Source: Actinomycetaceae bacterium TAE3-ERU4
Lineage (GTDB): Bacteria; Actinomycetota; Actinomycetes; Actinomycetales; Actinomycetaceae
Length of the DNA: 64,000 nt
NCBI GenBank assembly: GCA_019218365.1
Contig: JAHUUJ010000001.1
Span: forward strand, 434,001-498,000
Direction: 5' to 3'
Shown: positions 1 to 64,000 of the stretch, in pieces
How the letters are laid out: the number at the start of each line of letters is the position of its first letter
Numbering within the stretch: position 1 is the first letter of the stretch
The notes under the pieces: model-generated
The model's database searches: none
Seen by the model: only the letters and a program-made list of their open reading frames with translations
What the model was told of the DNA's origin: nothing
Position numbers and translations under genes: made by a program

Positions 1-150
1 ACCAGCATAGATCTGCGAGTACGCGAAAAAGGTGAGGAAAAAACCGAAGTTACCGTCCGGGAACTAGGATTTTCCACCCCGATTGCCTATCCGCACGAAC
101 TCTACGAATACTTTGGGGCACCCGCCACTGACCCCGCCTGGAAACCGTAG
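1..150 (+). CDS. C-terminal end of an unidentified protein (truncated by window edge)
   Basis: An open frame enters from the left edge and ends with TAG at 148-150, giving 49 residues ending in DPAWKP. It has an acidic/basic stretch (REKGEEKTEV) and then a hydrophobic-aromatic tail (PHELYEYFG). The codon pattern looks coding and the stop lies 54 bp before the convergent purB end. I do not recognise the family and there is too little sequence to assign a function. Confidence 0.6.
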   Translation, partial: TSIDLRVREKGEEKTEVTVRELGFSTPIAYPHELYEYFGAPATDPAWKP

Positions 151-204
151 AAAACCCCGTTAAACCAGAAGAATACCCAGCGTTTTAGCAGAACCTTTAA
201 TCAA

Positions 205-1656
205 TCACAGGTGCGAAACAAGCTGTTCACTCAAACCCACGTAAGAAGCCGGCGAAAGGGCCAAAAGACGTTCTTGTACATCGTGCGGTAAACCCAACCC
301 GGCTATAAACTCGCGCATGTCCGCCGCACTTACCCGACGACCACGAGTTAGCTCCTTCAAGCGCTCATAAGGGTTATCCATGCCCTGCGCGCCGGCAATC
401 GCGGCAGCTCGCATAGCCTGCTGTACGGCCTCGCCCAGAACCTCCCAGTTTGCATCCAAATCTGTAGCCATACGCTCAGTATCAACTTCCAGACCTGATA
501 GCCCGCGAGAAACGTTATCCAAAGCCAGCAAAGAATGACCAAAAGCCACCCCGATATTGCGCTGCATCGAAGAATCAGTCAGATCACGCTGCAAACGGGA
601 AGTAACTAAAGTAGAAGACAAAACCTCAAACAAAGAACAGGAAACTTCCAAGTTAGCTTCCGCGTTCTCAAAACGAATCGGATTAACCTTATGCGGCATC
701 GTCGAAGAACCAGTTGAACCCTGCGCGGCCAAGTTCTGACGGAAATATCCGAGTGAAATATAAGTCCAGACATCGGTTGCCAAATTATGCAAAATACGGT
801 TGAAACGACACACATCCGCATAAAGTTCAGCCTGCCAATCATGAGATTCAATCTGTGTCGTAAGCGGGTTCCAAGTCAGCCCCAGACCCTCCACAAAAGA
901 GCGAGCCACACTCTGCCAATCAACCCCGGGAACCGAAATCGAATGCGCCGCAAAAGTACCCGTAGCACCGTTAATCTTACCCAAATACTCGGCCTGCGAA
1001 ATACGCTTTAACTGGCGACGTAAACGCCAAACCAAAACCGCCAACTCCTTACCCAAAGTTACCGGGGTAGCAGCCTGACCGTGCGTGCGTGCCAACATCG
1101 GTACCGAAGCGTTATCCGTGGCCATCTGCGCCAACTGGTCACACAATAAAGTAGCCGCAGGAAGCCAAACCTGATTTACTGCCCACATAACATTAAGCGC
1201 ATAAGCCAAATTATTAATATCTTCAGAAGTGCAGAAAATATGCACCACCTCGTGCAAGGCAGGCAGGCAAGTGTACTTCCCCAAGACCTCGGGTGCACAG
1301 TCTAAGCGGGACTTCAAAAGATACTCAACTGCTTTGACATCATGGCGAGTTTCCGCCTCAATTTCCGCAAGCTGTGCAATCTCACTCTCCCCAAAAGAAA
1401 TCACCTGATCACGCAAATAATCGCGTTCAGCAGGTGAAAGAGACGGAGCACCAGGCAGAGAATTAGTATCCAAAAGGTGAATTAACCATTCCACCTCAAC
1501 ATGGAAACGCGCGCGGTTAAGTGCGGCCTCGGAAAGAAAATTAACCAGCGGCGCGGCTTGCGGACGATAGCGTCCATCCAACGGGCCCAAAGCAATTTTC
1601 GGCGATGCAGCCGAAAGATCCTTCCAACCAGCTAACTTGCCACCTAATTCAACCAT
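205..1656 (-). CDS. purB: Adenylosuccinate lyase
   Basis: A 483-residue member of the fumarase/aspartase superfamily. It splits SAICAR and adenylosuccinate with release of fumarate, in de novo purine and AMP synthesis in the cytosol. The superfamily signature GSSTMPHKVNPIRFE lies near residue 310, with the catalytic serine in its flexible loop; TARTHGQAATP-type sequence carrying the conserved His is further upstream, and the N-terminal PLDGRYR is typical of the E. coli-type PurB. Length is close to the usual 455-480. Start ATG at 1656; a 158-bp gap separates it from the next minus-strand gene, so it probably has its own promoter. No other pur gene is nearby. Confidence 0.95.
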   Translation of the reverse strand: MVELGGKLAGWKDLSAASPKIALGPLDGRYRPQAAPLVNFLSEAALNRARFHVEVEWLIHLLDTNSLPGAPSLSPAERDYLRDQVISFGESEIAQLAEIEAETRHDVKAVEYLLKSRLDCAPEVLGKYTCLPALHEVVHIFCTSEDINNLAYALNVMWAVNQVWLPAATLLCDQLAQMATDNASVPMLARTHGQAATPVTLGKELAVLVWRLRRQLKRISQAEYLGKINGATGTFAAHSISVPGVDWQSVARSFVEGLGLTWNPLTTQIESHDWQAELYADVCRFNRILHNLATDVWTYISLGYFRQNLAAQGSTGSSTMPHKVNPIRFENAEANLEVSCSLFEVLSSTLVTSRLQRDLTDSSMQRNIGVAFGHSLLALDNVSRGLSGLEVDTERMATDLDANWEVLGEAVQQAMRAAAIAGAQGMDNPYERLKELTRGRRVSAADMREFIAGLGLPHDVQERLLALSPASYVGLSEQLVSHL

Positions 1657-1814
1657 TGAAAACTCCCAACCCGAGGAACGCTACACGGGAGATTCTACCA
1701 AGCCTTACGACGGAAACCGTCCTTAAAACGATTTCGTTATAGAAGCTACTGCCAAACAATCTTTACTGTTGAAGAATGAACGCCAGAATAGAACGCGATA
1801 CCGTAAAAGGAATG

Positions 1815-3188
1815 CTAATCCAACAACTCCGTATCAACTCGGCAATCGCGTCCAATGCGCAACGGAGCAATTAAACGTTCCTGCCCCTTAGCCTCAAGCT
1901 CATCAGAAAGCGAAGCTAACTCGCAAAGACGATCCACCATTCGATCGCGAATAGCCCACGGGTCAAGCGTATTAAGATAAATACGTGTTCCACCCTCAAA
2001 CCCAGCTAGGGTAGAAATGCGCCACTTAAGCAAAATGCGCCAACGCATTCCCACCTTTGAAGCCACTGATGGGGGACAGTGATACCACTCTTCATTACAG
2101 GGAACCTCCGCACCCGTAGCCGCATGAACCGCGTGCAAAATATCCGAAATCCCCCGCACCTGTTCCGCAGAATACTCCCACGGAGCCATGGCCGGACCCA
2201 GCGGCCAAACCGCAATAGTGGGGAAGCGGTGCCCAAAACCAACCAGGGCTACCGCGTAATCATTCTGTGCCAAAATCAAACCCCGCTGAGCCGCAAACCG
2301 TAAAATCTGTTTATAAATATGGGGATTCTTGCGTAAGCGCGAAACCTCCCCATCTATCTGCACAGAGCGCTCATCAATTGCCACTAGCTGCTTATGCAAA
2401 TGATCAAAAGAAGCGCCCGCCGGCTTCAACCAATTCTGGAAAGCGGAAACATAGCGAACATTCGGATCAAGCTGATACAAATCGTGCATAGCTTCGATTG
2501 TGAATTTAATGTACTGCCCATGCTCCTCCGGGGTAAGCGTACCCGAGGAAGCCAACTGAGTCGCATCAGTCGCTCCATCCACAAAATGGCGTCGCGCGAT
2601 AATCACATCGTGACCACCGCAGAAATATGAATAAGCCTGAGTCAAAAGTTCCGGTTCGGAAAGCTCGGCAATTTTTTCATCGCTAGTACCACCGGCTCGC
2701 AAACGCTGGGTCACAATCGACAAAATATGGTCATACCCAGCCGGAGAAGAAAGATACTCAGCCAAGTGACGACGCTGCTCCTCGGTCGGTTCATGCCCGT
2801 AAGCCTGCGCCCAATAGTTGAAAGAAACAATCTCAAAAAGATTTGGAACACGACGGAACTCCGCCGTAGTTTGGTTAATATCCTCAGCGCGTTCATTCTT
2901 AATCTGACGCCAATTTACCTCGCCTAAAGCGGTCACATCACGAACCAAACGCGACTTTTCCGGAGGAGTTTCCAAATAGCGATTCTTGCAAAATGCACAA
3001 GTGTCATCATTGGCATTTGGGGAAACCGGGACACGATCTAAAACGGGAGCAGTTAACGGACGATGACCCCGCCCGGGAACAGTCCAAACCTGAGTACCCG
3101 AAAGCGGATTACGCTGCTTAACCGTGCCATCAGGCATCCGCACCAGAACATCATCGTCAATTGGTGGTATATCTTCTTCGCTTTTCAT
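1815..3188 (-). CDS. GalT-like nucleotidyltransferase-fold protein (DUF4921 type)
   Basis: About 457 residues, resembling galactose-1-phosphate uridylyltransferase in the HIT superfamily. A CAFC pair near residue 66 looks like a zinc ligand. FDHLHKQ near residue 265 corresponds to the GalT active-site HxHxQ triad, although GalT proper has HPHxQ. No galK or galE is adjacent, so the substrate is open; actinobacterial relatives are usually annotated DUF4921. An ATG at 3194 exists, but AGGA sits 5 nt before the second ATG at 3188 and overlaps the first, so 3188 is preferred. The true reaction (sugar-phosphate uridylyl transfer, or phosphorolysis of a dinucleotide as in Ap4A phosphorylases) cannot be told from sequence. 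Confidence 0.7.
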   Translation of the reverse strand: MKSEEDIPPIDDDVLVRMPDGTVKQRNPLSGTQVWTVPGRGHRPLTAPVLDRVPVSPNANDDTCAFCKNRYLETPPEKSRLVRDVTALGEVNWRQIKNERAEDINQTTAEFRRVPNLFEIVSFNYWAQAYGHEPTEEQRRHLAEYLSSPAGYDHILSIVTQRLRAGGTSDEKIAELSEPELLTQAYSYFCGGHDVIIARRHFVDGATDATQLASSGTLTPEEHGQYIKFTIEAMHDLYQLDPNVRYVSAFQNWLKPAGASFDHLHKQLVAIDERSVQIDGEVSRLRKNPHIYKQILRFAAQRGLILAQNDYAVALVGFGHRFPTIAVWPLGPAMAPWEYSAEQVRGISDILHAVHAATGAEVPCNEEWYHCPPSVASKVGMRWRILLKWRISTLAGFEGGTRIYLNTLDPWAIRDRMVDRLCELASLSDELEAKGQERLIAPLRIGRDCRVDTELLD

Positions 3189-3237
3189 GAGCATCCTGAA
3201 TAGAAAGTGTTACAACACATTCTAACTTATTGGCACA

Positions 3238-3280
3238 TAAAAAAGAGGGAATGCCCCGCAATGGAACAAACCCTCTTTTC
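3238..3280 (-). terminator. Rho-independent terminator of the Asp23 operon
   Basis: Arms AAAAGAGGG (3241-3249) and CCCTCTTTT (3271-3279) pair perfectly around a 21-nt loop. Read on the minus strand the stem ends in a T-rich run. It lies directly after the last Asp23-operon gene. Confidence 0.75.
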
Positions 3281-3289
3281 GGATTACCT

Positions 3290-3919
3290 CTAAAGAACCC
3301 GCGGAGTGGACTGCAAAGTCTTTGCTAGTGCACCACCCGAAGAAAAACGCACCATCAAAGGTAGGTTTTGTCCCAATAGAGTATCCAAATCAGATGTCAA
3401 AGAATCAAGACGACGGTAAGCCTCCAATGGAGAAGCCCCCGCAACTAGTTTCACGTGCAATAACAACCCATTGCGACGCTTAACTTTCCAGCTAGAAACA
3501 TTGACACTAGAAATATTTATGTCATCTTGCAAGCGGTCTTGAACATACTGGCTAATGAACTTGGTAGTAATAGTGGTAGAACCAAGGGTTCCCTCACCAT
3601 CAGCGGCAGGAGACTCAAAACTCAAGGTGTGGCGTGTACGCCCCCCTCGCTGCGTAAAAATAGTCAGCAGGGAAACCAGAGCAAACAAGACTCCCAATGC
3701 AATTGCAACCACGCAAAGCCAAGAAATGTTCTTTCCTGCCACCGCAGTTACAGGCAACCAGGCAAAAACACTGTCCACAGCAACTTGCATATAGTGGCTC
3801 CACTGTTGCCTAAACCATGGCCAAAGCGTAGCCAAAGCAACACCGAGACCACCAAGCAGCAGGAACAAGCCAACTAGGAAAATGAAAATACGGTTCCAAA
3901 CACGAGGATAGTGCCTCAT
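3290..3919 (-). CDS. AmaP-like membrane anchor of the Asp23 system
   Basis: A 209-residue protein with two N-terminal membrane helices (about residues 9-32 and 64-88) and a cytoplasmic C-terminal half. The arrangement matches AmaP, which anchors the alkaline-shock protein Asp23 at the membrane in firmicutes. It is the last of five overlapping minus-strand genes; its start touches the stop of the DUF6286 gene. The C-terminal region (VNVSSWKVKRRNGLLLHVKL) resembles the Asp23-type alpha/beta fold, so it may interact with the Asp23 homologues by domain mimicry. The anchoring role is inferred from the family and gene order. Confidence 0.75.
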   Translation of the reverse strand: MRHYPRVWNRIFIFLVGLFLLLGGLGVALATLWPWFRQQWSHYMQVAVDSVFAWLPVTAVAGKNISWLCVVAIALGVLFALVSLLTIFTQRGGRTRHTLSFESPAADGEGTLGSTTITTKFISQYVQDRLQDDINISSVNVSSWKVKRRNGLLLHVKLVAGASPLEAYRRLDSLTSDLDTLLGQNLPLMVRFSSGGALAKTLQSTPRVL

Positions 3920-4575
3920 TATGAATCACTCCCCGAGTTGATTACAACTAGCTTTGTCTTCAAAGACGGTGTTAAAGAAAGTTTAGAAACTTCCTCACGC
4001 AACGTCCGTTCAAGCAAATCCCTATCCAAATCTCGTCCCGCGTGGGGAGTCACAGAAGCAATTACGTTATGACGATCAACGCTGGTGGAAACCTGGCCGG
4101 GGCCAAGCCCCGCAACCTGACGTAACGACGCAGAAATGCCAGATGCCAAAGCCTTGTCATCCAAAATAAAAGCAGTCCGTTCCGACCTGATACGGTGACG
4201 GCCTAAAGAGCCGGGAAAAACAGCCTTGATTATCAAAATCAAACCAATCAATGCCGCAACAATCCCACCGACAGCAAGCCAAGGATAGATAAATAAATCC
4301 GGTAAATTAACCAGGCTAGTTGCGTATTCCTTCGGTGAAAGCAGCAGGGCAGGCCTGCCCAAAAGATGCAAAATCACCTCGGTAGTTAGATAAACAGAAG
4401 CCGCCAAAACCAATAAGCTGACAAAAATTGCACTAATTGCCCGCGAAGAATGCGTGGCCCGCCGGCTCATGTAAGACGCACTCGGTCCCTTCGTGCTGTT
4501 TGGAACAAACTCGTCCAAAGAATCAGCACCCGAGGACTGTGATGCAGTAGCGGGAGAAGTTTCAGAATTCGTCAT
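3919..4575 (-). CDS. DUF6286 membrane protein of the Asp23 operon
   Basis: A 218-residue protein with a Ser/Thr-rich, likely disordered first 45 residues, two membrane helices (about 49-70 and 100-122), and a C-terminal cytoplasmic domain containing ASLRQVAGLGPGQVSTSVDRHNVIASVTP, which looks like a divergent Asp23-type fold. This topology and position between an Asp23-like gene and AmaP are typical of DUF6286 proteins of actinobacteria. It overlaps both neighbours by a few bases, implying translational coupling. Function unknown; it probably forms part of a membrane-bound Asp23 assembly. Confidence 0.7.
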   Translation of the reverse strand: MTNSETSPATASQSSGADSLDEFVPNSTKGPSASYMSRRATHSSRAISAIFVSLLVLAASVYLTTEVILHLLGRPALLLSPKEYATSLVNLPDLFIYPWLAVGGIVAALIGLILIIKAVFPGSLGRHRIRSERTAFILDDKALASGISASLRQVAGLGPGQVSTSVDRHNVIASVTPHAGRDLDRDLLERTLREEVSKLSLTPSLKTKLVVINSGSDS

Positions 4576-4949
4576 TCGACACGATTCCTCTTAGTTTCGG
4601 TTTCTTTAACTTCGTGCGAGTAATAAATGGAATCAACCGTTACGGATAAAGTTCCCACTTCAGCACCCAAAAGATGAGATAGGCGAGGCTGAAGCCGAGC
4701 GCGCATAGCGCTCAAAGCGCTCACCAAATTTACCCCGGGAGCTACCAAAGAATCAGGAACCGCCGTATTAAGACGCACGGTAAGAGGTGCTTCGTCCGCC
4801 TGTAAAGAGGCACTCACCGCCTCAATCGGGACACCGAGTTCACGAGCCGTGGCCGCGCGAACCACTTTGGTTAGCGCGCGACCCGCTACACTCGTGTGTC
4901 CCGGTAAGCGAACAGCACCAGAATTGGAGCTATCTTGCATAGGAATCAT
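4572..4949 (-). CDS. Short Asp23/Gls24-like protein
   Basis: A 125-residue soluble protein whose TVRLNTAVPDSLVAPGVNLVSALSAMRARLQPRL and TLSVTVDSIYY strings follow the alternating strand-helix pattern of Asp23 domains. The motifs are weaker than in the upstream Asp23 gene, so it is a divergent paralogue. It overlaps the DUF2273 gene (ATGA, 4946-4949) and the DUF6286 gene, fixing it in the operon. Role in envelope stress is inferred from context only. Confidence 0.65.
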   Translation of the reverse strand: MIPMQDSSNSGAVRLPGHTSVAGRALTKVVRAATARELGVPIEAVSASLQADEAPLTVRLNTAVPDSLVAPGVNLVSALSAMRARLQPRLSHLLGAEVGTLSVTVDSIYYSHEVKETETKRNRVE

Positions 4950-5140
4950 TCAGAAGTTGACTTGATATTACTTGTCAAGGCTCGCCAAGCGGCGGAAAAA
5001 TCCAACGTCCCCTCAAGGTGACGTCCAACCAAATACCCAATTCCCGCAAACAGCAGAATCAGGAGAGTCCACCAGTGGAAGAGCACAATGCTTACCGCAA
5101 GCGCCGCCCCAACTAGAGCTAGTTCGATAGGCTTACTCAC
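4946..5140 (-). CDS. DUF2273 small membrane protein
   Basis: 64 residues forming a two-helix hairpin (LALVGAALAVSIVLFHWWTL, then a second helix through LLFAGIGYLVGRHLEG). Small DUF2273 membrane proteins regularly sit beside Asp23 genes and are thought to help attach the complex to the membrane. The start overlaps the Asp23 stop (5137-5140) and the stop overlaps the next start, so the operon is tightly coupled. Confidence 0.75.
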   Translation of the reverse strand: MSKPIELALVGAALAVSIVLFHWWTLLILLFAGIGYLVGRHLEGTLDFSAAWRALTSNIKSTSE

Positions 5141-5613
5141 TTGACTCGGGGCTCCTCAGAAGATTCTTCCTTGTTTTCTTCCTTTTCCTCGTCCTTGTCC
5201 AGGCCGGGAACGTGAACGTCAGTGACGTCAATGTTGACCTCTACAACCTCAAGACCAACCAGGTTCTCAACGTTCTTCAAAACGCTTTCGCGAACCTGCT
5301 CGGCAACCTCGTGAATTGGGTTGGGGTATTCAACAATCAAAGTTAGGTCAATTGCGGCCTGCTTCTTGCCGACCTCAACCGAAACTCCCTGGGTGATGTT
5401 CTTCGAACCACCGAGAGCTTCACGAGCTGCGCCAATCGCGCGGGAGAAACCGCCACCAACGGCGTAAACACCCTTAACCTCGGCCATCGCTAGACCAGCA
5501 ACCTTAGCTACAACCTGGTCGGCAATAGTGATTTCACCGCGATCTGTAGTGGTTAGTTCCTTAGCCTTGTCACCAGCAGTCTTGGACTGGGGAAGGTTCT
5601 TTGATTCGGCCAT
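5137..5613 (-). CDS. Asp23/Gls24 family envelope stress response protein
   Basis: 158 residues from the preferred ATG at 5613, which has AAAGGAGACAGAG upstream (GGAG, 7-nt spacing). A longer GTG-started frame from 5670 lacks a ribosome binding site. The core (GEITIADQVVAKVAGLAMAEVKGVYAVGG, then GKKQAAIDLTLIVEYPNPIHEVAEQVRESVLKNVE and VVEVNIDVTDVHV) is a textbook Asp23 domain; the C-terminus is an acidic/basic tail rich in E and K. In staphylococci Asp23 is an abundant membrane-associated alkaline-shock protein. It leads a five-gene operon with DUF2273, an Asp23 paralogue, DUF6286 and AmaP-like genes. Confidence 0.88.
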   Translation of the reverse strand: MAESKNLPQSKTAGDKAKELTTTDRGEITIADQVVAKVAGLAMAEVKGVYAVGGGFSRAIGAAREALGGSKNITQGVSVEVGKKQAAIDLTLIVEYPNPIHEVAEQVRESVLKNVENLVGLEVVEVNIDVTDVHVPGLDKDEEKEENKEESSEEPRVK

Positions 5614-5683
5614 CTCTGTCTCCTTTGTAGAGTTAGTCTGATTTCCTAAAATCAGTTTTCGGGCTGCCACTAAAGAGCCCTAT

Positions 5684-5702
5684 CTACCCTTATACAGGGT
5701 AG
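5684..5702. promoter_or_regulatory. Inverted repeat upstream of the Asp23 operon
   Basis: CTACCCT, a 5-nt loop, and AGGGTAG form a perfect 7-bp stem. On the minus strand it contains TGTATAAG, a plausible -10 element, so it may be a promoter-overlapping operator for the Asp23 operon. It could instead be a weak terminator for the reductase gene upstream; no T-run follows. Confidence 0.4.
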
Positions 5703-5736
5703 GGGTAGGACTTTTATCTGTACGGTAACTAATTCG

Positions 5737-6633
5737 CTACCGGCTAAGGAAATTAGCCTCATCCGGATGCTTACCAGTACGACCGTTTTCGCCGCGGTCC
5801 AAATCGGCCAACAAACGCTTTGCCTCGTCATCCAAAACAAAATCGAAAAGCTGCAGATTCTCAACCATACGGTCACGATGGGTGGTCTTCGGGAAAATTA
5901 CATCTCCCCGTTCAATCGCCCAACGTAAAACTACCTGCGCCGGAGTTTTCCCCAAACGCGCGGCAATTTCGTTTAATCCCGGCTCGGCTGCCGCCTGCCC
6001 ACGAGCGAGCGGCGCCCAAGCCTCCACCACAATGCCCAAGTCGCGGCAATAAGCCCGAACATCGTCATGCGGGAAATAAGGGTGCGCCTGCAACTGATTG
6101 ACATGCGGGACAAAACCCGTTGCATCAATAATTTTTTGCAGGTGATTCACCTCAAAATTAGAAACTCCAATTGCCTTTGCCCGGCCAGACTCGAAAATCT
6201 CAATCAAAGTCTGCCAAGTAAGGTCATAACGTCCCCCGTAAAGACCTGGTGTGGGCCAATGAATCAGGAACAAATCAACATAATCCAAACCCAAGTCATT
6301 CAGGGACTGATCAAAAGTGCGCAGAGCGTCATCACGCTCGTGATAGTCATTATTCAGCTTTGTAGTCACAAACACTTCATCCCGGCAAACCCCGAAATCA
6401 GCGGCCTGCGCCAACGCCTGCCCAACCTCTAACTCATTGTGATACATCTGCGCGGTATCAATATGCCGATACCCCAAAGCCAGAGCCTCTAAGACCGTCT
6501 GGCAAGCCACCTCAGGCTTAACCAAATAAGTCCCAAAACCAAGTTGAGGAATAGACGCTCCGGTAGACAAAACCTGCGTTGGAATTAACTCAGCAGCAGG
6601 CTCATGAAGTGAATTAAACTCAGATGCCAACAT
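5737..6633 (-). CDS. Aldo/keto reductase (2,5-diketo-D-gluconate reductase-like)
   Basis: 298 residues, the usual size for NADPH-dependent AKR5-like TIM-barrel reductases. The catalytic tetrad is complete: D59 and Y64 in HIDTAQMYHNE, K92 in VTTKLNND and H125 in LIHWPTP. GVSNFEVNHL and the PHVNQLQAHPYF segment are also characteristic. It reduces carbonyls on sugars or other small aldehydes and ketones; the substrate cannot be named. About 100 bp separate it from hrpA upstream, so it probably has its own promoter. Confidence 0.9.
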   Translation of the reverse strand: MLASEFNSLHEPAAELIPTQVLSTGASIPQLGFGTYLVKPEVACQTVLEALALGYRHIDTAQMYHNELEVGQALAQAADFGVCRDEVFVTTKLNNDYHERDDALRTFDQSLNDLGLDYVDLFLIHWPTPGLYGGRYDLTWQTLIEIFESGRAKAIGVSNFEVNHLQKIIDATGFVPHVNQLQAHPYFPHDDVRAYCRDLGIVVEAWAPLARGQAAAEPGLNEIAARLGKTPAQVVLRWAIERGDVIFPKTTHRDRMVENLQLFDFVLDDEAKRLLADLDRGENGRTGKHPDEANFLSR

Positions 6634-6738
6634 AACGAGAGACTAACACGAGGGACGAAGAGAACCTAGCGATTTACGCAAAAATAGCCATAATTTCACC
6701 TAGCGCGAGGTAAGACAACAACCTTACAGACGCTAAAA

Positions 6739-9700
6739 CTAGCCCTCGACTAGCTTCCGAATCTCACTTGCCAAAGACCTAATACGCGGTAAAGAAACCT
6801 TCTGCGCAGTCCCTAAAGATTGGGCGAACAAAGAAACTCGATACTCTTCCAACAACCAGTTTAGACGCTGAAGTAACACCCGTGCCTGCAACCAGCGTGC
6901 ATCCTCCGGCAAAGTATTCACCAACTCGCGAACCGCACTAAGTTCATCTTCGGCAACCGACAGCTCCCACGCAAAACGATTATCACGAGCCAAATCTGAA
7001 AGCGCCCCGTCCAAACGTAACGAATCAGCTTGCAAATATCGGGATAAATGAGAGAGGTGAGTAAGCCCCGTCAATTGCACAAAAGATGGGCGTACCAGAG
7101 CCGCAGCATGAGCACGAACCTCACTTGCCACCCCAGCCAAAGACAAAGCTCGCAAAGAACGAATCTTCTTATCCAAAAGCCCGTACTCGCGCAACGCCGC
7201 TGCCGCCGAACGCGCCGCGGCATAAACCGCATCCTCAAACTGTGGACGAACCAAATCCACCAATTGATCAAATTCAGAACGTGAACGCAACGCGCCCAAG
7301 CTAGCTGGACGACCAATCGCCATCGGCGCTAAGCGGCGCGCACAATCAGAGGCCGCGCACCACTGCAAATCAGCTACCAAATCAAACGTTGAAGAATAGG
7401 ACGAAGCCGCCAAAGACAGAGTCTGGGAAGTATTCCAACGTGAAGTAATCCGCGAATCACTCAAACGAACTCGGTGTAAAACCAAAGCCGTTACCGCACG
7501 TTCCTGACGGGCATCACGCAAAGCCGCAGAAGGGCTAACCAGAAGCGAAACTGTTGGATAAGAGCCAGCGGAAGAATCTTCCGCCAAAGGAGCACCCGAA
7601 GCATCAACCAAAGACAAACCGGGAAAACCGCGCACCTCAAAGCCCGAAGCAGCTTGGGATTGAACCGAATCGGGTAAAACATCATCCGCAGAACCCAAAA
7701 CCGGCCACTGCGATAAATTCACCAAAGAAGCACCGGCAAAGTCGAAACCGGACATTTCCCGCTTACCAGAAACTTTTTCCCCAACGGAAGAAGCCGAGGC
7801 CGAAGAAGACGCAGTTTTCTGCGGAGCGTCAGAAGAAATAGGCACATTAAGCGACTTACCCGCGCGCTGCTGAGCCTCCACCAAAGCCGTTGCCACCGCA
7901 CCCTGAACGGCTGAACGAACCGCCTGCGCACCTTGCGAAGCAAGCTGTTTTTGCAACACGGTCAAGTCTGGGCCGGTAGCTAAAACTCGTCCATCCGAAG
8001 CCACAACCTGAAAACGCGGCAGAAGATAATCAGGAAGTTTAGAACGAGATAGCTCCCAATCGTCCGCGGGAACTTCAACCTGCGCCAACTGATTAACCGC
8101 CCGCGCAAACGCTTGACGGAACGAAAGCTGCGCGGGGAAAGAAACCTTAACCTCATTAGACTTCCGTGCGGAAGAAGGAACCACAGCCCCCTTCGCGACA
8201 CTACAATCAGCGGCATCCCCTCTATCGGCAGACAAACTCTTTTGCGATACGCGCCCCTTCTTAGACACCCGAACATTAGCCAAACCCTGCAAACGTGCCA
8301 AACTAGCGGCAAGCGGATCAGGCTCTACAACTTCCGGAGTATCCTGCGCGAACGATGAAGAAACCTCCGGGGCAACTGCCGGAGTGCCGGCGGTGTCAGC
8401 TTCGTTTCCAACGGACGAAAAATCCGCGCAATCGCCCTCGGCAAAAGGAGAAAAAGGCTCAAGCAAAGGACGCAAACGCGCGGCAAACTGCGGAGCCGGA
8501 ACCAACTGGCGGCGTAACGGCTTAGAAAAACCACGAATTGTCTGCGCAATCAACTCTTCCAACAAACCCGGAACCAGCCACTCAAAACCAGCGGCACGCA
8601 CCTGCGCTAAAACCTCCAACGGAACCCGAATCGTAATCCCATCTGCTGCTCGCCCCGGACGGAACTGGTAAGAAATCGGCAAACGGAAATTACCCTGCGG
8701 CCAAACATCCGGGAAACCCGCGTCCTCGGTCCCCTGAGGAAGCAAAAACTCGCGCGTAAAATCAAGCAAATGCGGGTCTTTAATCCGCTGACTCTTCCAC
8801 CAATTATCAAAAGCTGCACCAGAAGTTACCTCAACGGGAACACGCTCTTCAAAGAAAGTAAATCGCTCCTCCTCAGAAACCAACAAACCGGGGGTACGAG
8901 TACGCTCTTCAAACTCTCGCGCCTCAGCCAAAGCAGCCTCGTTCCGCTTCGAAAACTTATGGAAAGTACGCCAATCTCCCTCGACCAAAGCATGACGAAT
9001 AAACATTTCACGCGCCAACTCTGCGGCAGTAACATCACCCAAACGATACGAAGCGCCCAAACGGGTTAAAGGCACCACCCGGTCAGCAATCAACGTCATG
9101 CCATAAAGCAAAACCTTCTCTTTGACCATCGCTGCACCGTGCCGACGCGACCAAAAAGGTTCCGAATAAACCCGACGCAATAAATGCTTAGCCGCCGGTT
9201 CAATCCAAGAGACTTTCACCCGTGCGACCGTGCGGGCAAACAAGCGGCTAGTTTCCACCAACTCCGCAGCCATCACCCAGTCAGAACGCGACTTGTGCAA
9301 ACCCGAACCCGGCCAAATCGTAAAGTGAACCCCGCGCGCGCCCTCGTAATCCTTAGACATCTCAGACCAGGTGCCCAAGCTCGAAAGCAACCCTACCAAC
9401 AAAGCCTTATGAATCTCATCAGAATCTGTAGTAGAAGCACTTGCCGTTAAAGCCACACACGCCCTAGCCACAGAATTATCTAAACCTCCTTCGGCGGCAC
9501 ACTGCGAAATCTGCGACCCCGAAGGAAGATCCAACGACCCCAGAGAAATTCCTAAAGGCTTAGCTAACTTACGCAACTGAGAATAGATGTCTTGCCATTC
9601 ACGAATGCGTAAATAGTGCAAAAACTCAGCCCGTACCGTTCGGCGGAAAGCAGAGCCAGATAAATCGCGACCTAGAGTTCGTACATAACGCCACAGATTC

Positions 9701-11310
9701 AAATAAGTAATGAAATCCGATGTTGGGTCAATAAAACGCGCATGTAACTCGTCAGCGGTTCCAGAAGACTCCGCCGGGCGCTCTCGAATATCCTGAATCG
9801 ATAAAGCCGCCACAATCACGCCAACTTCAGTGGCGCACCCGAGTTTTTGGCCCTCTAGCAGCATACGACCCAAGCGTGGGTCAATTGGCAAACGCACCAA
9901 AGTACGCCCAATTTTAGTCAAACTCAAACCGCGCGCAGATTCTTTCACCGCCCCAATTTCCAACAGCTGATTAACGCCCGAACGAACTGCCCGACCATCC
10001 GGATTATCTACAAACGGAAAGTCCTCAACCTTACCCAAACCGAGAGAAGACATCTGCAAAATTACCGAGGCCAGTGAAGTACGTAAGATTTCCGGCTCTG
10101 TGAATTCGGGGCGAGAATTAAAATCATCCTCGGAATAAAGACGAATTGCTACGCCCTCGGCCACGCGCCCACAACGTCCCGAACGCTGCTTTGCACTGGC
10201 CTGGGAAACCGGCTCAATTGGCAGACGCTGAACTTTAGTCTTAGGTGAAAAACGGCTAATTCTCGCCAAGCCAGGGTCTACAACGTAACGAATTCCCGGC
10301 ACTGTCAGCGAAGTTTCTGCCACGTTAGTTGCTAGCACGATTCGACGGAACTGGTGTGGTGCAAACACACGCTGTTGCGCCGAAGCCGATAGACGCGCAT
10401 ATAGGGGAAGAACCTCAACCGAGTCTGGGCGTGCTCCCTTGGGAAGCGGTTGATCAGGGTTGAGATAGCGGTTTCCCAAATGCTCACGCAAAGCCTGGTC
10501 AGCATCTCGAATATCGCGTTCTCCGGCTAAAAATACCAAAATGTCACCCGAACCGAGTTCCATCAGCTCATCGCAAGCATCCGTGATGCCCTGCATCAGG
10601 TCAGCCTCGGCCTCTACGCTAATTCCCCCGCGTTTGCGTCCCTGAGAACGACTAGATGAGGAAGTTGTTTCAGCGGGAGAATCAAAGTCGGGAACTAGGG
10701 GGCGATAACGAATTTCTACCGGGTAAGTCCGCCCAGAAACCTCGATGATTGGAGCTGGACGTGAATTAGCGTCCGAAAAATGATTCGCAAAACGTTGGGA
10801 GTCAATCGTTGCGGAAGTAATGATTACCTTTAAATCTGGGCGAAGTGGCAGTAATCGCGCGAGATAACCCAAAAGAAAATCAATATTTAAGGAACGCTCG
10901 TGAGCTTCGTCGATGATGATAGTGTCGTAACGTTTAAGTAGCGGGTCGCCTTGAATTTCCGCCAGCAAGATTCCATCGGTCATCAATTTCAGTCGAGTCT
11001 GGGCGGAAACTTGGTCGGTAAAACGAACTTGATACCCGACAGTTTCACCAAGTTTAGTTTCCAACTCGGTGGCAATTCGTTCAGCAACCGCGCGCGCGGC
11101 AATGCGGCGAGGTTGGGTGTGGCCGATTAGTCCTTTAACCCCACGCCCCAATTCCAAGCAAATCTTAGGAATCTGGGTAGTTTTCCCCGAGCCGGTTTCA
11201 CCTGCGAGAATAACCACCTGATGCTCGGCAATAGTGCGCGCAATTTCTTCCTTGCGGGCACTAACGGGTAATTCGGGCGGATAAGTTAGATTAATCCGCT
11301 GGTCGGTCAA
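6739..11310 (-). CDS. hrpA: ATP-dependent RNA helicase HrpA
   Basis: A 1523-residue DEAH-box helicase. Walker A GETGSGKT is at residues 37-44, DEAH near 134, SATID after it, and QRSGRCGRVAEG as motif VI near 385. Helicase-associated and oligonucleotide-binding regions follow, then the large C-terminal extension of the HrpA family. E. coli HrpA, which rescues collided ribosomes, is about 1300 residues; the extra length here is mainly an Ala/Ser-rich, low-complexity stretch around residues 970-1190. The start is TTG at 11310, supported by GGAG at 11318-11321; it overlaps the upstream hydrolase by 20 nt, so translation is probably coupled. Confidence 0.93.
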   Translation of the reverse strand: MTDQRINLTYPPELPVSARKEEIARTIAEHQVVILAGETGSGKTTQIPKICLELGRGVKGLIGHTQPRRIAARAVAERIATELETKLGETVGYQVRFTDQVSAQTRLKLMTDGILLAEIQGDPLLKRYDTIIIDEAHERSLNIDFLLGYLARLLPLRPDLKVIITSATIDSQRFANHFSDANSRPAPIIEVSGRTYPVEIRYRPLVPDFDSPAETTSSSSRSQGRKRGGISVEAEADLMQGITDACDELMELGSGDILVFLAGERDIRDADQALREHLGNRYLNPDQPLPKGARPDSVEVLPLYARLSASAQQRVFAPHQFRRIVLATNVAETSLTVPGIRYVVDPGLARISRFSPKTKVQRLPIEPVSQASAKQRSGRCGRVAEGVAIRLYSEDDFNSRPEFTEPEILRTSLASVILQMSSLGLGKVEDFPFVDNPDGRAVRSGVNQLLEIGAVKESARGLSLTKIGRTLVRLPIDPRLGRMLLEGQKLGCATEVGVIVAALSIQDIRERPAESSGTADELHARFIDPTSDFITYLNLWRYVRTLGRDLSGSAFRRTVRAEFLHYLRIREWQDIYSQLRKLAKPLGISLGSLDLPSGSQISQCAAEGGLDNSVARACVALTASASTTDSDEIHKALLVGLLSSLGTWSEMSKDYEGARGVHFTIWPGSGLHKSRSDWVMAAELVETSRLFARTVARVKVSWIEPAAKHLLRRVYSEPFWSRRHGAAMVKEKVLLYGMTLIADRVVPLTRLGASYRLGDVTAAELAREMFIRHALVEGDWRTFHKFSKRNEAALAEAREFEERTRTPGLLVSEEERFTFFEERVPVEVTSGAAFDNWWKSQRIKDPHLLDFTREFLLPQGTEDAGFPDVWPQGNFRLPISYQFRPGRAADGITIRVPLEVLAQVRAAGFEWLVPGLLEELIAQTIRGFSKPLRRQLVPAPQFAARLRPLLEPFSPFAEGDCADFSSVGNEADTAGTPAVAPEVSSSFAQDTPEVVEPDPLAASLARLQGLANVRVSKKGRVSQKSLSADRGDAADCSVAKGAVVPSSARKSNEVKVSFPAQLSFRQAFARAVNQLAQVEVPADDWELSRSKLPDYLLPRFQVVASDGRVLATGPDLTVLQKQLASQGAQAVRSAVQGAVATALVEAQQRAGKSLNVPISSDAPQKTASSSASASSVGEKVSGKREMSGFDFAGASLVNLSQWPVLGSADDVLPDSVQSQAASGFEVRGFPGLSLVDASGAPLAEDSSAGSYPTVSLLVSPSAALRDARQERAVTALVLHRVRLSDSRITSRWNTSQTLSLAASSYSSTFDLVADLQWCAASDCARRLAPMAIGRPASLGALRSRSEFDQLVDLVRPQFEDAVYAAARSAAAALREYGLLDKKIRSLRALSLAGVASEVRAHAAALVRPSFVQLTGLTHLSHLSRYLQADSLRLDGALSDLARDNRFAWELSVAEDELSAVRELVNTLPEDARWLQARVLLQRLNWLLEEYRVSLFAQSLGTAQKVSLPRIRSLASEIRKLVEG

Positions 11311-12088
11311 ATTTTTTCTCCACCTTAGGGCTTACGTGTATCAAAGCCCATTTTACTGAAAGTTCAATCAAACGGTCTGTCTGAGAAGGGTCGTTAAAGT
11401 GGCAATAGTGCTCAACTTGAATACGCGATCCGTCTGGAAGAACCGCAAAATGTTCCTGCGCGGGGGCGACAATATCAACTTCAATGTCGTCGGCATCAAA
11501 AATGATAAGGACTGGATGTTCGAGGTCGGAGAGTAATTCCGCACTGTTGTTTAAAGATAGATCCCGGAGTGTTTCGCGGGTAATTACGAACCAATCGCGT
11601 GCGTCATTGGAATCATCAGGGATCCTAGTTGCGCCGTGGGTTTCCAATTCATCAAGCTGTTCTGGGGAAAAAATCTCGGACCAGTCAAAAATCATCGGCC
11701 CGGTTACCGGGCTGGTTAAGACCATGCTTTTTGCCTGTGTGGGACGCGCTTTTAAAGCGGTGGAAGCGCCGAAGCTGTGCGCGTGGATGATCTGGTTAGC
11801 ATAACCGCGCTCGGCAAGCCAAGAACAAACTGACCGGAGGTCTTCGACCTGGTGGGCGGAGGTGACGGCATCGTCGTCAGATTCGCCGCACCCGGAAAAG
11901 TCAAAGCGCATGGTGGAATATCCGGCAGCACGATAAGCGGCGGCTAATTTATCGAAGCGACCCGCTGAGTGACGGTCGCCGAGGAAGGAGTGTGCGAATA
12001 CTACGACCGCCCCACGAGCGTCTACCGGCTCTGTGAGGGTAGCGGAGAGAACTACTCCGCGCGGGGTCGTCACCTTGACTTCAGTCAC
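11291..12088 (-). CDS. Alpha/beta hydrolase
   Basis: 265 residues with the alpha/beta-hydrolase core. VVVFAHSFLGDRHSAGRF supplies the oxyanion region, the nucleophile elbow is AHSFGAS (Ala in place of the usual first Gly), the acid is probably in FDADDIEVD, and the His in EHYCHFND. It resembles the serine aminopeptidase S33/dienelactone hydrolase-like group; the substrate is unknown. Start GTG at 12088 with no strong ribosome binding site. It overlaps hrpA by 20 nt, so the two are co-transcribed, though no functional link is evident. Confidence 0.8.
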   Translation of the reverse strand: MTEVKVTTPRGVVLSATLTEPVDARGAVVVFAHSFLGDRHSAGRFDKLAAAYRAAGYSTMRFDFSGCGESDDDAVTSAHQVEDLRSVCSWLAERGYANQIIHAHSFGASTALKARPTQAKSMVLTSPVTGPMIFDWSEIFSPEQLDELETHGATRIPDDSNDARDWFVITRETLRDLSLNNSAELLSDLEHPVLIIFDADDIEVDIVAPAQEHFAVLPDGSRIQVEHYCHFNDPSQTDRLIELSVKWALIHVSPKVEKKFDRPAD

Positions 12089-12192
12089 GGTCTAAGGGTA
12101 GAGACAAAGTTGTCACAACGCGAGAAAAGTGGGGGTTATTTGGCCGCCCGCGAAGTAAAAGCTGGTGAAAACGGATGTCATTGAATCAAATC

Positions 12193-12244
12193 TTGACTTT
12201 CCGTAAACAAGTTTGTATTGTTTGTATCAATAATCTAATACAAA
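12193..12244 (+). promoter_or_regulatory. Promoter with palindromic operator for the membrane protein/GntR operon
   Basis: TTGACT (12193-12198), 17 bp, then TATTGT (12216-12221) form a promoter. TTTGTAT at 12212-12218 and 12221-12227 is a direct repeat, and ATACAAA at 12238-12244 is its inverse. The symmetry overlaps the -10 and likely start site, as expected for autorepression by the YtrA-type GntR protein encoded second in the operon. The link to that regulator is inferred. Confidence 0.55.
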
Positions 12245-12277
12245 GTTGTTGTGGGTTAGATTGTCGAAGGAGCAAAA

Positions 12278-13366
12278 ATGGACCAGATTATAAAAACGAT
12301 ATTCCAGACTCTAGTTGCGTTGGGATTTACTACCCCGATTCTCATTTTCTTAGTATGGTTCATGTATCGTCGCTTCCGCCTTGGGCAAATGCCTCCGAAT
12401 CACGAGGTTCGCGCCGCCACTTCAACCTGTTTTGCATTCTTCTTCATTAGCTGTGGTTTTGGTCTGTCCTATCTCTTCATAGACATGAGTGCTGACCTTA
12501 AAACTATGGAAGTTCACAGCGAAGCCCACTGGATTCCCCTTGGCGGGATTCCTCTTGGAATCTGTATCTACCTGCTGGCTGAGCGACTAATGTTCGAAAC
12601 CGTATACCGAAACTATGATGAATCTATAAAACGTCAAGCCAACCTAAAAGTAGTACCGACTCTGTCCATTCTTGGCCCCCTAAGTAAGACGATACTGCTA
12701 ATTAGCTGCCTCTCTACCGCCGCGTGCGTTAGTGTCGTTGCCATATTGATTAAACAGCGTTCCGAGACGGTATTTCCCCTAGTTGGAATGGGGTTAGCCT
12801 TAGGTTCGTTACTTATTGGGGCCGGTCTTTTCGGGTGGGTGCTACATAAAATTACTCACCGGCAGCCCTACCTAATCCTTACCGCAGAAGGTGACAAAGC
12901 CATGCGTAACCTTTCAGCTACACGCGCGGCGATGATTGTCACCCTCGCTTTAGCCTTAGAAAATGTCTTTGTTCTTTCTGCCGCATCCGTTGCTGGCATA
13001 AGCGACAATGGTGCTATTTTCCGCCTGCTGGCTTGGGGAGCGCTCCTTTTTGGGGTTGTTGCCACGCTTCTTATTTTTGTCGAGGCACGTCGCGCTGGCG
13101 GGGGACGTATTAGCCCGCGTCTTTGCGATATTGCTCCGGAACAGGAAGGGGTAAAAGGGGCCGCTCAGTCCTCGGAACGTTCAGTATTTTCCATTTTTAT
13201 GCGAAGCGAGATGGCAGGTCCGGCAGCTGGGTTCGACTATGCTTCAGACCCTCTGAATCACCCCGACTTTGACGATATCGAAAGGCCGCGTGCGAAACAG
13301 CAGAAAACACAGGTTAAAGAGCGGGAAAACAAGGGCGAGGAAGCCGAGAAGCAAGAGGAAAAATAA
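12278..13366 (+). CDS. Multipass membrane protein of unknown function
   Basis: 362 residues with about seven hydrophobic segments: near 10-28, 46-68, 85-102, 130-155, 162-190, 214-236 and 248-266. The charged tail is rich in E, K and Q and likely cytoplasmic. AAGGAG lies 5 nt before the ATG at 12278. I do not recognise the family. The stop is followed after one base by the GntR gene, so the pair forms an operon in which a YtrA-type regulator controls a membrane protein, a common arrangement for small-molecule exporters and antibiotic-responsive systems; no ATPase gene is present here, unlike classic YtrA operons. Confidence 0.7.
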   Translation: MDQIIKTIFQTLVALGFTTPILIFLVWFMYRRFRLGQMPPNHEVRAATSTCFAFFFISCGFGLSYLFIDMSADLKTMEVHSEAHWIPLGGIPLGICIYLLAERLMFETVYRNYDESIKRQANLKVVPTLSILGPLSKTILLISCLSTAACVSVVAILIKQRSETVFPLVGMGLALGSLLIGAGLFGWVLHKITHRQPYLILTAEGDKAMRNLSATRAAMIVTLALALENVFVLSAASVAGISDNGAIFRLLAWGALLFGVVATLLIFVEARRAGGGRISPRLCDIAPEQEGVKGAAQSSERSVFSIFMRSEMAGPAAGFDYASDPLNHPDFDDIERPRAKQQKTQVKERENKGEEAEKQEEK

Positions 13367-13367
13367 A

Positions 13368-13898
13368 ATGGACGTGGTCATAGAAATAAACTTTGTTTCC
13401 GCCGTTCCTCCCTACGACCAGATACGAAAACAAATTGCAACGGCCATTCGTGATGGAAAACTTCAGGCTCGTACCAAGTTACCCACCGTGCGTTCCCTCG
13501 CCGGAAAACTGGAAATTGCCAATGGAACCGTAGCTCGCGCTTACCGTGATTTAGAAGCAGCAGGCTACATTGTGACCAATGGGCGACGCGGGACTTTTGT
13601 TACCGAAGAAGTTCCCTTACCGGCACCCTGGGAAGTAGAAAATGGGGAGGAAAAAACTTCCCACCGGTCTTTTTCTGCTTCCCAGGAAGGGGAAAGTAAA
13701 GCGCAAGAAAGTGTGGGGTTTGCCGAAAATCTGAAAGAAGCGAGAAAATCTGGCGAAGGCTCCAATATGCCAGATTTGCCGAATCACTTGCTTTTACAGC
13801 TAGAGGCCCTCACCGCCTCGGCTCGTGCGGCCGGTGTTTCCCTCGAATCTCTTGCGGCTTTTTTTAGCGCCTCGCCGAACGGAAAAAAAGCGCAATAA
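13368..13898 (+). CDS. GntR-family transcriptional regulator, YtrA-like
   Basis: 176 residues from the ATG at 13368, preceded by AGAGGA. The N-terminal 75 residues are a GntR winged helix: PPYDQIRKQIATAIRDGKL, LPTVRSLAGKLEIANGTVARAYRDLEAAGYI, then GRRGTFV. The rest is short and low in structure, lacking the large FadR or MocR effector domains, as in the YtrA subfamily, which usually represses its own operon. The palindrome around 12212-12244 is a likely target. A longer in-frame reading from 13269 overlaps the upstream gene and is not needed. Confidence 0.85.
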   Translation: MDVVIEINFVSAVPPYDQIRKQIATAIRDGKLQARTKLPTVRSLAGKLEIANGTVARAYRDLEAAGYIVTNGRRGTFVTEEVPLPAPWEVENGEEKTSHRSFSASQEGESKAQESVGFAENLKEARKSGEGSNMPDLPNHLLLQLEALTASARAAGVSLESLAAFFSASPNGKKAQ

Positions 13899-13907
13899 TA
13901 TTCTTAG

Positions 13908-14945
<1,038 letters not shown>

Positions 14946-14961
14946 TTTTTAATAAAGAATT

Positions 14962-14997
14962 GTGGCTCGTACAGTCAAGTACGAGCCACTTTCTTTT
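14962..14997 (+). terminator. Terminator after nrdF
   Basis: GTGGCTCGTAC (14962-14972) and GTACGAGCCAC (14979-14989) form an 11-bp perfect stem with loop AGTCAA, followed by TTTCTTTT. Confidence 0.9.
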
Positions 14998-15019
14998 GCC
15001 TATTTGGAACCCTCTGGGG

Positions 15020-15628
15020 TTAGAGCCACCCGGCCTCGTTCGCGATGATTGCGGCTTCAACACGGTTGTTTGTCCCGGTTTTAGTGATGGCCGAGGAAAT
15101 GTGGTTTCGTACCGTGCCGGCAGAAAGGTGGAGAGTGGCGGCAATTACGTCGATGGATTCCCCGCGCAGGCTTTCTTTAAGAACTTGGGTTTCGCGCTGG
15201 CTTAGGGGGTTTGATCCTAGTCTGACCGATTCAACCGCGAGGGTGGGGTCGATTACGGTTTGTCCTTCGTGGATTCGCCGCACGGCGATAGCCAGTTCTG
15301 TAGCCGGGGTGTCTTTGACGAGGAATCCCCGGGCACCTGATTCCATTGCCCGTTGGAGGTATCCGGGACGACCGAAAGTTGTGACGATGGCGGCTTTAGT
15401 GGCGGGTGCTTGCTCGGCTAAGAGCGCGGCAACTTCAATTCCGTTTAGGCCGGGCATTTCAATGTCGAGGAGGCACACGTCGGGTTGGTGTTCACGTACC
15501 GCTGCGAGTACGTGGTCACCGCGTGTTACTTTGGCGACTACGCTCAGGTCTGGTTCTAGTTCTAAGAGCGCGGCAAGCGCGCCGAGAACTAGTGCTTGGT
15601 CATCTGCCAGCAGGACTTTTATATTCAC
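15020..15628 (-). CDS. Response regulator, NarL/LuxR type (DesR-like)
   Basis: 202 residues. The receiver domain has acidic D9/D10, phospho-acceptor D55 in CLLDIEMPG, T84 and K105 (FLVKD). The C-terminal LuxR helix-turn-helix runs from LSQRETQVLKESLRGESIDVIAATLHLSAGTVRNHIS. Start GTG at 15628, 4 bp after the kinase stop and with AAGGA upstream. With the kinase and the two ABC genes it makes a four-gene unit of the DesKR type, in which the regulator typically controls the linked exporter. Confidence 0.9.
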   Translation of the reverse strand: MNIKVLLADDQALVLGALAALLELEPDLSVVAKVTRGDHVLAAVREHQPDVCLLDIEMPGLNGIEVAALLAEQAPATKAAIVTTFGRPGYLQRAMESGARGFLVKDTPATELAIAVRRIHEGQTVIDPTLAVESVRLGSNPLSQRETQVLKESLRGESIDVIAATLHLSAGTVRNHISSAITKTGTNNRVEAAIIANEAGWL

Positions 15629-15631
15629 CGG

Positions 15632-16786
15632 TTAGACTTCCTTTAAGGTGGGCCAGGTTACTTCTAAAGATAGTCCTTTAGAGGATTCGTTTGCCAGATG
15701 AAGATTGGCGTTGATGGCGGCGGCGCGAGCGGCTATCCCGATTAGTCCATTTCCCGTTTTAGAAGTGCTGAGCAAATGGTCATTGAACAAATCTTGGGAA
15801 GAATCAAGATTCGGTATTCCGATACCGTCGTCAATAATTTTTAGCGAGTCTCTACAGAAGATAATTTTTACATTTTTCGCGTGTGCGTGGCGCAAAATAT
15901 TGGTGGTGGACTCTTTAATTGTCCAGGCGGCTACGGGTTCGGAAGCTTGGGGAATATCCATGTAGCTACCTATGATTTTTATTTTAATTCCAGCAGTTTC
16001 GAGGACACTGATACTTTTCTTGAGCGTTTCGGCAAGTGAGGGGGCTTTGAGCTCGGTGACGGTTTGACGTACCTGAGTTAGTCCTTGACGGGCGAGGGTC
16101 TGGATTTCCTTAGCTTCTTTACTTAGCTGTGGATTATTAGAAAGACGTTCAAGAAGCTGGGCTTTGAGGGAAATTACGGTAAGGGAATGCCCCAGAAGGT
16201 CGTGAATATCGCGGGCAATTCGCTGACGTTCCTCGTTAATGGCAATCCGGTGAGCGTTTTCCGTAGAGATACGTGAAAGGGATTCTGCGATATGCATGAG
16301 CATAATCAGAGCGGACATTACCATCGGCCAGCTAAGAGCCACGAGTAATGAAATGCTCCAGTATTTGTGAAGCGCTAATCCGGCTAAAAGGAAGTTAGTG
16401 CCAAGAAAAAATATCCCAGTTTTAATGTTTTGTGTGTGAATGAATACGGCATAGGGATAAATTAAGATTTGTAGGTAATCATAGCTCTGTGCAACCACAG
16501 AGATGGTTAATGCAAAAACGATAAGAAGTATGGTGGCAACCCAGGAAAGAGCGGCGGAGTTTTTGGGGCGGTAAGGGTTTTGTTTATTTAGCCGGTAAGA
16601 AGCTAGGGGAAAAATTATCGCCACCAGAGCCAAAAGCACCAAAATCGTTGTTAGCCGCCAGGGGACGGTCACATATTTTAGGGCGAAGTACAGCGGGAAT
16701 ACTAGGAAAACAACCCAGATGGTAGAAAAAATCATGCCAGAGACTCGGTTGTAATCTTTGGGAGATTTCACTTTTGCTGTTTGCAT
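15632..16786 (-). CDS. Sensor histidine kinase, HisKA_3 type (DesK-like)
   Basis: 384 residues with five or six membrane helices in the first 170 residues and almost no extracellular loop, suggesting it senses the membrane or the linked transporter. The phospho-acceptor is H195 in RIARDIHDLLGHSL. The ATP-binding domain has an N-box (ESTTNILRHAHAKNV), DDGIGIP and GNGLIGIAARA. This is the DesK/LiaS-type architecture that partners NarL-type regulators. Start ATG at 16786. Confidence 0.9.
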   Translation of the reverse strand: MQTAKVKSPKDYNRVSGMIFSTIWVVFLVFPLYFALKYVTVPWRLTTILVLLALVAIIFPLASYRLNKQNPYRPKNSAALSWVATILLIVFALTISVVAQSYDYLQILIYPYAVFIHTQNIKTGIFFLGTNFLLAGLALHKYWSISLLVALSWPMVMSALIMLMHIAESLSRISTENAHRIAINEERQRIARDIHDLLGHSLTVISLKAQLLERLSNNPQLSKEAKEIQTLARQGLTQVRQTVTELKAPSLAETLKKSISVLETAGIKIKIIGSYMDIPQASEPVAAWTIKESTTNILRHAHAKNVKIIFCRDSLKIIDDGIGIPNLDSSQDLFNDHLLSTSKTGNGLIGIAARAAAINANLHLANESSKGLSLEVTWPTLKEV

Positions 16787-16825
16787 TCCCGTGTACCTTT
16801 CTTTCGCTCAACTTTACTAGGTAAT

Positions 16826-17572
16826 TTAGTCGCGTGATTTGGTAAACCGTGTGGCCCACCAACTTACCCCAATTAGGAGCGCTGCCCAGAAAACAAAATT
16901 ACCTGTGCACCAGGCAAAGCTAAGAGATTGCCCGCTAGTTCCGTGTCCGTCGGTAATTTGCCAGGTGGTCAGTGATTTAGCTCCGAAGAATGGCATGTAC
17001 TGAGCGAGGGTGTACATTTTCCCCTGCGCCGGGTTAAACATGTCAGACATGAAGGAAATTAGTACTGTAGTTCCGCTGGCTATTCCCAATGCGGTACTGC
17101 CGCCAATGAGGGAACCAATTGTTTGTCCGAGGGTACCAAAAACCCCGGAAAGGACGATGCAAAGAACATAGCTAGAAACCCACATTTTAAGCGGCATTGC
17201 GGCAAAGGTAAAGGCCCCAAAGAGATAAATTAGGGTAATTGGGACGATAGTGGACGCGTAGGTAATTATGAGGCGGAAGAAACTAAAACCTGAGGGGCTT
17301 AGGGGTGTTAACGAAAGGGTGCGTCCCCACCCGGTGGCTCGAAAAACCCCGGTTTCGGCACCTACGGAAGCGGCCGCCAAAACAGCTGAGTAGAAAGCCA
17401 TCTGCACCATCATTAACGCGGAAATGTTAGCTCCCGTGGGAAGGACTATTTTTGCCTCGGGAATGAAAGCTCCCAAAGAGGCATAAATGCCAATTGGCAT
17501 AATAATCATGAAGAAAATGAAAGAGGGCTGACGAATAACCCGCTTTAGCTCAATAAAAATAGCGTGTTTCAT
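16826..17572 (-). CDS. ABC-2 type transporter permease
   Basis: 248 residues with six predicted membrane helices (about 19-35, 53-75, 98-125, 130-155, 161-185 and 222-243), the fold of ABC-2 exporter permeases. GGAG lies 6 nt before the ATG. It is 9 bp downstream of the ATPase gene, and the two form one exporter, regulated by the DesKR-like pair that follows. Such exporters often move antibiotics, peptides or lipids; the cargo is unknown. Confidence 0.85.
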   Translation of the reverse strand: MKHAIFIELKRVIRQPSFIFFMIIMPIGIYASLGAFIPEAKIVLPTGANISALMMVQMAFYSAVLAAASVGAETGVFRATGWGRTLSLTPLSPSGFSFFRLIITYASTIVPITLIYLFGAFTFAAMPLKMWVSSYVLCIVLSGVFGTLGQTIGSLIGGSTALGIASGTTVLISFMSDMFNPAQGKMYTLAQYMPFFGAKSLTTWQITDGHGTSGQSLSFAWCTGNFVFWAALLIGVSWWATRFTKSRD

Positions 17573-17581
17573 TAGATTCTC

Positions 17582-18328
17582 CTAGCGGGTTAAAGCCTGT
17601 AAGTGGCGGGCACGGTCAGTGACGGCAAAGAATGCATCTTCCAAAGTGTTGGCTTTTTCCGCCTCCTTGATAGCTGCGCCACTTCCCTCGATAAGTACTT
17701 TTCCGGCGTGCATAATCATTAGTTTTTCGCCATATCGTTCGGCTTCTGTCATGTAGTGAGTGGCGAAAATGAGTGTGGTGCCAGCAGAAACTGAATCGGT
17801 TACCAAAGCCCAAAACTCGCGCATTGCGTGCGGGTCCATTCCGGCGGTAGGTTCATCTAAAACCAGTACGCGCGAATTGGGGATGAGAGCCATCGCGAGG
17901 CGTAAACGCTGGATTTCTCCGCCCGAGCAGTGCGCTATCCGCTTGCGCAAAAGGGGACGTAGATTGGTTTTTTCGATGATGTCTTCCATCTGGTTGCGCT
18001 TATCGTAAAGGGAACTGATGACCTCGAAAGTTTCCGCAACAGTCATGTCGGGAAGAAGGCCCCCGCTTTGTAGCAGCGCGGAAACCTGCCCCGAACGCAT
18101 GGCCGAAACAGAATCCGTACCCAATACCGTAATTTCGCCCGAGGTTGGTTTAGTCAGTCCCAAAATCATCTCCAAGAGAGTCGATTTACCGGCTCCGTTA
18201 GATCCGAGGATTCCCAGGGATTGACCTTGGGGCACTTCTAGATTCAAGTGGTCAACCGCGACCAGCGGCCCGGCTTTCGTCTTAAACTTTTTCGTTAAAT
18301 CACGAGTTTTAATAATTATTTCTTCCAT
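17582..18328 (-). CDS. ABC transporter ATP-binding protein
   Basis: 248 residues of the drug-export (DrrA/CcmA-like) family. Walker A GSNGAGKST is near residue 40, the Q-loop is LLQSGGLLPDMT, Walker B is VLVLDEPTAGMDPHA, and the H-loop is FATHYM. The signature reads CSGGEIQRLRLA, with Cys replacing the usual Leu. It partners with the ABC-2 permease directly downstream and leads the four-gene unit. Confidence 0.9.
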   Translation of the reverse strand: MEEIIIKTRDLTKKFKTKAGPLVAVDHLNLEVPQGQSLGILGSNGAGKSTLLEMILGLTKPTSGEITVLGTDSVSAMRSGQVSALLQSGGLLPDMTVAETFEVISSLYDKRNQMEDIIEKTNLRPLLRKRIAHCSGGEIQRLRLAMALIPNSRVLVLDEPTAGMDPHAMREFWALVTDSVSAGTTLIFATHYMTEAERYGEKLMIMHAGKVLIEGSGAAIKEAEKANTLEDAFFAVTDRARHLQALTR

Positions 18329-18390
18329 ACTCCAAGCATGTGGGAGTAGGGTGGGAAACAGAATGGGAAAGTGTAAGTAAATTAGCGTGA

Positions 18391-18438
18391 AAAAACGGGC
18401 ACACTAACCATTACATTTGTAATGCTTAGCGTACCCGT
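18391..18438 (-). terminator. Terminator after pgm
   Basis: On the minus strand an imperfect 18-bp hairpin (GGGTACGCTAAGCATTAC pairing with its near-inverse, one mismatch and two wobbles, loop AAAT) is followed by GTTTTTT. It lies between pgm and the ABC-exporter operon. Confidence 0.85.
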
Positions 18439-18465
18439 CTTTAGCGAGAAAGCTTTCAGGGAAGA

Positions 18466-20139
18466 CTAGCTACCCAGTGCCGCCGCAACGACCTGTTTGG
18501 CTTCTTCTTGAACCTGTTTCAAGTGCTCGGCGCCCTTGAAGGACTCGGCATAAATCTTGTAAACGTCCTCGGTACCCGAAGGACGCGCCGCAAACCACGC
18601 GTTTTCTGTAACGACCTTCAGGCCGCCAATTGCCGCGCCGTTTCCGGGGGCATTTACCAGACGCTGCAAGATTGGCTCGCCTGCCAACTCGGTAGCGGTA
18701 ACGTCCTCGGGGGAAAGTTGAGACAGCTTAGCTTTTTCTTCCTTTGTCGCCGGGGCATCAATCCGGGCGTAAACGGAGTCCCCGAAACGTGCCACCTGTT
18801 CACGGTGCAGTTCGGAAGGGCTCTTTCCCGTTACCGCAATAATCTCGGCGGCTAACAAGCACAGCAAAATACCGTCCTTATCGGTGGTCCATACTGTTCC
18901 GTCTTGGCGAAGGAAGGAAGCTCCCGCAGATTCTTCACCGCCGAAGCCCACCGAACCGTCTACTAGACCGGGAACGAAGTGCTTGAATCCAACGGGAACC
19001 TCAATTAGCTTGCGTCCCAGCGCGTTAGCCACGCGGTCAATTAGCGAGGAGGAAACCAGGGTTTTACCAATGGCAGCTTCAGGTGACCATCCCTGACGGT
19101 GGGTAAACAGATACTCAATGGCCACGGCCAAGAAATGGTTGGGGTTCATCAACCCATCGGGGGTGACAATGCCGTGACGGTCGGAATCCGCATCATTACC
19201 GGTAGCTACATCGTAGGGAGTGTTTCCCTCAGCATCAGGGGTCATGATTTCACGTAGGGAAGCCATCGCGTAGGGACTGGAGCAGTCCATCCGAATCTTA
19301 CCGTCCCAGTCCAGGGTCATGAAAGGCCAGGCTGGGTCAACCTCGGGATTAACAACCGTGAGGTTCAAACCATAGCGTTCAGCAATGAAACCCCAGTAAT
19401 CAACCGCGGCTCCACCCAGCGGGTCAGCACCTATGCGCACGCCCGCTTCGCGGATAGCGTCCATGTTGATTACGTCGGCGAGGTCATCCACGTAGGCGGT
19501 CATAAAATCGGTACGGGAAACGAACTCTGATTCTAGCGGGTTAGGGTCACGAGGAATTGAGCGCCAACCTTCGCGTAGAAGTTCGTTTGCGCGGTCAGCT
19601 ATCCAGCTAGTCGCGTCCGAATCAGCCGGACCACCCGAGGGTGGGTTGTACTTGAAACCACCGTCGCGCGGTGGGTTGTGGCTGGGGGTTACAACGATAC
19701 CGTCGGCACGTCCGGGTCCTTCAATTCGTACACCGCCGGTGGTGCCGGCTCCATTGGCTCGTAAAATTGCGTGCGAGACAGCAGGGGTGGGGGTGTACCC
19801 ATCGCGAGCGTCGATACGGGTTTCTACTCCGGCAGCGGCAAGGACTTCCAGGGCGGTTTTCCAGGCCGGTTCGCTTAGCGCGTGGGTGTCACGGCCAATG
19901 AAAAGTGGGCCGTCTGTTCCCTGCGCGCGACGGTATTCGATAATCGCGGCGGTAGTTGCGGCGATGTGCGCCTCATTGAAAGCTGAGTCAAGAGAGGAAC
20001 CACGGTGCCCGGAGGTGCCGAAGCTGACCTTTTGGGTGGGGTCATCCGGGTTGGGTTCGAGGTTGTAGTAGGCGGCAACTACGGCGTCTACGTCAATTAA
20101 ATCTTCGGGGAGGGCCCTTTGGCCAGCACGTTCAAACAT
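18466..20139 (-). CDS. pgm: Phosphoglucomutase (alpha-D-glucose specific)
   Basis: 557 residues that interconvert glucose 1-phosphate and glucose 6-phosphate in glycogen and nucleotide-sugar metabolism. The N-terminal FGTSGHRGS, the phosphoserine loop [23 protein letters not shown] (S153), the metal-binding NDADSDRHG and the sugar-binding [12 protein letters not shown] are all in place, and the C-terminal phosphate-binding loop is [15 protein letters not shown]. Length matches the bacterial 546-560 residue enzymes. It ends in a good terminator. Confidence 0.95.
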
Positions 20140-20201
20140 AAAACCATTGTGGCAGGAGGTGATGTCACCTTCAAGGCGCGCCGGGCGTGTTCGCCACTGG
20201 G

Positions 20202-21629
20202 CTACTTTGCAATTTTTAGGCAGCGTCCGGTATTTGTCGCGGGCTTTTCTATTGAGGAATTAGGCGCAGGTGCTGTTGGGGACTCAGAAACCTGTCGATG
20301 GGTGCAAAGGTAACGCTGTGTACCCAGTGCCCCCAGGACGTTAAAAGTGTATCCCGTAGGTAGGGAGAAAAGGTCAACTATTTTTCCGTCGGGATTGAAA
20401 AAAACTATGGCGTGATGGTTTTGCGCGATTAGTTTTTCACCCCAGAGCTGGTCTGAGCTTAAATGCCCGTAGGAGTCCAAAACTAGAGCATTGGAGGAGG
20501 ATAAATCTGCGGTGAAGGAAAGTTTCTTATTTTGTTTTTCCCCGGTTTCGTAGAACCACATGCGCCCCGAAGGCCCAGAGATACCACCCCAGGCAGTTAC
20601 TTGCGGCGTAATCTCGGGACGTGGGAGAGGTTTCGTGCTGGCGCAAAAATCTTTAAAAGTCTGTAGGGAAGGGAGGGGAACTATCTGATTAACCAGGCAG
20701 CGAGCCCGTGCTTGTACCCCTGGTATCTGCTGATCTTTGGGTTCGGAAGCAAGCGCCGCATTTCCCGCGCTAATCGCAGTGGGGGTGGCTGTCCAGGGCA
20801 GGAGGGTCACGGGTAGTGAATGCTGTGGGGTAACTATGCTATTGGTGAGTACCACGCCCTCGGTGGTGGCAATAAAAATGTTGTTGCGAGTTCGTTCAGG
20901 GCGGGTTTTAACCGCTTGTGAAGTAATCGGATCATAGACGAGTCCGCTGAAAAAAACGGCTGGCCCAACCAATTGTTGGAACTGTGCTTGGGGAGTAGAA
21001 AAACTTGCGAAAGGCCGGTTTAGAGTGGTTCGCAAAATGTAGTTTTCGTATCCCTTTGATACAGGCTTGGAAATGAACAGCACCTGGTTATCCAGGGAAG
21101 TATTAAGGAGGAGGCGTTTTTCTCCGGGGTCGAACCCAGCGACGAGAGGAGTGTCGATTCCAGTGGCAGCGTCCAAACTGATTCCGGTATCGGTTATTAC
21201 TCGGTCGTTAAAGCTGAGGACCTTTCGGAACGGGAAAACAGGGTTTCCTGTTACCTGCCAGAGTTGTTCCCCATCTTCGAGGGAGATTGCGCGTAAAAGC
21301 TGGTGGCGATAGTCGGCCAAAATAAGGACGGTAGGAGTTAGGGCGGCAGCTTGCCAGCCCTGGGGAATCTGTAGTCCCCCGGTTTTGAGTGGGGCATTTT
21401 TAAGTGCTTGGCTCAGCTCCGGGCTGTTTACGTTTAGTCCCGCAGCTGCCGCGGAGGTGTCGTTTTGCGGTTCCCAAAAAACTTGTGTTGGGGAAACGCT
21501 AGCTGAGACCGGGGCGCTGGTAGGTTCGATACTTGCCGGTCCACTTGCGGGCGGCGCAGCGCAAGAACTGAGCGACAAAATAGCACCCAGGGCGGCAAAT
21601 AGGGAGGTATGCGGTTTCACTTTTGCCAC
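20202..21629 (-). CDS. Lipoprotein of unknown function
   Basis: 475 residues from the preferred GTG at 21629 (AGGG, 5-nt spacing); a TTG at 21650 and GTG at 21635 are alternatives. A signal peptide ends in the lipobox LSSC, so it is probably a membrane-anchored surface lipoprotein, followed by a Pro/Ser/Ala-rich linker. The body has repeated units such as [17 protein letters not shown] that resemble PQQ-type beta-propeller blades, though weakly. It starts around the end of murJ, so it is probably made with the lipid II flippase and may act in the envelope; that is inference. Confidence 0.7.
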
Positions 21630-21636
21630 TTTCACC

Positions 21637-23388
21637 CTAGCTACGGACAAGCTTTCGTTTTAGGGGCCCGGGCAGGAAACGAGAAAGCATTTTTCCAGCT
21701 TGTTGGAAAATATCGCGGTCACCCACCGCCCAAAGCATTATCAGGTAAACACTCAGACAGAGGGTTCCACCTAGCGCGCATTTAAGGAATGAACTTCCCA
21801 GCACATATCCGTAAGACCCGACGGTAAACTGTCCGGCAAGGTCAATGAAAATTGCCCCAATCAAGGCGGTGGGAACCGCTGCAATCAAAGTTCCCAAAAG
21901 ATTACGTACCAAAGTGGAATCCGTGCGTCCGGGCAGCATCTTATCGACAATTGCAAACAGAATAAGCGAGCCGAATAGGTACGAGAAAGATTCGGCAGCG
22001 GCAGTCCAAATTACCCAGTTAGCGGCCACCGTCAGGAAGGAAGTCAACAAACAAGCCAGTAGCAAAACAACGGCTTTCAGCAGGTATCCATAGAAGGCCT
22101 TTTGGGCCTTACCATAGGACAAAAGCACATCTACCTCGACAATGAAAAGAGCCATGAAAACCAAACTTGGGGCGTAGGCACGCAACACAGAGGCGTAAGC
22201 GGCAATCTCCCCAATCCCCCGTGAGGCGGCAAAAGCCTGGAAAATTGGCACCGCAAAAACTACCAAACACACGGTAAAGAACATTGTTATCTGAACAATT
22301 CGGTGCAGATAAATTTGCAGTAGGCGACGTACTGATACGCCATCGTCAGAAGTCGCAAAAGCAGAAATTTTGGCAAAGAAAGCCGTCGCTACCGAAGCGG
22401 TAACTACCGAATGCGGGAGCATGTAAATAAACGTGGCATTAGCACGCGCGGCCGGCCCCGGTACGATAATTCCGTGATTATAACCGTAAGCTTCCGCCGC
22501 CGAAGCAACTACCTGCACCACCAGGGTAGAAACCATGTAGGTTGTCGCCGAAAGTAAAGTCCACACCGCCACTCGGAAAGGACGACCCAAACCGTGGCCG
22601 CGTAAACCCCAGGTAAGCCGAAAACGGAAACCCAGCTTATGTAAGGGCCAAATCAAAGAAACACCCTGGGCGACAATCCCCAAAGTTGTAGGAATCGCAA
22701 TCACCAGCATCTGCGTATGAGTGAAATTAGAAGGGTCAGAATAGCCCTTCGGTGCCCACCCAAACAAATACACGTAATAAAGCAAGCCGAGGATAGAGAT
22801 AACGTTATTAAGAACCGGGGACCAGGCGGCTTCCCAAAAGTGCCCGCGCGCGTTCAAAACCTGACCCAAAACCGCCTGCATGCCATAGAAAAACATCTGC
22901 GGCATAAACCAGTAAGACCAAATAATCGAAAGTTTTAAAACAGCGCTACTGAGGTAGGGGGCAGTCAGATAAACCACCACATTCGCAAATACCGTCAGCG
23001 TTAAAGTAATGGCCCCCAAAGCCACAAAAGTAAAGGTAAGAATCCGATTAACGTGCGTCTGACCGCCATCTTCGCGATTAAAAGCCCGCACAATCTCCGG
23101 CAAAAGCACTGCCGAAATAACCGAACCGGCCAACAGGCCATACATCAAGTTAGGCAGGTTATTAGCTACCTGGAACGAGTCTTGGACACCAACCGCACCC
23201 AAAACCGCAATCAGAAGCGCACCGCGAATAAAGCCCAAAACGCGAGAACTCATCGTCCCCAACGCAATGGTCATCGAAGAACGGATAACGTTAACCTTAG
23301 CGGCCGCCGACTCCTTCGGATCACGGGAAGAAGTCCGTGAAACGGACGAATTTTGCCCGCGCGAGGTTACCTTTTGCGAATCTGACAT
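21637..23388 (-). CDS. murJ: MurJ/MviN lipid II flippase
   Basis: 583 residues from the ATG at 23388; a TTG at 23415 would add nine. The family's fourteen-helix MOP-exporter fold is apparent. IRSSMTIALGTMSSRVLGFIRGALLIAVLG is the conserved first helix, with the essential Arg of the family in SRVLGFIR. A Ser/Arg-rich cytoplasmic N-terminal extension is typical of actinobacterial MurJ. It moves lipid-linked peptidoglycan precursor across the membrane. No strong ribosome binding site was seen at either start. Confidence 0.9.
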   Translation of the reverse strand: MSDSQKVTSRGQNSSVSRTSSRDPKESAAAKVNVIRSSMTIALGTMSSRVLGFIRGALLIAVLGAVGVQDSFQVANNLPNLMYGLLAGSVISAVLLPEIVRAFNREDGGQTHVNRILTFTFVALGAITLTLTVFANVVVYLTAPYLSSAVLKLSIIWSYWFMPQMFFYGMQAVLGQVLNARGHFWEAAWSPVLNNVISILGLLYYVYLFGWAPKGYSDPSNFTHTQMLVIAIPTTLGIVAQGVSLIWPLHKLGFRFRLTWGLRGHGLGRPFRVAVWTLLSATTYMVSTLVVQVVASAAEAYGYNHGIIVPGPAARANATFIYMLPHSVVTASVATAFFAKISAFATSDDGVSVRRLLQIYLHRIVQITMFFTVCLVVFAVPIFQAFAASRGIGEIAAYASVLRAYAPSLVFMALFIVEVDVLLSYGKAQKAFYGYLLKAVVLLLACLLTSFLTVAANWVIWTAAAESFSYLFGSLILFAIVDKMLPGRTDSTLVRNLLGTLIAAVPTALIGAIFIDLAGQFTVGSYGYVLGSSFLKCALGGTLCLSVYLIMLWAVGDRDIFQQAGKMLSRFLPGPLKRKLVRS

Positions 23389-23435
23389 GGGACAACTGTA
23401 GCAAAAGCGAACCAAATGCCCGCGTTTGCCCCGGA

Positions 23436-24851
23436 CTAAGAAGACATCAGCGAACGTAATTGATTTTCTAAATACCCACGATTAAGCCAAAAACAACGTT
23501 TTGTTAAATTGCGCCCATCAGGAAGCGGATAGGTGTCAGCCCCATTGCGAGCATGGGGACGCACATGCGCCACCGGAGAATCAGCCAACCCCGGAAAATT
23601 AGTTAACAAACGCGAGCCGCGCGAAGTAACCTCGACCCCCGAAATAATTACCTGACGAGTGCGCTCCCAAACTCTACACGCCTCGGCCAAGTCTGCAGCG
23701 GGTAGGTTCCACAAGAAAACATCTTCCAACACATAGTTAACCGAAGGTGTGCGTGAAGAACCCGGATTACGATAAACAATGAACAAAAACTTCGCGCTCA
23801 GCTGCTGATAAAACCGGGAATCCTCCCACTCTTGATTAACCAAATCCGTGTACCGAAAAGTCGGAAACGACATACTTTCACGAATCTTGCCATCATGTTC
23901 CAAACGGATAACCTTGGGAACCACCCCAGCTTTTTTCAATTCCTGCGCATTCTCTAACTTACCTGACAGCCCAAAAATCCGGGCTACAGCAATGGTGGCA
24001 ATACTCTTAGAAGAAGAAAAAACCCCAAATTTAGTAGAAATTTCCCCGGCACTCATACCCCGATAAGGAGCAATTTTCTCGCGTATTACCTGCGCAAAAT
24101 CACGCGTGCGCAAAGCGTTTACATCATCCTGAGTTAATATCGCCTCGTCGGTTTGCGAACCAAACAAATAAGACGACAAAAGATGGGTAACATACCCCTG
24201 TTTAAGACAAAAAGCGCGCGGTTTAGCCTCAATCGCCGAATACTTTTGGGGCCGTCTAGCCGCACTTGAAGAACTCTTGGTAGCTGCCCCGAGGTAAAGG
24301 GTATCGCCCTCGGAAAGTTCATGTGCCTTACCCGCGCGAATCTTATCGCGGATAGTCCGCCAATCATTTTCAATAATCTGCCGGTCAACTGCAGGAAAAC
24401 GGTAAAGACAGAACTTTTCTACCGAAAACTCTGTCTTATCCACACCGGGTCGATGCTCGTAGGCCAACAGCAGCAGAGAAGAACATTTTTTCCAAAAAGA
24501 CGATTGGGTAAAATCGTTGATGTCGCCCTCGGTAAGGTAATTAATCATGTTGCAAACAAGACGTTCTTTTGCCTTGATTACGGTTCCCTGTTTTGTTTTA
24601 ACGCGGCGAAAAGGAAAAACTTTAAGCTCTATTTTAGCTTCGGCAAAATCTGGTTCGGGACGAGAATTGGTGGGAATGTGAAACCAGTATTTTTCAATGA
24701 ATGTTCCCACTCCACCCTTGTTGGCACGCAGGCGCAAATCGGGACTGATGTCTTTTAACGGCTTACCGATTAGCGCGCTGGTACGTTGCAGAATCTCTTC
24801 TTCGGTGAGGTAGGCTTCTGCAGAAGAAAAAAGGGTATTTTCAGAGGGCAC
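23436..24851 (-). CDS. Type II restriction endonuclease, Sau3AI/MutH family
   Basis: 471 residues with an N-terminal MutH-like nuclease domain. E53, D68 (PEPDF), E75 and K77 (IELK) reproduce the spacing of the MutH catalytic residues E56, D70, E77 and K79. The total length is near that of Sau3AI (about 490), which has a second, inactive MutH-like domain; the C-terminal half here is consistent with that. Predicted target GATC. The start is GTG at 24851 with weak upstream signals. It is divergent from a cytosine methyltransferase whose recognition should match. Confidence 0.85.
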   Translation of the reverse strand: MPSENTLFSSAEAYLTEEEILQRTSALIGKPLKDISPDLRLRANKGGVGTFIEKYWFHIPTNSRPEPDFAEAKIELKVFPFRRVKTKQGTVIKAKERLVCNMINYLTEGDINDFTQSSFWKKCSSLLLLAYEHRPGVDKTEFSVEKFCLYRFPAVDRQIIENDWRTIRDKIRAGKAHELSEGDTLYLGAATKSSSSAARRPQKYSAIEAKPRAFCLKQGYVTHLLSSYLFGSQTDEAILTQDDVNALRTRDFAQVIREKIAPYRGMSAGEISTKFGVFSSSKSIATIAVARIFGLSGKLENAQELKKAGVVPKVIRLEHDGKIRESMSFPTFRYTDLVNQEWEDSRFYQQLSAKFLFIVYRNPGSSRTPSVNYVLEDVFLWNLPAADLAEACRVWERTRQVIISGVEVTSRGSRLLTNFPGLADSPVAHVRPHARNGADTYPLPDGRNLTKRCFWLNRGYLENQLRSLMSS

Positions 24852-24990
24852 CTACCAAACTTATAGCCAAGGTCACAAGAGCTGCAAGTTCAACCCGGTT
24901 TGATCTTGACAGCGCTAGATGATATAAACCTTTTAGTAAGAAAACGACAAAAACCGGATACGGGTACCGTATTTTTGGGAGGGGGGAACC

Positions 24991-26184
24991 GTGGAACGTA
25001 CAGTGTGTGAACTTTTTGCTGGTGTAGGCGGTTTCCGCCTGGGTTTAGAGGCTGCCGGTGATTGGAAAACCACCTGGTTTTCACAGTGGGAACCCGGTCG
25101 ATCAAAACAGTGGGCACACGATTGCTACACTTCCCATTTCGGTGATGTAGATGAGTTCACCGGAATTGATATTGCCGAGGTAGATAAGTCGGTAATTCCC
25201 GACCATAACCTCCTGGTGGGTGGGTTTCCCTGTCAGGATTATTCAGTTGCCCGTCCTTTGCCTGGATCTACTGGAATTGAGGGGAAGAAAGGGGTTTTGT
25301 GGTGGCAGATTGTCGATACTCTACGTACCAAGCAAGCTCCTTTTGCTCTTTTTGAAAACGTTGATAGATTGTTGCGCAGTCCCTCATCTCAGCGTGGACG
25401 CGATTTTGGGATTATGCTTGCCTGCCTTGATGATTTGGGATACTACGCTCAATGGCGGGTTGTGAATGCCGCTGATTATGGTGCCGGGCAACGTCGCCGC
25501 CGTATATTCATTTTTGCTTCCCGTAAAGACACTACCTATTCGCGTAACTTGGCTTATTCGCCGGAGGAAGTAATTACCCAAACAGGATTTTTTGGGAGGG
25601 CTTTCCCCGCCGAACTTGCCGGGGCTATACGTGAGGGAACTTGGGGAAAAAACACTATCTCCCAAGTTTCGGATGAGTTTAAGTTTGATTTTCCCAACAG
25701 TGGTTTTATGCGAGAGGGGAAAATTTACTGCGCTCCCACAACCTCGGTGAGTATTCCTGCGCGTACTTTGGGGGAATTGTTGGAAAAGGACGTGGAAGAA
25801 CGATATTTCCTCGGTGATTCACTGGAGAGCTGGAGATATCTAAAGGGTGCAAAACGAGTTGAACGTACTTCGAAAACAGGACATAAATACACTTTTTCCG
25901 AGGGAGCCATTTCTTTCCCAGATCCCCTCGATCGTCCAGCCCGAACTCTGCTTACTTCCGAAAGTAGCGTAAATCGTTCTTCGCACGTGGTTAAAGATCC
26001 GCAAACGGGTCGCCTGCGTTTAATAACTCCCGTGGAAGCTGAACGTATCCAGGGATTCCCCGACAACTGGACAAATACCGGAATGCCTCACAAGTTTCGC
26101 TACTTCTGCATGGGTAATGCGTTAGTGGTGCCAATGGTTACGCGGATGGGGCAGGTCTTAAATGATATTTTTGCCGCGGAATAG
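24991..26184 (+). CDS. DNA (cytosine-5) methyltransferase of the GATC-type restriction system
   Basis: 397 residues with motif I (CELFAGVGGFRLGLEAAG), motif IV (GGFPCQDYSVARP, catalytic C81), motif VI (FENVDRLL), motif VIII (QRRRRIFIFAS) and motifs IX-X (RIQGFPDNWT, FCMGNALVVP). A variable target-recognition region lies between about 200 and 330. GTG start at 24991 with GGGAGGGGGG 3-12 nt upstream. Paired with a Sau3AI-like nuclease, it probably methylates the cytosine of GATC and protects the host. Confidence 0.92.
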   Translation: MERTVCELFAGVGGFRLGLEAAGDWKTTWFSQWEPGRSKQWAHDCYTSHFGDVDEFTGIDIAEVDKSVIPDHNLLVGGFPCQDYSVARPLPGSTGIEGKKGVLWWQIVDTLRTKQAPFALFENVDRLLRSPSSQRGRDFGIMLACLDDLGYYAQWRVVNAADYGAGQRRRRIFIFASRKDTTYSRNLAYSPEEVITQTGFFGRAFPAELAGAIREGTWGKNTISQVSDEFKFDFPNSGFMREGKIYCAPTTSVSIPARTLGELLEKDVEERYFLGDSLESWRYLKGAKRVERTSKTGHKYTFSEGAISFPDPLDRPARTLLTSESSVNRSSHVVKDPQTGRLRLITPVEAERIQGFPDNWTNTGMPHKFRYFCMGNALVVPMVTRMGQVLNDIFAAE

Positions 26185-26214
26185 TCCGCGGATTAAAAAG
26201 ATTTTCAGATTAAA

Positions 26215-26246
26215 AAAGGGTGCCGGTATTTTTCCCGGCACCCTTT
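26215..26246. terminator. Bidirectional terminator between methyltransferase and deoD
   Basis: AAAGGGTGCCGG (26215-26226) pairs with CCGGCACCCTTT (26235-26246). A-rich sequence on the left and T-rich sequence on the right suit both converging genes. A small extra CCGCGG palindrome sits at 26174-26191. Confidence 0.85.
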
Positions 26247-26258
26247 AAGTTTGTTTAT

Positions 26259-26966
26259 TTAGCAGTGTGCAGCGGCAACGGCCATCGCTAGGGCAGTGTG
26301 GAACTTGGTTTCACGCTCCTCGGCACTCATGTCCTTGGAGTGGTCTAGGAGGTGGTCGGAAACGGTCAGGACGGTTAGGGCCTGCTTCCCGAACTCGGCG
26401 GCAACACCGTAAAGTGCTGCTGATTCCATTTCAACACCAAGTACCCCGTACTTAGAAAGGTTTTCAAGCTGTCCTTCTACGCTGAGGTAGAAGTGGTCGC
26501 GAGAAATTACCGAACCTACGTGAACTTTTTGGTCTGCGGGAGCTGCCTCGACCGCGGCACGAGTAAGCTCGAAGTCAGCTACGGCACTGAAGTGAACGCC
26601 GGGAATACGCAAGGTGTTCATGGCAGAGTCGGTGTGTGAACCAAGTGCCACTACAGCGTCACCAACCTGAACCTGGGGAGCAATACCACCACAGGTTCCC
26701 ACGCGGATAATGCGCTCAACACCGTATTGGCTGAAAAGTTCGGTTGCGTAGATGGTGATGGAGGGCTGTCCCATTCCCGATCCCATTACCGATAGGGGTT
26801 TACCGTTTACTTCGCCGGTAAAAGCGAGCATTCCGCGCACGCCGTTAACCTGCTTGGCATCAGGCATAAGCATTTTGGCGATGCGCTGCGCACGTAATGG
26901 GTCGCCGGGCATAAGGACTGCCGGAGCGAAATCTCCGGGCTGGGCTTCAATATGAGGGGTAGCCAT
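26259..26966 (-). CDS. deoD: Purine-nucleoside phosphorylase DeoD
   Basis: 235 residues, the size of the hexameric DeoD enzyme. It cleaves purine (deoxy)nucleosides with phosphate to free base and (deoxy)ribose 1-phosphate for salvage. MPGDPLRAQRIA binds phosphate, SVMGSGMGQPS and RVGTCGGI are core motifs, GVEMESAALYGVA contacts the ribose, and D in TVSDHLL is the expected general acid. ATG at 26966. It lies alone between a terminator and a divergent gene. Confidence 0.95.
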   Translation of the reverse strand: MATPHIEAQPGDFAPAVLMPGDPLRAQRIAKMLMPDAKQVNGVRGMLAFTGEVNGKPLSVMGSGMGQPSITIYATELFSQYGVERIIRVGTCGGIAPQVQVGDAVVALGSHTDSAMNTLRIPGVHFSAVADFELTRAAVEAAPADQKVHVGSVISRDHFYLSVEGQLENLSKYGVLGVEMESAALYGVAAEFGKQALTVLTVSDHLLDHSKDMSAEERETKFHTALAMAVAAAHC

Positions 26967-27060
26967 AGGATGTACCTACTTTCTTCTAAAAGTGTTCCCT
27001 AGAACTCTACCTAATACTTGGGGGGTGAAACAATTAGGGCGGTTGTGTATTCTGTTCTTC

Positions 27061-27927
27061 ATGGGTAAAGCTAGTCGTAAATTTAATCCGAAGAAGGCCG
27101 CAAAAGTAAAGCGCGCGCCAATTCCGTTCGTTTCTCGTCCGTTTGCTGATTTTCCTTTCGAGGCGCAGCTGGTGGCTTTGCGGGATTTTATTCCCTCGGG
27201 CTACCTGCGGGTTGTCACTAAGGCTGAATACGGTAAGCAAGAAGCGCTGTTGGTTTCCTATCTTCCTGAAGGGCAGATTGCTCTCAAGCGTCGCGATGGG
27301 GTAGCAATGGTGGCATTGCGTTCTAACAACAACACCGGCGATTACAGTCACGATGCGGGAAGCGCCCTGGCAGCGGCTTTGAAACTGGAGCCAGGTACGG
27401 CCCTGGAAGGGTTTGATGTGCGCGAGCCGGGACCTCGTTTGCAGGAAGTAATCGAACCTCAAGCGTTGGACTTTGCAGTTACAGAAAGTTTTGATTTCTG
27501 GGTAGAACCAGAGCGTTTGGAAGACGAAGATGTAAAGCAGGCCTTAGCTGCTGCCGCGGAAGAAGCAGTTGATTCGGCAGTAGTTCCGGGTACTGAAAGT
27601 GCTTTCTGGTGTCGTATGAACCATGACTTCGTACGTTGGGTACGCACGGAAAGTGAATCGCGTTTGTTTGACGCTTTGGCTCGTCTAAAAGTCCAGGATA
27701 AGGCTGATATGGGGCCGGGAACTCGTTTTATCGGAGCTTTCCGCACCTGTGGTTTGCTGGTTCCAGTTTTTGAGATGGCCGAACGTATGGAAGCGGCTGA
27801 GTTGGAAGCTGGCGCTGTTTCCCTCGATGCCTTGCTGGTAGAGGAAGTCGCTAATGACGCGCCGCTAACCGACGAAGAACGTCGTGCTCGGGCGGGTCTG
27901 GTTTCCCGCCAGATTTCCCTGCGCTAA
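27061..27927 (+). CDS. DUF5926 family protein
   Basis: 288 residues from the ATG at 27061. MGKASRKFNPKKAAKVKRAP is a basic start followed by PFVSRPFADFPFEAQLVALRDFIPSG, the recognisable beginning of actinobacterial DUF5926 proteins. Soluble, with an acidic middle (DEDVKQALAAAAEEAVD) and no catalytic motif that I can name. The short gap to the glycosyltransferase gene (34 bp) suggests co-transcription. Function unknown; the family is widespread and conserved in actinobacteria. Confidence 0.8.
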   Translation: MGKASRKFNPKKAAKVKRAPIPFVSRPFADFPFEAQLVALRDFIPSGYLRVVTKAEYGKQEALLVSYLPEGQIALKRRDGVAMVALRSNNNTGDYSHDAGSALAAALKLEPGTALEGFDVREPGPRLQEVIEPQALDFAVTESFDFWVEPERLEDEDVKQALAAAAEEAVDSAVVPGTESAFWCRMNHDFVRWVRTESESRLFDALARLKVQDKADMGPGTRFIGAFRTCGLLVPVFEMAERMEAAELEAGAVSLDALLVEEVANDAPLTDEERRARAGLVSRQISLR

Positions 27928-27961
27928 GTTTGTTTTAACGTTTAGTTTCCAGGGCTGAAGT

Positions 27962-28669
27962 ATGGTTGATAACGATTACTCAAACCAGGTAGCGGTGATT
28001 ATTCCTGCTCATAATGAAGAGCATGTAATTGCCGAGACTGTCCGCGCCTGCAAGATTATTCCGGGCGTGGATTTGGTAGTGGTAGTTGATGATGGATCTA
28101 CGGACGATACTCAGCATGTTGCCCGTAACGCGGGAGCGGTAGTGGTTCGTCATTCGGTCAATCGTGGTAAGCATTCGGCCCTGGAAACGGGCGTTAAAGT
28201 GGCGCAGATGCGTGACCCGGAATTGGGTCGTGGGCGGATGGTGCTTTTCATGGACGCTGATGTGGGTGAATCTGCCGTTGAAACTATTACCTTGATTAAC
28301 GAGGTTCGTGAGGGAGCCGATTTGGCGGTAGCGCTTTCTCCCGACGAGGCCACCAGCGGCGGTCGCGGGGTCGTAACGCGTTTGGCTTCGCGAATTTTGG
28401 CGAAAAAAACCGGCTGGAAGTCTCGGCAACCACTAAGTGGTCAGCGTTGTTTTTCTCCCGAGGCGGCAGCGTGTATTTTGCCTGTTTCCTATGGGTGGGG
28501 AGTTGATTTGGGAACAACTTTCACAATATTAAAAAAGGGTATGAAAGTGGTTGAAGTTCCTTGTAATATCCGCCACGCTAACGGGGCTTTTCCCGGTTGG
28601 GGGCACCGTTTTAGCCAGTATAAGGATGTCGGCTGGGCGCTGTGGCGACAGGGATATCGGGGGCTTTAG
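27962..28669 (+). CDS. Glycosyltransferase family 2
   Basis: 235 residues. VAVIIPAHNEEHVIAETV opens a GT-A fold, VVVDDGSTDDT binds the nucleotide and MVLFMDADVGE is the metal-binding DxD. A later YGWGVDLGTTFTILKKGMKVVEVP segment fits family 2 enzymes such as glucosyl-3-phosphoglycerate synthase or polyprenyl-phosphate glycosyltransferases; no C-terminal membrane helices are seen. AGGG lies upstream of the ATG. Donor and acceptor cannot be assigned. Confidence 0.85.
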   Translation: MVDNDYSNQVAVIIPAHNEEHVIAETVRACKIIPGVDLVVVVDDGSTDDTQHVARNAGAVVVRHSVNRGKHSALETGVKVAQMRDPELGRGRMVLFMDADVGESAVETITLINEVREGADLAVALSPDEATSGGRGVVTRLASRILAKKTGWKSRQPLSGQRCFSPEAAACILPVSYGWGVDLGTTFTILKKGMKVVEVPCNIRHANGAFPGWGHRFSQYKDVGWALWRQGYRGL

Positions 28670-28680
28670 AAAAAGCTATC

Positions 28681-29340
28681 CTACCTTTTGTTTAGAACGT
28701 TCTTACGGGAAAAGAACAGGTCGGTAAAGATTAGTCCTGTGGCTACCCCGACGCTAATTCCGGCTACTACATCGGTAAACCAATGAACTCCCAGGTAGAG
28801 ACGTGAAAGGGCAATTGAGCACATAAAAACCCATGCCAATGCCCAGATAAGCATTTTTCTTTTTCGCCCTAACTTGGTAGCGAAGAAACGCGTGATAACC
28901 AGTGCGAGCGCGAAGGTTAGGGCGGCGGCTCCGGTAGAGTGGCCGGAAGGAAAACTTGAAGAAGCTGCTTTGACCAGGTGTGAATCAAGTGGTGGGCGGG
29001 TGAACTCGATAATGTTTTTAGTGACGTGAGTAAATAGTGAAGCCAGTGAAACAGTGACGATTACGTACAGTGTAGGAAGTATCTTTTTCGTTAAAAAATA
29101 GACCGCTAGTGCTACCAAGATGGTTAAGAAAACAGCATTCCACGGGTTGAAAAGTGCGGTTAGCTGTTGCATGAAAATGGTGTAGCTATCGCGTCGCCGT
29201 TCGATAAACTCAAGCCAGATTTCCTGATTAGAGTGTTGGAAACGAGGCGCGTGAATCATCTGCCCGAGGACGAGGACGAATATAAATAGGCAAAGCCCAA
29301 TTGCGGTTCGCCAAGTTATCTGCGGTTTAGATTTTTGCAT
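28681..29340 (-). CDS. PAP2-family membrane phosphatase
   Basis: 219 residues with about five membrane helices. The catalytic motifs of type 2 phosphatidic acid phosphatases are present: SFPSGHSTGA near 140 and SRLYLGVHWFTDVVAG near 185; the first K-x6-RP box corresponds to EFTRPP with weak conservation. It probably dephosphorylates lipid pyrophosphates such as undecaprenyl diphosphate or phosphatidic acid. It converges on the glycosyltransferase gene with an 11-bp gap. Confidence 0.85.
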   Translation of the reverse strand: MQKSKPQITWRTAIGLCLFIFVLVLGQMIHAPRFQHSNQEIWLEFIERRRDSYTIFMQQLTALFNPWNAVFLTILVALAVYFLTKKILPTLYVIVTVSLASLFTHVTKNIIEFTRPPLDSHLVKAASSSFPSGHSTGAAALTFALALVITRFFATKLGRKRKMLIWALAWVFMCSIALSRLYLGVHWFTDVVAGISVGVATGLIFTDLFFSRKNVLNKR

Positions 29341-29382
29341 GAGGAATAGTTTACGATAAGTGTTTCTTCAAAGTTTCCAATA

Positions 29383-29433
29383 TTGACACTTAATCTAAAA
29401 AGTCTATTCTTTAGTAAGTAATATTCTTACTTA
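29383..29433 (+). promoter_or_regulatory. Promoter with a palindrome for the small membrane protein
   Basis: TTGACA (29383-29388), 16 bp, TATTCT (29405-29410). A perfect inverted repeat TAAGTAA, 5 nt, TTACTTA (29415-29433) covers the predicted start site, in the right place for a repressor site. Confidence 0.55.
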
Positions 29434-29463
29434 TAGCTTTGAATGCTAACTTTTGGGGGAAAT

Positions 29464-29931
29464 GTGACGGGAAAAAATAACAAGCCTTTTGTGGGGGCAT
29501 TTTACTTCGCGGTAATGATTCTGGTTTTCTTTGTGTTACCTATGGTTATCTCTGTTATTCTCAATAATATTACCGTTCCCTACACTAGGTTAGCCAACTA
29601 CTTTTTTTACTTGCAGACCTTTTTAATGCTTGTCATGTTCGTGGGATTTATATACGTGGCGTTGGCTATGAAACCGAATAAAATTTTGCTGGGAATAGGT
29701 TTTGTATTTTCCCTTTTTTCGGTTTTTATGTATCAGATTCCACTAACTAATTTAGGTAATTTCTTCATTGAGTTCATAAACCAGAAAAACATTGATCCGT
29801 ACACCTTCTACCTCATAATTCCCGCGCTTACTATGTTTTTTGGTGCGATGTCTGTATTTAGTGATTATCGTCGTCTCCTTTTGGCAGCAGATAACGGGGA
29901 TAAGCCCGAAACTACCGCAACTACTGTTTAG
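29464..29931 (+). CDS. Four-helix membrane protein, paralogue of the next gene
   Basis: 155 residues from GTG at 29464, which has GGGGGA just upstream; an ATG at 29443 is possible but has no binding site. Four hydrophobic helices are evident: about 10-34, 45-67, 75-95 and 110-130. FSLFSVFMYQIPLTNLGNF is shared with the downstream gene (FAIFMYQIPVTDIG), showing a tandem duplication. I do not recognise the family and see no catalytic motif. Confidence 0.65.
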   Translation: MTGKNNKPFVGAFYFAVMILVFFVLPMVISVILNNITVPYTRLANYFFYLQTFLMLVMFVGFIYVALAMKPNKILLGIGFVFSLFSVFMYQIPLTNLGNFFIEFINQKNIDPYTFYLIIPALTMFFGAMSVFSDYRRLLLAADNGDKPETTATTV

Positions 29932-30059
29932 AGGAGAATTTCTTATTTCAGTTAAGGAGATAGACAACTAAAGACTAGGGAAAAAAGAAAAATCAGAGTA
30001 GCTTAACTTTTGATAAGACACCAGTATATTTACGAGATACCAATGATTGGAAAGACACT

Positions 30060-30602
30060 ATGAAACCTTCTACCGCCAAAAAGCAAAGTAGGACACCCTA
30101 CATATTATTTACATTCTTGTTTCTTCTTCCCTTTATCGCGTTAAGATCTGTTAACCGGGTTCTTAGTAAGCAAGAAGAAATAGATTTTTCTTCAGCCTAC
30201 AAGATTCACGTTGTAATCTTGATGGTTTCTCTACTCGGGTTTGTCTATATTTTGATGAATAAAAAGTACAAGAGACTCTATCCGACAATTGGTCTAGTGG
30301 TTTCCGTATTTGCAATTTTCATGTATCAGATTCCTGTAACTGACATCGGTTGGCCAGTGTTCATGGCGCTAGTTGGCCAAAACGAGATTATGGAATTGAT
30401 TTTTTATGGTATTCCCCCGTTTGCCATGATGATTCTGGGTGGTCTTTCGCTAGCTTCGGAAGAAGGGGATAAAAATTCTCAACTGCAGGAATCCAATGAC
30501 AGTGAAACACCGATGCAATTTGATTCTACTGCAAACCCCGTGCAGCAGAACATGCAGCAGCCGGAAAGCCCAATTCAGTACGAAAACCCAAAGTACAACT
30601 AG
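30060..30602 (+). CDS. Four-helix membrane protein, paralogue of the previous gene
   Basis: 180 residues with helices near 12-30, 45-66, 73-95 and 108-128, plus a Gln/Asn/Pro-rich cytoplasmic tail (QFDSTANPVQQNMQQPESPIQ). It shares the FMYQIP(V/L)T(D/N)(I/L)G signature and overall layout with its upstream neighbour, but the tail is unique. GGAAAG precedes the ATG. The two genes are separated by 128 bp, so they may be transcribed separately. Unknown family. Confidence 0.65.
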   Translation: MKPSTAKKQSRTPYILFTFLFLLPFIALRSVNRVLSKQEEIDFSSAYKIHVVILMVSLLGFVYILMNKKYKRLYPTIGLVVSVFAIFMYQIPVTDIGWPVFMALVGQNEIMELIFYGIPPFAMMILGGLSLASEEGDKNSQLQESNDSETPMQFDSTANPVQQNMQQPESPIQYENPKYN

Positions 30603-30623
30603 CAATAGGGGAAAAATTTAAAG

Positions 30624-30668
30624 GTATCGGCCGGAATTTCCGTTTGGGATTCCGGCCGATACTTTTTT
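30624..30668 (+). terminator. Terminator after the paralogous membrane proteins
   Basis: GTATCGGCCGGAAT (30624-30637) pairs perfectly with ATTCCGGCCGATAC (30649-30662), followed by TTTTTTG. Confidence 0.9.
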
Positions 30669-30696
30669 GTTTTTAGCTCATGCTTTCAAGGAAAGA

Positions 30697-31554
30697 TTAC
30701 GCACTTACACGACGTCCTGCGAACATTCCATGTTTTGGTGCAAAAGCCCAAGTAAAGAGGAATAGCGCGGTTGCTACTAAAACAATCGTTGCTCCTGTTG
30801 GAACATTTATAGACCATGAAAGATAAACTCCCAGCAGAGCAGAAATCGCCCCCAACAAAGCCGAAAGTAGCATCATTGGGAAAAGCCTATCGGTAAGCAA
30901 TCGTGCGGTTGCTGCCGGAGTGACCAATAGAGCCAAAACCAGAATGTTACCGATTGTGTGAATAGACATCACCACCGCGATAGTGACCATGAAATATAAC
31001 AAAATATCCAGCGCTAAAACAGGCAAACGCATAACCTTGGCCATCTCTCGGTCTAACGAAACTGCCACCAGTTCCTTATGGAAAAGCAAGGTCAAAGCAA
31101 TTACCGCGCTACCGGCAACCGAAACCACCACAATGTCATGGTTAGAGACACCGGTTAAAGAACCAAACAAGAAAGACTGTAACGAGCCGGAATAGCCTGG
31201 CGAAAGCGACATAATCACCAAACCAAAAGCAAAGGAAGCGGCAAAGAAAATACCGATTACCGTGTCTTCTTTTACCCGTCTATTTTGTGAAAACAAAGCC
31301 ACCAACAAAGCGGTAATTGCCCCGGCAGTAAGCCCACCCAAAATCAACGAACCTTGTAAGACAAAGGCCACAGCCAAACCAGGGAAAACCGAGTGCGCTA
31401 CCGCGTCTCCAATAAAAGCCATCCCTCGTAAAACTACGTGGGTTCCGATAATCCCACAAATTACCGCCGCGATAATTGCAACAATGAGAGCTCTGGGCAG
31501 AAAAGCCAAAAGCGGATTAAACAAATCTCGAATAAAATCAACAGGTGTCAGCAT
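30697..31554 (-). CDS. Anchored-repeat-type metal ABC transporter, permease
   Basis: 285 residues and about eight membrane helices, in the ZnuB/MntB (ABC-3) family: GMAFIGDAVAHSVFPGLAVAF near 45-65 and GNILVLALLVTPAATARLLTDR near 205-226 are hallmarks. It is the channel of a zinc or manganese importer. The start at 31554 overlaps the ATPase stop by 7 nt. With the two choice-of-anchor-M proteins upstream, it belongs to the actinobacterial anchored-repeat transporter family. Confidence 0.88.
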   Translation of the reverse strand: MLTPVDFIRDLFNPLLAFLPRALIVAIIAAVICGIIGTHVVLRGMAFIGDAVAHSVFPGLAVAFVLQGSLILGGLTAGAITALLVALFSQNRRVKEDTVIGIFFAASFAFGLVIMSLSPGYSGSLQSFLFGSLTGVSNHDIVVVSVAGSAVIALTLLFHKELVAVSLDREMAKVMRLPVLALDILLYFMVTIAVVMSIHTIGNILVLALLVTPAATARLLTDRLFPMMLLSALLGAISALLGVYLSWSINVPTGATIVLVATALFLFTWAFAPKHGMFAGRRVSA

Positions 31555-32315
31555 GAAACAATTCCCAACTGGCGAATAAGCGGACTGGATTCACTAACTT
31601 CGAAAGTCTCCATCCAAGCCTGCGGGTTTCCCGTTAGCTCAGACGGGGTTCCCTCGGCCAAAATCTTTCCTCGTAACAGGGCAATACGATCACAGGTGAC
31701 AAGTGCATGAGTGAGGTCATGAGTGGTCATGAGCAAACTTGTTCCCGTAGCGGTTAGCTGCCGGAATAACGAGGTTAAAAGCTCTTGCGTAGGCATATCC
31801 AAACCGGTAAAAGGCTCATCTAAAACCAGCAGAGCCGGGTTGGTAACAAGCGCCCGGGCAATGAGGATACGTTGACGCTGACCGCCTGAAAGTTCAGCGA
31901 TAGGACGATCGACAAACTCGCGCATCTGCACTCGTTCCAATGCCCGGTACACGCTCTTCCAGTGCAGAGTTTTAGGGACTCGGAACCATCCCAGACGGCG
32001 AGTTAATCCGCTCATCACCAAGCCGCCGACATTTATGGGAAACTCCCAGGCAACATCCTGGCGCTGCGGAACATAACCGATTAGCTCGGCCGCTTTACGG
32101 CCCGATTTTCCACTCACGCTAATCGTGCCACCTGCCGCGGGAATCAAACCCATCATGGTACGCAATAGGGTAGTTTTTCCGGCTCCATTTGGGCCGAGCA
32201 AACCCAGCAGCTCACCTTCGGCGCAACGGAGATTAACGTTACGCAAAATTGCGCGACCCGAGAGATTTACGTCCAGATGAGAAATGTCAAGGATGGTTTT
32301 TTGAGTGGAACTCAC
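31548..32315 (-). CDS. Anchored-repeat-type metal ABC transporter, ATPase
   Basis: 255 residues of the ZnuC/MntB-type ATPase family. Walker A GPNGAGKTT is near 40, the Q-loop is VPQRQDVAW, the signature is ELSGGQRQRILIA, Walker B is LLVLDEPFTGLD and the H-loop MTTHDL. It powers the adjacent permease. The start overlaps the surface-protein stop (ATGA at 32312-32315) and its end overlaps the permease start, so the operon is tightly coupled. Confidence 0.92.
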   Translation of the reverse strand: MSSTQKTILDISHLDVNLSGRAILRNVNLRCAEGELLGLLGPNGAGKTTLLRTMMGLIPAAGGTISVSGKSGRKAAELIGYVPQRQDVAWEFPINVGGLVMSGLTRRLGWFRVPKTLHWKSVYRALERVQMREFVDRPIAELSGGQRQRILIARALVTNPALLVLDEPFTGLDMPTQELLTSLFRQLTATGTSLLMTTHDLTHALVTCDRIALLRGKILAEGTPSELTGNPQAWMETFEVSESSPLIRQLGIVSC

Positions 32316-33379
32316 GTATTTTCTCCATTTTTGGTGGGGTTGGAAAACTCGCTATCAATTTCTTCTTGCGCTGCTTTTTTACGCGCTTGTGAAGTGCGTA
32401 CGAAGTAGAGGATAAGTGCGGTTAGCAAAAGTGCTACTCCCGCTAGGCTAACGAGAATGGGAACCCAGTTAACTGATGAGCTTTCAGTCTGCGCACTTGA
32501 TGTTCCCGGTGCTGTTTGTGGGGCTGAGGCCGTTGCTGCACTCTGTGGGCTGGGGGTAGCACCACTTTTTGCGCCTGATTGGGCGAGCGCCGCTGAAGCT
32601 GGTGGAGCCGGGGGAAGCTCACCCTGCCACTGCGTGTTACGGGCAGTTTGGGAATCTGGAGAGCCTACCGCGAAACGGAAAATGGATGTTGCTGCTTGCG
32701 GTTTGCCATCGAGCCCATTAGCAGAGGCAGAAATTGCAAGTAGGTAGACTCCCGGCTTAGTGAAAACCCAGTTAGCGTGAGTGTGGGTGTTAAGGTCAAC
32801 CCAGATGCTCTGTGGCTGACTCTTGCGTTTGTCCCAAAGCTGGATAGGCTTCTTAAAATTCCCTGATTCTAGGTAAACATTTACGTTTCCGGGGCCTTGT
32901 GCGCCCAGGAAAGTTAGGTTAATACCGCGTTTGATGGAGCGGGAAACTTCGGGGGATTGGGTGTTCCACCCCAGCCAGGGCACTCCGAGAATCTGCGTTT
33001 GGGGAATAACGTGTACGGGCTGTCCGGCCTGTGCGCCGGTAAAGTCGTAATCCCCAGACTCGGGAACGGTCAAAATGGCTTTGTCGGTCAGTCGGAAAAC
33101 AACCGAATCGGGTTTGCGCCAAACGGGAGTGTTAGCGGAATCGTCGCGGACGGCTAATTGCCATTTTCCGTCGATAATGCGCGGCCCAATATCCATGTGA
33201 CCACTCTTAATTTCCACGGGTTCGGAACTGAAGTGTTCATCCTCGGCAACGGTTTGTTTGAGTGGATCGTGTTCGTCCGCGTGAGCGAGGGTGGGCGCCC
33301 CAAGGCTGGCGGCGAGAGCGAAGCTCACACCCAGTGCGGCGCACCAGTTTTTTAAGAGGCGAGAGGTTTTCAATTTCAT
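32312..33379 (-). CDS. Membrane-anchored surface protein with choice-of-anchor M domain
   Basis: 355 residues: signal peptide to about residue 34 (ASLGAPTLAHA), an extracellular domain, an Ala/Ser/Pro-rich linker (about 255-300), a membrane helix (VPILVSLAGVALLLTALIL) and a basic tail. The anchor-M repeat is visible in RSIKRGINLTFLGAQGPGNV and WVDLNTHTHANWVFTKPGVYLL. No LPXTG sorting signal was seen. GGAAG is before the ATG. Encoded between the binding protein and the ATPase, it is probably a metal-capture or tethering partner of the importer. Confidence 0.8.
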   Translation of the reverse strand: MKLKTSRLLKNWCAALGVSFALAASLGAPTLAHADEHDPLKQTVAEDEHFSSEPVEIKSGHMDIGPRIIDGKWQLAVRDDSANTPVWRKPDSVVFRLTDKAILTVPESGDYDFTGAQAGQPVHVIPQTQILGVPWLGWNTQSPEVSRSIKRGINLTFLGAQGPGNVNVYLESGNFKKPIQLWDKRKSQPQSIWVDLNTHTHANWVFTKPGVYLLAISASANGLDGKPQAATSIFRFAVGSPDSQTARNTQWQGELPPAPPASAALAQSGAKSGATPSPQSAATASAPQTAPGTSSAQTESSSVNWVPILVSLAGVALLLTALILYFVRTSQARKKAAQEEIDSEFSNPTKNGENT

Positions 33380-33413
33380 GTTTCTTCCTAGCTAACTAAA
33401 GGGACAGTTGGGG

Positions 33414-35000
33414 CTAGCCGAGACAGCGGCGTAAAGAATCGGCGTTAAAACGCATGAGGGAAATATAGGAGGGGACTTTTTCGTCGAGAGTGTCGGAATA
33501 GATTGGGCAGACTTGGGCTTTTGCATCTGCGGCCACCTGTGTAAGTTCGGTGTTGCGAGTGGCCAGATAGGGTTCGAGGAATACTGCTTTTACCTTCAGG
33601 TCGTGCATGGTTCGAGCCAGTCGTACGCGGTCTGCAACGGAAGGTTCAATTCCAGGGTTTAGGCTAATGTATCCGGCGATTTTCAGACCGTAGGCGTGCG
33701 CGAGATACCCGTATGCGTCATGGGTGGTGACCAGGGTGCGCGAGGCTGGGGGGATAGCTTCGATCTGTTTGCGCACGTAACGGTCTACCTCGTCTAGTTG
33801 AGCGAGGTAGGTGCGTGTGTTGGCCGCGTATTGTTCGGCTCCGGCGGGGTCTACCTGGATTAGGGTGTCACGGATTGACTGGGCGTATGCTTTGGCGTTG
33901 CGAATGTCGTGCCACAGGTGGGGATCGATTTCTCCGTGGACGTGTTTACCGAGGACGGCTTGGGCGAGGAGATAAACCTCCTGCCCGGGGGTTCCAAGGA
34001 ACCTGAATTCGCGTCCTGCGGGTATGTTTTGGAGCGCTTTTGGAGGGACGTGAATAACTGTTTTTGCGGGGTCGAGGTCGCGCTGAGTGTATTCTCCGCC
34101 GCCCTTGGGGTCGGTAAATAGGGTGATTTTATTTTTGTCGATATCTGCGGTGATGTCTACGTGCCCGGCGTCGATAACTTTCATGTTGCGGGTGCGCGAA
34201 TCTTGGGAGGGGTCGATTCCGACGGCGAAGGTGATTTGGGCTTTTCCAGCTGGGGCATCTCCCCGGGTGGGATTTTCGTGTTTGCCGCTGGGGGAGGGCT
34301 TGAGGTGGAGGGTTCCTTGGAGGTCAAGGGTGTAGATTCCGGGTTTGCTGAAAGCCCAAGACATGTGAGTGTGGGCGTCGAGGGGAAGGGTGGCGGTGTC
34401 TGCTTGGTCAATGCCGTCGGCAGAGTTGAAATAGATGTCAGCCTGACCGAAGGTGGCGGTCAGGTAGCCGGAAAGTTGCCCGGGGCCTTGGAAACCGGTG
34501 GCGGTAAGGGTTGCTTCGGAAGCGCGGGTAGCTCCACGATTTTTGCCGTTGCCGCGGATTCGCAGTCCGAGCCAGACGGTGTCGAGAGAAGCATCTTCAA
34601 CCAGGGGAATGACTTCTGCCGAGTATTTTGAGGCGTCCTCGGCAAGGGCAATGTTGGGTGCTCCGGGGCGTAGGTTTGCGTCAATGGCTTTGATGAGTGA
34701 ATGTTCTTCAAGCATCACATAGTTTGTGAAAGCAGCATCGGCATAGACGATGGAGCGAATGTTGCGCAAGGTTGGTTCGTAACTGTGCGGGTCTGCTCCG
34801 GGGGGAACTAGGGCGGTGACATTCGCTCGTTCCCCGGCGATGTTTCGGGCAATGTCCGCGATGATTGCGGTGGAGGTAACTACCTGTGGTTTTCCGTTTT
34901 TTCCGGCCGTAGCGACGGGGGGAACTAGGGCGAATGAGAGAAGAAGAAAAAACCCAATTACGGCTGTCATTGCGCCGTAAAACGACAATTTATTACGCAA
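33414..35000 (-). CDS. Metal-binding protein of the anchored-repeat ABC transporter, with inserted anchor-M domain
   Basis: 528 residues, far more than the 300 of ZnuA-type binding proteins. A signal peptide (1-32) is followed by the first ZnuA half (38-130, with PPGADPHSYEP, H72), then an inserted choice-of-anchor M repeat (about 140-350, LDAHTHMSWAFSKPGIYTL), then the second half with GKHVHGEIDPHLWHD and TTHDAYGYLAHAYGLK. Histidines H72, H355, H361 and H364 are candidate metal ligands. TTG start at 35000 with AAAGGG. It leads the four-gene operon, downstream of a Zur-like operator. Confidence 0.88.
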   Translation of the reverse strand: MRNKLSFYGAMTAVIGFFLLLSFALVPPVATAGKNGKPQVVTSTAIIADIARNIAGERANVTALVPPGADPHSYEPTLRNIRSIVYADAAFTNYVMLEEHSLIKAIDANLRPGAPNIALAEDASKYSAEVIPLVEDASLDTVWLGLRIRGNGKNRGATRASEATLTATGFQGPGQLSGYLTATFGQADIYFNSADGIDQADTATLPLDAHTHMSWAFSKPGIYTLDLQGTLHLKPSPSGKHENPTRGDAPAGKAQITFAVGIDPSQDSRTRNMKVIDAGHVDITADIDKNKITLFTDPKGGGEYTQRDLDPAKTVIHVPPKALQNIPAGREFRFLGTPGQEVYLLAQAVLGKHVHGEIDPHLWHDIRNAKAYAQSIRDTLIQVDPAGAEQYAANTRTYLAQLDEVDRYVRKQIEAIPPASRTLVTTHDAYGYLAHAYGLKIAGYISLNPGIEPSVADRVRLARTMHDLKVKAVFLEPYLATRNTELTQVAADAKAQVCPIYSDTLDEKVPSYISLMRFNADSLRRCLG

Positions 35001-35046
35001 TACAGCCCTTTCTTGAGTCAGGTAGCAAATCCCGTTGAACTAACGG

Positions 35047-35064
35047 TAATGATAGGCATTATCA
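35047..35064 (-). promoter_or_regulatory. Zur-like operator of the metal-uptake operon
   Basis: TAATGATAGGCATTATCA contains two overlapping inverted repeats (TAATG/CATTA and TGATA/TATCA) and lies 47 bp before the TTG start. The AT-rich ATGAT/ATTATCA symmetry resembles Zur/Fur boxes. Zinc control is inferred from the site and from the operon's contents. Confidence 0.5.
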
Positions 35065-35111
35065 AGAAAGGGTGCAACATGATCGCCTGTGAGTTTGCAG
35101 GCGTGAAGTTG

Positions 35112-35921
35112 TCACTTCTCTCGTTGTAAATGCCCGTCTTCCATGCGGTAGATGGAATCGACGTGATCTACGAGGCGCTCGTCGTGCGTAACCATGATGA
35201 TGCAGGTGTTGCAGCTCTTGGCCTGCTCGCGCAAAAGATCGGCAACCGCGAAAGCCTTTTTACTGTCAAGGGAGGCGGTCGGCTCATCGGCTAAAATCAT
35301 GCTCGGCTGAGCATAAAGGGCCCGCGCAATAGCCGCGCGCTGTAGCTGGCCCCCGGAAAGTTCCGAACCGTACTGATTTTTCGCATCCAAAATGCCGAGG
35401 GAGGTAAAAAGCTCGTCGCGATCTGCTTGGGTATGTCCCGGCTGGTGGCGTAGCTTCGCTACTCGGTCATAGAGGTCTAACTGTTCGTTAACCGTCAGGA
35501 AAGGAACGAGGTTGGATGACTGCAGAATGAAACCAATTTCATTTAAGCGGGCGGCGGCCAGTTGGCGGGAACCAAGTGAAGTGAAATCGCGCCCGCCCAC
35601 ATTAACGCTTCCACCCGTGGGTTGTTGTAATCCACCCATGATGGTGAGGAGGGTTGATTTGCCGGAGCCGGACGGACCTAAAAGGGCGATGAACTCTCCG
35701 CGGTAGGCGGTGAAGTCGGTGGAGGCAAGGGCATGGATAGTTTCCTTTCCCTGCTGGAAGTCCTTATATACTCCGCGTAACTTGATAATCGGTTCCTCGT
35801 TACGGGTGGAGACGGATTCGGGTGAATCTAAAAATTGTGCACAATCTTTTAAGGAACGTTCGTTTTGACGTAGTTCAAGGCGAGAGGGGAGGGGAAAAGA
35901 TGAAGTGTTCATGGTACTCAC
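35112..35921 (-). CDS. ABC transporter ATP-binding protein, LolD/HrtA-like
   Basis: 269 residues. An N-terminal 45-residue extension precedes the domain. Walker A is GPSGSGKST near 85, the Q-loop FILQSSNLVPFLT, the signature ELSGGQLQRAAIA, Walker B MILADEPTASLDSK and the H-loop MVTHDE: the MacB/LolD/HrtA class. The GTG start at 35921 overlaps the permease stop by 4 nt. With the FtsX-type permease it forms an efflux or extraction pump, most like HrtBA heme exporters. Confidence 0.88.
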   Translation of the reverse strand: MSTMNTSSFPLPSRLELRQNERSLKDCAQFLDSPESVSTRNEEPIIKLRGVYKDFQQGKETIHALASTDFTAYRGEFIALLGPSGSGKSTLLTIMGGLQQPTGGSVNVGGRDFTSLGSRQLAAARLNEIGFILQSSNLVPFLTVNEQLDLYDRVAKLRHQPGHTQADRDELFTSLGILDAKNQYGSELSGGQLQRAAIARALYAQPSMILADEPTASLDSKKAFAVADLLREQAKSCNTCIIMVTHDERLVDHVDSIYRMEDGHLQREK

Positions 35922-36970
35922 TTAATTGCAATAAGAGGATTTATACGAGAGGCAGAAAGAACGGAGAAACCCGCTCCTAAAAGGCTGAATGCAACCATAA
36001 TTGCGCCAATTAGCCCAAAAAGAATCCAAGGAATAGTGAAAGGAACGGCCGCGGGAAGGGTAGCGGCAGCGGCAAGGGTGAGGCTAACCGCAAGAACTGA
36101 ACCGGCAATTGACAAGATTGCAGTTTGCCAGAAAACCGAGAAAGCGATTGTCTTATTACCTATTCCCTGGGCTTTCATAACCCCAAAAATCTTACGTTTT
36201 TGCAAGGTAAGAACATAGATGAATACCCCGAGGATAACCGCTGAAACTAAAATTAGTGCCCCTACCATTAGGGCAAAAGTCAGATTCTGGGCAGAAACTC
36301 CGGGAATGTTGTCGGTGAACTCACTAATGGTTTGTGATTTGAGGTGCGCAGCGCGCAAACTTTCGGCGGTAAAGCTACCCCGGGCGGCGATAGCGGAAAC
36401 TGCATTGCGGTATTGCACGCCAGTAGTCTGCCAATCGGGAATGCTTAGGTAAATTACGGGGTATGAACTGTAGGTTTGATTGTGGGTAAAGCCGACAATC
36501 TTAAATTTCAAGTTTGACTGTGAAGTATGGAAAATATCGCCAAGCTTGTAACCTTCGCGTTTTAGGGAATCGTCTACAACTACCTCGCCGCTACTTGCAT
36601 AAAGTTTTCCTTCGGTAACCTTTGGGGCGGTGAACGAGGTGGGATCCATGGCGAAAGCAAAAGAAGTTAGCTGAGTTCCATCAGACTTTTTTATAGTCAA
36701 CGCGGAAAACCCAAGCTGGGATATTTCTGGTGCTTTAACAAGGTCGGCATCGGTCTGCGGGATAATAGACGCCTGTACCGAATTATTGGAATTGTCCGCC
36801 AGAGCGATATGGTCAGCCTTTAGGTCGGTAGCAGCTTGCGTCATCACGCTCTGTAACCCCACAGCCAATCCGGTAAGAAAGAAAACAAGGATTCCCACAA
36901 GAGTGATAACTGCTGTGATTAGGGAAAAGTGTTTTTTGTTGCGACGAATTTCGCGTAATGCCAAGAACAT
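35918..36970 (-). CDS. FtsX-like ABC permease, HrtB-type
   Basis: 350 residues: helix 1 near 18-40, a large extracellular domain (about 45-230), and three C-terminal helices (232-260, 282-305, 317-342). This four-helix, single-periplasmic-domain layout is that of HrtB and DevC-like permeases rather than the larger MacB. GGAGG precedes the ATG. The pump could export heme or another hydrophobic toxicant; a heme role rests on resemblance only. A TGACAC palindrome lies just upstream. Confidence 0.82.
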   Translation of the reverse strand: MFLALREIRRNKKHFSLITAVITLVGILVFFLTGLAVGLQSVMTQAATDLKADHIALADNSNNSVQASIIPQTDADLVKAPEISQLGFSALTIKKSDGTQLTSFAFAMDPTSFTAPKVTEGKLYASSGEVVVDDSLKREGYKLGDIFHTSQSNLKFKIVGFTHNQTYSSYPVIYLSIPDWQTTGVQYRNAVSAIAARGSFTAESLRAAHLKSQTISEFTDNIPGVSAQNLTFALMVGALILVSAVILGVFIYVLTLQKRKIFGVMKAQGIGNKTIAFSVFWQTAILSIAGSVLAVSLTLAAAATLPAAVPFTIPWILFGLIGAIMVAFSLLGAGFSVLSASRINPLIAIK

Positions 36971-37000
36971 AGGGCCTCCAATAACTTATCTAAAGCCATT

Positions 37001-37039
37001 ATGACACCGTGTCATATAAAAGTCTAGGGGGTGTGACAC
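37001..37039 (-). promoter_or_regulatory. TGACAC palindrome upstream of the HrtBA-like operon
   Basis: ATGACACCGTGTCAT (37001-37015) is a perfect 7-bp inverted repeat about a central base. A second GTGTGACAC unit (37031-37039) contains another TGACAC. Such spaced palindromes are typical operators for TetR- or ArsR-family repressors; no such gene is adjacent. Confidence 0.55.
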
Positions 37040-37113
37040 GATGTACGAAACCCAACAAAAAGGCAGGTAAAATAAAATAAGCAAGCGGGTTAGACGAGGA
37101 AGCGGGTGATTGG

Positions 37114-37719
37114 GTGCGCGGTGAAAAAACCGAAGAATATGTGGTGGGAAAGATTCGCGTACTCGTCACCTATAAAAAAGTAAAAAACCTAAATCTAAGA
37201 ATTCGCGTTAGAGACGGCAAGGCTATAGCTTCAGTTCCACGTCGCTATCCGCCGGAAAAAGTGCATTATTGGCTCGAATCGCAACGAGAATGGTTAGAAC
37301 ACCAAACCTTGAAACTTGCCCAAATGCGGCTGCGGCAAAGTGAAACGGTAGCTGCTGCGGGAATTGAAAAAATTAGTGAAAATCCGTGCCAGCAAAAACA
37401 ACAACGCGAACAACTGCACGCAAAAGCAATGCGGATGATAGAAATCTGGGCCCCAAAAATGGGGGAACTTCGACCCTCCTCGCTTACAATCCGCATCATG
37501 CGCACCAGGTGGGGATCATGTAATCACGCGACCCGCAGTATAAATCTAAACCTGGAGCTGTTGGCTCGACCCGAATGGGCTTTGGAATACGTTATTGTGC
37601 ACGAACTCGCACACCTCTACCATCGTGGGCATGGCCCGCAGTTTTGGGAAATGGTCGAAGATGTGCTGCCCGACTGGAAAGAACGTCGCCGTGCCCTACG
37701 AAAAATACCCCCAATTTAA
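37114..37719 (+). CDS. YgjP/SprT-like zinc metallopeptidase-domain protein
   Basis: 201 residues of the YgjP-like (DUF45, M48-related) family. VIVHELAHLYHRGHGPQFWEMVE contains the HExxH zinc site at H163-H167. The N-terminal half holds the usual RNLNLRIRVRDGKAIASVPRRY strand-rich segment. GTG start at 37114 with GAGGAAG. The family is often placed beside restriction or defence genes but no substrate is known; here it lies directly before the CRISPR locus, facing the same way, with its own tracrRNA promoter beginning 4 bp after the stop. Confidence 0.85.
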   Translation: MRGEKTEEYVVGKIRVLVTYKKVKNLNLRIRVRDGKAIASVPRRYPPEKVHYWLESQREWLEHQTLKLAQMRLRQSETVAAAGIEKISENPCQQKQQREQLHAKAMRMIEIWAPKMGELRPSSLTIRIMRTRWGSCNHATRSINLNLELLARPEWALEYVIVHELAHLYHRGHGPQFWEMVEDVLPDWKERRRALRKIPPI

Positions 37720-37722
37720 GGG

Positions 37723-37751
37723 TTGACAGTGAGTGTTTGTGGTGATTTAAT
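37723..37751 (+). promoter_or_regulatory. Promoter of tracrRNA
   Basis: TTGACA (37723-37728), exactly 17 bp, TTTAAT (37746-37751) is nearly the sigma-70 consensus. The start site expected 6-8 nt downstream (about 37757-37759) coincides with the first nucleotides of the anti-repeat. Confidence 0.8.
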
Positions 37752-37756
37752 ACTTA

Positions 37757-37830
37757 AGTAACTGATTCTCAGTAAGCACCGACTCGTTAGCGGTGTTGAT
37801 TTCTAGCCGGCCTTTAGGGGCCGGTTTTTT
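37757..37830 (+). ncRNA. tracrRNA of the type II-C CRISPR system
   Basis: About 74 nt. Nucleotides 37758-37773 (GTAACTGATTCTCAGT) match the last 16 bases of the plus-strand CRISPR repeat with only two C-to-T changes, both giving G.U wobbles with a crRNA read from the minus strand. A small hairpin follows (CACCG at 37777-37781 with CGGTG at 37791-37795), then a terminator hairpin CCGGCC/GGCCGG (37807-37824) ending in six T (37825-37830). A promoter, anti-repeat, nexus-like stem and terminator in this order identify tracrRNA; no RNA data were available. Confidence 0.88.
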
Positions 37831-38022
37831 ATTGCTCTTTTTGGACTTGCCACCAATTCCCTGTGTTGGAAATTTGTTTGTTTTTAATCTTTGGCGTAGA
37901 ATGCAAAAATAGTGTGATGTTGACAACAGTGAAGTTAGTCTACTTTTGTTATTTTTTGTGTGTATCATCATAGGTAAGCTTGGTGGGTTGAGTGTAACCC
38001 AAATTTTAGAGATGGAGAAGTG
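37831..38022 (+). promoter_or_regulatory. cas9 leader region
   Basis: The 192-bp AT-rich gap after tracrRNA has no supported gene. It should carry the cas operon promoter: TTGACA at 37920-37925 and TATCAT at 37963-37968 are both present but too far apart to form one promoter, so none can be fixed. GGAG at 38014-38017 is 5 nt before the cas9 ATG and excludes the GTG at 38020. Confidence 0.45.
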
Positions 38023-41000
38023 ATGAAACCTTATAGATATCGAGTGGGAATCGATGTGGGTCTTAACTCGGTAGGAGTCGCCGCAGTTGCAATTGATGCA
38101 GCAGGTCATCCAACGGAAATTCTTAATGCGCAGTCTTGGTTGCACGACGGTGGAATTGACCCAAACCATCGGAAAACTAATCTCACCCGTTTGGCTATAG
38201 CGGGTACTGCGCGACGTACCCGACGTCTATATCGTGAGCGAAAGCGTCGTCTACGTAATCTTGATTCATGGTTGATTGAAAACGGATATCCTCTCCCCAG
38301 CTTAGAAGATTTCGAGAATCCGCGGGAGCCTTGGTTGGCCCGAGCTGAATTAGCGGAAGGGTTCATTGATGATGAATCTTTACGAAAGGAAAAAATTTCA
38401 ATTGCCTTGCGGCACATGGCTCGTCACCGTGGATGGCGTTCTCCGTATGTGCGGGTAGAAGCTTTGTTTGAGGAACAGCCTCGCAGTGAACTTTTTAATG
38501 CACTACGAGAGCGGATTGTTGAAAAATTAGGTAAGCCTGTGTCTGAAGAGGCTACGCAGGCTCAACTTATTTCTGCTTTAGGGGACCTTGATTTAAGCAA
38601 GTTGCGTTATGGAAAAGATGGCAATGGGTTGCTTGGGGGAAAACTTGAGCAAAGGGATAATGCCTATGAGCTAATGGTAATTGCTAGGGTACAAAAGATT
38701 TCTGATAAGGAACTTAAAGATTGGATTCGTCAGGTATTTAAAGCAAAATCACCGCGCGGTTCATATGTGGAACTAATTGGTAAGGATGCTCTTCCTGGGC
38801 AGGAAGAACTTCCGCGTGCTTCTAAAGCACATCCAGATTTCCAGCGTTACAGAGTAGCGGCTGTTCTTGCTAATGTGCGGATTAAACCTGAAGGAGAATC
38901 CCAGCGTCCCCTTACCATGGAGGAACGTGCAGAATGTTTTGAGACCCTGTTAGGGGATAGGAAAACTAACTTTTCTTGGGCAGATATTGCCAATTTACTC
39001 GGAGTGGAAAAAAATCAACTTACCGGGGCTGCGGCAACAAGTAGGGTTGATGATGAGCCTCTTTCTGCTCACCCTCCGGTAGATACAACCGACAGGGAAA
39101 TTAGTTCTTGTAAGATTAAGCCCTTGAAGGATTGGTGGGAAAACGCAAGCGAAGCTGCTCGTGTTGAACTAATTGAGCATTTGGCTGATGGAAGTGAAGC
39201 TTCTGAGGAAGTATCTGAACTATTTCATGTATTTACTGAAGAAGACTTGGTTAATCTAGAGAAACTTAACTTATCAGCGGGACGGGCTGCTTATTCAGCT
39301 GATTCTCTCCGTCGTCTAACTGACTGCATGATGTCTGAAGGTGTGGACCTTTATGAAGCGCGGCGGATTGTGTTCGGAGTTCCGGAAGATTGGGAGCCTC
39401 CGGCGGCTCCTATCTGGCAACCGTTACGTAATCCAGCGGTAGATAGAGTGCTGAAAATTGTTAACCGGTGGTTGCAGGCTGCAGTGAGGGAGTGGGGAGA
39501 ACCTGAATCTATCAATATTGAGCATGTGCGGGAAGGTTTTGTTTCTAACTTAGTAGCGGAAGATTTTAAGCGTTCGCTAAAGCGCCGAGAAACTGTAAAC
39601 AAGAATGTTAAAGATACACTTAAACGAGTCCTTGGTGATTCTTCGAAAGTGCGTTCTAGTGATATCAAGCGTTGGCGTGCCTTGCAACGGCAGAACTGCA
39701 TGTGTGCATACTGTGGAAGTTCCATAGATTTTACAACTGCTGAGATGGACCATATTGTGCCGCGTAAGGGGGTCGGATCTAATTCGACTATGGAAAATCT
39801 ATTGGCAACCTGTATTGATTGCAATCGCCAAAAGAGCAATCAACTTTTTTCGGTTTGGGCAGCTTCTTCGACTAAGCCGGGTGTGTCTCTAGTGGAAGCA
39901 TTAAAACGAGTTGATACTTGGAACGAAGAGCCGGATTACTTTAATAAGAAGCAATTTAATGAGTTTAAACGTGCGGTTAAGGCACGGCTGAAGCGTAAAC
40001 AGGTTGATCCCGAATTTGATAGTAGATCAATAGAAAGCGTTGCTTGGATGGCTCGTGAGTTACGCCATCGTATTAAGGGAGCCTTCCCTAGCGCTACGGT
40101 TAGGGTATTCCGCGGACAGGTGACCTCCGAAGCTCGTAAGTGTTCTGGATTTGAGCGTCAGATGAAACTAATTGGCGGTCGCGGGAAGACGCGTTTTGAT
40201 CGGCGACACCATGCAATGGATGCTCTGGTAATTTCTATGATGCGTCATTCCGTGGCTCAGACTTTGATTATGCGTTCTGACCTGAGGTCTACAGAGTATG
40301 TTGCGGGTAATCCGGTAGGAAGTGGATTGAAATCTTGGAAAGAGTATTGTGGAGCTAGTGATGGGGATAAACGTCTTTATCACGAATGGCGTGAAGATAT
40401 GGAGAAACTACTTTCTCTGACTAATGACTATCTGGATGCAGATAGGGTTGCGGTAAATGTTCCTCTACGCTTGAAGTTAGCAGACTCGAAAGCGCATGAC
40501 GATACGGTTTCACCGCTTAACCGTTCGGTGAGGGTGAAGGACGAGATGTCTGCTGATTTGATTGCCAAATCTGCGATACCGGGTCAGTGGGTAGCTTTGA
40601 CTCGTCATCCTGATTATTCGGAAAAATATGGATTACCGGCAGATGATGAACGGACGTTATATATTAATGGACGTCATTTGGGTCCCGAAGATACTTTGGA
40701 GTTTTTCAAAGCTGCTGCTGTGCAAAAGAAAGTTCGTGAGGGAGCTGTGGCAATTGGTGACACTATTCACCATGCACGAATTTACCTAATTAAGGGAAAG
40801 AAACCCAGCTACGGAATGGTGCGGGTTTTTGCCGATGATTTACTGGCACACCAAAAGGAAGATTTATTTAGTGTAGAGCTTAAAGCCCATTCTTCAAGTA
40901 TGAGGTTTGCTCATCCAAAGGTGAGTAAAGCAATTATTGAAGGTAATGCAGAGCTACTTGGCGTCTTAGTTGTCGGTGATGAAATTATTATGGATACTTC

Positions 41001-41307
41001 AAATTTTAAGTCTAAGGATTTGAAGAGTCTGTCAGACTACATAAAACCTATTGATAGGTGGCAAGTGTCTGGTTTTGGAGAAGCAACGAAGATTAAAATA
41101 AGACCTCGTTGTCTTTCGTCTGAAGGACTTGAGAGAGTTGGGCTGGAAGAAGATAAAGGTGCTTTGAATATATTTGGTTCTTCAGGTGTGCGTGTAGCAG
41201 TTCAACCTTTTATGACAGGTTTAATCAAAGTAGTGAGACGTGATGCTCTGGGTCGTGAAATTCCTCCCGGTTCTGTTGGTCGGTTAGGATCTTGGGCTGT
41301 GGAGTGA
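38023..41307 (+). CDS. cas9: Type II-C CRISPR nuclease Cas9
   Basis: 1094 residues, close to A. naeslundii Cas9 (1101) and short as in subtype II-C. RuvC-I is at D11 (GIDVGLNSVG); an Arg-rich bridge helix (RRTRRLYRERKRRLR) follows; RuvC-II has E500 (INIEHVR); HNH has D576 and H577 (EMDHIVPR); RuvC-III has H729-H730 and D733 (HHAMDA). C561, C564, C597 and C600 form a CxxC pair as in the zinc site of A. naeslundii Cas9. All catalytic residues are present, so it should be active. It heads an operon with cas1 (6-bp gap) and cas2; no csn2 or cas4 follows. Codon use looks richer in A/T than in flanking genes. Confidence 0.97.
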   Translation: MKPYRYRVGIDVGLNSVGVAAVAIDAAGHPTEILNAQSWLHDGGIDPNHRKTNLTRLAIAGTARRTRRLYRERKRRLRNLDSWLIENGYPLPSLEDFENPREPWLARAELAEGFIDDESLRKEKISIALRHMARHRGWRSPYVRVEALFEEQPRSELFNALRERIVEKLGKPVSEEATQAQLISALGDLDLSKLRYGKDGNGLLGGKLEQRDNAYELMVIARVQKISDKELKDWIRQVFKAKSPRGSYVELIGKDALPGQEELPRASKAHPDFQRYRVAAVLANVRIKPEGESQRPLTMEERAECFETLLGDRKTNFSWADIANLLGVEKNQLTGAAATSRVDDEPLSAHPPVDTTDREISSCKIKPLKDWWENASEAARVELIEHLADGSEASEEVSELFHVFTEEDLVNLEKLNLSAGRAAYSADSLRRLTDCMMSEGVDLYEARRIVFGVPEDWEPPAAPIWQPLRNPAVDRVLKIVNRWLQAAVREWGEPESINIEHVREGFVSNLVAEDFKRSLKRRETVNKNVKDTLKRVLGDSSKVRSSDIKRWRALQRQNCMCAYCGSSIDFTTAEMDHIVPRKGVGSNSTMENLLATCIDCNRQKSNQLFSVWAASSTKPGVSLVEALKRVDTWNEEPDYFNKKQFNEFKRAVKARLKRKQVDPEFDSRSIESVAWMARELRHRIKGAFPSATVRVFRGQVTSEARKCSGFERQMKLIGGRGKTRFDRRHHAMDALVISMMRHSVAQTLIMRSDLRSTEYVAGNPVGSGLKSWKEYCGASDGDKRLYHEWREDMEKLLSLTNDYLDADRVAVNVPLRLKLADSKAHDDTVSPLNRSVRVKDEMSADLIAKSAIPGQWVALTRHPDYSEKYGLPADDERTLYINGRHLGPEDTLEFFKAAAVQKKVREGAVAIGDTIHHARIYLIKGKKPSYGMVRVFADDLLAHQKEDLFSVELKAHSSSMRFAHPKVSKAIIEGNAELLGVLVVGDEIIMDTSNFKSKDLKSLSDYIKPIDRWQVSGFGEATKIKIRPRCLSSEGLERVGLEEDKGALNIFGSSGVRVAVQPFMTGLIKVVRRDALGREIPPGSVGRLGSWAVE

Positions 41308-41313
41308 TGTGAG

Positions 41314-42213
41314 ATGGACCGGGGCTGGCGAGTTATTGACTGTAGTTCGTTAGAGGGAAGCTTGAGTGCTTCTCGCGGACGTTTGCTAGTTAAGTCCGCT
41401 GAGCGGGAAGCAAGTTCCCTACCCGTGGAGGACATTGCAGTTGTTCTCGTTGGCCCCAAGGTTCATCTGTCTGTAGCTGCATTGCATCGTTTAGCTACTT
41501 CGGATGTAGCTGTTTTAGTTTGTGATTGGCGGGGTGTGCCTTATTGTGCGCTTAATTCTTGGGGAGAGCATAGTAGGGTAGGAGCTAGGGCTAGAGCGCA
41601 GGCTAATTTATCCGTTCCTCGTACAAAGAATGCTTGGTCTCGCATTGTGAAGGCAAAGGTTAGGGGACAAGCAGCTAATCTCGCTATTTTAGGATTAGGT
41701 GGGGAAAAGCTTTTGCTTTCGTTAGCAAAAGAGGTCAAGAGTGGGGACGTCGGTAACGTTGAGGGGCGTGCCGCCAGAATCTATTGGCAACAGATGTTTG
41801 GTCGAGATTTTATCCGTGATCGTGATTTAGCTGGGATTAACGCCTGTTTGAACTATGGGTATGCGGTATTGCGCGGGCATGGGATAAGGGCGGTAGCTTC
41901 AGCTGGTTTATTGCCTGCTCTGGGAATTTTTCATCGAGGTCGTTCCAATGCTTTTAATTTGGTTGATGATTTGATTGAACCTTTTCGTCCGGCTATTGAT
42001 TATGCAGTTTCTTTGTTACCAGAAGACGCTAATCCAAGTGATTCTGAGGTGAAGAAGAGTCTAGTAGGGGCGGCCGATCAACCATTTACTGAGGGTGGTT
42101 TTCGACTTTCAACTGTTTTTGAGGATTTTGCTCAAGGTCTTGGTTGTTATGTTGAAGGAGAGGGAACTTATCTAAAAGTTCCCCAGTGGCATGGGCCGGT
42201 GGTGTCTGAATGA
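41314..42213 (+). CDS. cas1: CRISPR integrase Cas1
   Basis: 299 residues of the type II Cas1 family. The conserved metal site is E150 (GNVEGRAAR), H207 (GIFHRGRSNAFNLVDD) and E222 (DDLIEPFRP). With Cas2 it cuts and joins new spacers at the array. ATG at 41314 follows the cas9 stop by 6 bp, with GGAG upstream; the stop overlaps cas2. RMxR-type substrate contacts cannot be assigned. A sequence of type II-C size with nothing truncated. Confidence 0.96.
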   Translation: MDRGWRVIDCSSLEGSLSASRGRLLVKSAEREASSLPVEDIAVVLVGPKVHLSVAALHRLATSDVAVLVCDWRGVPYCALNSWGEHSRVGARARAQANLSVPRTKNAWSRIVKAKVRGQAANLAILGLGGEKLLLSLAKEVKSGDVGNVEGRAARIYWQQMFGRDFIRDRDLAGINACLNYGYAVLRGHGIRAVASAGLLPALGIFHRGRSNAFNLVDDLIEPFRPAIDYAVSLLPEDANPSDSEVKKSLVGAADQPFTEGGFRLSTVFEDFAQGLGCYVEGEGTYLKVPQWHGPVVSE

Positions 42214-42530
42214 GTGATGATGCTATGTGGTGCATTGTAATGTTTGATTTTCCTGTAAAAACTAGTGAACAGCGAAGATATGCAACTAGTTTTAGGGAAA
42301 AAATTCTTGATTTAGGGTTCGTGCGGATTCAGTATTCTGTATATGCGCGTTACAATCCGTCACCATCAGGTGATTATTCTAGAATCAAAAATTTATTGAA
42401 GTATTTACCTGAGTATGGGTATGTGAGAGTGCTATATATTTCTGATCGACAGTGGGCAAAGTCGCTTAAATTTTTTAATGCTATGCCTGAAGACCCTGAT
42501 TATCCGCCTGAACAATTATCTTTTTTCTAA
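42210..42530 (+). CDS. cas2: CRISPR-associated protein Cas2
   Basis: 106 residues with the ferredoxin-like start WCIVMFDFPVKTSEQRRYATSFREKILDLGFVRIQYSVYAR; D13 is the conserved acidic residue after strand 1. It bridges the two Cas1 dimers in the integrase complex. The ATG overlaps the cas1 stop (ATGA). The stop codon abuts the long palindrome at 42531. Confidence 0.95.
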   Translation: MSDDAMWCIVMFDFPVKTSEQRRYATSFREKILDLGFVRIQYSVYARYNPSPSGDYSRIKNLLKYLPEYGYVRVLYISDRQWAKSLKFFNAMPEDPDYPPEQLSFF

Positions 42531-42572
42531 CTATTTTGGGGCTATTTTCCGCAGAAAATAGCCCCAAAATAG
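42531..42572. terminator. Perfect 19-bp palindrome between cas2 and the array
   Basis: CTATTTTGGGGCTATTTTC, a CGCA loop, and its exact reverse complement. It begins one base after the cas2 stop and ends 7 bp before the first repeat. It probably stops the cas operon and, from the other side, the pre-crRNA, since transcription converges here. No T-run follows on either side, so it may have another role, for example marking the integration end. Confidence 0.65.
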
Positions 42573-42579
42573 CCTTCCC

Positions 42580-45500
42580 TAAGTCTATCAAAGGGAAAGG
42601 TAACTGATTCCCAGCTAGTGATGAGCGTATCTCTAAGGAAATGTAAGTCTATCAAAGGGAAAGGTAACTGATTCCCAGCTGCAAGCGGTAAATGGTGTGA
42701 CGTGAGTTAAGTCTATCAAAGGGAAAGGTAACTGATTCCCAGCCCTCATGTACCGATTGATGAAGTATTGCTAAGTCTATCAAAGGGAAAGGTAACTGAT
42801 TCCCAGCCCCCAAGAAACAGCAAGCTAGTTAGTTATAAGTCTATCAAAGGGAAAGGTAACTGATTCCCAGCCGGATTGGAAACAAGGAGAAATTATTATT
42901 AAGTCTATCAAAGGGAAAGGTAACTGATTCCCAGCCCAAGCTATAACAATGTTCCCGCCGCAATAAGTCTATCAAAGGGAAAGGTAACTGATTCCCAGCA
43001 TCCTCTCTAGTGAGTCGGCAACGCGGTTAAGTCTATCAAAGGGAAAGGTAACTGATTCCCAGCTCATACACACACGCTACGTGATAATGCATAAGTCTAT
43101 CAAAGGGAAAGGTAACTGATTCCCAGCCAAGCCGTGAACGAACGCATAAACACGTAAGTCTATCAAAGGGAAAGGTAACTGATTCCCAGCTATAACCAAA
43201 GTTGTTGATTTGGTGAAATAAGTCTATCAAAGGGAAAGGTAACTGATTCCCAGCGGTAATCGCTCTTTTTGAAAAAAAAGCTTAAGTCTATCAAAGGGAA
43301 AGGTAACTGATTCCCAGCACGTGCTTACCTACGTCGAACGCTCGTATAAGTCTATCAAAGGGAAAGGTAACTGATTCCCAGCCGAGTGGTAAAGCGTTGC
43401 AGGAGCTGCGTAAGTCTATCAAAGGGAAAGGTAACTGATTCCCAGCAGACCTGGGAAAATGATTACCGCGCTGGTAAGTCTATCAAAGGGAAAGGTAACT
43501 GATTCCCAGCATATCAGGGAATGGATAGCGGGGTGTACTAAGTCTATCAAAGGGAAAGGTAACTGATTCCCAGCCCTACGCTTGGCAGCTGTTTCTGCGA
43601 TTTAAGTCTATCAAAGGGAAAGGTAACTGATTCCCAGCAAGATGAAGCGCTGGGCGAGCCTACTGTTAAGTCTATCAAAGGGAAAGGTAACTGATTCCCA
43701 GCATCTATCAACGGTATTTTTTGTCTACTGTAAGTCTATCAAAGGGAAAGGTAACTGATTCCCAGCGCGACATGTCCTATTATATTTATGTAAGTAAGTC
43801 TATCAAAGGGAAAGGTAACTGATTCCCAGCCTGTCCCGACTGCAATTTCTATGTGTCCTAAGTCTATCAAAGGGAAAGGTAACTGATTCCCAGCGCGTAT
43901 TTCGCGTCCTGTTTGTGCGTCGTAAGTCTATCAAAGGGAAAGGTAACTGATTCCCAGCTAGAGAGCCAAGCGAAATACTGGTTGCGTAAGTCTATCAAAG
44001 GGAAAGGTAACTGATTCCCAGCACAATGACGCGCGTGCCATTTGGAAGACTAAGTCTATCAAAGGGAAAGGTAACTGATTCCCAGCGGTTGCTTTAACCT
44101 CGTCTGACTCACTCTAAGTCTATCAAAGGGAAAGGTAACTGATTCCCAGCTGTTAGCGTCTACCTTGATTTTCCCCTCTAAGTCTATCAAAGGGAAAGGT
44201 AACTGATTCCCAGCACGCTCCCAAGGTCCCGATTTAGCTGTATAAGTCTATCAAAGGGAAAGGTAACTGATTCCCAGCATGTCTAGTTAGAGCAGTAAAA
44301 TAATCCTAAGTCTATCAAAGGGAAAGGTAACTGATTCCCAGCTGGACAACTGAACTTCCATAAAATCACCTAAGTCTATCAAAGGGAAAGGTAACTGATT
44401 CCCAGCAACGTCCAAATATAGGTTCCTTGCCGGCTAAGTCTATCAAAGGGAAAGGTAACTGATTCCCAGCAATGGAGCTAGCCACAGACCGCGCGCAATA
44501 AGTCTATCAAAGGGAAAGGTAACTGATTCCCAGCGGTCAAACTCGGCGCGCTCGTTTCCACCTAAGTCTATCAAAGGGAAAGGTAACTGATTCCCAGCTC
44601 AGTGACGGTGCGTACTGTGCCGAATTTAAGTCTATCAAAGGGAAAGGTAACTGATTCCCAGCCGAATCTTGAGCGTGCCATTTTTCCTCCTAAGTCTATC
44701 AAAGGGAAAGGTAACTGATTCCCAGCTGATAGATGCGATGTACAGCTCATTCCATAAGTCTATCAAAGGGAAAGGTAACTGATTCCCAGCGTGAGCTTTA
44801 GCAAAGCCAGTCACCAATTAAGTCTATCAAAGGGAAAGGTAACTGATTCCCAGCCAATACCCGAAACGGTGAATCTATCTTCTAAGTCTATCAAAGGGAA
44901 AGGTAACTGATTCCCAGCCGAATACAAAGCGCCTTAAGCGCGGTGGTAAGTCTATCAAAGGGAAAGGTAACTGATTCCCAGCTGACAGTCGCAGCATATA
45001 GCTCATTCCATAAGTCTATCAAAGGGAAAGGTAACTGATTCCCAGCAGGGTACTGCAAGGCCGATTACGGTGCGTAAGTCTATCAAAGGGAAAGGTAACT
45101 GATTCCCAGCCCGCGATTTTATCGCTTGTGTGTCCAGCTAAGTCTATCAAAGGGAAAGGTAACTGATTCCCAGCTGGTGCTTTGACTACGTTCGGTGCTG
45201 GTTAAGTCTATCAAAGGGAAAGGTAACTGATTCCCAGCCAAAGGCGCGGCTATTCTTGGAGCCGCCTAAGTCTATCAAAGGGAAAGGTAACTGATTCCCA
45301 GCTAAATGCGATTTTCATTTTCGACTGAGCTAAGTCTATCAAAGGGAAAGGTAACTGATTCCCAGCGGTTCCAGCCGCCTTTGTCGCGGCGAAGTAAGTC
45401 TATCAAAGGGAAAGGTAACTGATTCCCAGCGAACGGAACGGCTTTGCCGTCTTGTCCGTAAGTCTATCAAAGGGAAAGGTAACTGATTCCCAGCTGGACT

Positions 45501-46580
45501 TAAGGCGAGTAAAGCTGTAGGTTAAGTCTATCAAAGGGAAAGGTAACTGATTCCCAGCGTAAGAACTGGCTGGCGGCTCCGTAGTCTAAGTCTATCAAAG
45601 GGAAAGGTAACTGATTCCCAGCGCTACCGCCAACACGAAATCATGATGACTAAGTCTATCAAAGGGAAAGGTAACTGATTCCCAGCTCCAGTTGCCGTTA
45701 GTAGAGAAAGTGTATAAGTCTATCAAAGGGAAAGGTAACTGATTCCCAGCCGGGTGGGTAAAAACCTATAGCGGAATTTAAGTCTATCAAAGGGAAAGGT
45801 AACTGATTCCCAGCCCTCGTATAGGCTCTCAACCTGCGCGTATAAGTCTATCAAAGGGAAAGGTAACTGATTCCCAGCCCTCGTATAGGCTCTCAACCTG
45901 CGCGTATAAGTCTATCAAAGGGAAAGGTAACTGATTCCCAGCCTTGATTTCTTCAGGAGTTAAGCCAGTGTAAGTCTATCAAAGGGAAAGGTAACTGATT
46001 CCCAGCTCACACCAAAGACCAGGTAAGGGGGGTTAAGTCTATCAAAGGGAAAGGTAACTGATTCCCAGCATAGGCAAAGTTCTATACGAAGACTCCGTAA
46101 GTCTATCAAAGGGAAAGGTAACTGATTCCCAGCTTCGGCGTCTAGGGCGGATACTAGCTGTTAAGTCTATCAAAGGGAAAGGTAACTGATTCCCAGCAAA
46201 GTCCCGGCGTTATAACCGCCTTTGCTAAGTCTATCAAAGGGAAAGGTAACTGATTCCCAGCGCATTTTTTCGCGCGCCTCATTAGCGTCTAAGTCTATCA
46301 AAGGGAAAGGTAACTGATTCCCAGCAAAAGTCGCCGCGTAATAGTGGGTCGGTTAAGTCTATCAAAGGGAAAGGTAACTGATTCCCAGCAAAAGTCGCCG
46401 CGTAATAGTGGGTCGGTTAAGTCTATCAAAGGGAAAGGTAACTGATTCCCAGTGCGCGTTTTTATGAGCCGTCTGATTGGGTAAATCTATCAAAGGGAAA
46501 GGTAACTGATTCTTAATCGCGTATTTTCGCCTTGGTGAAGTTTGGTAGGTATGTGAAAGCAAATGTAACCGACTCCCAGC
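42580..46580 (-). CRISPR. Type II-C CRISPR array, 63 repeats and 62 spacers
   Basis: Repeats of 36 bp begin TAAGTCTATCAAAGGG and end AACTGATTCCCAGC on the plus strand. Starts fall every 64 bp from 42580 to 46418, with two 63-bp steps (43092-43155 and 45971-46034), giving 61 near-identical copies. Copy 61 ends in T. Copies 62 (46482) and 63 (46545) are decayed; copy 63 matches at about 24 of 36 positions. Spacers are 28 nt, with two of 27. Spacers 51/52 and 59/60 are identical neighbours. The strand is that of the predicted crRNA, from pairing with tracrRNA. The decayed end is distal to the cas genes, so integration is probably at the cas2 side. Confidence 0.99.
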
Positions 46581-46629
46581 ACTCAACCCAACACTATCTA
46601 GAGAAAAAGTTTCACTTTGGGAACAATGC

Positions 46630-46640
46630 AGTCTATCAAA
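46630..46640 (-). repeat. Orphan fragment of the CRISPR repeat beyond the array
   Basis: AGTCTATCAAA is identical to repeat positions 3-13. It lies 83 bp after the start of repeat 63, out of the 64-bp register. On the minus strand it reads TTTGATAGACT, the part of the repeat that resembles an extended -10 promoter. It may be a remnant repeat or a true promoter for the array's distal end. Confidence 0.45.
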
Positions 46641-46701
46641 CTTTAGTCCTATAGGGTTGATAATTTTCGTTTTTGGTGACCACTACCGCACTCGCAAAAA
46701 T

Positions 46702-46729
46702 TTGTGTTTATGTTGTTAGGGTCTAGAAT
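46702..46729 (+). promoter_or_regulatory. Putative promoter of the nucleobase permease
   Basis: TTGTGT (46702-46707), 16 bp, TAGAAT (46724-46729). This would give a 5' untranslated region of about 125 nt. Confidence 0.45.
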
Positions 46730-46748
46730 GTTTGGCGAGGTTAATGAC

Positions 46749-46802
46749 ATGCAGAGACGTGCCGCCCTCGGAAAGAATGACCTAAGCCAACTGTTTTTGT
46801 AG
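46749..46802 (+). CDS. Possible 17-codon leader peptide
   Basis: ATG at 46749 with GCGAGG 8 nt upstream opens a 17-residue frame (MQRRAALGKNDLSQLFL) ending TAG at 46800, 57 bp before the permease gene. Its ending CTGTTTTTG is U-rich. It could couple translation to expression of the permease, but a chance ORF is possible. Confidence 0.35.
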   Translation: MQRRAALGKNDLSQLFL

Positions 46803-46808
46803 GGGGTA

Positions 46809-46843
46809 TTAGGGCAGCCGGACCGGCGGGCGCCGAAGCCTAA
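46809..46843 (+). promoter_or_regulatory. Structured GC-rich leader element
   Basis: TTAGGGC (46809-46815) can pair with GCCTAA (46838-46843) around an inner CGGC/GCCG hairpin. It sits just before the permease ribosome binding site. No known riboswitch consensus was recognised. Confidence 0.35.
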
Positions 46844-46859
46844 ACCGGAAAGGAAGCTA

Positions 46860-48272
46860 ATGGCCGCCCCTCAAACTGAAAAATCCACAAAACAGGTGGA
46901 AACAAAAAAACATGCTTTTTCCTGGACCCTTCACGGGGACGGATGCAGTATCGCTCCCGGGGAAGTTGTTCTTCCTAATGAGCGCCTGAGCTGGCCCCGT
47001 ACTGTCGGGATTGGTCTCCAGCACGTAATCGCAATGTTCGGGGCGACCTTCCTCGTTCCATTGCTTACCGGGTTTGACCCCGCGACGACCCTGTTCTTTA
47101 CCGGTACGGGAACCATCTTATTCCTGCTGATTACTGCCGGTCGCCTACCTTCCTACCTGGGATCTTCCTTCGCTTTGCTTGCGCCCATTGGTGCTGTTAC
47201 CGGATATGTTGCCTCTGGCGGGAGCCCCCTCGACCCAGCCAAGCAGGCGCTGGCGCAGGGAGGAATTATTGCGGTAGGTGCAACTTTGGCTGTTGTTGGT
47301 CTAATTGTGCACTTTGCCGGCGCTGGTTGGATTGACAAGCTCATGCCCCCAGTCGTTACCGGTGCTATTGTCTCCCTAATTGGGTTTAACCTGGCGCCTG
47401 CCGCCTGGGGAAGTGTGCAGAAAGCACCCGTAACTGCTGTAGTTACAATTATTTCTATCTTGCTGATTACCGTTTTGTTCAAGGGAATTATCGGACGTCT
47501 TTCGATTCTCTTCGGTGTGCTAATCGGTTACGCAACTGCCGCTGTTCGAGGTGAGGTTGACTTCACTAGTATCGGTAACGCCTCCTGGTTTGGAACCCCC
47601 CACTTCCACGCTCCAGCCTTTGACCCCAGCACCCTCGGTCTGTTTATCCCGGTTGTGTTGGTTCTAATTGCCGAGAACGTTGGTCACGTAAAGTCCGTTT
47701 CCGCTATGACTGGTGAAAACCTTGATGATGTCACCGGGCGTGCACTGTTCGCAGACGGTCTTTCCACCGTATTAGCCGGTTCCGGTGGTGGTTCTGGAAC
47801 TACCACCTATGCCGAGAACATTGGTGTTATGGCCGCAACTCGTGTGTACTCGACCGCCGCTTACGTAGTAGCTGCGATGACTGCCCTCGGTCTGTCAATG
47901 CTCCCGAAGTTCGGCGCGCTTATTGCCACTATCCCAGCCGGGGTGCTTGGTGGAGCTGCAACTGTTCTCTACGGAATGATTGGTATGCTAGGTGTCCGTA
48001 TTTGGGTACAGAACCAGGTGGACTTCTCCAACCCGGTAAACCTAAACACCGCCGCTGTTTCCATGATTGTTGCAATCGCTAACTACACCCTGCTAGTCGG
48101 AGACGCCAAGTTTGAAGGAATTGCTCTCGGCTCCGGTGCCGCAATTCTTATCTACCACGTCATGTACTGGATTTCTAAGGTGCGTGGCACCAACCTGGAA
48201 GCCGCCACCCCAGCTTCTGCCCCGGCGGGAACTGACCTGGAATCTGAAGCGTACAAGACTCGTCACCGCTGA
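46860..48272 (+). CDS. Uracil/xanthine permease (NCS2/UraA family)
   Basis: 470 residues with about fourteen helices in the 7+7 inverted-repeat fold. GLQHVIAMFGATFLVPLLTGFDP (helix 1 region), SFALLAPIGAVTGY and the QTTYAENIGV-like segment here read GSGTTTYAENIGVMAATRVYS, with the transport-site Glu in the VLIAENVGHV helix, all mark NCS2 nucleobase/proton symporters. UraA-type (pyrimidine) is more likely than xanthine/uric acid from these motifs. AAAGGAAG precedes the ATG. It is the first gene after the CRISPR array. Confidence 0.93.
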   Translation: MAAPQTEKSTKQVETKKHAFSWTLHGDGCSIAPGEVVLPNERLSWPRTVGIGLQHVIAMFGATFLVPLLTGFDPATTLFFTGTGTILFLLITAGRLPSYLGSSFALLAPIGAVTGYVASGGSPLDPAKQALAQGGIIAVGATLAVVGLIVHFAGAGWIDKLMPPVVTGAIVSLIGFNLAPAAWGSVQKAPVTAVVTIISILLITVLFKGIIGRLSILFGVLIGYATAAVRGEVDFTSIGNASWFGTPHFHAPAFDPSTLGLFIPVVLVLIAENVGHVKSVSAMTGENLDDVTGRALFADGLSTVLAGSGGGSGTTTYAENIGVMAATRVYSTAAYVVAAMTALGLSMLPKFGALIATIPAGVLGGAATVLYGMIGMLGVRIWVQNQVDFSNPVNLNTAAVSMIVAIANYTLLVGDAKFEGIALGSGAAILIYHVMYWISKVRGTNLEAATPASAPAGTDLESEAYKTRHR

Positions 48273-48322
48273 ACTAAAAGGTTTCCCTGTGTGACCACAG
48301 ATAACTAAATAAAACTCAAAAG

Positions 48323-48368
48323 CACTCTACGCCAAAACTTGTCCATGGTTAGGCGTAGAGTGTTTTTT
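48323..48368 (+). terminator. Terminator after the permease
   Basis: CACTCTACGCC (48323-48333) pairs exactly with GGCGTAGAGTG (48352-48362), followed by TTTTTT. Confidence 0.9.
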
Positions 48369-48562
48369 GTGAGTAAATACAAGAAACGAAGGGGTTTTGA
48401 GTTGATTGGAAATCGGAAGATAGTCCATGTATTAGTTCATAAAAATCGGTATAGCTGGGAAAATCTACAAAGTTCCTAGCGTATTTGGGATAAGAGTTCG
48501 CGAGAAAGTACCGTGTTCCTCAAGTGTGGGTAATTTGCGGAAAACTTACATTATCAATTGTA

Positions 48563-48718
48563 ATGTGTGACATCCTCAGCGTAGATTCTTCGGCTAAGGT
48601 TGACGACGCAGAAGCTCTTCTTAAAGATGGTTGAAATCTAGTGTCATTTAAAAGTTGCCTTGAGTTGGTTCGTGAAGCTAAGGGTTGCAATGGTGGTAGC
48701 AATTCGTTTGGTATGTAA
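48563..48718 (+). pseudogene. Possible decayed small gene with internal TGA
   Basis: An ATG at 48563 opens 23 codons (MCDILSVDSSAKVDDAEALLKDG), then TGA (48632), after which the same frame stays open for 27 codons (through SFKSCLELVREAKGCNGG) to TAA at 48716. The residue mix looks protein-like, but there is no good ribosome binding site and no recognisable family. It may be chance. The rest of the 48369-48769 gap shows nothing else. Confidence 0.3.
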
Positions 48719-48769
48719 CTCCACTGGAGTATGGACTTACTGATTCCTTCGCTTTATCAAAGGAAAATT

Positions 48770-49300
48770 ATGAAATCTTCGTCTAAGTCAATTACCCTGA
48801 TAACTTTCATTTGTTCATTAGCTCTAGCGGGCTGTTCAACAAGTTCTTCCTCATCTAGCTAGGGTACTCAGAGTTTGGGAAAACAATCGGATAAGACTAA
48901 TGTAGCGCCGGCTATTAATGTATCTGGTGATAGACCAGACGCTAAAGGAGGCGTCACGAATGGGATATCTGCCAACATCAATTCGGTAGAGTCCATTCCC
49001 GATACTGATACCTTAGTAGTGAAGTTCGACTTGGGTAACGCAGATAAGAAGTCCGAGATTCGTACATCTTCATTCGAAGTTAAGGTTGATGACCTCAAAT
49101 CGGTTGACTGTCCTGCTCCATTTACTCGTCTAAATAAGTCTTTCAAGGAGAATAGCGTTCTACCTGTAGATCCATCTGCCCCCGAACTTGCTTATAGTTC
49201 TCAACAGTTCGCTCAGTGTTTCACATACTCGAAGGCTAAGCTAAATAAGGCCGTTATCCTCCGTGATGGGAAAGAATTAGCGTCGCTACCTCTTAACTGA
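48770..49300 (+). pseudogene. Lipoprotein gene interrupted by an in-frame amber stop
   Basis: ATG at 48770 with AAGGA 6 nt upstream encodes a complete lipoprotein signal (KSITLITFICSLALAGC, lipobox LAGC) and Ser-rich linker. TAG at 48860-48862 is codon 31. The same frame then runs uninterrupted for 145 codons to 49300, with a beta-rich domain (TDTLVVKFDLGNADKKSEIR, VDDLKSVDCP) resembling DUF4352-like extracellular domains and two further Cys. A single nonsense change explains this. A sequencing error or suppression is possible. A restart at TTG 48875 has no ribosome binding site and would lose the export signal. Confidence 0.8.
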
Positions 49301-49398
49301 TTTCTGAACACTCCTAGTTGTTTTAGAAACTTCATTAGCTTAGGGATATCCTTATGCCACTAATAGACATGTGCAATGTATATCCTAAACACTACTAA

Positions 49399-49429
49399 CG
49401 ATGTCCCCACCTAAAAAGCGGGGACATCG
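49399..49429. terminator. Hairpin between the lipoprotein remnant and the arsenate-reductase-like gene
   Basis: CGATGTCCCC (49399-49408) pairs with GGGGACATCG (49420-49429), with an 11-nt A-rich loop. Only a weak T-run follows (CCTATTTTG), so it may be a weak terminator. Confidence 0.55.
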
Positions 49430-49468
49430 TCCTATTTTGCTTCCCCAAATGGGGGATAAACTTGTGGC

Positions 49469-49852
49469 ATGACGAAAAAGACGCTCCTTTTCATTTCCAC
49501 TGGCGGCACCAACTCGGCTTGCGCAGCACTTTTAGTGCGCGCGGCAGGTATCGAAAACATTGAAGCATTCGCAGCCTATACCGATAAGCGAATGCATGAG
49601 GTAGATAAGACTATGGTCACTCTCCTTGCCGAGGATGGCCTTAACCTAGAAGAAGTAACCCCGCTTTACTACGGTGAAGACCTTCTGCGCGAAGCGACCC
49701 ATGTTATCAACCTAGGTACAGGTATTACCGCTGACTTGCCTACTTTTAACTGGGAGACAGAAAGTACCGATGGGCGCAGCATTCCCAGCATTCGTGAGAG
49801 CCTAGAAAAACTCCGTTGGGAGATTAAAAAACTCCTCGATACCCTGCGCTAG
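49469..49852 (+). CDS. Low-molecular-weight phosphatase/ArsC-like protein lacking catalytic residues
   Basis: 127 residues of the LMW phosphatase fold. The start KKTLLFISTGGTNSACAALLVRAAG aligns with the P-loop VxFVCTGNTCRSPMAEALLR of that family, but the nucleophile Cys is Ser (S10) and the phosphate-binding Arg is Ser (S16). ATHVINLGTG, FNWETES and SIRESLEKLRWEIKKLL match the later ArsC-type elements (VxTxGxG, DWxxxDP, IRDxIxxRV). It is therefore probably a pseudo-enzyme with a binding or regulatory role. No arsenic genes are nearby. No clear ribosome binding site. Confidence 0.65.
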   Translation: MTKKTLLFISTGGTNSACAALLVRAAGIENIEAFAAYTDKRMHEVDKTMVTLLAEDGLNLEEVTPLYYGEDLLREATHVINLGTGITADLPTFNWETESTDGRSIPSIRESLEKLRWEIKKLLDTLR

Positions 49853-49930
49853 TTTCTCTGGATACCGAACCTGTAACCGAGAAAACATCGTCTAATGTTT
49901 CCTCGGTGGTAAACCGTTAAACAAAGCTGT

Positions 49931-49969
49931 GAAACTCCCCGCCGTAAGAAAACTTTGGCGGGGAGTTTC
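49931..49969. terminator. Hairpin at the end of lysC
   Basis: GAAACTCCCCGCC (49931-49943) pairs perfectly with GGCGGGGAGTTTC (49957-49969). It lies 4 bp after the lysC stop on the minus strand and serves both converging genes; the T-run is weak. Confidence 0.75.
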
Positions 49970-49972
49970 GGA

Positions 49973-51322
49973 TTATGAGCTAGCTGCGTGGCGTTCTTTT
50001 TCCGTAAGAATGAACTTGTTGTAAATCCGGCGGATTGCTTCTTCGTAATCACGGTTATCAATGCCGATGATGATATCTAACTCGTCAACCGTCTGACTGA
50101 TGGTACGAATGTTAATTCCCGCCATTCCCAGTTCGGCAAAGAAAGCCCCGGAAATACCGTGACGCTGACGCATGCCCCGACCCACAATTGCAAGCATGGC
50201 AATCTTGTCTTCTACCCGCACAGAATCAAAATTCAGCTTGTGTAGTTCGGCAACAATTTCGTGTATCTTTCCCTCCAGCGCATTCGAGGGGGCAATCACG
50301 GTAAACGTATCCACTCCGGCTGGTACAGCCTCGATACTAACCTTGAATTTTTCAAAAATTGCCAACGCCTGCGACATCACTCCCACCTCGGTGGACATGT
50401 GCGAACGCATACAGGTGATGGCGCTAAAGTCCTTACGCCCAGAGATGCCGGTAATGTAGTGCGGCGGGTTCTTCTTGTCCTCGGCGCTACAATCACGCAC
50501 AATCATGGTTCCCGGATTATCCGGCTCGTTGGTGGAACGAATGTTAATCGGAATATCTTTTTCGTGAATCGGGAAAATCGCTTCATCGTGCAGCACGTTC
50601 GCGCCCATGTAGGAAAGCTCGCGCAATTCTAGGTAGGTCAGCCGTTCCACGCGTGGCGGATTGTCTACAATCCGCGGATCGGCAACAAGAATTCCCGGCA
50701 CGTCAGTCCAATTTTCATAAACGTCCGCATCTACCACATTAGCCACAATCGATCCGGTAATATCTGACCCACCACGGGACATAATCTTAATTAAACCGCC
50801 GGGCATGGATCCGTAAAAACCGGGAATTACCGCTCTTTTACCGGGGTTCAGGCGAGCTTTTAGCAATCGGGAGGTCTGCTCCATATCAACCTGTCCCGAA
50901 TAATCAAAGCTAATTACCTCGGCCGCGTCAATAAAATCTGCGTCAAGGAACTCGGCCAAGCAAAGAGAAGTCAAGTATTCTCCCCGCGAGACAAGATAGT
51001 CTACCGAGGCGCCATCGGAAACTTCCGCACGAATGCGGGCTATCTGCCCTTCCACATCAACAGTCAGCCCGAGTTCGTCACGAATCCCCAGATACTTTTG
51101 TGTCAGTAGCGCCCACAGGTGATCACAGGGCACTCCGTACTGTTCGTGCGCGTGGCACAGGTATAAAAGATCGGTCACTTTGTGATCTTCCCGGTCGGAC
51201 TTTCCGCAGGCGGAAGAAACAATAAAACGTCGTCCGGCGTCCGCTTCGATAATCTTTTTAATTTTGCGGAACTGCTTTGCGTTTGCCACCGAGCTGCCGC
51301 CAAATTTTGCTACCTTGATCAT
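49973..51322 (-). CDS. lysC: Aspartate kinase
   Basis: 449 residues, a monofunctional aspartokinase that phosphorylates aspartate at the head of the lysine, threonine and methionine pathway. VAKFGGSSVANAKQ opens the kinase domain; YLVSRGEYLTSL, FDYSGQVD, RGGSDITGS and TDVPGILVADPRIV follow. Two C-terminal ACT repeats (ISAITCMRSHMSTEVGVM region and IVGRGMRQRHGISG) should give feedback control. The start overlaps the hom stop by one base (TGATG). The length and start are unlike the usual 421-residue actinobacterial LysC and recall the firmicute/III-type enzyme. Confidence 0.93.
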   Translation of the reverse strand: MIKVAKFGGSSVANAKQFRKIKKIIEADAGRRFIVSSACGKSDREDHKVTDLLYLCHAHEQYGVPCDHLWALLTQKYLGIRDELGLTVDVEGQIARIRAEVSDGASVDYLVSRGEYLTSLCLAEFLDADFIDAAEVISFDYSGQVDMEQTSRLLKARLNPGKRAVIPGFYGSMPGGLIKIMSRGGSDITGSIVANVVDADVYENWTDVPGILVADPRIVDNPPRVERLTYLELRELSYMGANVLHDEAIFPIHEKDIPINIRSTNEPDNPGTMIVRDCSAEDKKNPPHYITGISGRKDFSAITCMRSHMSTEVGVMSQALAIFEKFKVSIEAVPAGVDTFTVIAPSNALEGKIHEIVAELHKLNFDSVRVEDKIAMLAIVGRGMRQRHGISGAFFAELGMAGINIRTISQTVDELDIIIGIDNRDYEEAIRRIYNKFILTEKERHAASS

Positions 51323-52518
51323 CAGTCTACTTTCGCCGTAAATAAATCTTCTACGTTCAATTTAGAGGTGACTTCCCGGAGTTTTCCCACCGTAATTTCC
51401 TCGGTAATTACCGCTCCGGCGGGTAGTCCCTCCTGCTTTTCTTTAGCAATTTTAAGCCCCTCGTCTTGGAGACGCTGAACCAGGGGAGAAGATGAGCGCA
51501 GATAGAACCGACCAGCCTCCCCACTGTTATCCAGTTTAAGGGCGTTTAGTCCCTCGTCTACTAAAGGGGGAGCAAGCTGCGAGAGGCGGGTGCCGTGAAT
51601 CTGCAAATCTACCAAATCTTGGACGATAGCAAACGCGGTGGGGAGCGAACCTGCCCCCTGTGCCAAATAGCTACTTTTGCCGAGGTAAGAACTTTCTACC
51701 ACCCCGCAATTGTAGTTTTCGCCCACGTGGCTAAGTGGGTTGTCCGGGCGGGTAAAAACGGGAATTACAACGGTGCTTATGCTTTTAGTTCCCACTCGTT
51801 TAGCCTGTCCCACAAACTTTAAGGTAAGCCCATTTTGACGACCCCATTCGATGTCTTCAGAGCGCACGTTACTTAAACCCCAAGCTGGAATCTCCTCGGG
51901 CCTAAGGTGGGTTCCCCAAGCCAGGTTAGCTGACAGGGCGCACTTGTATGCCACGTCATTTCCGGCGAGGTCATCGCTTGGATCGGCCTCGGCATATCCC
52001 TTTTCCTGTGCCTGTTTTAGTGCCTGAGTAAAACTTTTACCATGTTTTTCCATCTGGTCGAGCAGATAGTTTGTGGTTCCGTTAAAAATCCCGTAGACCC
52101 CTTCGATTTCATCGGTTTGCTTAATTAGAGCGAGGTTGCGCAACCAGGGGATACCGCCCCCCACCGTAGCTTCGAACAAAAAACGTACGTCGTGTTTTCG
52201 TGCGAGTTCAGTTAGTTCCAGATAGTGGGTGGCCACCAATTTCTTATTGGCGCTTACGACGGGAATCTGGTGTTCTAGGGCTGTGGTGATAAGGGGGAGT
52301 GGCCCGTCTATTCCGCCGGCGCACTCGATAAGCACATCAAAGTTGGCGGCAAAAAACTCTGCCGGGTCCGTGGTGAAACGAGAGTCTGAACTCTTACGCG
52401 GGGAACGAGTGAGAATCTTGGTTACCTGCATGCCAGCAGTTGTGGGGGTGGACTGTGCGTCAATAATTTGGGTTACCCCCTGCCCGACAGTTCCATGTCC
52501 CAGTAGACCAATTTTCAT
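51322..52518 (-). CDS. hom: Homoserine dehydrogenase
   Basis: 398 residues. GLLGHGTVGQGV is the nucleotide-binding Rossmann loop; VVSANKKLVA and the FEATVGGGIPWLRNL segment with the catalytic Lys region, and GYAEADPSDDLAGNDVAYKCAL, are the family hallmarks. It makes homoserine for threonine and methionine. No C-terminal ACT domain is evident beyond a short tail, so feedback by threonine on this subunit may be weak. It is coupled to lysC and divergent from thrC. Confidence 0.94.
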   Translation of the reverse strand: MKIGLLGHGTVGQGVTQIIDAQSTPTTAGMQVTKILTRSPRKSSDSRFTTDPAEFFAANFDVLIECAGGIDGPLPLITTALEHQIPVVSANKKLVATHYLELTELARKHDVRFLFEATVGGGIPWLRNLALIKQTDEIEGVYGIFNGTTNYLLDQMEKHGKSFTQALKQAQEKGYAEADPSDDLAGNDVAYKCALSANLAWGTHLRPEEIPAWGLSNVRSEDIEWGRQNGLTLKFVGQAKRVGTKSISTVVIPVFTRPDNPLSHVGENYNCGVVESSYLGKSSYLAQGAGSLPTAFAIVQDLVDLQIHGTRLSQLAPPLVDEGLNALKLDNSGEAGRFYLRSSSPLVQRLQDEGLKIAKEKQEGLPAGAVITEEITVGKLREVTSKLNVEDLFTAKVD

Positions 52519-52547
52519 AACTACCCCTAAAAGTGTGCGTATTTAGC

Positions 52548-52559
52548 GTACAGTTGTAC
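52548..52559. promoter_or_regulatory. Palindrome in the hom/thrC divergent region
   Basis: GTACAGTTGTAC is an inverted repeat (arms GTAC, 4-nt centre) midway between the divergent hom and thrC genes. Its position suits a shared operator for the threonine pathway. Confidence 0.35.
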
Positions 52560-52610
52560 ACTTACAAGGAACAACATAACGTGTTTTCTAAAAAACCTCA
52601 AGGAGAACAG

Positions 52611-54086
52611 ATGCGTAGCTTTGTATCCACCCGCGGTCAGGCGCAATCAGTTAGCGCCAAAGCTGCCATTTGGCGTGGTCTTGCTCCCGACGGCGGACTC
52701 TACGTTCCCGCCGATATCAGCGACCTGAAATTCGAGCTAGATGAATTCGCTAACCTCTCCTACACAGAATCCGCCGCCCTCATCCTCGGTAAAATCTTCG
52801 ATGACTACACACCTGAAGAAATTGCTCACGCCACCCAAAGCGCTTACGAAAAAACTTTCACAAACCCAGCCGTAACACCTTTGCAGCCCCTCGGTAAAGA
52901 CACCCTGCTGGAGCTATACCACGGACCTACTAGCGCTTTTAAAGATGTTGCCCTCACCCTCCTGCCCTACCTGCTAACCGCAGCAAACCCGCACGATGGC
53001 AAGCAAACCACCTACATTCTCACCGCTACCAGCGGGGATACCGGGAAAGCCGCGCTGGAAGGCTTCGCGGACGTTCCGGGCACTTTTATCACCGTTTTCT
53101 ATCCTGCCGAGGGAGTCTCTCGCGTACAAGAAAAACAGATGCGCGTCAGTACCGGGAAAAATACCCAAGTTATCGCTCTAGAAGGAAACTTTGACGACTG
53201 CCAACGTCTAGCCAAGGAATGCGCCCGCGATGAGGTAATGACTGCTCTAGGAAGTGGGGCTGTTCAGCTTTCAAGCGCTAATTCAATCAATGCCGGACGA
53301 CTTTTCCCGCAGGTGGTTTACTACTTCCGGGCATTTTCCCACCTCCGGCAAACCGGGCAATTACCGGCTGGACAAACCCTCGATGTGGTTGTTCCCAGTG
53401 GAAACTTTGGAAATATCCTAGCGGGCTACTATGCCAAACTTATGGGCTGTCCCATCGGACGACTAGTTTGCGCCTCAAACCGTAATAACGTGCTGAGCGA
53501 CTTCATTAACACCGGCGAGTACAACCGCAACCGTCCCCTACACAAAACTTCCAGCCCCTCGATGGACATTCTCATCTCCTCGAATCTTGAACGCCTCCTC
53601 TTTTTACTCACCGGACAAGATACGGCACAGGTGCGCGCCTACATGGACGAGCTAGAAAAAACCGGAAAATACCGTGTTAATCCCGAAGTGTTGGCGAAAA
53701 TACAGGAAAATTTCCTCGCTTACAGCGCTAACGAGGACGAGTGCGCCGCCGCTATTAACACCGCCTGGCATGAAGAAGGTATTTTGATTGACCCGCACAC
53801 TGCCGTTGCCTACCATGCGGCACGTCAGCTTCCCCAAGGAACGCTAATTCTCTCTACCGCCTCGGCCTACAAATTTCCCCGCGCGGTGCTTTCCGCAATC
53901 ACTAAGCGTGAAGTAGGCCCAGATGACTTTGCGGGAATTAAGGAATTGTACGAGCTAACCGGCGTAAACATTCCCTCTCACCTAGCTCGCCTAGCTTCCC
54001 AGACAGAACTACATAATCTGCGCGTCAGCGCGCGTGGCGCAAAGGAATTAGTTGCCCAAAAGATCCTTGAACTGGCAGGTCAATAG
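52611..54086 (+). CDS. thrC: Threonine synthase
   Basis: 491 residues from the ATG at 52611, with AGGAG 5 nt upstream. A longer frame from 52533 lacks such a site. The PLP lysine lies in YHGPTSAFKDVALTLL, and TATSGDTGKAALEGF and VVPSGNFGNILAGYYAK bind the cofactor phosphate and ring. It makes threonine from phosphohomoserine. The gene has the long fungal/E. coli-type (class II) N-terminal MRSFVSTRGQAQSVS. It overlaps thrB by one base. Confidence 0.95.
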   Translation: MRSFVSTRGQAQSVSAKAAIWRGLAPDGGLYVPADISDLKFELDEFANLSYTESAALILGKIFDDYTPEEIAHATQSAYEKTFTNPAVTPLQPLGKDTLLELYHGPTSAFKDVALTLLPYLLTAANPHDGKQTTYILTATSGDTGKAALEGFADVPGTFITVFYPAEGVSRVQEKQMRVSTGKNTQVIALEGNFDDCQRLAKECARDEVMTALGSGAVQLSSANSINAGRLFPQVVYYFRAFSHLRQTGQLPAGQTLDVVVPSGNFGNILAGYYAKLMGCPIGRLVCASNRNNVLSDFINTGEYNRNRPLHKTSSPSMDILISSNLERLLFLLTGQDTAQVRAYMDELEKTGKYRVNPEVLAKIQENFLAYSANEDECAAAINTAWHEEGILIDPHTAVAYHAARQLPQGTLILSTASAYKFPRAVLSAITKREVGPDDFAGIKELYELTGVNIPSHLARLASQTELHNLRVSARGAKELVAQKILELAGQ

Positions 54087-54988
54087 TGAAAAATAAAATC
54101 CAAATTTCCATACCCGCAACCAGTGCCAATCTTGGGCCCGGGTTTGATTGTCTCGGACTCGCTCTCGGGCTTTACAATCACTTCACCTGCCAGCCCTACA
54201 GGGAAAATATAATCCTCGGCGAAGTCTGCGGCCCGAAAGATGAAACCAACCTTTTTATTCGCGCTTACAACGCCGTTAAAGCCCTCGTTGCAGCCCCAAA
54301 AAACGCGGGAATCCGGGTGCACTTTGATTGCGAAATACCACCCGCCCGGGGACTGGGATCATCAGCAGCTCTAATCGTTGGGGGTGCTATCGCCGCTAAC
54401 GAACTATTCGAAGCCAAGCTCTCGCACACCCAGCTACTACAAATCTGTAGCGAACTAGAAGGACACCCAGATAACGTAGCTCCCGCTCTTTTCGGTGGAC
54501 TTACCGCCAGTTTCACCTCCGTGAAAGAAGATGGGGAAACTTTTGCTTACACACAAAAAACTCCTCTCGATGGCCGATTTAAGTTTGTTGTCCTTATCCC
54601 AAGCTTTGAACTTAGTACTGCCGCCAGTCGCCGTGTCCTACCTAAACAAATAGCGTTTGGAGATGCCACCTACAATCTCTCCCACGCACTAGGGCTAACC
54701 CTCGCCCTCGGACAAGGAAACAGCACAATTGTCAAAGAATCACTGGAAGATAGGCTCCACCAGCCCTATCGAGGCACGCTAATTAACGATTACGAACGTA
54801 TCCAACGCATTGCGAAAGAAACCGGCGCGCTAGGAGCCGTTATTTCCGGAGCTGGCCCTAGCGTTCTAACTATTTGGGACAGCTGTTCATATAACCAGCT
54901 TGCCGCTAAACTCGAAGCAGAAAAACTGGATGCCGTTTGGCAGGCTCGATACTTGCCCGTATGCCCTACCGGGGCGGTAATCTCATAA
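54086..54988 (+). CDS. thrB: Homoserine kinase
   Basis: 300 residues of the GHMP kinase family. ISIPATSANLGPGFDCLGLALGLYNHF is the N-terminal signature, PPARGLGSSAALIVGGAIA the ATP-binding loop near residue 90, and GAVISGAGPSVLTIWD the C-terminal GHMP motif. It phosphorylates homoserine for ThrC. GTG start at 54086 shares its G with the thrC stop, so translation is coupled. Confidence 0.95.
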   Translation: MKNKIQISIPATSANLGPGFDCLGLALGLYNHFTCQPYRENIILGEVCGPKDETNLFIRAYNAVKALVAAPKNAGIRVHFDCEIPPARGLGSSAALIVGGAIAANELFEAKLSHTQLLQICSELEGHPDNVAPALFGGLTASFTSVKEDGETFAYTQKTPLDGRFKFVVLIPSFELSTAASRRVLPKQIAFGDATYNLSHALGLTLALGQGNSTIVKESLEDRLHQPYRGTLINDYERIQRIAKETGALGAVISGAGPSVLTIWDSCSYNQLAAKLEAEKLDAVWQARYLPVCPTGAVIS

Positions 54989-55029
54989 CTAAAGCGCGCT
55001 AAATACACCGGCCCGAGATAAGGAGTGGC

Positions 55030-55464
55030 ATGAGCGAATACCTCATCGTCCATAACAGCATTGTCCCCGACTACTTCCTGACCGTGCTGGAAGCTAACCA
55101 GGGGCTAAAAACCGGGCGTTTTAAGAACGTTTCGGAGGCAACGCGACAATTGGGTATTTCGCGCTCAACCTACTACAAGTACCACGACAAAGTATTCCCC
55201 TCGGATACCTCTGACGGTCAGCACCGAGCCGTACTGTCCTTGAACCTTGAACACCGCGCCGGTCTTCTTTCGGACGTGCTAAACATCATCTCCTGTCACG
55301 GTGCCTCTGTACTGACCATCAGCCAGGCAATTCCCATCGATGGCGTTGCCTCGGTACTACTTTCGCTAGATGTCTCCGACATTAGTGACAGCCTAGAAAA
55401 ACTCGTTCAAGAACTGCGCAAAAAAGAAGGCGTATGTAATCCCCAGCTAATCTCGGTCAGTTAA
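55030..55464 (+). CDS. ACT-domain protein of the UPF0735 (PheB) family
   Basis: 144 residues: an N-terminal helical part (NVSEATRQLGISRSTYYKYHDKVFP) that looks like a helix-turn-helix, then one ACT domain (RAVLSLNLEHRAGLLSDVLNIISCHGASVLTISQAIPIDGVASVLLSLDVSD). The UPF0735 family has this structure and is often found next to thrB or hom in firmicutes. It probably senses an amino acid and may regulate the threonine genes just upstream (42-bp gap after thrB). GGAGTGGC precedes the ATG. Confidence 0.85.
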   Translation: MSEYLIVHNSIVPDYFLTVLEANQGLKTGRFKNVSEATRQLGISRSTYYKYHDKVFPSDTSDGQHRAVLSLNLEHRAGLLSDVLNIISCHGASVLTISQAIPIDGVASVLLSLDVSDISDSLEKLVQELRKKEGVCNPQLISVS

Positions 55465-55467
55465 TGA

Positions 55468-56628
55468 CTATCTCGACGGCAGCCTGATTTCACTGAATAT
55501 TGCCCGATGGTCGGAGCTACCAACCTTAACAATCTGGAAGTTTTGCGCTTGCAAATTACGGTTAATCAAAATGTGATCGATTGGCGAGGCGGCGTATTCC
55601 CAGAAAGTAGAGGGCCAGGTTCCGGCTGGTTCGCTGCCACCTACTTCCTGTTGGACATCGCGCGCTAACTTACGTTGATTAAACACCCCGTGACGTAGTG
55701 TGGCATTAAAATCTCCACCCGCGATTAGGTGATTCTTGCTTTCTTCGACTACCCCAATCACGGTATTGAGGTCTTTATTCCACTTTCCCATTAACCCCGG
55801 TACGGGAGGGGCGGTATGCACCGATAATAGTTCTGGTAACGCTTCTCCAGTGGGATCTTTTAACGGGTTGTTTGGTGCAGGCACGAGGTGGACACTCCAA
55901 AAAGTTGTTTCTACTTTCTGTCCGCGTTGGTATTGCCCTAAGCGTTTGTGAACAGCGACCGTAGTGGCAGCAATTTCCCCAAAACCATTATCGGAACCAC
56001 CCTCTGAAAATATCGTGTAATCGCGCATAATCTTCTTCCCGTCTTCACTCAAAGAAGTCAGGGAAGTAATCCCATTTTTCTCGTAGGAACTTGTTTCGGG
56101 GAGGAAAATTACGTCAGGGCGATACTTCGCGAGGAGAATCTTCATGTCCTCATCTTTAGCTTGGCTTTGCGTGTTCCAGCTCAGCACGCGAATACTTTTA
56201 ATCGTATTTCCCGAATTGGAACTAGCCCCGGGGGAAACCGTAGCTGCGGAGGTGAGCGTTGCCGGGGTTTCTTGCTCAACCGGGGGAGTCGGTGCGGGAA
56301 GGGGCCAGTTGGGAGCAAAGAGCAAAACCGCACACGCTGGTAGATATAGGAGCGAAATTAAAGTGGCAGTAATTTTTCCGGAGTTACGGTTTTCATTTCT
56401 CGGTGGAGTTTGGGAACTGTAGCAATTACCGATTCTCCAAATTGAAATAAGCGAAATTGTGGCTAGCGCTCCAAGGGAAACCGGAACAGGGAATGCCAAA
56501 ATCTGCGCAAAGATTGGTTTAACTGAAATCCAAGCAGCCAGAGAAGGTAAAAAAGAGGGAAGAAAAGTTAGGCAGCTAAACAGAGCACCTACCGCTATAA
56601 GTACATTATTAACTATCCTATTTCTCAT
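55468..56628 (-). CDS. Endonuclease/exonuclease/phosphatase-family membrane protein
   Basis: 386 residues. Three membrane helices in the first 105 residues are followed by a Pro/Thr-rich linker and an EEP domain: RVLSWNTQSQ (metal-binding N), IFLPETSS (E), IAGGDFNAT (D/N), SPIDHILIN (D) and GSSDHRAIFSE (DH). EEP proteins with this membrane-anchored layout act outside the cytosol on unknown phosphoesters. GAGGG precedes the ATG. Convergent with UPF0735, with a 3-bp gap. Confidence 0.82.
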   Translation of the reverse strand: MRNRIVNNVLIAVGALFSCLTFLPSFLPSLAAWISVKPIFAQILAFPVPVSLGALATISLISIWRIGNCYSSQTPPRNENRNSGKITATLISLLYLPACAVLLFAPNWPLPAPTPPVEQETPATLTSAATVSPGASSNSGNTIKSIRVLSWNTQSQAKDEDMKILLAKYRPDVIFLPETSSYEKNGITSLTSLSEDGKKIMRDYTIFSEGGSDNGFGEIAATTVAVHKRLGQYQRGQKVETTFWSVHLVPAPNNPLKDPTGEALPELLSVHTAPPVPGLMGKWNKDLNTVIGVVEESKNHLIAGGDFNATLRHGVFNQRKLARDVQQEVGGSEPAGTWPSTFWEYAASPIDHILINRNLQAQNFQIVKVGSSDHRAIFSEIRLPSR

Positions 56629-56666
56629 TTTCTTCCCTCTTCATCTTCGCGTAGTGTAACTAGTCT

Positions 56667-56981
56667 TTAATCCCAACTCGGTGGGCGCTGAATATAGGTT
56701 TTAGTGTTATGCGTTGCCGGCGGTTGCCAATTAGGGTGATTGGTTGATTCCTGTGGGTGTGATGTTGTATCACTTTGTGCGGATGGGTTTACCGTGTAGG
56801 GATTGCGTTCGAAAAGGAAACACGAAAATATGTAGACCGCCCAAAGAATCGGGTGAAAAATAAGCAGAATAAAAACCAACAGCCGCACCATCGAGTAGCT
56901 GAGATTGAAATATTCGGAAATTCCCCCACATACCCCACCTGCCCAGTAATTAGTGTTGGAACGGTAGAATTTCTTGTTCAT
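56667..56981 (-). CDS. PspC-domain membrane protein
   Basis: 104 residues. The PspC motif is FYRSNTNYWAGGVCGGISEYFNLSYSMVRLLVFILLIFHPILWAVYIFSCFLFER, including the membrane helix, with a hydrophilic Asn/Pro-rich tail. PspC proteins take part in membrane-stress sensing. No pspA partner is nearby. Confidence 0.82.
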   Translation of the reverse strand: MNKKFYRSNTNYWAGGVCGGISEYFNLSYSMVRLLVFILLIFHPILWAVYIFSCFLFERNPYTVNPSAQSDTTSHPQESTNHPNWQPPATHNTKTYIQRPPSWD

Positions 56982-57132
56982 TTAGGCACCTAAACTTTCT
57001 AAAGCAGTAGCGCTTTCGTTTTATTCGATACCTAATTTTCCCATTTATCGATGCCTAATTCTTTCCCGTAATATCCGGGAATCCCCTGAAAATCCCCCGG
57101 AATTTTAAGAAAAATAGGGAAAAGTAAGAAAA

Positions 57133-57160
57133 ATCCCCGCCCTTTTACAAAGGCGGGGAA
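57133..57160 (-). terminator. Terminator of tRNA-Ser
   Basis: On the minus strand CCCCGCC, a T/A-rich loop, and GGCGGGG are followed by ATTTTT. It is 12 bp after the tRNA end. Confidence 0.85.
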
Positions 57161-57171
57161 ATTCTTATTCG

Positions 57172-57256
57172 CGGAGGATAGGGGATTCGAACCCCTGAGG
57201 GCTTGCACCCAACACGCTTTCCAAGCGTGCGCCATAGGCCACTAGGCGAATCCTCC
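57172..57256 (-). tRNA. tRNA-Ser(GGA)
   Basis: 85 nt. The acceptor arm GGAGGAT pairs with ATCCTCC, with discriminator G. The anticodon stem CACGC/GCGTG encloses TTGGAAA, giving anticodon GGA for UCC/UCU. A long variable arm (after GCGTG) is typical of serine tRNAs, and the T arm is AGGGGTTCGAATCCCCT. The 3' CCA is not encoded. An ORF-like reading on this strand is a shadow. Confidence 0.96.
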
Positions 57257-57342
57257 AAGACAAACAGAAACTATACATTAACTAGCGGACATAATCTACT
57301 TGCAAGTACGTTATCTTCGCCGCAATCTGAAAAAATCCCAGA

Positions 57343-59667
57343 TTAGAGCCAAAAGTAGGCGATAGCGCCGACAATTGTTCCTAGCCAAACAACGGCAATA
57401 AATAGAGTGTCGTACCAATTCCAAGTGTAATCAACCAGTTCCGTGCGCCGTGGGTAAGCTCCATAGCCGCGGGTATCCATCGCCAACGCCACTCGTTCCC
57501 CCTGTCGCGCAGCTGTCACCACCAATGGAACTAGGGAATTAGCCCAACGACGAACCGGAGCGAAGAATCCCCAATCATTACCCAGTCCACGTAGTGCCCG
57601 CGCCTGCCGCATCGTCCTAAAGTCTTGTGTGAAACGGTAACGGAAAGAAAGCGCAGTGGTTCCCGCGAGAGCAATACGACTTGGTAGGTGGAATCGCTTA
57701 ACCGCTTCTTGGATTACCTGCTCGGAGTGAGAATTACTTCCAGCTCCGAGGACCAGGGCGATTATCGCGGCCAATAAACTTGTCATCTCAAAAGCCAAAT
57801 GCCACGATCCAGCTCCGTAGGTAATTGACCCGGAAATAGTCGCCTTAATTCCAGGGGTAATTACCAGAATGATTCCCCAAATTAGACTGATAAGACCAAC
57901 TTTTTTCCAAATCTTTATGCCGGAAAGAGCCACGAGTAGACTCCCGATTCCCATTGCTATCAGGTTCACCTGAAGATTCCGGAAAACCAATAGCGTCAAC
58001 ATTGGCACCAATACGGCCAAAGTGAGAGTGAAGGGGTTAAAAGCGCGGAAAGCTCCCTTTTGGGGAACAATTGGCTCCAGTGTTTTTGGGTTGAGACGAA
58101 CGGATTCTTTTTCCTTTTCCGATTCTTCTATCGGGTCAATCAAAATTACCCGATCGGCATGTACGCGAGCCAGTTCGAGGTCATGCGTGGCAAAAATAAC
58201 TGTTTTTCCGTGGCTACAAAGCTCTTTAATGAAGCTCATTAGCTCTTGTGTGTGATGCCAATCTTGCCCGTAAGTCGGCTCGTCTAGGGCGATTACGGTA
58301 TGTTCCTGACTCGCCATAGTTGCTACCGACAAACGCCGTGCCTGCCCTCCCGAAAGGGTCATTGGGTGGGCCTGTCGTAAGGATTGTAGGTGGAAACTGT
58401 CAAGGAGTTTTTCGACCACTTCGGAGCTTGCGCCCCCAAAGGCTATTTCTTCAGAAACCGTATTGGCGATGAACTGGTGTTCGGGATTTTGGAAAACGTA
58501 CCCAACTTGATGTTTGCGGTATTGAATTTCCTGTCCCTCCACCTCGGCGCGGGTGGCCTTAAAAGGTAGCAGTCCGGCAATGGCATAGAGAAGGGAAGAT
58601 TTTCCCGCCCCGTTTTCGCCAACAACAGCGAGCAGCTCCCCGGCTCGCAAATCTAGGCTGGTTTTGCGTAACCGCCCCGGAACTTCCAAATCTCTAAGAG
58701 AAAGAAGAGGAGGGTTCCCATCAGGGTTTTCTCCCTTATCTTTCAGGAAGTCCTCTGCGCTGTTGCTATCTTTTACCAGGGTTGAAGATTCCCTAAAATC
58801 GCTCAATTGCGGAAGGGAAATTCCAGCCTCGGTGCAGGTTAGAGGCCAATCGGACGGCGGATTCTCGCCGGGGTGGCTATCAATCCAAGCGCGAATTGAG
58901 CGGGGCAGCCACATTCCCTGCTCATTTAACTCGTTGGCGTGCTGCAGGAAAATCTCGCGCGGGTGTCCCCGGTGGATGATTCGTCCTTCGCGATTAAAAG
59001 CATAAACTTCGTCAATAGTATGCAACAGTGGGTCGAGGTCGTGGTCAACCACAATAATTCCGCTTCCACTTTTCGCTAACTCTGGAAGCAGGTTATAGAA
59101 CTCTACCTTCCCCTGAGTGTCAATCATGGAAGTCGGTTCATCCAGCACAATTAGTGGTGCTTTTTGTGCGAGTGCCACAGCCAAGGAAAGACGCTGACGC
59201 CACCCTCCCGAAAGGTTCCACGGGTTCATATTCGCGAACTTTCGCATTCCCACCCTATCGAGCGCTTCCCAAGTGCGGGAAATTATTTCCTCGCGATCAA
59301 GACAGAGATTTTTTAGGGCGAAAGTAACCTCATCGATTACTCGTTGCGAGAGAATCGATGAGTCTGGATTTTGTCCCACGTAGGAAACATGGGTGGAAAG
59401 GTGTTTTACCGAAGCGTCGGCAATTTCTTCTTGAGCGAGAGAGATAGATCCACTGTAGGTAGATGGCAAGGTGTGCGGGATAATCCCCGTAATGGTCCTA
59501 ATTAGTGAGGATTTCCCGCACCCGGAGGGGCCAATTAGAGCGGTAACTTGGCCGGTAAACTGTTGAAAATCTACCTCGTCAAGTACCCACTCGGAGCGAC
59601 TGGGGTATTGAATCGAAAGACTCTCGGCGGTAACTAGCGGACAATCGCCCGAAAGAGAAGTGCTCAT
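57343..59667 (-). CDS. ECF transporter: fused EcfA-EcfA'-EcfT
   Basis: 774 residues. The first ATPase has Walker A GPSGCGKSS (46-54) and signature NLSGGWRQRLSLA; the second has GENGAGKSS (about 350) and TLSGGQARRLSVA. Residues from about 525 hold the EcfT membrane domain (LTLAVLVPMLTLLVF, and the coupling motif ARALRGLG, typical A-R-x-x-R-G). In most bacteria these are three genes or an A-A fusion (YkoD) plus YkoC; here all three are joined. It energises the S component encoded upstream; the start overlaps that gene's stop by one base. Confidence 0.9.
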   Translation of the reverse strand: MSTSLSGDCPLVTAESLSIQYPSRSEWVLDEVDFQQFTGQVTALIGPSGCGKSSLIRTITGIIPHTLPSTYSGSISLAQEEIADASVKHLSTHVSYVGQNPDSSILSQRVIDEVTFALKNLCLDREEIISRTWEALDRVGMRKFANMNPWNLSGGWRQRLSLAVALAQKAPLIVLDEPTSMIDTQGKVEFYNLLPELAKSGSGIIVVDHDLDPLLHTIDEVYAFNREGRIIHRGHPREIFLQHANELNEQGMWLPRSIRAWIDSHPGENPPSDWPLTCTEAGISLPQLSDFRESSTLVKDSNSAEDFLKDKGENPDGNPPLLSLRDLEVPGRLRKTSLDLRAGELLAVVGENGAGKSSLLYAIAGLLPFKATRAEVEGQEIQYRKHQVGYVFQNPEHQFIANTVSEEIAFGGASSEVVEKLLDSFHLQSLRQAHPMTLSGGQARRLSVATMASQEHTVIALDEPTYGQDWHHTQELMSFIKELCSHGKTVIFATHDLELARVHADRVILIDPIEESEKEKESVRLNPKTLEPIVPQKGAFRAFNPFTLTLAVLVPMLTLLVFRNLQVNLIAMGIGSLLVALSGIKIWKKVGLISLIWGIILVITPGIKATISGSITYGAGSWHLAFEMTSLLAAIIALVLGAGSNSHSEQVIQEAVKRFHLPSRIALAGTTALSFRYRFTQDFRTMRQARALRGLGNDWGFFAPVRRWANSLVPLVVTAARQGERVALAMDTRGYGAYPRRTELVDYTWNWYDTLFIAVVWLGTIVGAIAYFWL

Positions 59668-60260
59668 CAGTTCTGGGTGCCAACTCCCGCGCGCGCAGCG
59701 GCCTTCCCGATGGCCACGGCAATGAAACCACCAACAAGGGCTGAAACAACCGAAAGAATTACAGAAACAATCTTAATTGGGGTGGGGATAGCATTTAGCC
59801 AGGCAACATACATGATGCCGTTGATAGCTCCGAAAACAGCGGAGGCAATGAGGAATTGTTTCATCTCCCAGTGACGGTAAAGCATGATAGCTAAAGGTAT
59901 TTCAAGGAAGAGCGCTCCCATGGCGTAACCAACGAAAACTACCGGACCCATCGGAGTGGTAAGAAGCGAAACAACCGCCATCACCATCGAGGCAACAAGA
60001 ATGGTTCCGGGTCGCTTAACGATTACTGCAGGAAGAAGATAGGCAATCACCCAAGCGCCCATCAGCAAAGTTCCCATGAGGATACTAGCCGGGGTGGCGG
60101 CAGTACCAAGTTCTGCGTAGCTGAGAGGAACAACAATAATCGAACCGACAATTCCCAGTGCCGCTGTCATCATCAGATTTCGTGTACCAAGAACTGAGTT
60201 ATTTAGCCCGTGACGACTTGATTTACGAATATTTTTCGAGGAGTTAACTTGATTTCCCAC
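59667..60260 (-). CDS. ECF transporter substrate-capture (S) component, YkoE-like
   Basis: 197 residues with six helices from about residue 30. Its size and sequence (MMTAALGIVGSIIVVPLSYA, ALFLEIPLAIML) fit YkoE-type S components, which bind thiamin or its hydroxymethylpyrimidine part and often pair with YkoD-like double ATPases. No TPP riboswitch was found upstream. GTG start at 60260. The vitamin is inferred. Confidence 0.72.
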   Translation of the reverse strand: MGNQVNSSKNIRKSSRHGLNNSVLGTRNLMMTAALGIVGSIIVVPLSYAELGTAATPASILMGTLLMGAWVIAYLLPAVIVKRPGTILVASMVMAVVSLLTTPMGPVVFVGYAMGALFLEIPLAIMLYRHWEMKQFLIASAVFGAINGIMYVAWLNAIPTPIKIVSVILSVVSALVGGFIAVAIGKAAARAGVGTQN

Positions 60261-60310
60261 AGTTTCCCAACCTTTATAATGAGAATAATACTTAACGCCA
60301 TTAAGGGTAC

Positions 60311-60324
60311 TAAGGTGAACCTAA
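60311..60324 (-). promoter_or_regulatory. DtxR/IdeR-like palindrome upstream of the ECF operon
   Basis: TAAGGTGAACCTAA is a near-perfect inverted repeat (arms AGGT/ACCT, 2-nt centre) resembling half of an iron-box. It is about 50 bp before the S-component start. Confidence 0.35.
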
Positions 60325-60427
60325 CTTGTAAAGGTTTTTTTGCTGCTATTACTTACATTTTTCTTTCTATCTACTTTCTCTTTGTGTGAGTAGGAAGTTT
60401 TCTTCGAGAATGTAAACGACGGGTGTG

Positions 60428-60433
60428 TATAAT
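60428..60433 (+). promoter_or_regulatory. -10 element of the SRP RNA gene
   Basis: TATAAT is a perfect hexamer followed 6 bp later by the RNA's start. No consensus -35 is seen at the right spacing. Confidence 0.65.
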
Positions 60434-60439
60434 TAGGGA

Positions 60440-60530
60440 CGGATCCTCGTGTGACGTTATGTTCCGAACTCCCCCAGGGCCGGAAGGCAGCAAGGGTAAG
60501 GAAGCTCTGGCGGGTACGCGAGGATTCTTT
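60440..60530 (+). ncRNA. ffs: Signal recognition particle RNA (4.5S type)
   Basis: GGATCCTCG at the 5' end pairs with CGAGGATTC at the 3' end. The conserved domain IV loop is present at 60461-60500 (GTTCCGAACTCCCCCAGG, then GCCGGAAGGCAGCAAGGGT). This short, about 90-nt form binds Ffh and directs membrane insertion. It lies just before dnaX, a common actinobacterial neighbourhood. Confidence 0.95.
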
Positions 60531-60618
60531 ATACCTTTTTCTTGAATCTTCTTTTCTAAAGGTGTGGGCTTTAGCCGGTGAATAGCAAAATGTCATGGGT
60601 GCCGGTTATGGTTAATAC

Positions 60619-63177
60619 ATGAGCACCGCACTGTACCGTCGTTATCGTCCGCAGACTTTTGAAGAAGTCATTGGTCAAGAGCACGTGACCGATCCCTTGC
60701 GTGCCGCGTTACGCGGCGGACGAGTAAACCACGCCTACTTATTCTCGGGTCCGCGCGGGTGCGGAAAAACCACCTCGGCGCGTATTTTGGCGCGCTGTCT
60801 AAACTGCGTAGAAGGTCCCACCGATACCCCGTGTGGCAAGTGTCCATCGTGCGTTGAATTGGCTACCGGCGGTCCTGGTTCTCTCGACGTGGTTGAAATT
60901 GACGCAGCCAGCCACAACGGTGTTGATGACGCCCGTGATTTGCGTGAGCGCGCTAGTTTCGCTCCCGTGCGCGATCGCTTTAAGGTCTTTATTCTGGACG
61001 AGGCTCACATGGTCACCAGTCAGGGATTCAACGCTTTGCTGAAGCTGGTTGAAGAACCTCCCGCGCACGTAAAGTTCGTATTTGCCACTACTGAACCTGA
61101 TAAGGTGCTGGGAACAATTAAGTCCCGTACCCACCACTATCCCTTCCGTCTGGTTCCCCCGGAAGTTATGCAGGGGTTCCTCGCTGATTTATGCGTAAAA
61201 GAAAAAATTTCCGTTGCCGAGGGGGTACTACCTCTGGTTATCCGCGCCGGCGGTGGATCGGTTCGTGACTCGCTTTCTGTTCTCGATCAGCTCATGGCCG
61301 GCGCGCAGGATGGGCAGGTTAGCTACCAGCGGGCCTCTGCGCTTTTGGGATATACCGACGAAGCTCTTTTGGAAACCGCGGTAGATTCGCTAGCAGCTTG
61401 TGACGGAGCCTCCACTTTCGAGCTGGTTGAACAGCTTATTGAATCTGGGCATGATCCCCGCAGATTTGTTGAAGATCTACTCCAGCGCCTACGCGATTTG
61501 GTAATTCTCGCCGTGGCGGGCGAGGGAGCAGACGGAATCTTCGCCTCGCTCCCACAAACACAGCTAGATGGAATGCGCCGTCAGGCTCACGCTTGGGGGC
61601 CGGCTGGATTGTCACGCGCCGCTGATTTAACCGCCGCGGCCCTAACCGGAATGGTGGGGGCAACCAGCCCACGTTTACAGCTCGAACTGTTGCTAGCCCG
61701 TATCCTTATTGCTCCCTCGCCTCAACCGAACGCGCCCGCGGCGCCGACTGCTCCTTCAGGTGCTAACGCTTCTAAACAACCGGCGGGAAAAGTTTCCCTC
61801 AACCCCGATGCTATGGAGGCTCGTGCTCGCGCGAAAGCGTTGATGGCGCAAAAGCAAGCAGAAAAAGAAGCAAAAAAACCGGCTCCAAGTACAGTTTCTA
61901 CCCCCGCTGTAGAACCGGCAGCAAAGCCGGAACAAAACTCCGAAACCGTGGTTGAAGAAACTTCGGCGCATTCTTCCGTTCCCGAGATACCTGCACAGGG
62001 TCCCGTATCTAAAACTCCCGTGCAGAGCGTGACAGCAGACCCGGAGCCGATTACTTCGCTAACCACACCGCAACAATCCCAATCCCCAAAGCAGGTTTCC
62101 GTGCAGGGGAGCGATCCAGGTGCGGAAATAAAGAAACGGTGGGAAGAAATCGTTACTGCTTTGGAGACAATCTCCCGAGTGGCTCACGTGATGGTTCAGC
62201 AAAATGTTCACCCCGGCCCCTACGCGCAAGGGCGCATGTACCTAATTACCGAAGCGGAAGGCCACGCGGCTGCGGTCAATAACCGCTATCTTGGGCACAT
62301 TACCGCTGCCGTTAAACAGGTAACGGGAAAAGAAATTGAACTTCGGGCGGCTACCGCAAACGAAATGACGCGTGAAGTTTCCAACCAACTCGGGCAGACC
62401 CCACAGGAGTCCGTTTCCGCCCCAAAAGCCCAGGCGCAGTCCACCCCGCTGAACCAGGCTCCCGATAACGAACAAAATCCTCCCACTCTGTCCACTCCAA
62501 AACTACGTGAAGAACGCGAAGCACCACTCCCTGAGCAACATGATTCCCCACAGAATAAACAGCTAAGAAATGAAGACGCTGTGCCAGGGAACCCGGAGAG
62601 CAAAGATTCCCTTGGGGAAAATCTACCGGAACAAGAAGACCCCTACGCTACCGGGTGGGGCCCAGTTGCCGTCCCCGGCGGTGGTCTACACCAGGAAAAA
62701 CAACTCCTGAACGGGCAAAACCAGGGAAATCCTGAGACTTTCCCGCAGGAGCAGACCCCGGCTTCTTTACGCCCAGCCACACTAAACTCGAATGTTTCGG
62801 TAAATCCGGTTGAGCCGCCCAAACAGACGGTTGCTTCACCAAACTGGGCAGAAGAAAATGAACCTCCCCTTCCAGACGACCCTGACGCTTTCTGCGACTT
62901 TGATGACGAGGACGAAAGTGTAAACGTCGAGCCCACTCCACAAGCAAAATCTGTCTCTAGTGTTCCTAGCTGGCAAGAAAAAATGATTAAGGCCCGTGAG
63001 AAGGCAGAAAATCGGCAGGTTGAAAAAGAAGCAGTTTTTAGTTTCGATGATGAAGAAATCTCGGTCGAATACGACGAGGATTACACCGGAGACCAGCAAA
63101 TCGCCGGTGTACAAATCGCCGCCGAAGTACTCGGGGCTACGATAATCGATGAAATAATCGAAACCAATCCCCGGTAA
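60619..63177 (+). CDS. dnaX: DNA polymerase III subunit gamma/tau
   Basis: 852 residues. YRRYRPQTFEEVIGQEHV opens the clamp-loader AAA+ domain; Walker A is GPRGCGKTTSARI near 40, a zinc site is formed by CLNC...CGKCPSC, Walker B is FILDEAH and sensor 1 FATTEPDK. The C-terminal half (from about residue 370) is long, low in complexity and rich in P, Q and E, with a DUF-like segment EIKKRWEEIVTALETISRVAHVM that corresponds to the tau-specific domain. The gene likely makes only the full-length tau or a frameshifted gamma; no slippage sequence was identified. Confidence 0.94.
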   Translation: MSTALYRRYRPQTFEEVIGQEHVTDPLRAALRGGRVNHAYLFSGPRGCGKTTSARILARCLNCVEGPTDTPCGKCPSCVELATGGPGSLDVVEIDAASHNGVDDARDLRERASFAPVRDRFKVFILDEAHMVTSQGFNALLKLVEEPPAHVKFVFATTEPDKVLGTIKSRTHHYPFRLVPPEVMQGFLADLCVKEKISVAEGVLPLVIRAGGGSVRDSLSVLDQLMAGAQDGQVSYQRASALLGYTDEALLETAVDSLAACDGASTFELVEQLIESGHDPRRFVEDLLQRLRDLVILAVAGEGADGIFASLPQTQLDGMRRQAHAWGPAGLSRAADLTAAALTGMVGATSPRLQLELLLARILIAPSPQPNAPAAPTAPSGANASKQPAGKVSLNPDAMEARARAKALMAQKQAEKEAKKPAPSTVSTPAVEPAAKPEQNSETVVEETSAHSSVPEIPAQGPVSKTPVQSVTADPEPITSLTTPQQSQSPKQVSVQGSDPGAEIKKRWEEIVTALETISRVAHVMVQQNVHPGPYAQGRMYLITEAEGHAAAVNNRYLGHITAAVKQVTGKEIELRAATANEMTREVSNQLGQTPQESVSAPKAQAQSTPLNQAPDNEQNPPTLSTPKLREEREAPLPEQHDSPQNKQLRNEDAVPGNPESKDSLGENLPEQEDPYATGWGPVAVPGGGLHQEKQLLNGQNQGNPETFPQEQTPASLRPATLNSNVSVNPVEPPKQTVASPNWAEENEPPLPDDPDAFCDFDDEDESVNVEPTPQAKSVSSVPSWQEKMIKAREKAENRQVEKEAVFSFDDEEISVEYDEDYTGDQQIAGVQIAAEVLGATIIDEIIETNPR

Positions 63178-63222
63178 TCGCAGGCGAAATCATAGCGAAA
63201 TAAACTAACCGAAAGCAAAACA

Positions 63223-64000
<778 letters not shown>

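Follow-up and report, generated by a model that had tools for sequence, protein, structure and literature searches.

A tracrRNA gene with a promoter predicted to start on the anti-repeat in a type II-C CRISPR-Cas locus of Actinomycetaceae bacterium TAE3-ERU4

Does the tracrRNA of a small Cas9 system begin where its own promoter would place it, directly on the anti-repeat, or is it cut back to that point from a longer transcript, and is such a layout peculiar to a single gene? The question is raised by a compact gene at 37757–37830 of the window (the whole 64,000-nt stretch of Actinomycetaceae bacterium TAE3-ERU4 that was analysed), for which the first-pass annotation proposed a promoter starting on the anti-repeat and a noteworthy short duplex. 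It is an ordinary tracrRNA gene of a small Cas9 system, a fresh example of a familiar type. Very probably it belongs to an intact type II-C system in which a sigma-70-type promoter would start an RNA of about 73 nt on the anti-repeat and the crRNAs would come from promoters within the repeats.

Table 1. Features of the tracrRNA gene and of the adjoining CRISPR-Cas locus, in window coordinates
Feature	Position	Strand	Basis and remarks
−35 hexamer TTGACA	37723–37728	+	read from the sequence; predicted promoter of the tracrRNA
−10 hexamer TTTAAT	37746–37751	+	read from the sequence; at the site where relatives carry TAnnnT, itself no TAnnnT
Alternative −10 AATACT	37749–37754	+	score on the −10 matrix of the relatives
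Anti-repeat, 16 nt, GTAACTGATTCTCAGT	37758–37773	+	pairing search, cofold, ungapped match
First tracrRNA hairpin, nexus-like	37775–37797	+	fold and covariation in relatives
Intrinsic terminator, 9-pair stem and six T	37805–37830	+	sequence, terminator listing, fold
cas9, 1094 aa	38023–41307	+	TIGR01865 over cut-off; Pfam Cas9_a, RuvC_III, HNH
cas1, 299 aa, type II Cas1	41314–42213	+	TIGR03639 cas1_NMENI over cut-off
cas2, 106 aa	42210–42530	+	TIGR01573 over cut-off
CRISPR array, 62 repeats of 36 nt, 61 spacers	42580–46517	− (crRNA strand)	repeat reading

The two promoter hexamers stand 17 bp apart and six bases separate TTTAAT from the anti-repeat; counted seven bases after the −10, +1 falls on G37758. 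The promoter and 16-nt anti-repeat of the first-pass annotation can thus be read directly, with the correction that the anti-repeat begins at 37758 rather than 37757, A37757 facing C17 of the repeat unpaired. The anti-repeat is near-identical to one half of the array repeat, and is therefore complementary to crRNA transcribed from the − strand. Cofolding with the repeat, which had been proposed as a check, gives 16 contiguous pairs, two of them G-U (RNAcofold, 37758–37831 plus repeat, −50.1 kcal/mol), and after this duplex come the hairpin and then the terminator stem (37805–37826), the last two of whose nine pairs use T from the run of six at 37825–37830. Sequence and fold also agree with the small hairpin, the six-T terminator and the length of about 74 nt given earlier, the predicted RNA being 73–74 nt long. 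One predicted fold counts against the main reading: by itself the anti-repeat forms a small hairpin of its own. Rfam gave no match in 36900–46900 at E up to 1, which counts only against membership in a listed Rfam family.

A tracrRNA with better pairing elsewhere, which the first-pass annotation had named among the findings that would speak against its reading, was sought in the window and in the 1.70-Mb genome. Among ungapped 16-mers of the 64 kb outside the array, 37758–37773 comes closest to the anti-repeat predicted from the repeat: it has two differences, both of which retain a G-U pair, and the next-best 16-mer has three. A looser pairing search, allowing mismatches and many G-U pairs, scores 34377–34394 slightly higher (37 vs 36 for the 37758 site), and we rejected it as a broken, G-U-rich match within the ORF 33414–35000. 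The 13-base core AACTGATTCYCAG has, at up to one mismatch, seven matches in the genome beyond the array and the 37758 site, one exact and six with one mismatch. Read one by one, these were rejected as second anti-repeats: around each of the seven a reading frame stays open over roughly 300 bases, a run of five T is absent from all of them within the tested 75 nt, and none has the hairpin-terminator pattern. The 37758 site has no open frame and carries both hairpins and the T run.

Which −10 hexamer serves the gene is less plain. The strict promoter scan does not list the TTTAAT promoter, because TTTAAT is without an A at −10 position 2, and the overlapping AATACT outscores it on a −10 matrix drawn from 51 relatives (see below). 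Transcription from AATACT would begin at about 37761 and leave a 13-nt anti-repeat, a length that may be set beside the median contiguous duplex of 13.5 bp in 16 bifidobacterial loci. That matrix, however, was built solely from hexamers picked as TAnnnT, and AATACT has no good −35 at the spacings tried (at best 2 of 6 matches), whereas TTTAAT has TTGACA at 17 bp. We consider a start from AATACT unlikely. From the sequence, the start could lie anywhere in 37757–37761, always among the first bases of the anti-repeat.

We then compared the gene, read with TTTAAT as its −10, with those of relatives. Within Actinomycetaceae, Cas9 was matched in 42 of 200 genomes, including the window's own and four weak partial matches. 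With the Cas9 of the window alone as query the genome contigs gave zero matches; an alignment of 20 Cas9s gave 115 relatives, of which the best 80 loci, from named genomes, were used, and the kept genera include Actinomyces, Gleimia, Arcanobacterium, Corynebacterium, Bifidobacterium and Gardnerella. By the rule used, 99 of 118 loci have an array (many genomes being represented twice), and 81 of these 99 have an anti-repeat on the cas9 strand at most 1.7 kb upstream, chance matches counted in. The other 18 have none at threshold, and some of them, such as L044 and L097 (A. naeslundii), show an interrupted one by eye, so the set is biased toward uninterrupted ones. Merging identical regions left 60; inspection by eye removed L070, L141 and L117 as chance matches more than 1 kb from cas9, giving 57 distinct loci. 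A likely true interrupted anti-repeat of the L141 genome is visible under L046.

Anti-repeats usually lie 80–250 bp upstream of cas9. More distant ones occur at about 1.48 kb in Arcanobacterium pluranimalium (L120, 4505–4592), 0.79 kb in Alloscardovia criceti (L123) and 0.47 kb in Bifidobacterium simiarum (L100). In one genome (G074, locus L065) the cas9 match is split into two parts some 3.8 kb apart, and the anti-repeat keeps its normal position, roughly 130 bp ahead of the N-terminal part. Another genome (G196) has two different Cas9 genes (L036 and L068), 46% and 34% identical to that of the window.

With the loci lined up on the 3′ end of the anti-repeat, TAnnnT stands 18–23 nt before that end in 51 of the 57 distinct loci. 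In 500 shuffles this number averaged 7.3 and never exceeded 15, and in seven control windows taken farther upstream the motif occurs in 1–5 of the 57; the remaining upstream positions hold little information. Six loci, that of the window among them, have no TAnnnT at the expected place; the window has instead the weaker TTTAAT behind a perfect TTGACA. A −35-like hexamer (at least 4 of 6 matches, 16–19 nt from the −10) is found in 21 of the 51 relatives, against a shuffled mean of 7.0 and maximum of 16. A promoter on the anti-repeat is, by sequence comparison, the usual layout among comparable relatives. What the first-pass annotation had said of the promoter is accordingly well supported by sequence and comparison, and is not distinctive, since 51 of 57 loci have the −10 in the same place. 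The short duplex did not hold up as a distinguishing trait either: the contiguous duplex is 13–19 bp long in 53 of 54 loci, namely those with a hexamer in a wider range of 17–26 nt, the window having been entered by hand as TTTAAT.

Pairing with the repeat ends about where the predicted RNA begins. With one locus of a 5-nt contiguous duplex (L089) set aside, the predicted start and the first duplex base are at most 3 nt apart in 52 of the 53 remaining loci and at most 1 nt apart in 41. Gaps drawn evenly from the allowed range give 35.9 and 15.9 of 53, and permuting the real gaps among loci gives 49.2 and 31.8. The gaps between −10 and anti-repeat fall in a narrow range and permutation still yields 49.2 of 53, so that the shared position of the predicted promoter in relatives is firm, while the idea that each promoter is tuned to its own duplex is weakly supported. 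Likewise, the distance of the −10 correlates with duplex length over the 53 loci (rho 0.57), and splitting weakened this as a rule within groups: rho is −0.14 in the 16 bifidobacterial loci, 0.84 in six of Corynebacterium and 0.25 (P 0.17) in the other 31, which makes the correlation mostly a difference between groups.

The same comparison bears on whether the main tracrRNA is instead first made as a longer RNA, either from a promoter farther upstream or through read-through of the gene before it, and then trimmed by RNase III to the anti-repeat. That gene (37114–37719) encodes a YgjP-like metallopeptidase (PF01863) and stops 3 nt before the −35; since no + strand terminator is listed between its stop and the promoter, longer read-through RNAs may occur. 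The −10 of the window, moreover, is no TAnnnT, and Campylobacter jejuni has tracrRNA in two lengths, about 74 and 62 nt (PMC3656092). Against trimming as the main route stand the perfect TTGACA at 17 bp spacing, the common place of the −10 amid otherwise uninformative upstream positions, and the coincidence of the end of the pairing with the predicted start. We regard the longer transcript as rather improbable. For a start at the TTTAAT promoter, it is fair to infer that the tracrRNA would need no 5′ trimming.

The first hairpin was aligned in 47 of the 57 loci (the ten omitted include L129, L138 and L148), and its pairing is far better kept than in shuffled alignments: 87.9% of cells are paired (63.4% in shuffles), double-sided changes number 109 (35.9), and the covariation score is 0.683 (0.217), falling to at most 0.116 when the partners are slid by 1–3 columns. 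Two further counts are of little use. Six pairs have changed on both sides, vs 5.7 in shuffles, a value reached by 378 of 500, which does not discriminate; and the 24 further pair types, vs 20.6, hardly do so (reached by 4 of 500). Three of the nine pairs, outer or on the loop side, are broken in 11, 9 and 18 of the 47 sequences. The signal is carried by the six core pairs, which RNAalifold predicts too, and this covariation indicates that selection acts on the hairpin as RNA. The gene has what marks a tracrRNA: an anti-repeat to the local repeat, a hairpin conserved in relatives and a terminator, the last as read in the window.

Downstream, cas9, cas1 and cas2 adjoin, the Pfam RuvC_III and HNH matches in Cas9 score over cut-off, and there is no extra ORF of at least 80 aa from cas2 to the end of the array; the operon holds these three genes, with no csn2 or cas4 in it. 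By this gene content the system is of type II-C, and it is very probably intact. A gene for RNase III is present elsewhere in the genome. The array has 59 spacers of 28 nt and two of 27, and 60 of its 62 repeats are identical. That the system is decayed or silent and the tracrRNA gene a relic, as one might suppose from spacers without a match at E up to 0.1 in a phage collection that may omit records near this genome, is hardly credible: all three cas genes are open, the repeats are nearly uniform, and the anti-repeat departs from the repeat only where G-U pairs survive.

Several details of the array deserve description. A perfect hairpin of 19 bp with a 4-base loop (42531–42572) directly follows the cas2 stop, before the array, and could terminate both the cas operon and opposing crRNA transcripts. 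Two spacers are each doubled, with adjacent copies (first copies near 45815 and 46326), and two others, 44727–44754 and 44983–45010, share 20 of 28 bases, as if two related elements had been sampled. The stretch 46482–46580 is the 5′ end of the array in the sense of crRNA transcription. Its outermost repeat, at 46482, has five differences and reads TGATAGATT at its crRNA-strand end, and a strongly degenerate copy, differing at 14 of 36 positions, lies at 46545. From the sequence, the variable end of the array seems to be the cas2-proximal, promoter-distal one.

On the crRNA strand the consensus repeat ends in TGATAGACTTA, which equals an extended −10, found in the repeat of the window as TGATAGACT. 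Such an element is common among the relatives: all 66 distinct repeats (66 of 66) have TAnnnT near their 3′ end and 61 have TGnTAnnnT, a motif that letter-shuffled repeats give in 0.9%. In 55 of these 61 two bases separate the hexamer from the spacer, so that +1 would fall on spacer base 5, and in C. jejuni, where an extended −10 likewise ends each repeat, the measured crRNA starts lie at spacer position five (PMC3656092). In-repeat promoters have been described in several II-C systems; in Neisseria meningitidis crRNAs start within repeats and RNase III is dispensable, as told in PMC5006608. The Riemerella type II-C system, as PMC5006608 presents it, has a 16-nt anti-repeat upstream of cas9, so that this length is not unusual, and no promoter in its repeats; such promoters are thus not universal in II-C systems, nor required. 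Six of our loci (L071, L073, L132, L138, L140 and L148) have an inverted array, whose crRNAs would run with the cas genes, and the crRNA strand keeps the extended −10 in four of the six.

The solved Cas9 chains nearest to that of the window are 4ogc/4oge (E 1e-249), which we take to be AnaCas9 of Actinomyces naeslundii, then 6joo, presumably the Cas9 of C. diphtheriae, and also 8d2k, 6wbr and 6wc0. A. naeslundii resembles the window beyond its Cas9, strain NCTC 10301 (L097) having TATACT 6 nt before the anti-repeat GACTGAATTCC upstream of the cas9 match; unlike the continuous duplex of the window, its anti-repeat matches the repeat with an interruption and scores below the search threshold. 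Six Corynebacterium loci (L080, L083, L085, L092, L105 and L128) share the anti-repeat upstream of cas9, the array downstream, the covarying hairpin and the place of the −10, and differ in duplexes of 16–18 bp and a −10 shifted by up to 2 nt in either direction.

Farther afield, the II-C system of C. jejuni is like that of the window in its three cas genes, the extended −10 in its repeats, its short tracrRNA and the crRNA start predicted here, and unlike it in belonging to another phylum and in some trimming of the tracrRNA (PMC3656092). The II-C arrays of Clostridium cellulolyticum and Defluviimonas are, as here, transcribed against the cas genes, and the final nine repeat bases of C. cellulolyticum resemble an extended −10; according to the same reports, their tracrRNAs, measured as RNA in E. 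coli, are 70–107 and 72–83 nt long (PMC7038990, PMC7708072). Bifidobacterium bombi has its II-C tracrRNA upstream of cas9 on the same strand, predicted by hand in a report whose main text is without the word promoter (PMC4521832); at this locus (L129) we find TATACT 18 nt before the anti-repeat end, as in other relatives, and, unlike in the window, a duplex of 14 bp.

Sequence and comparison together lead us to the following model. A sigma-70-type promoter at 37723–37751 would start the tracrRNA at 37758, the first base of the anti-repeat, and the RNA would end at about 37830, at the terminator (37825–37830). On the opposite strand of the array, each crRNA would probably begin at about spacer base 5, driven by the extended −10 of the repeat upstream of it, giving a guide of 24 nt. 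By analogy with known II-C systems, the 16-nt anti-repeat would pair with the crRNA over the 5′ half of its repeat, and Cas9 would hold duplex and hairpin, RNase III or other nucleases then having only the 3′ tail of the crRNA to cut. Both tracrRNA and crRNA may thus be born with their final 5′ ends.

Tentatively, and with slightly more doubt than belief, we extend this to the II-C systems of Actinomycetota as a whole: a promoter rather than processing would set the tracrRNA 5′ end, at most some 3 nt from where pairing with the repeat begins, and pairing would be kept only where it is transcribed. Together with the −10 boxes in the repeats, this would give both halves of the guide native 5′ triphosphates throughout the clade, RNase III being needed for the crRNA 3′ tail alone or never. 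Our search of the open-licence literature, an incomplete one, turned up no statement of the promoter-on-anti-repeat rule, which may be in print. The single gene is ordinary, and the modest clade-wide promoter rule is the sole point of interest. The rule would aid in predicting full tracrRNA ends for actinobacterial II-C Cas9s, including small Cas9s used as tools, and it makes guide RNA synthesis free of processing testable beyond Neisseria and Campylobacter.
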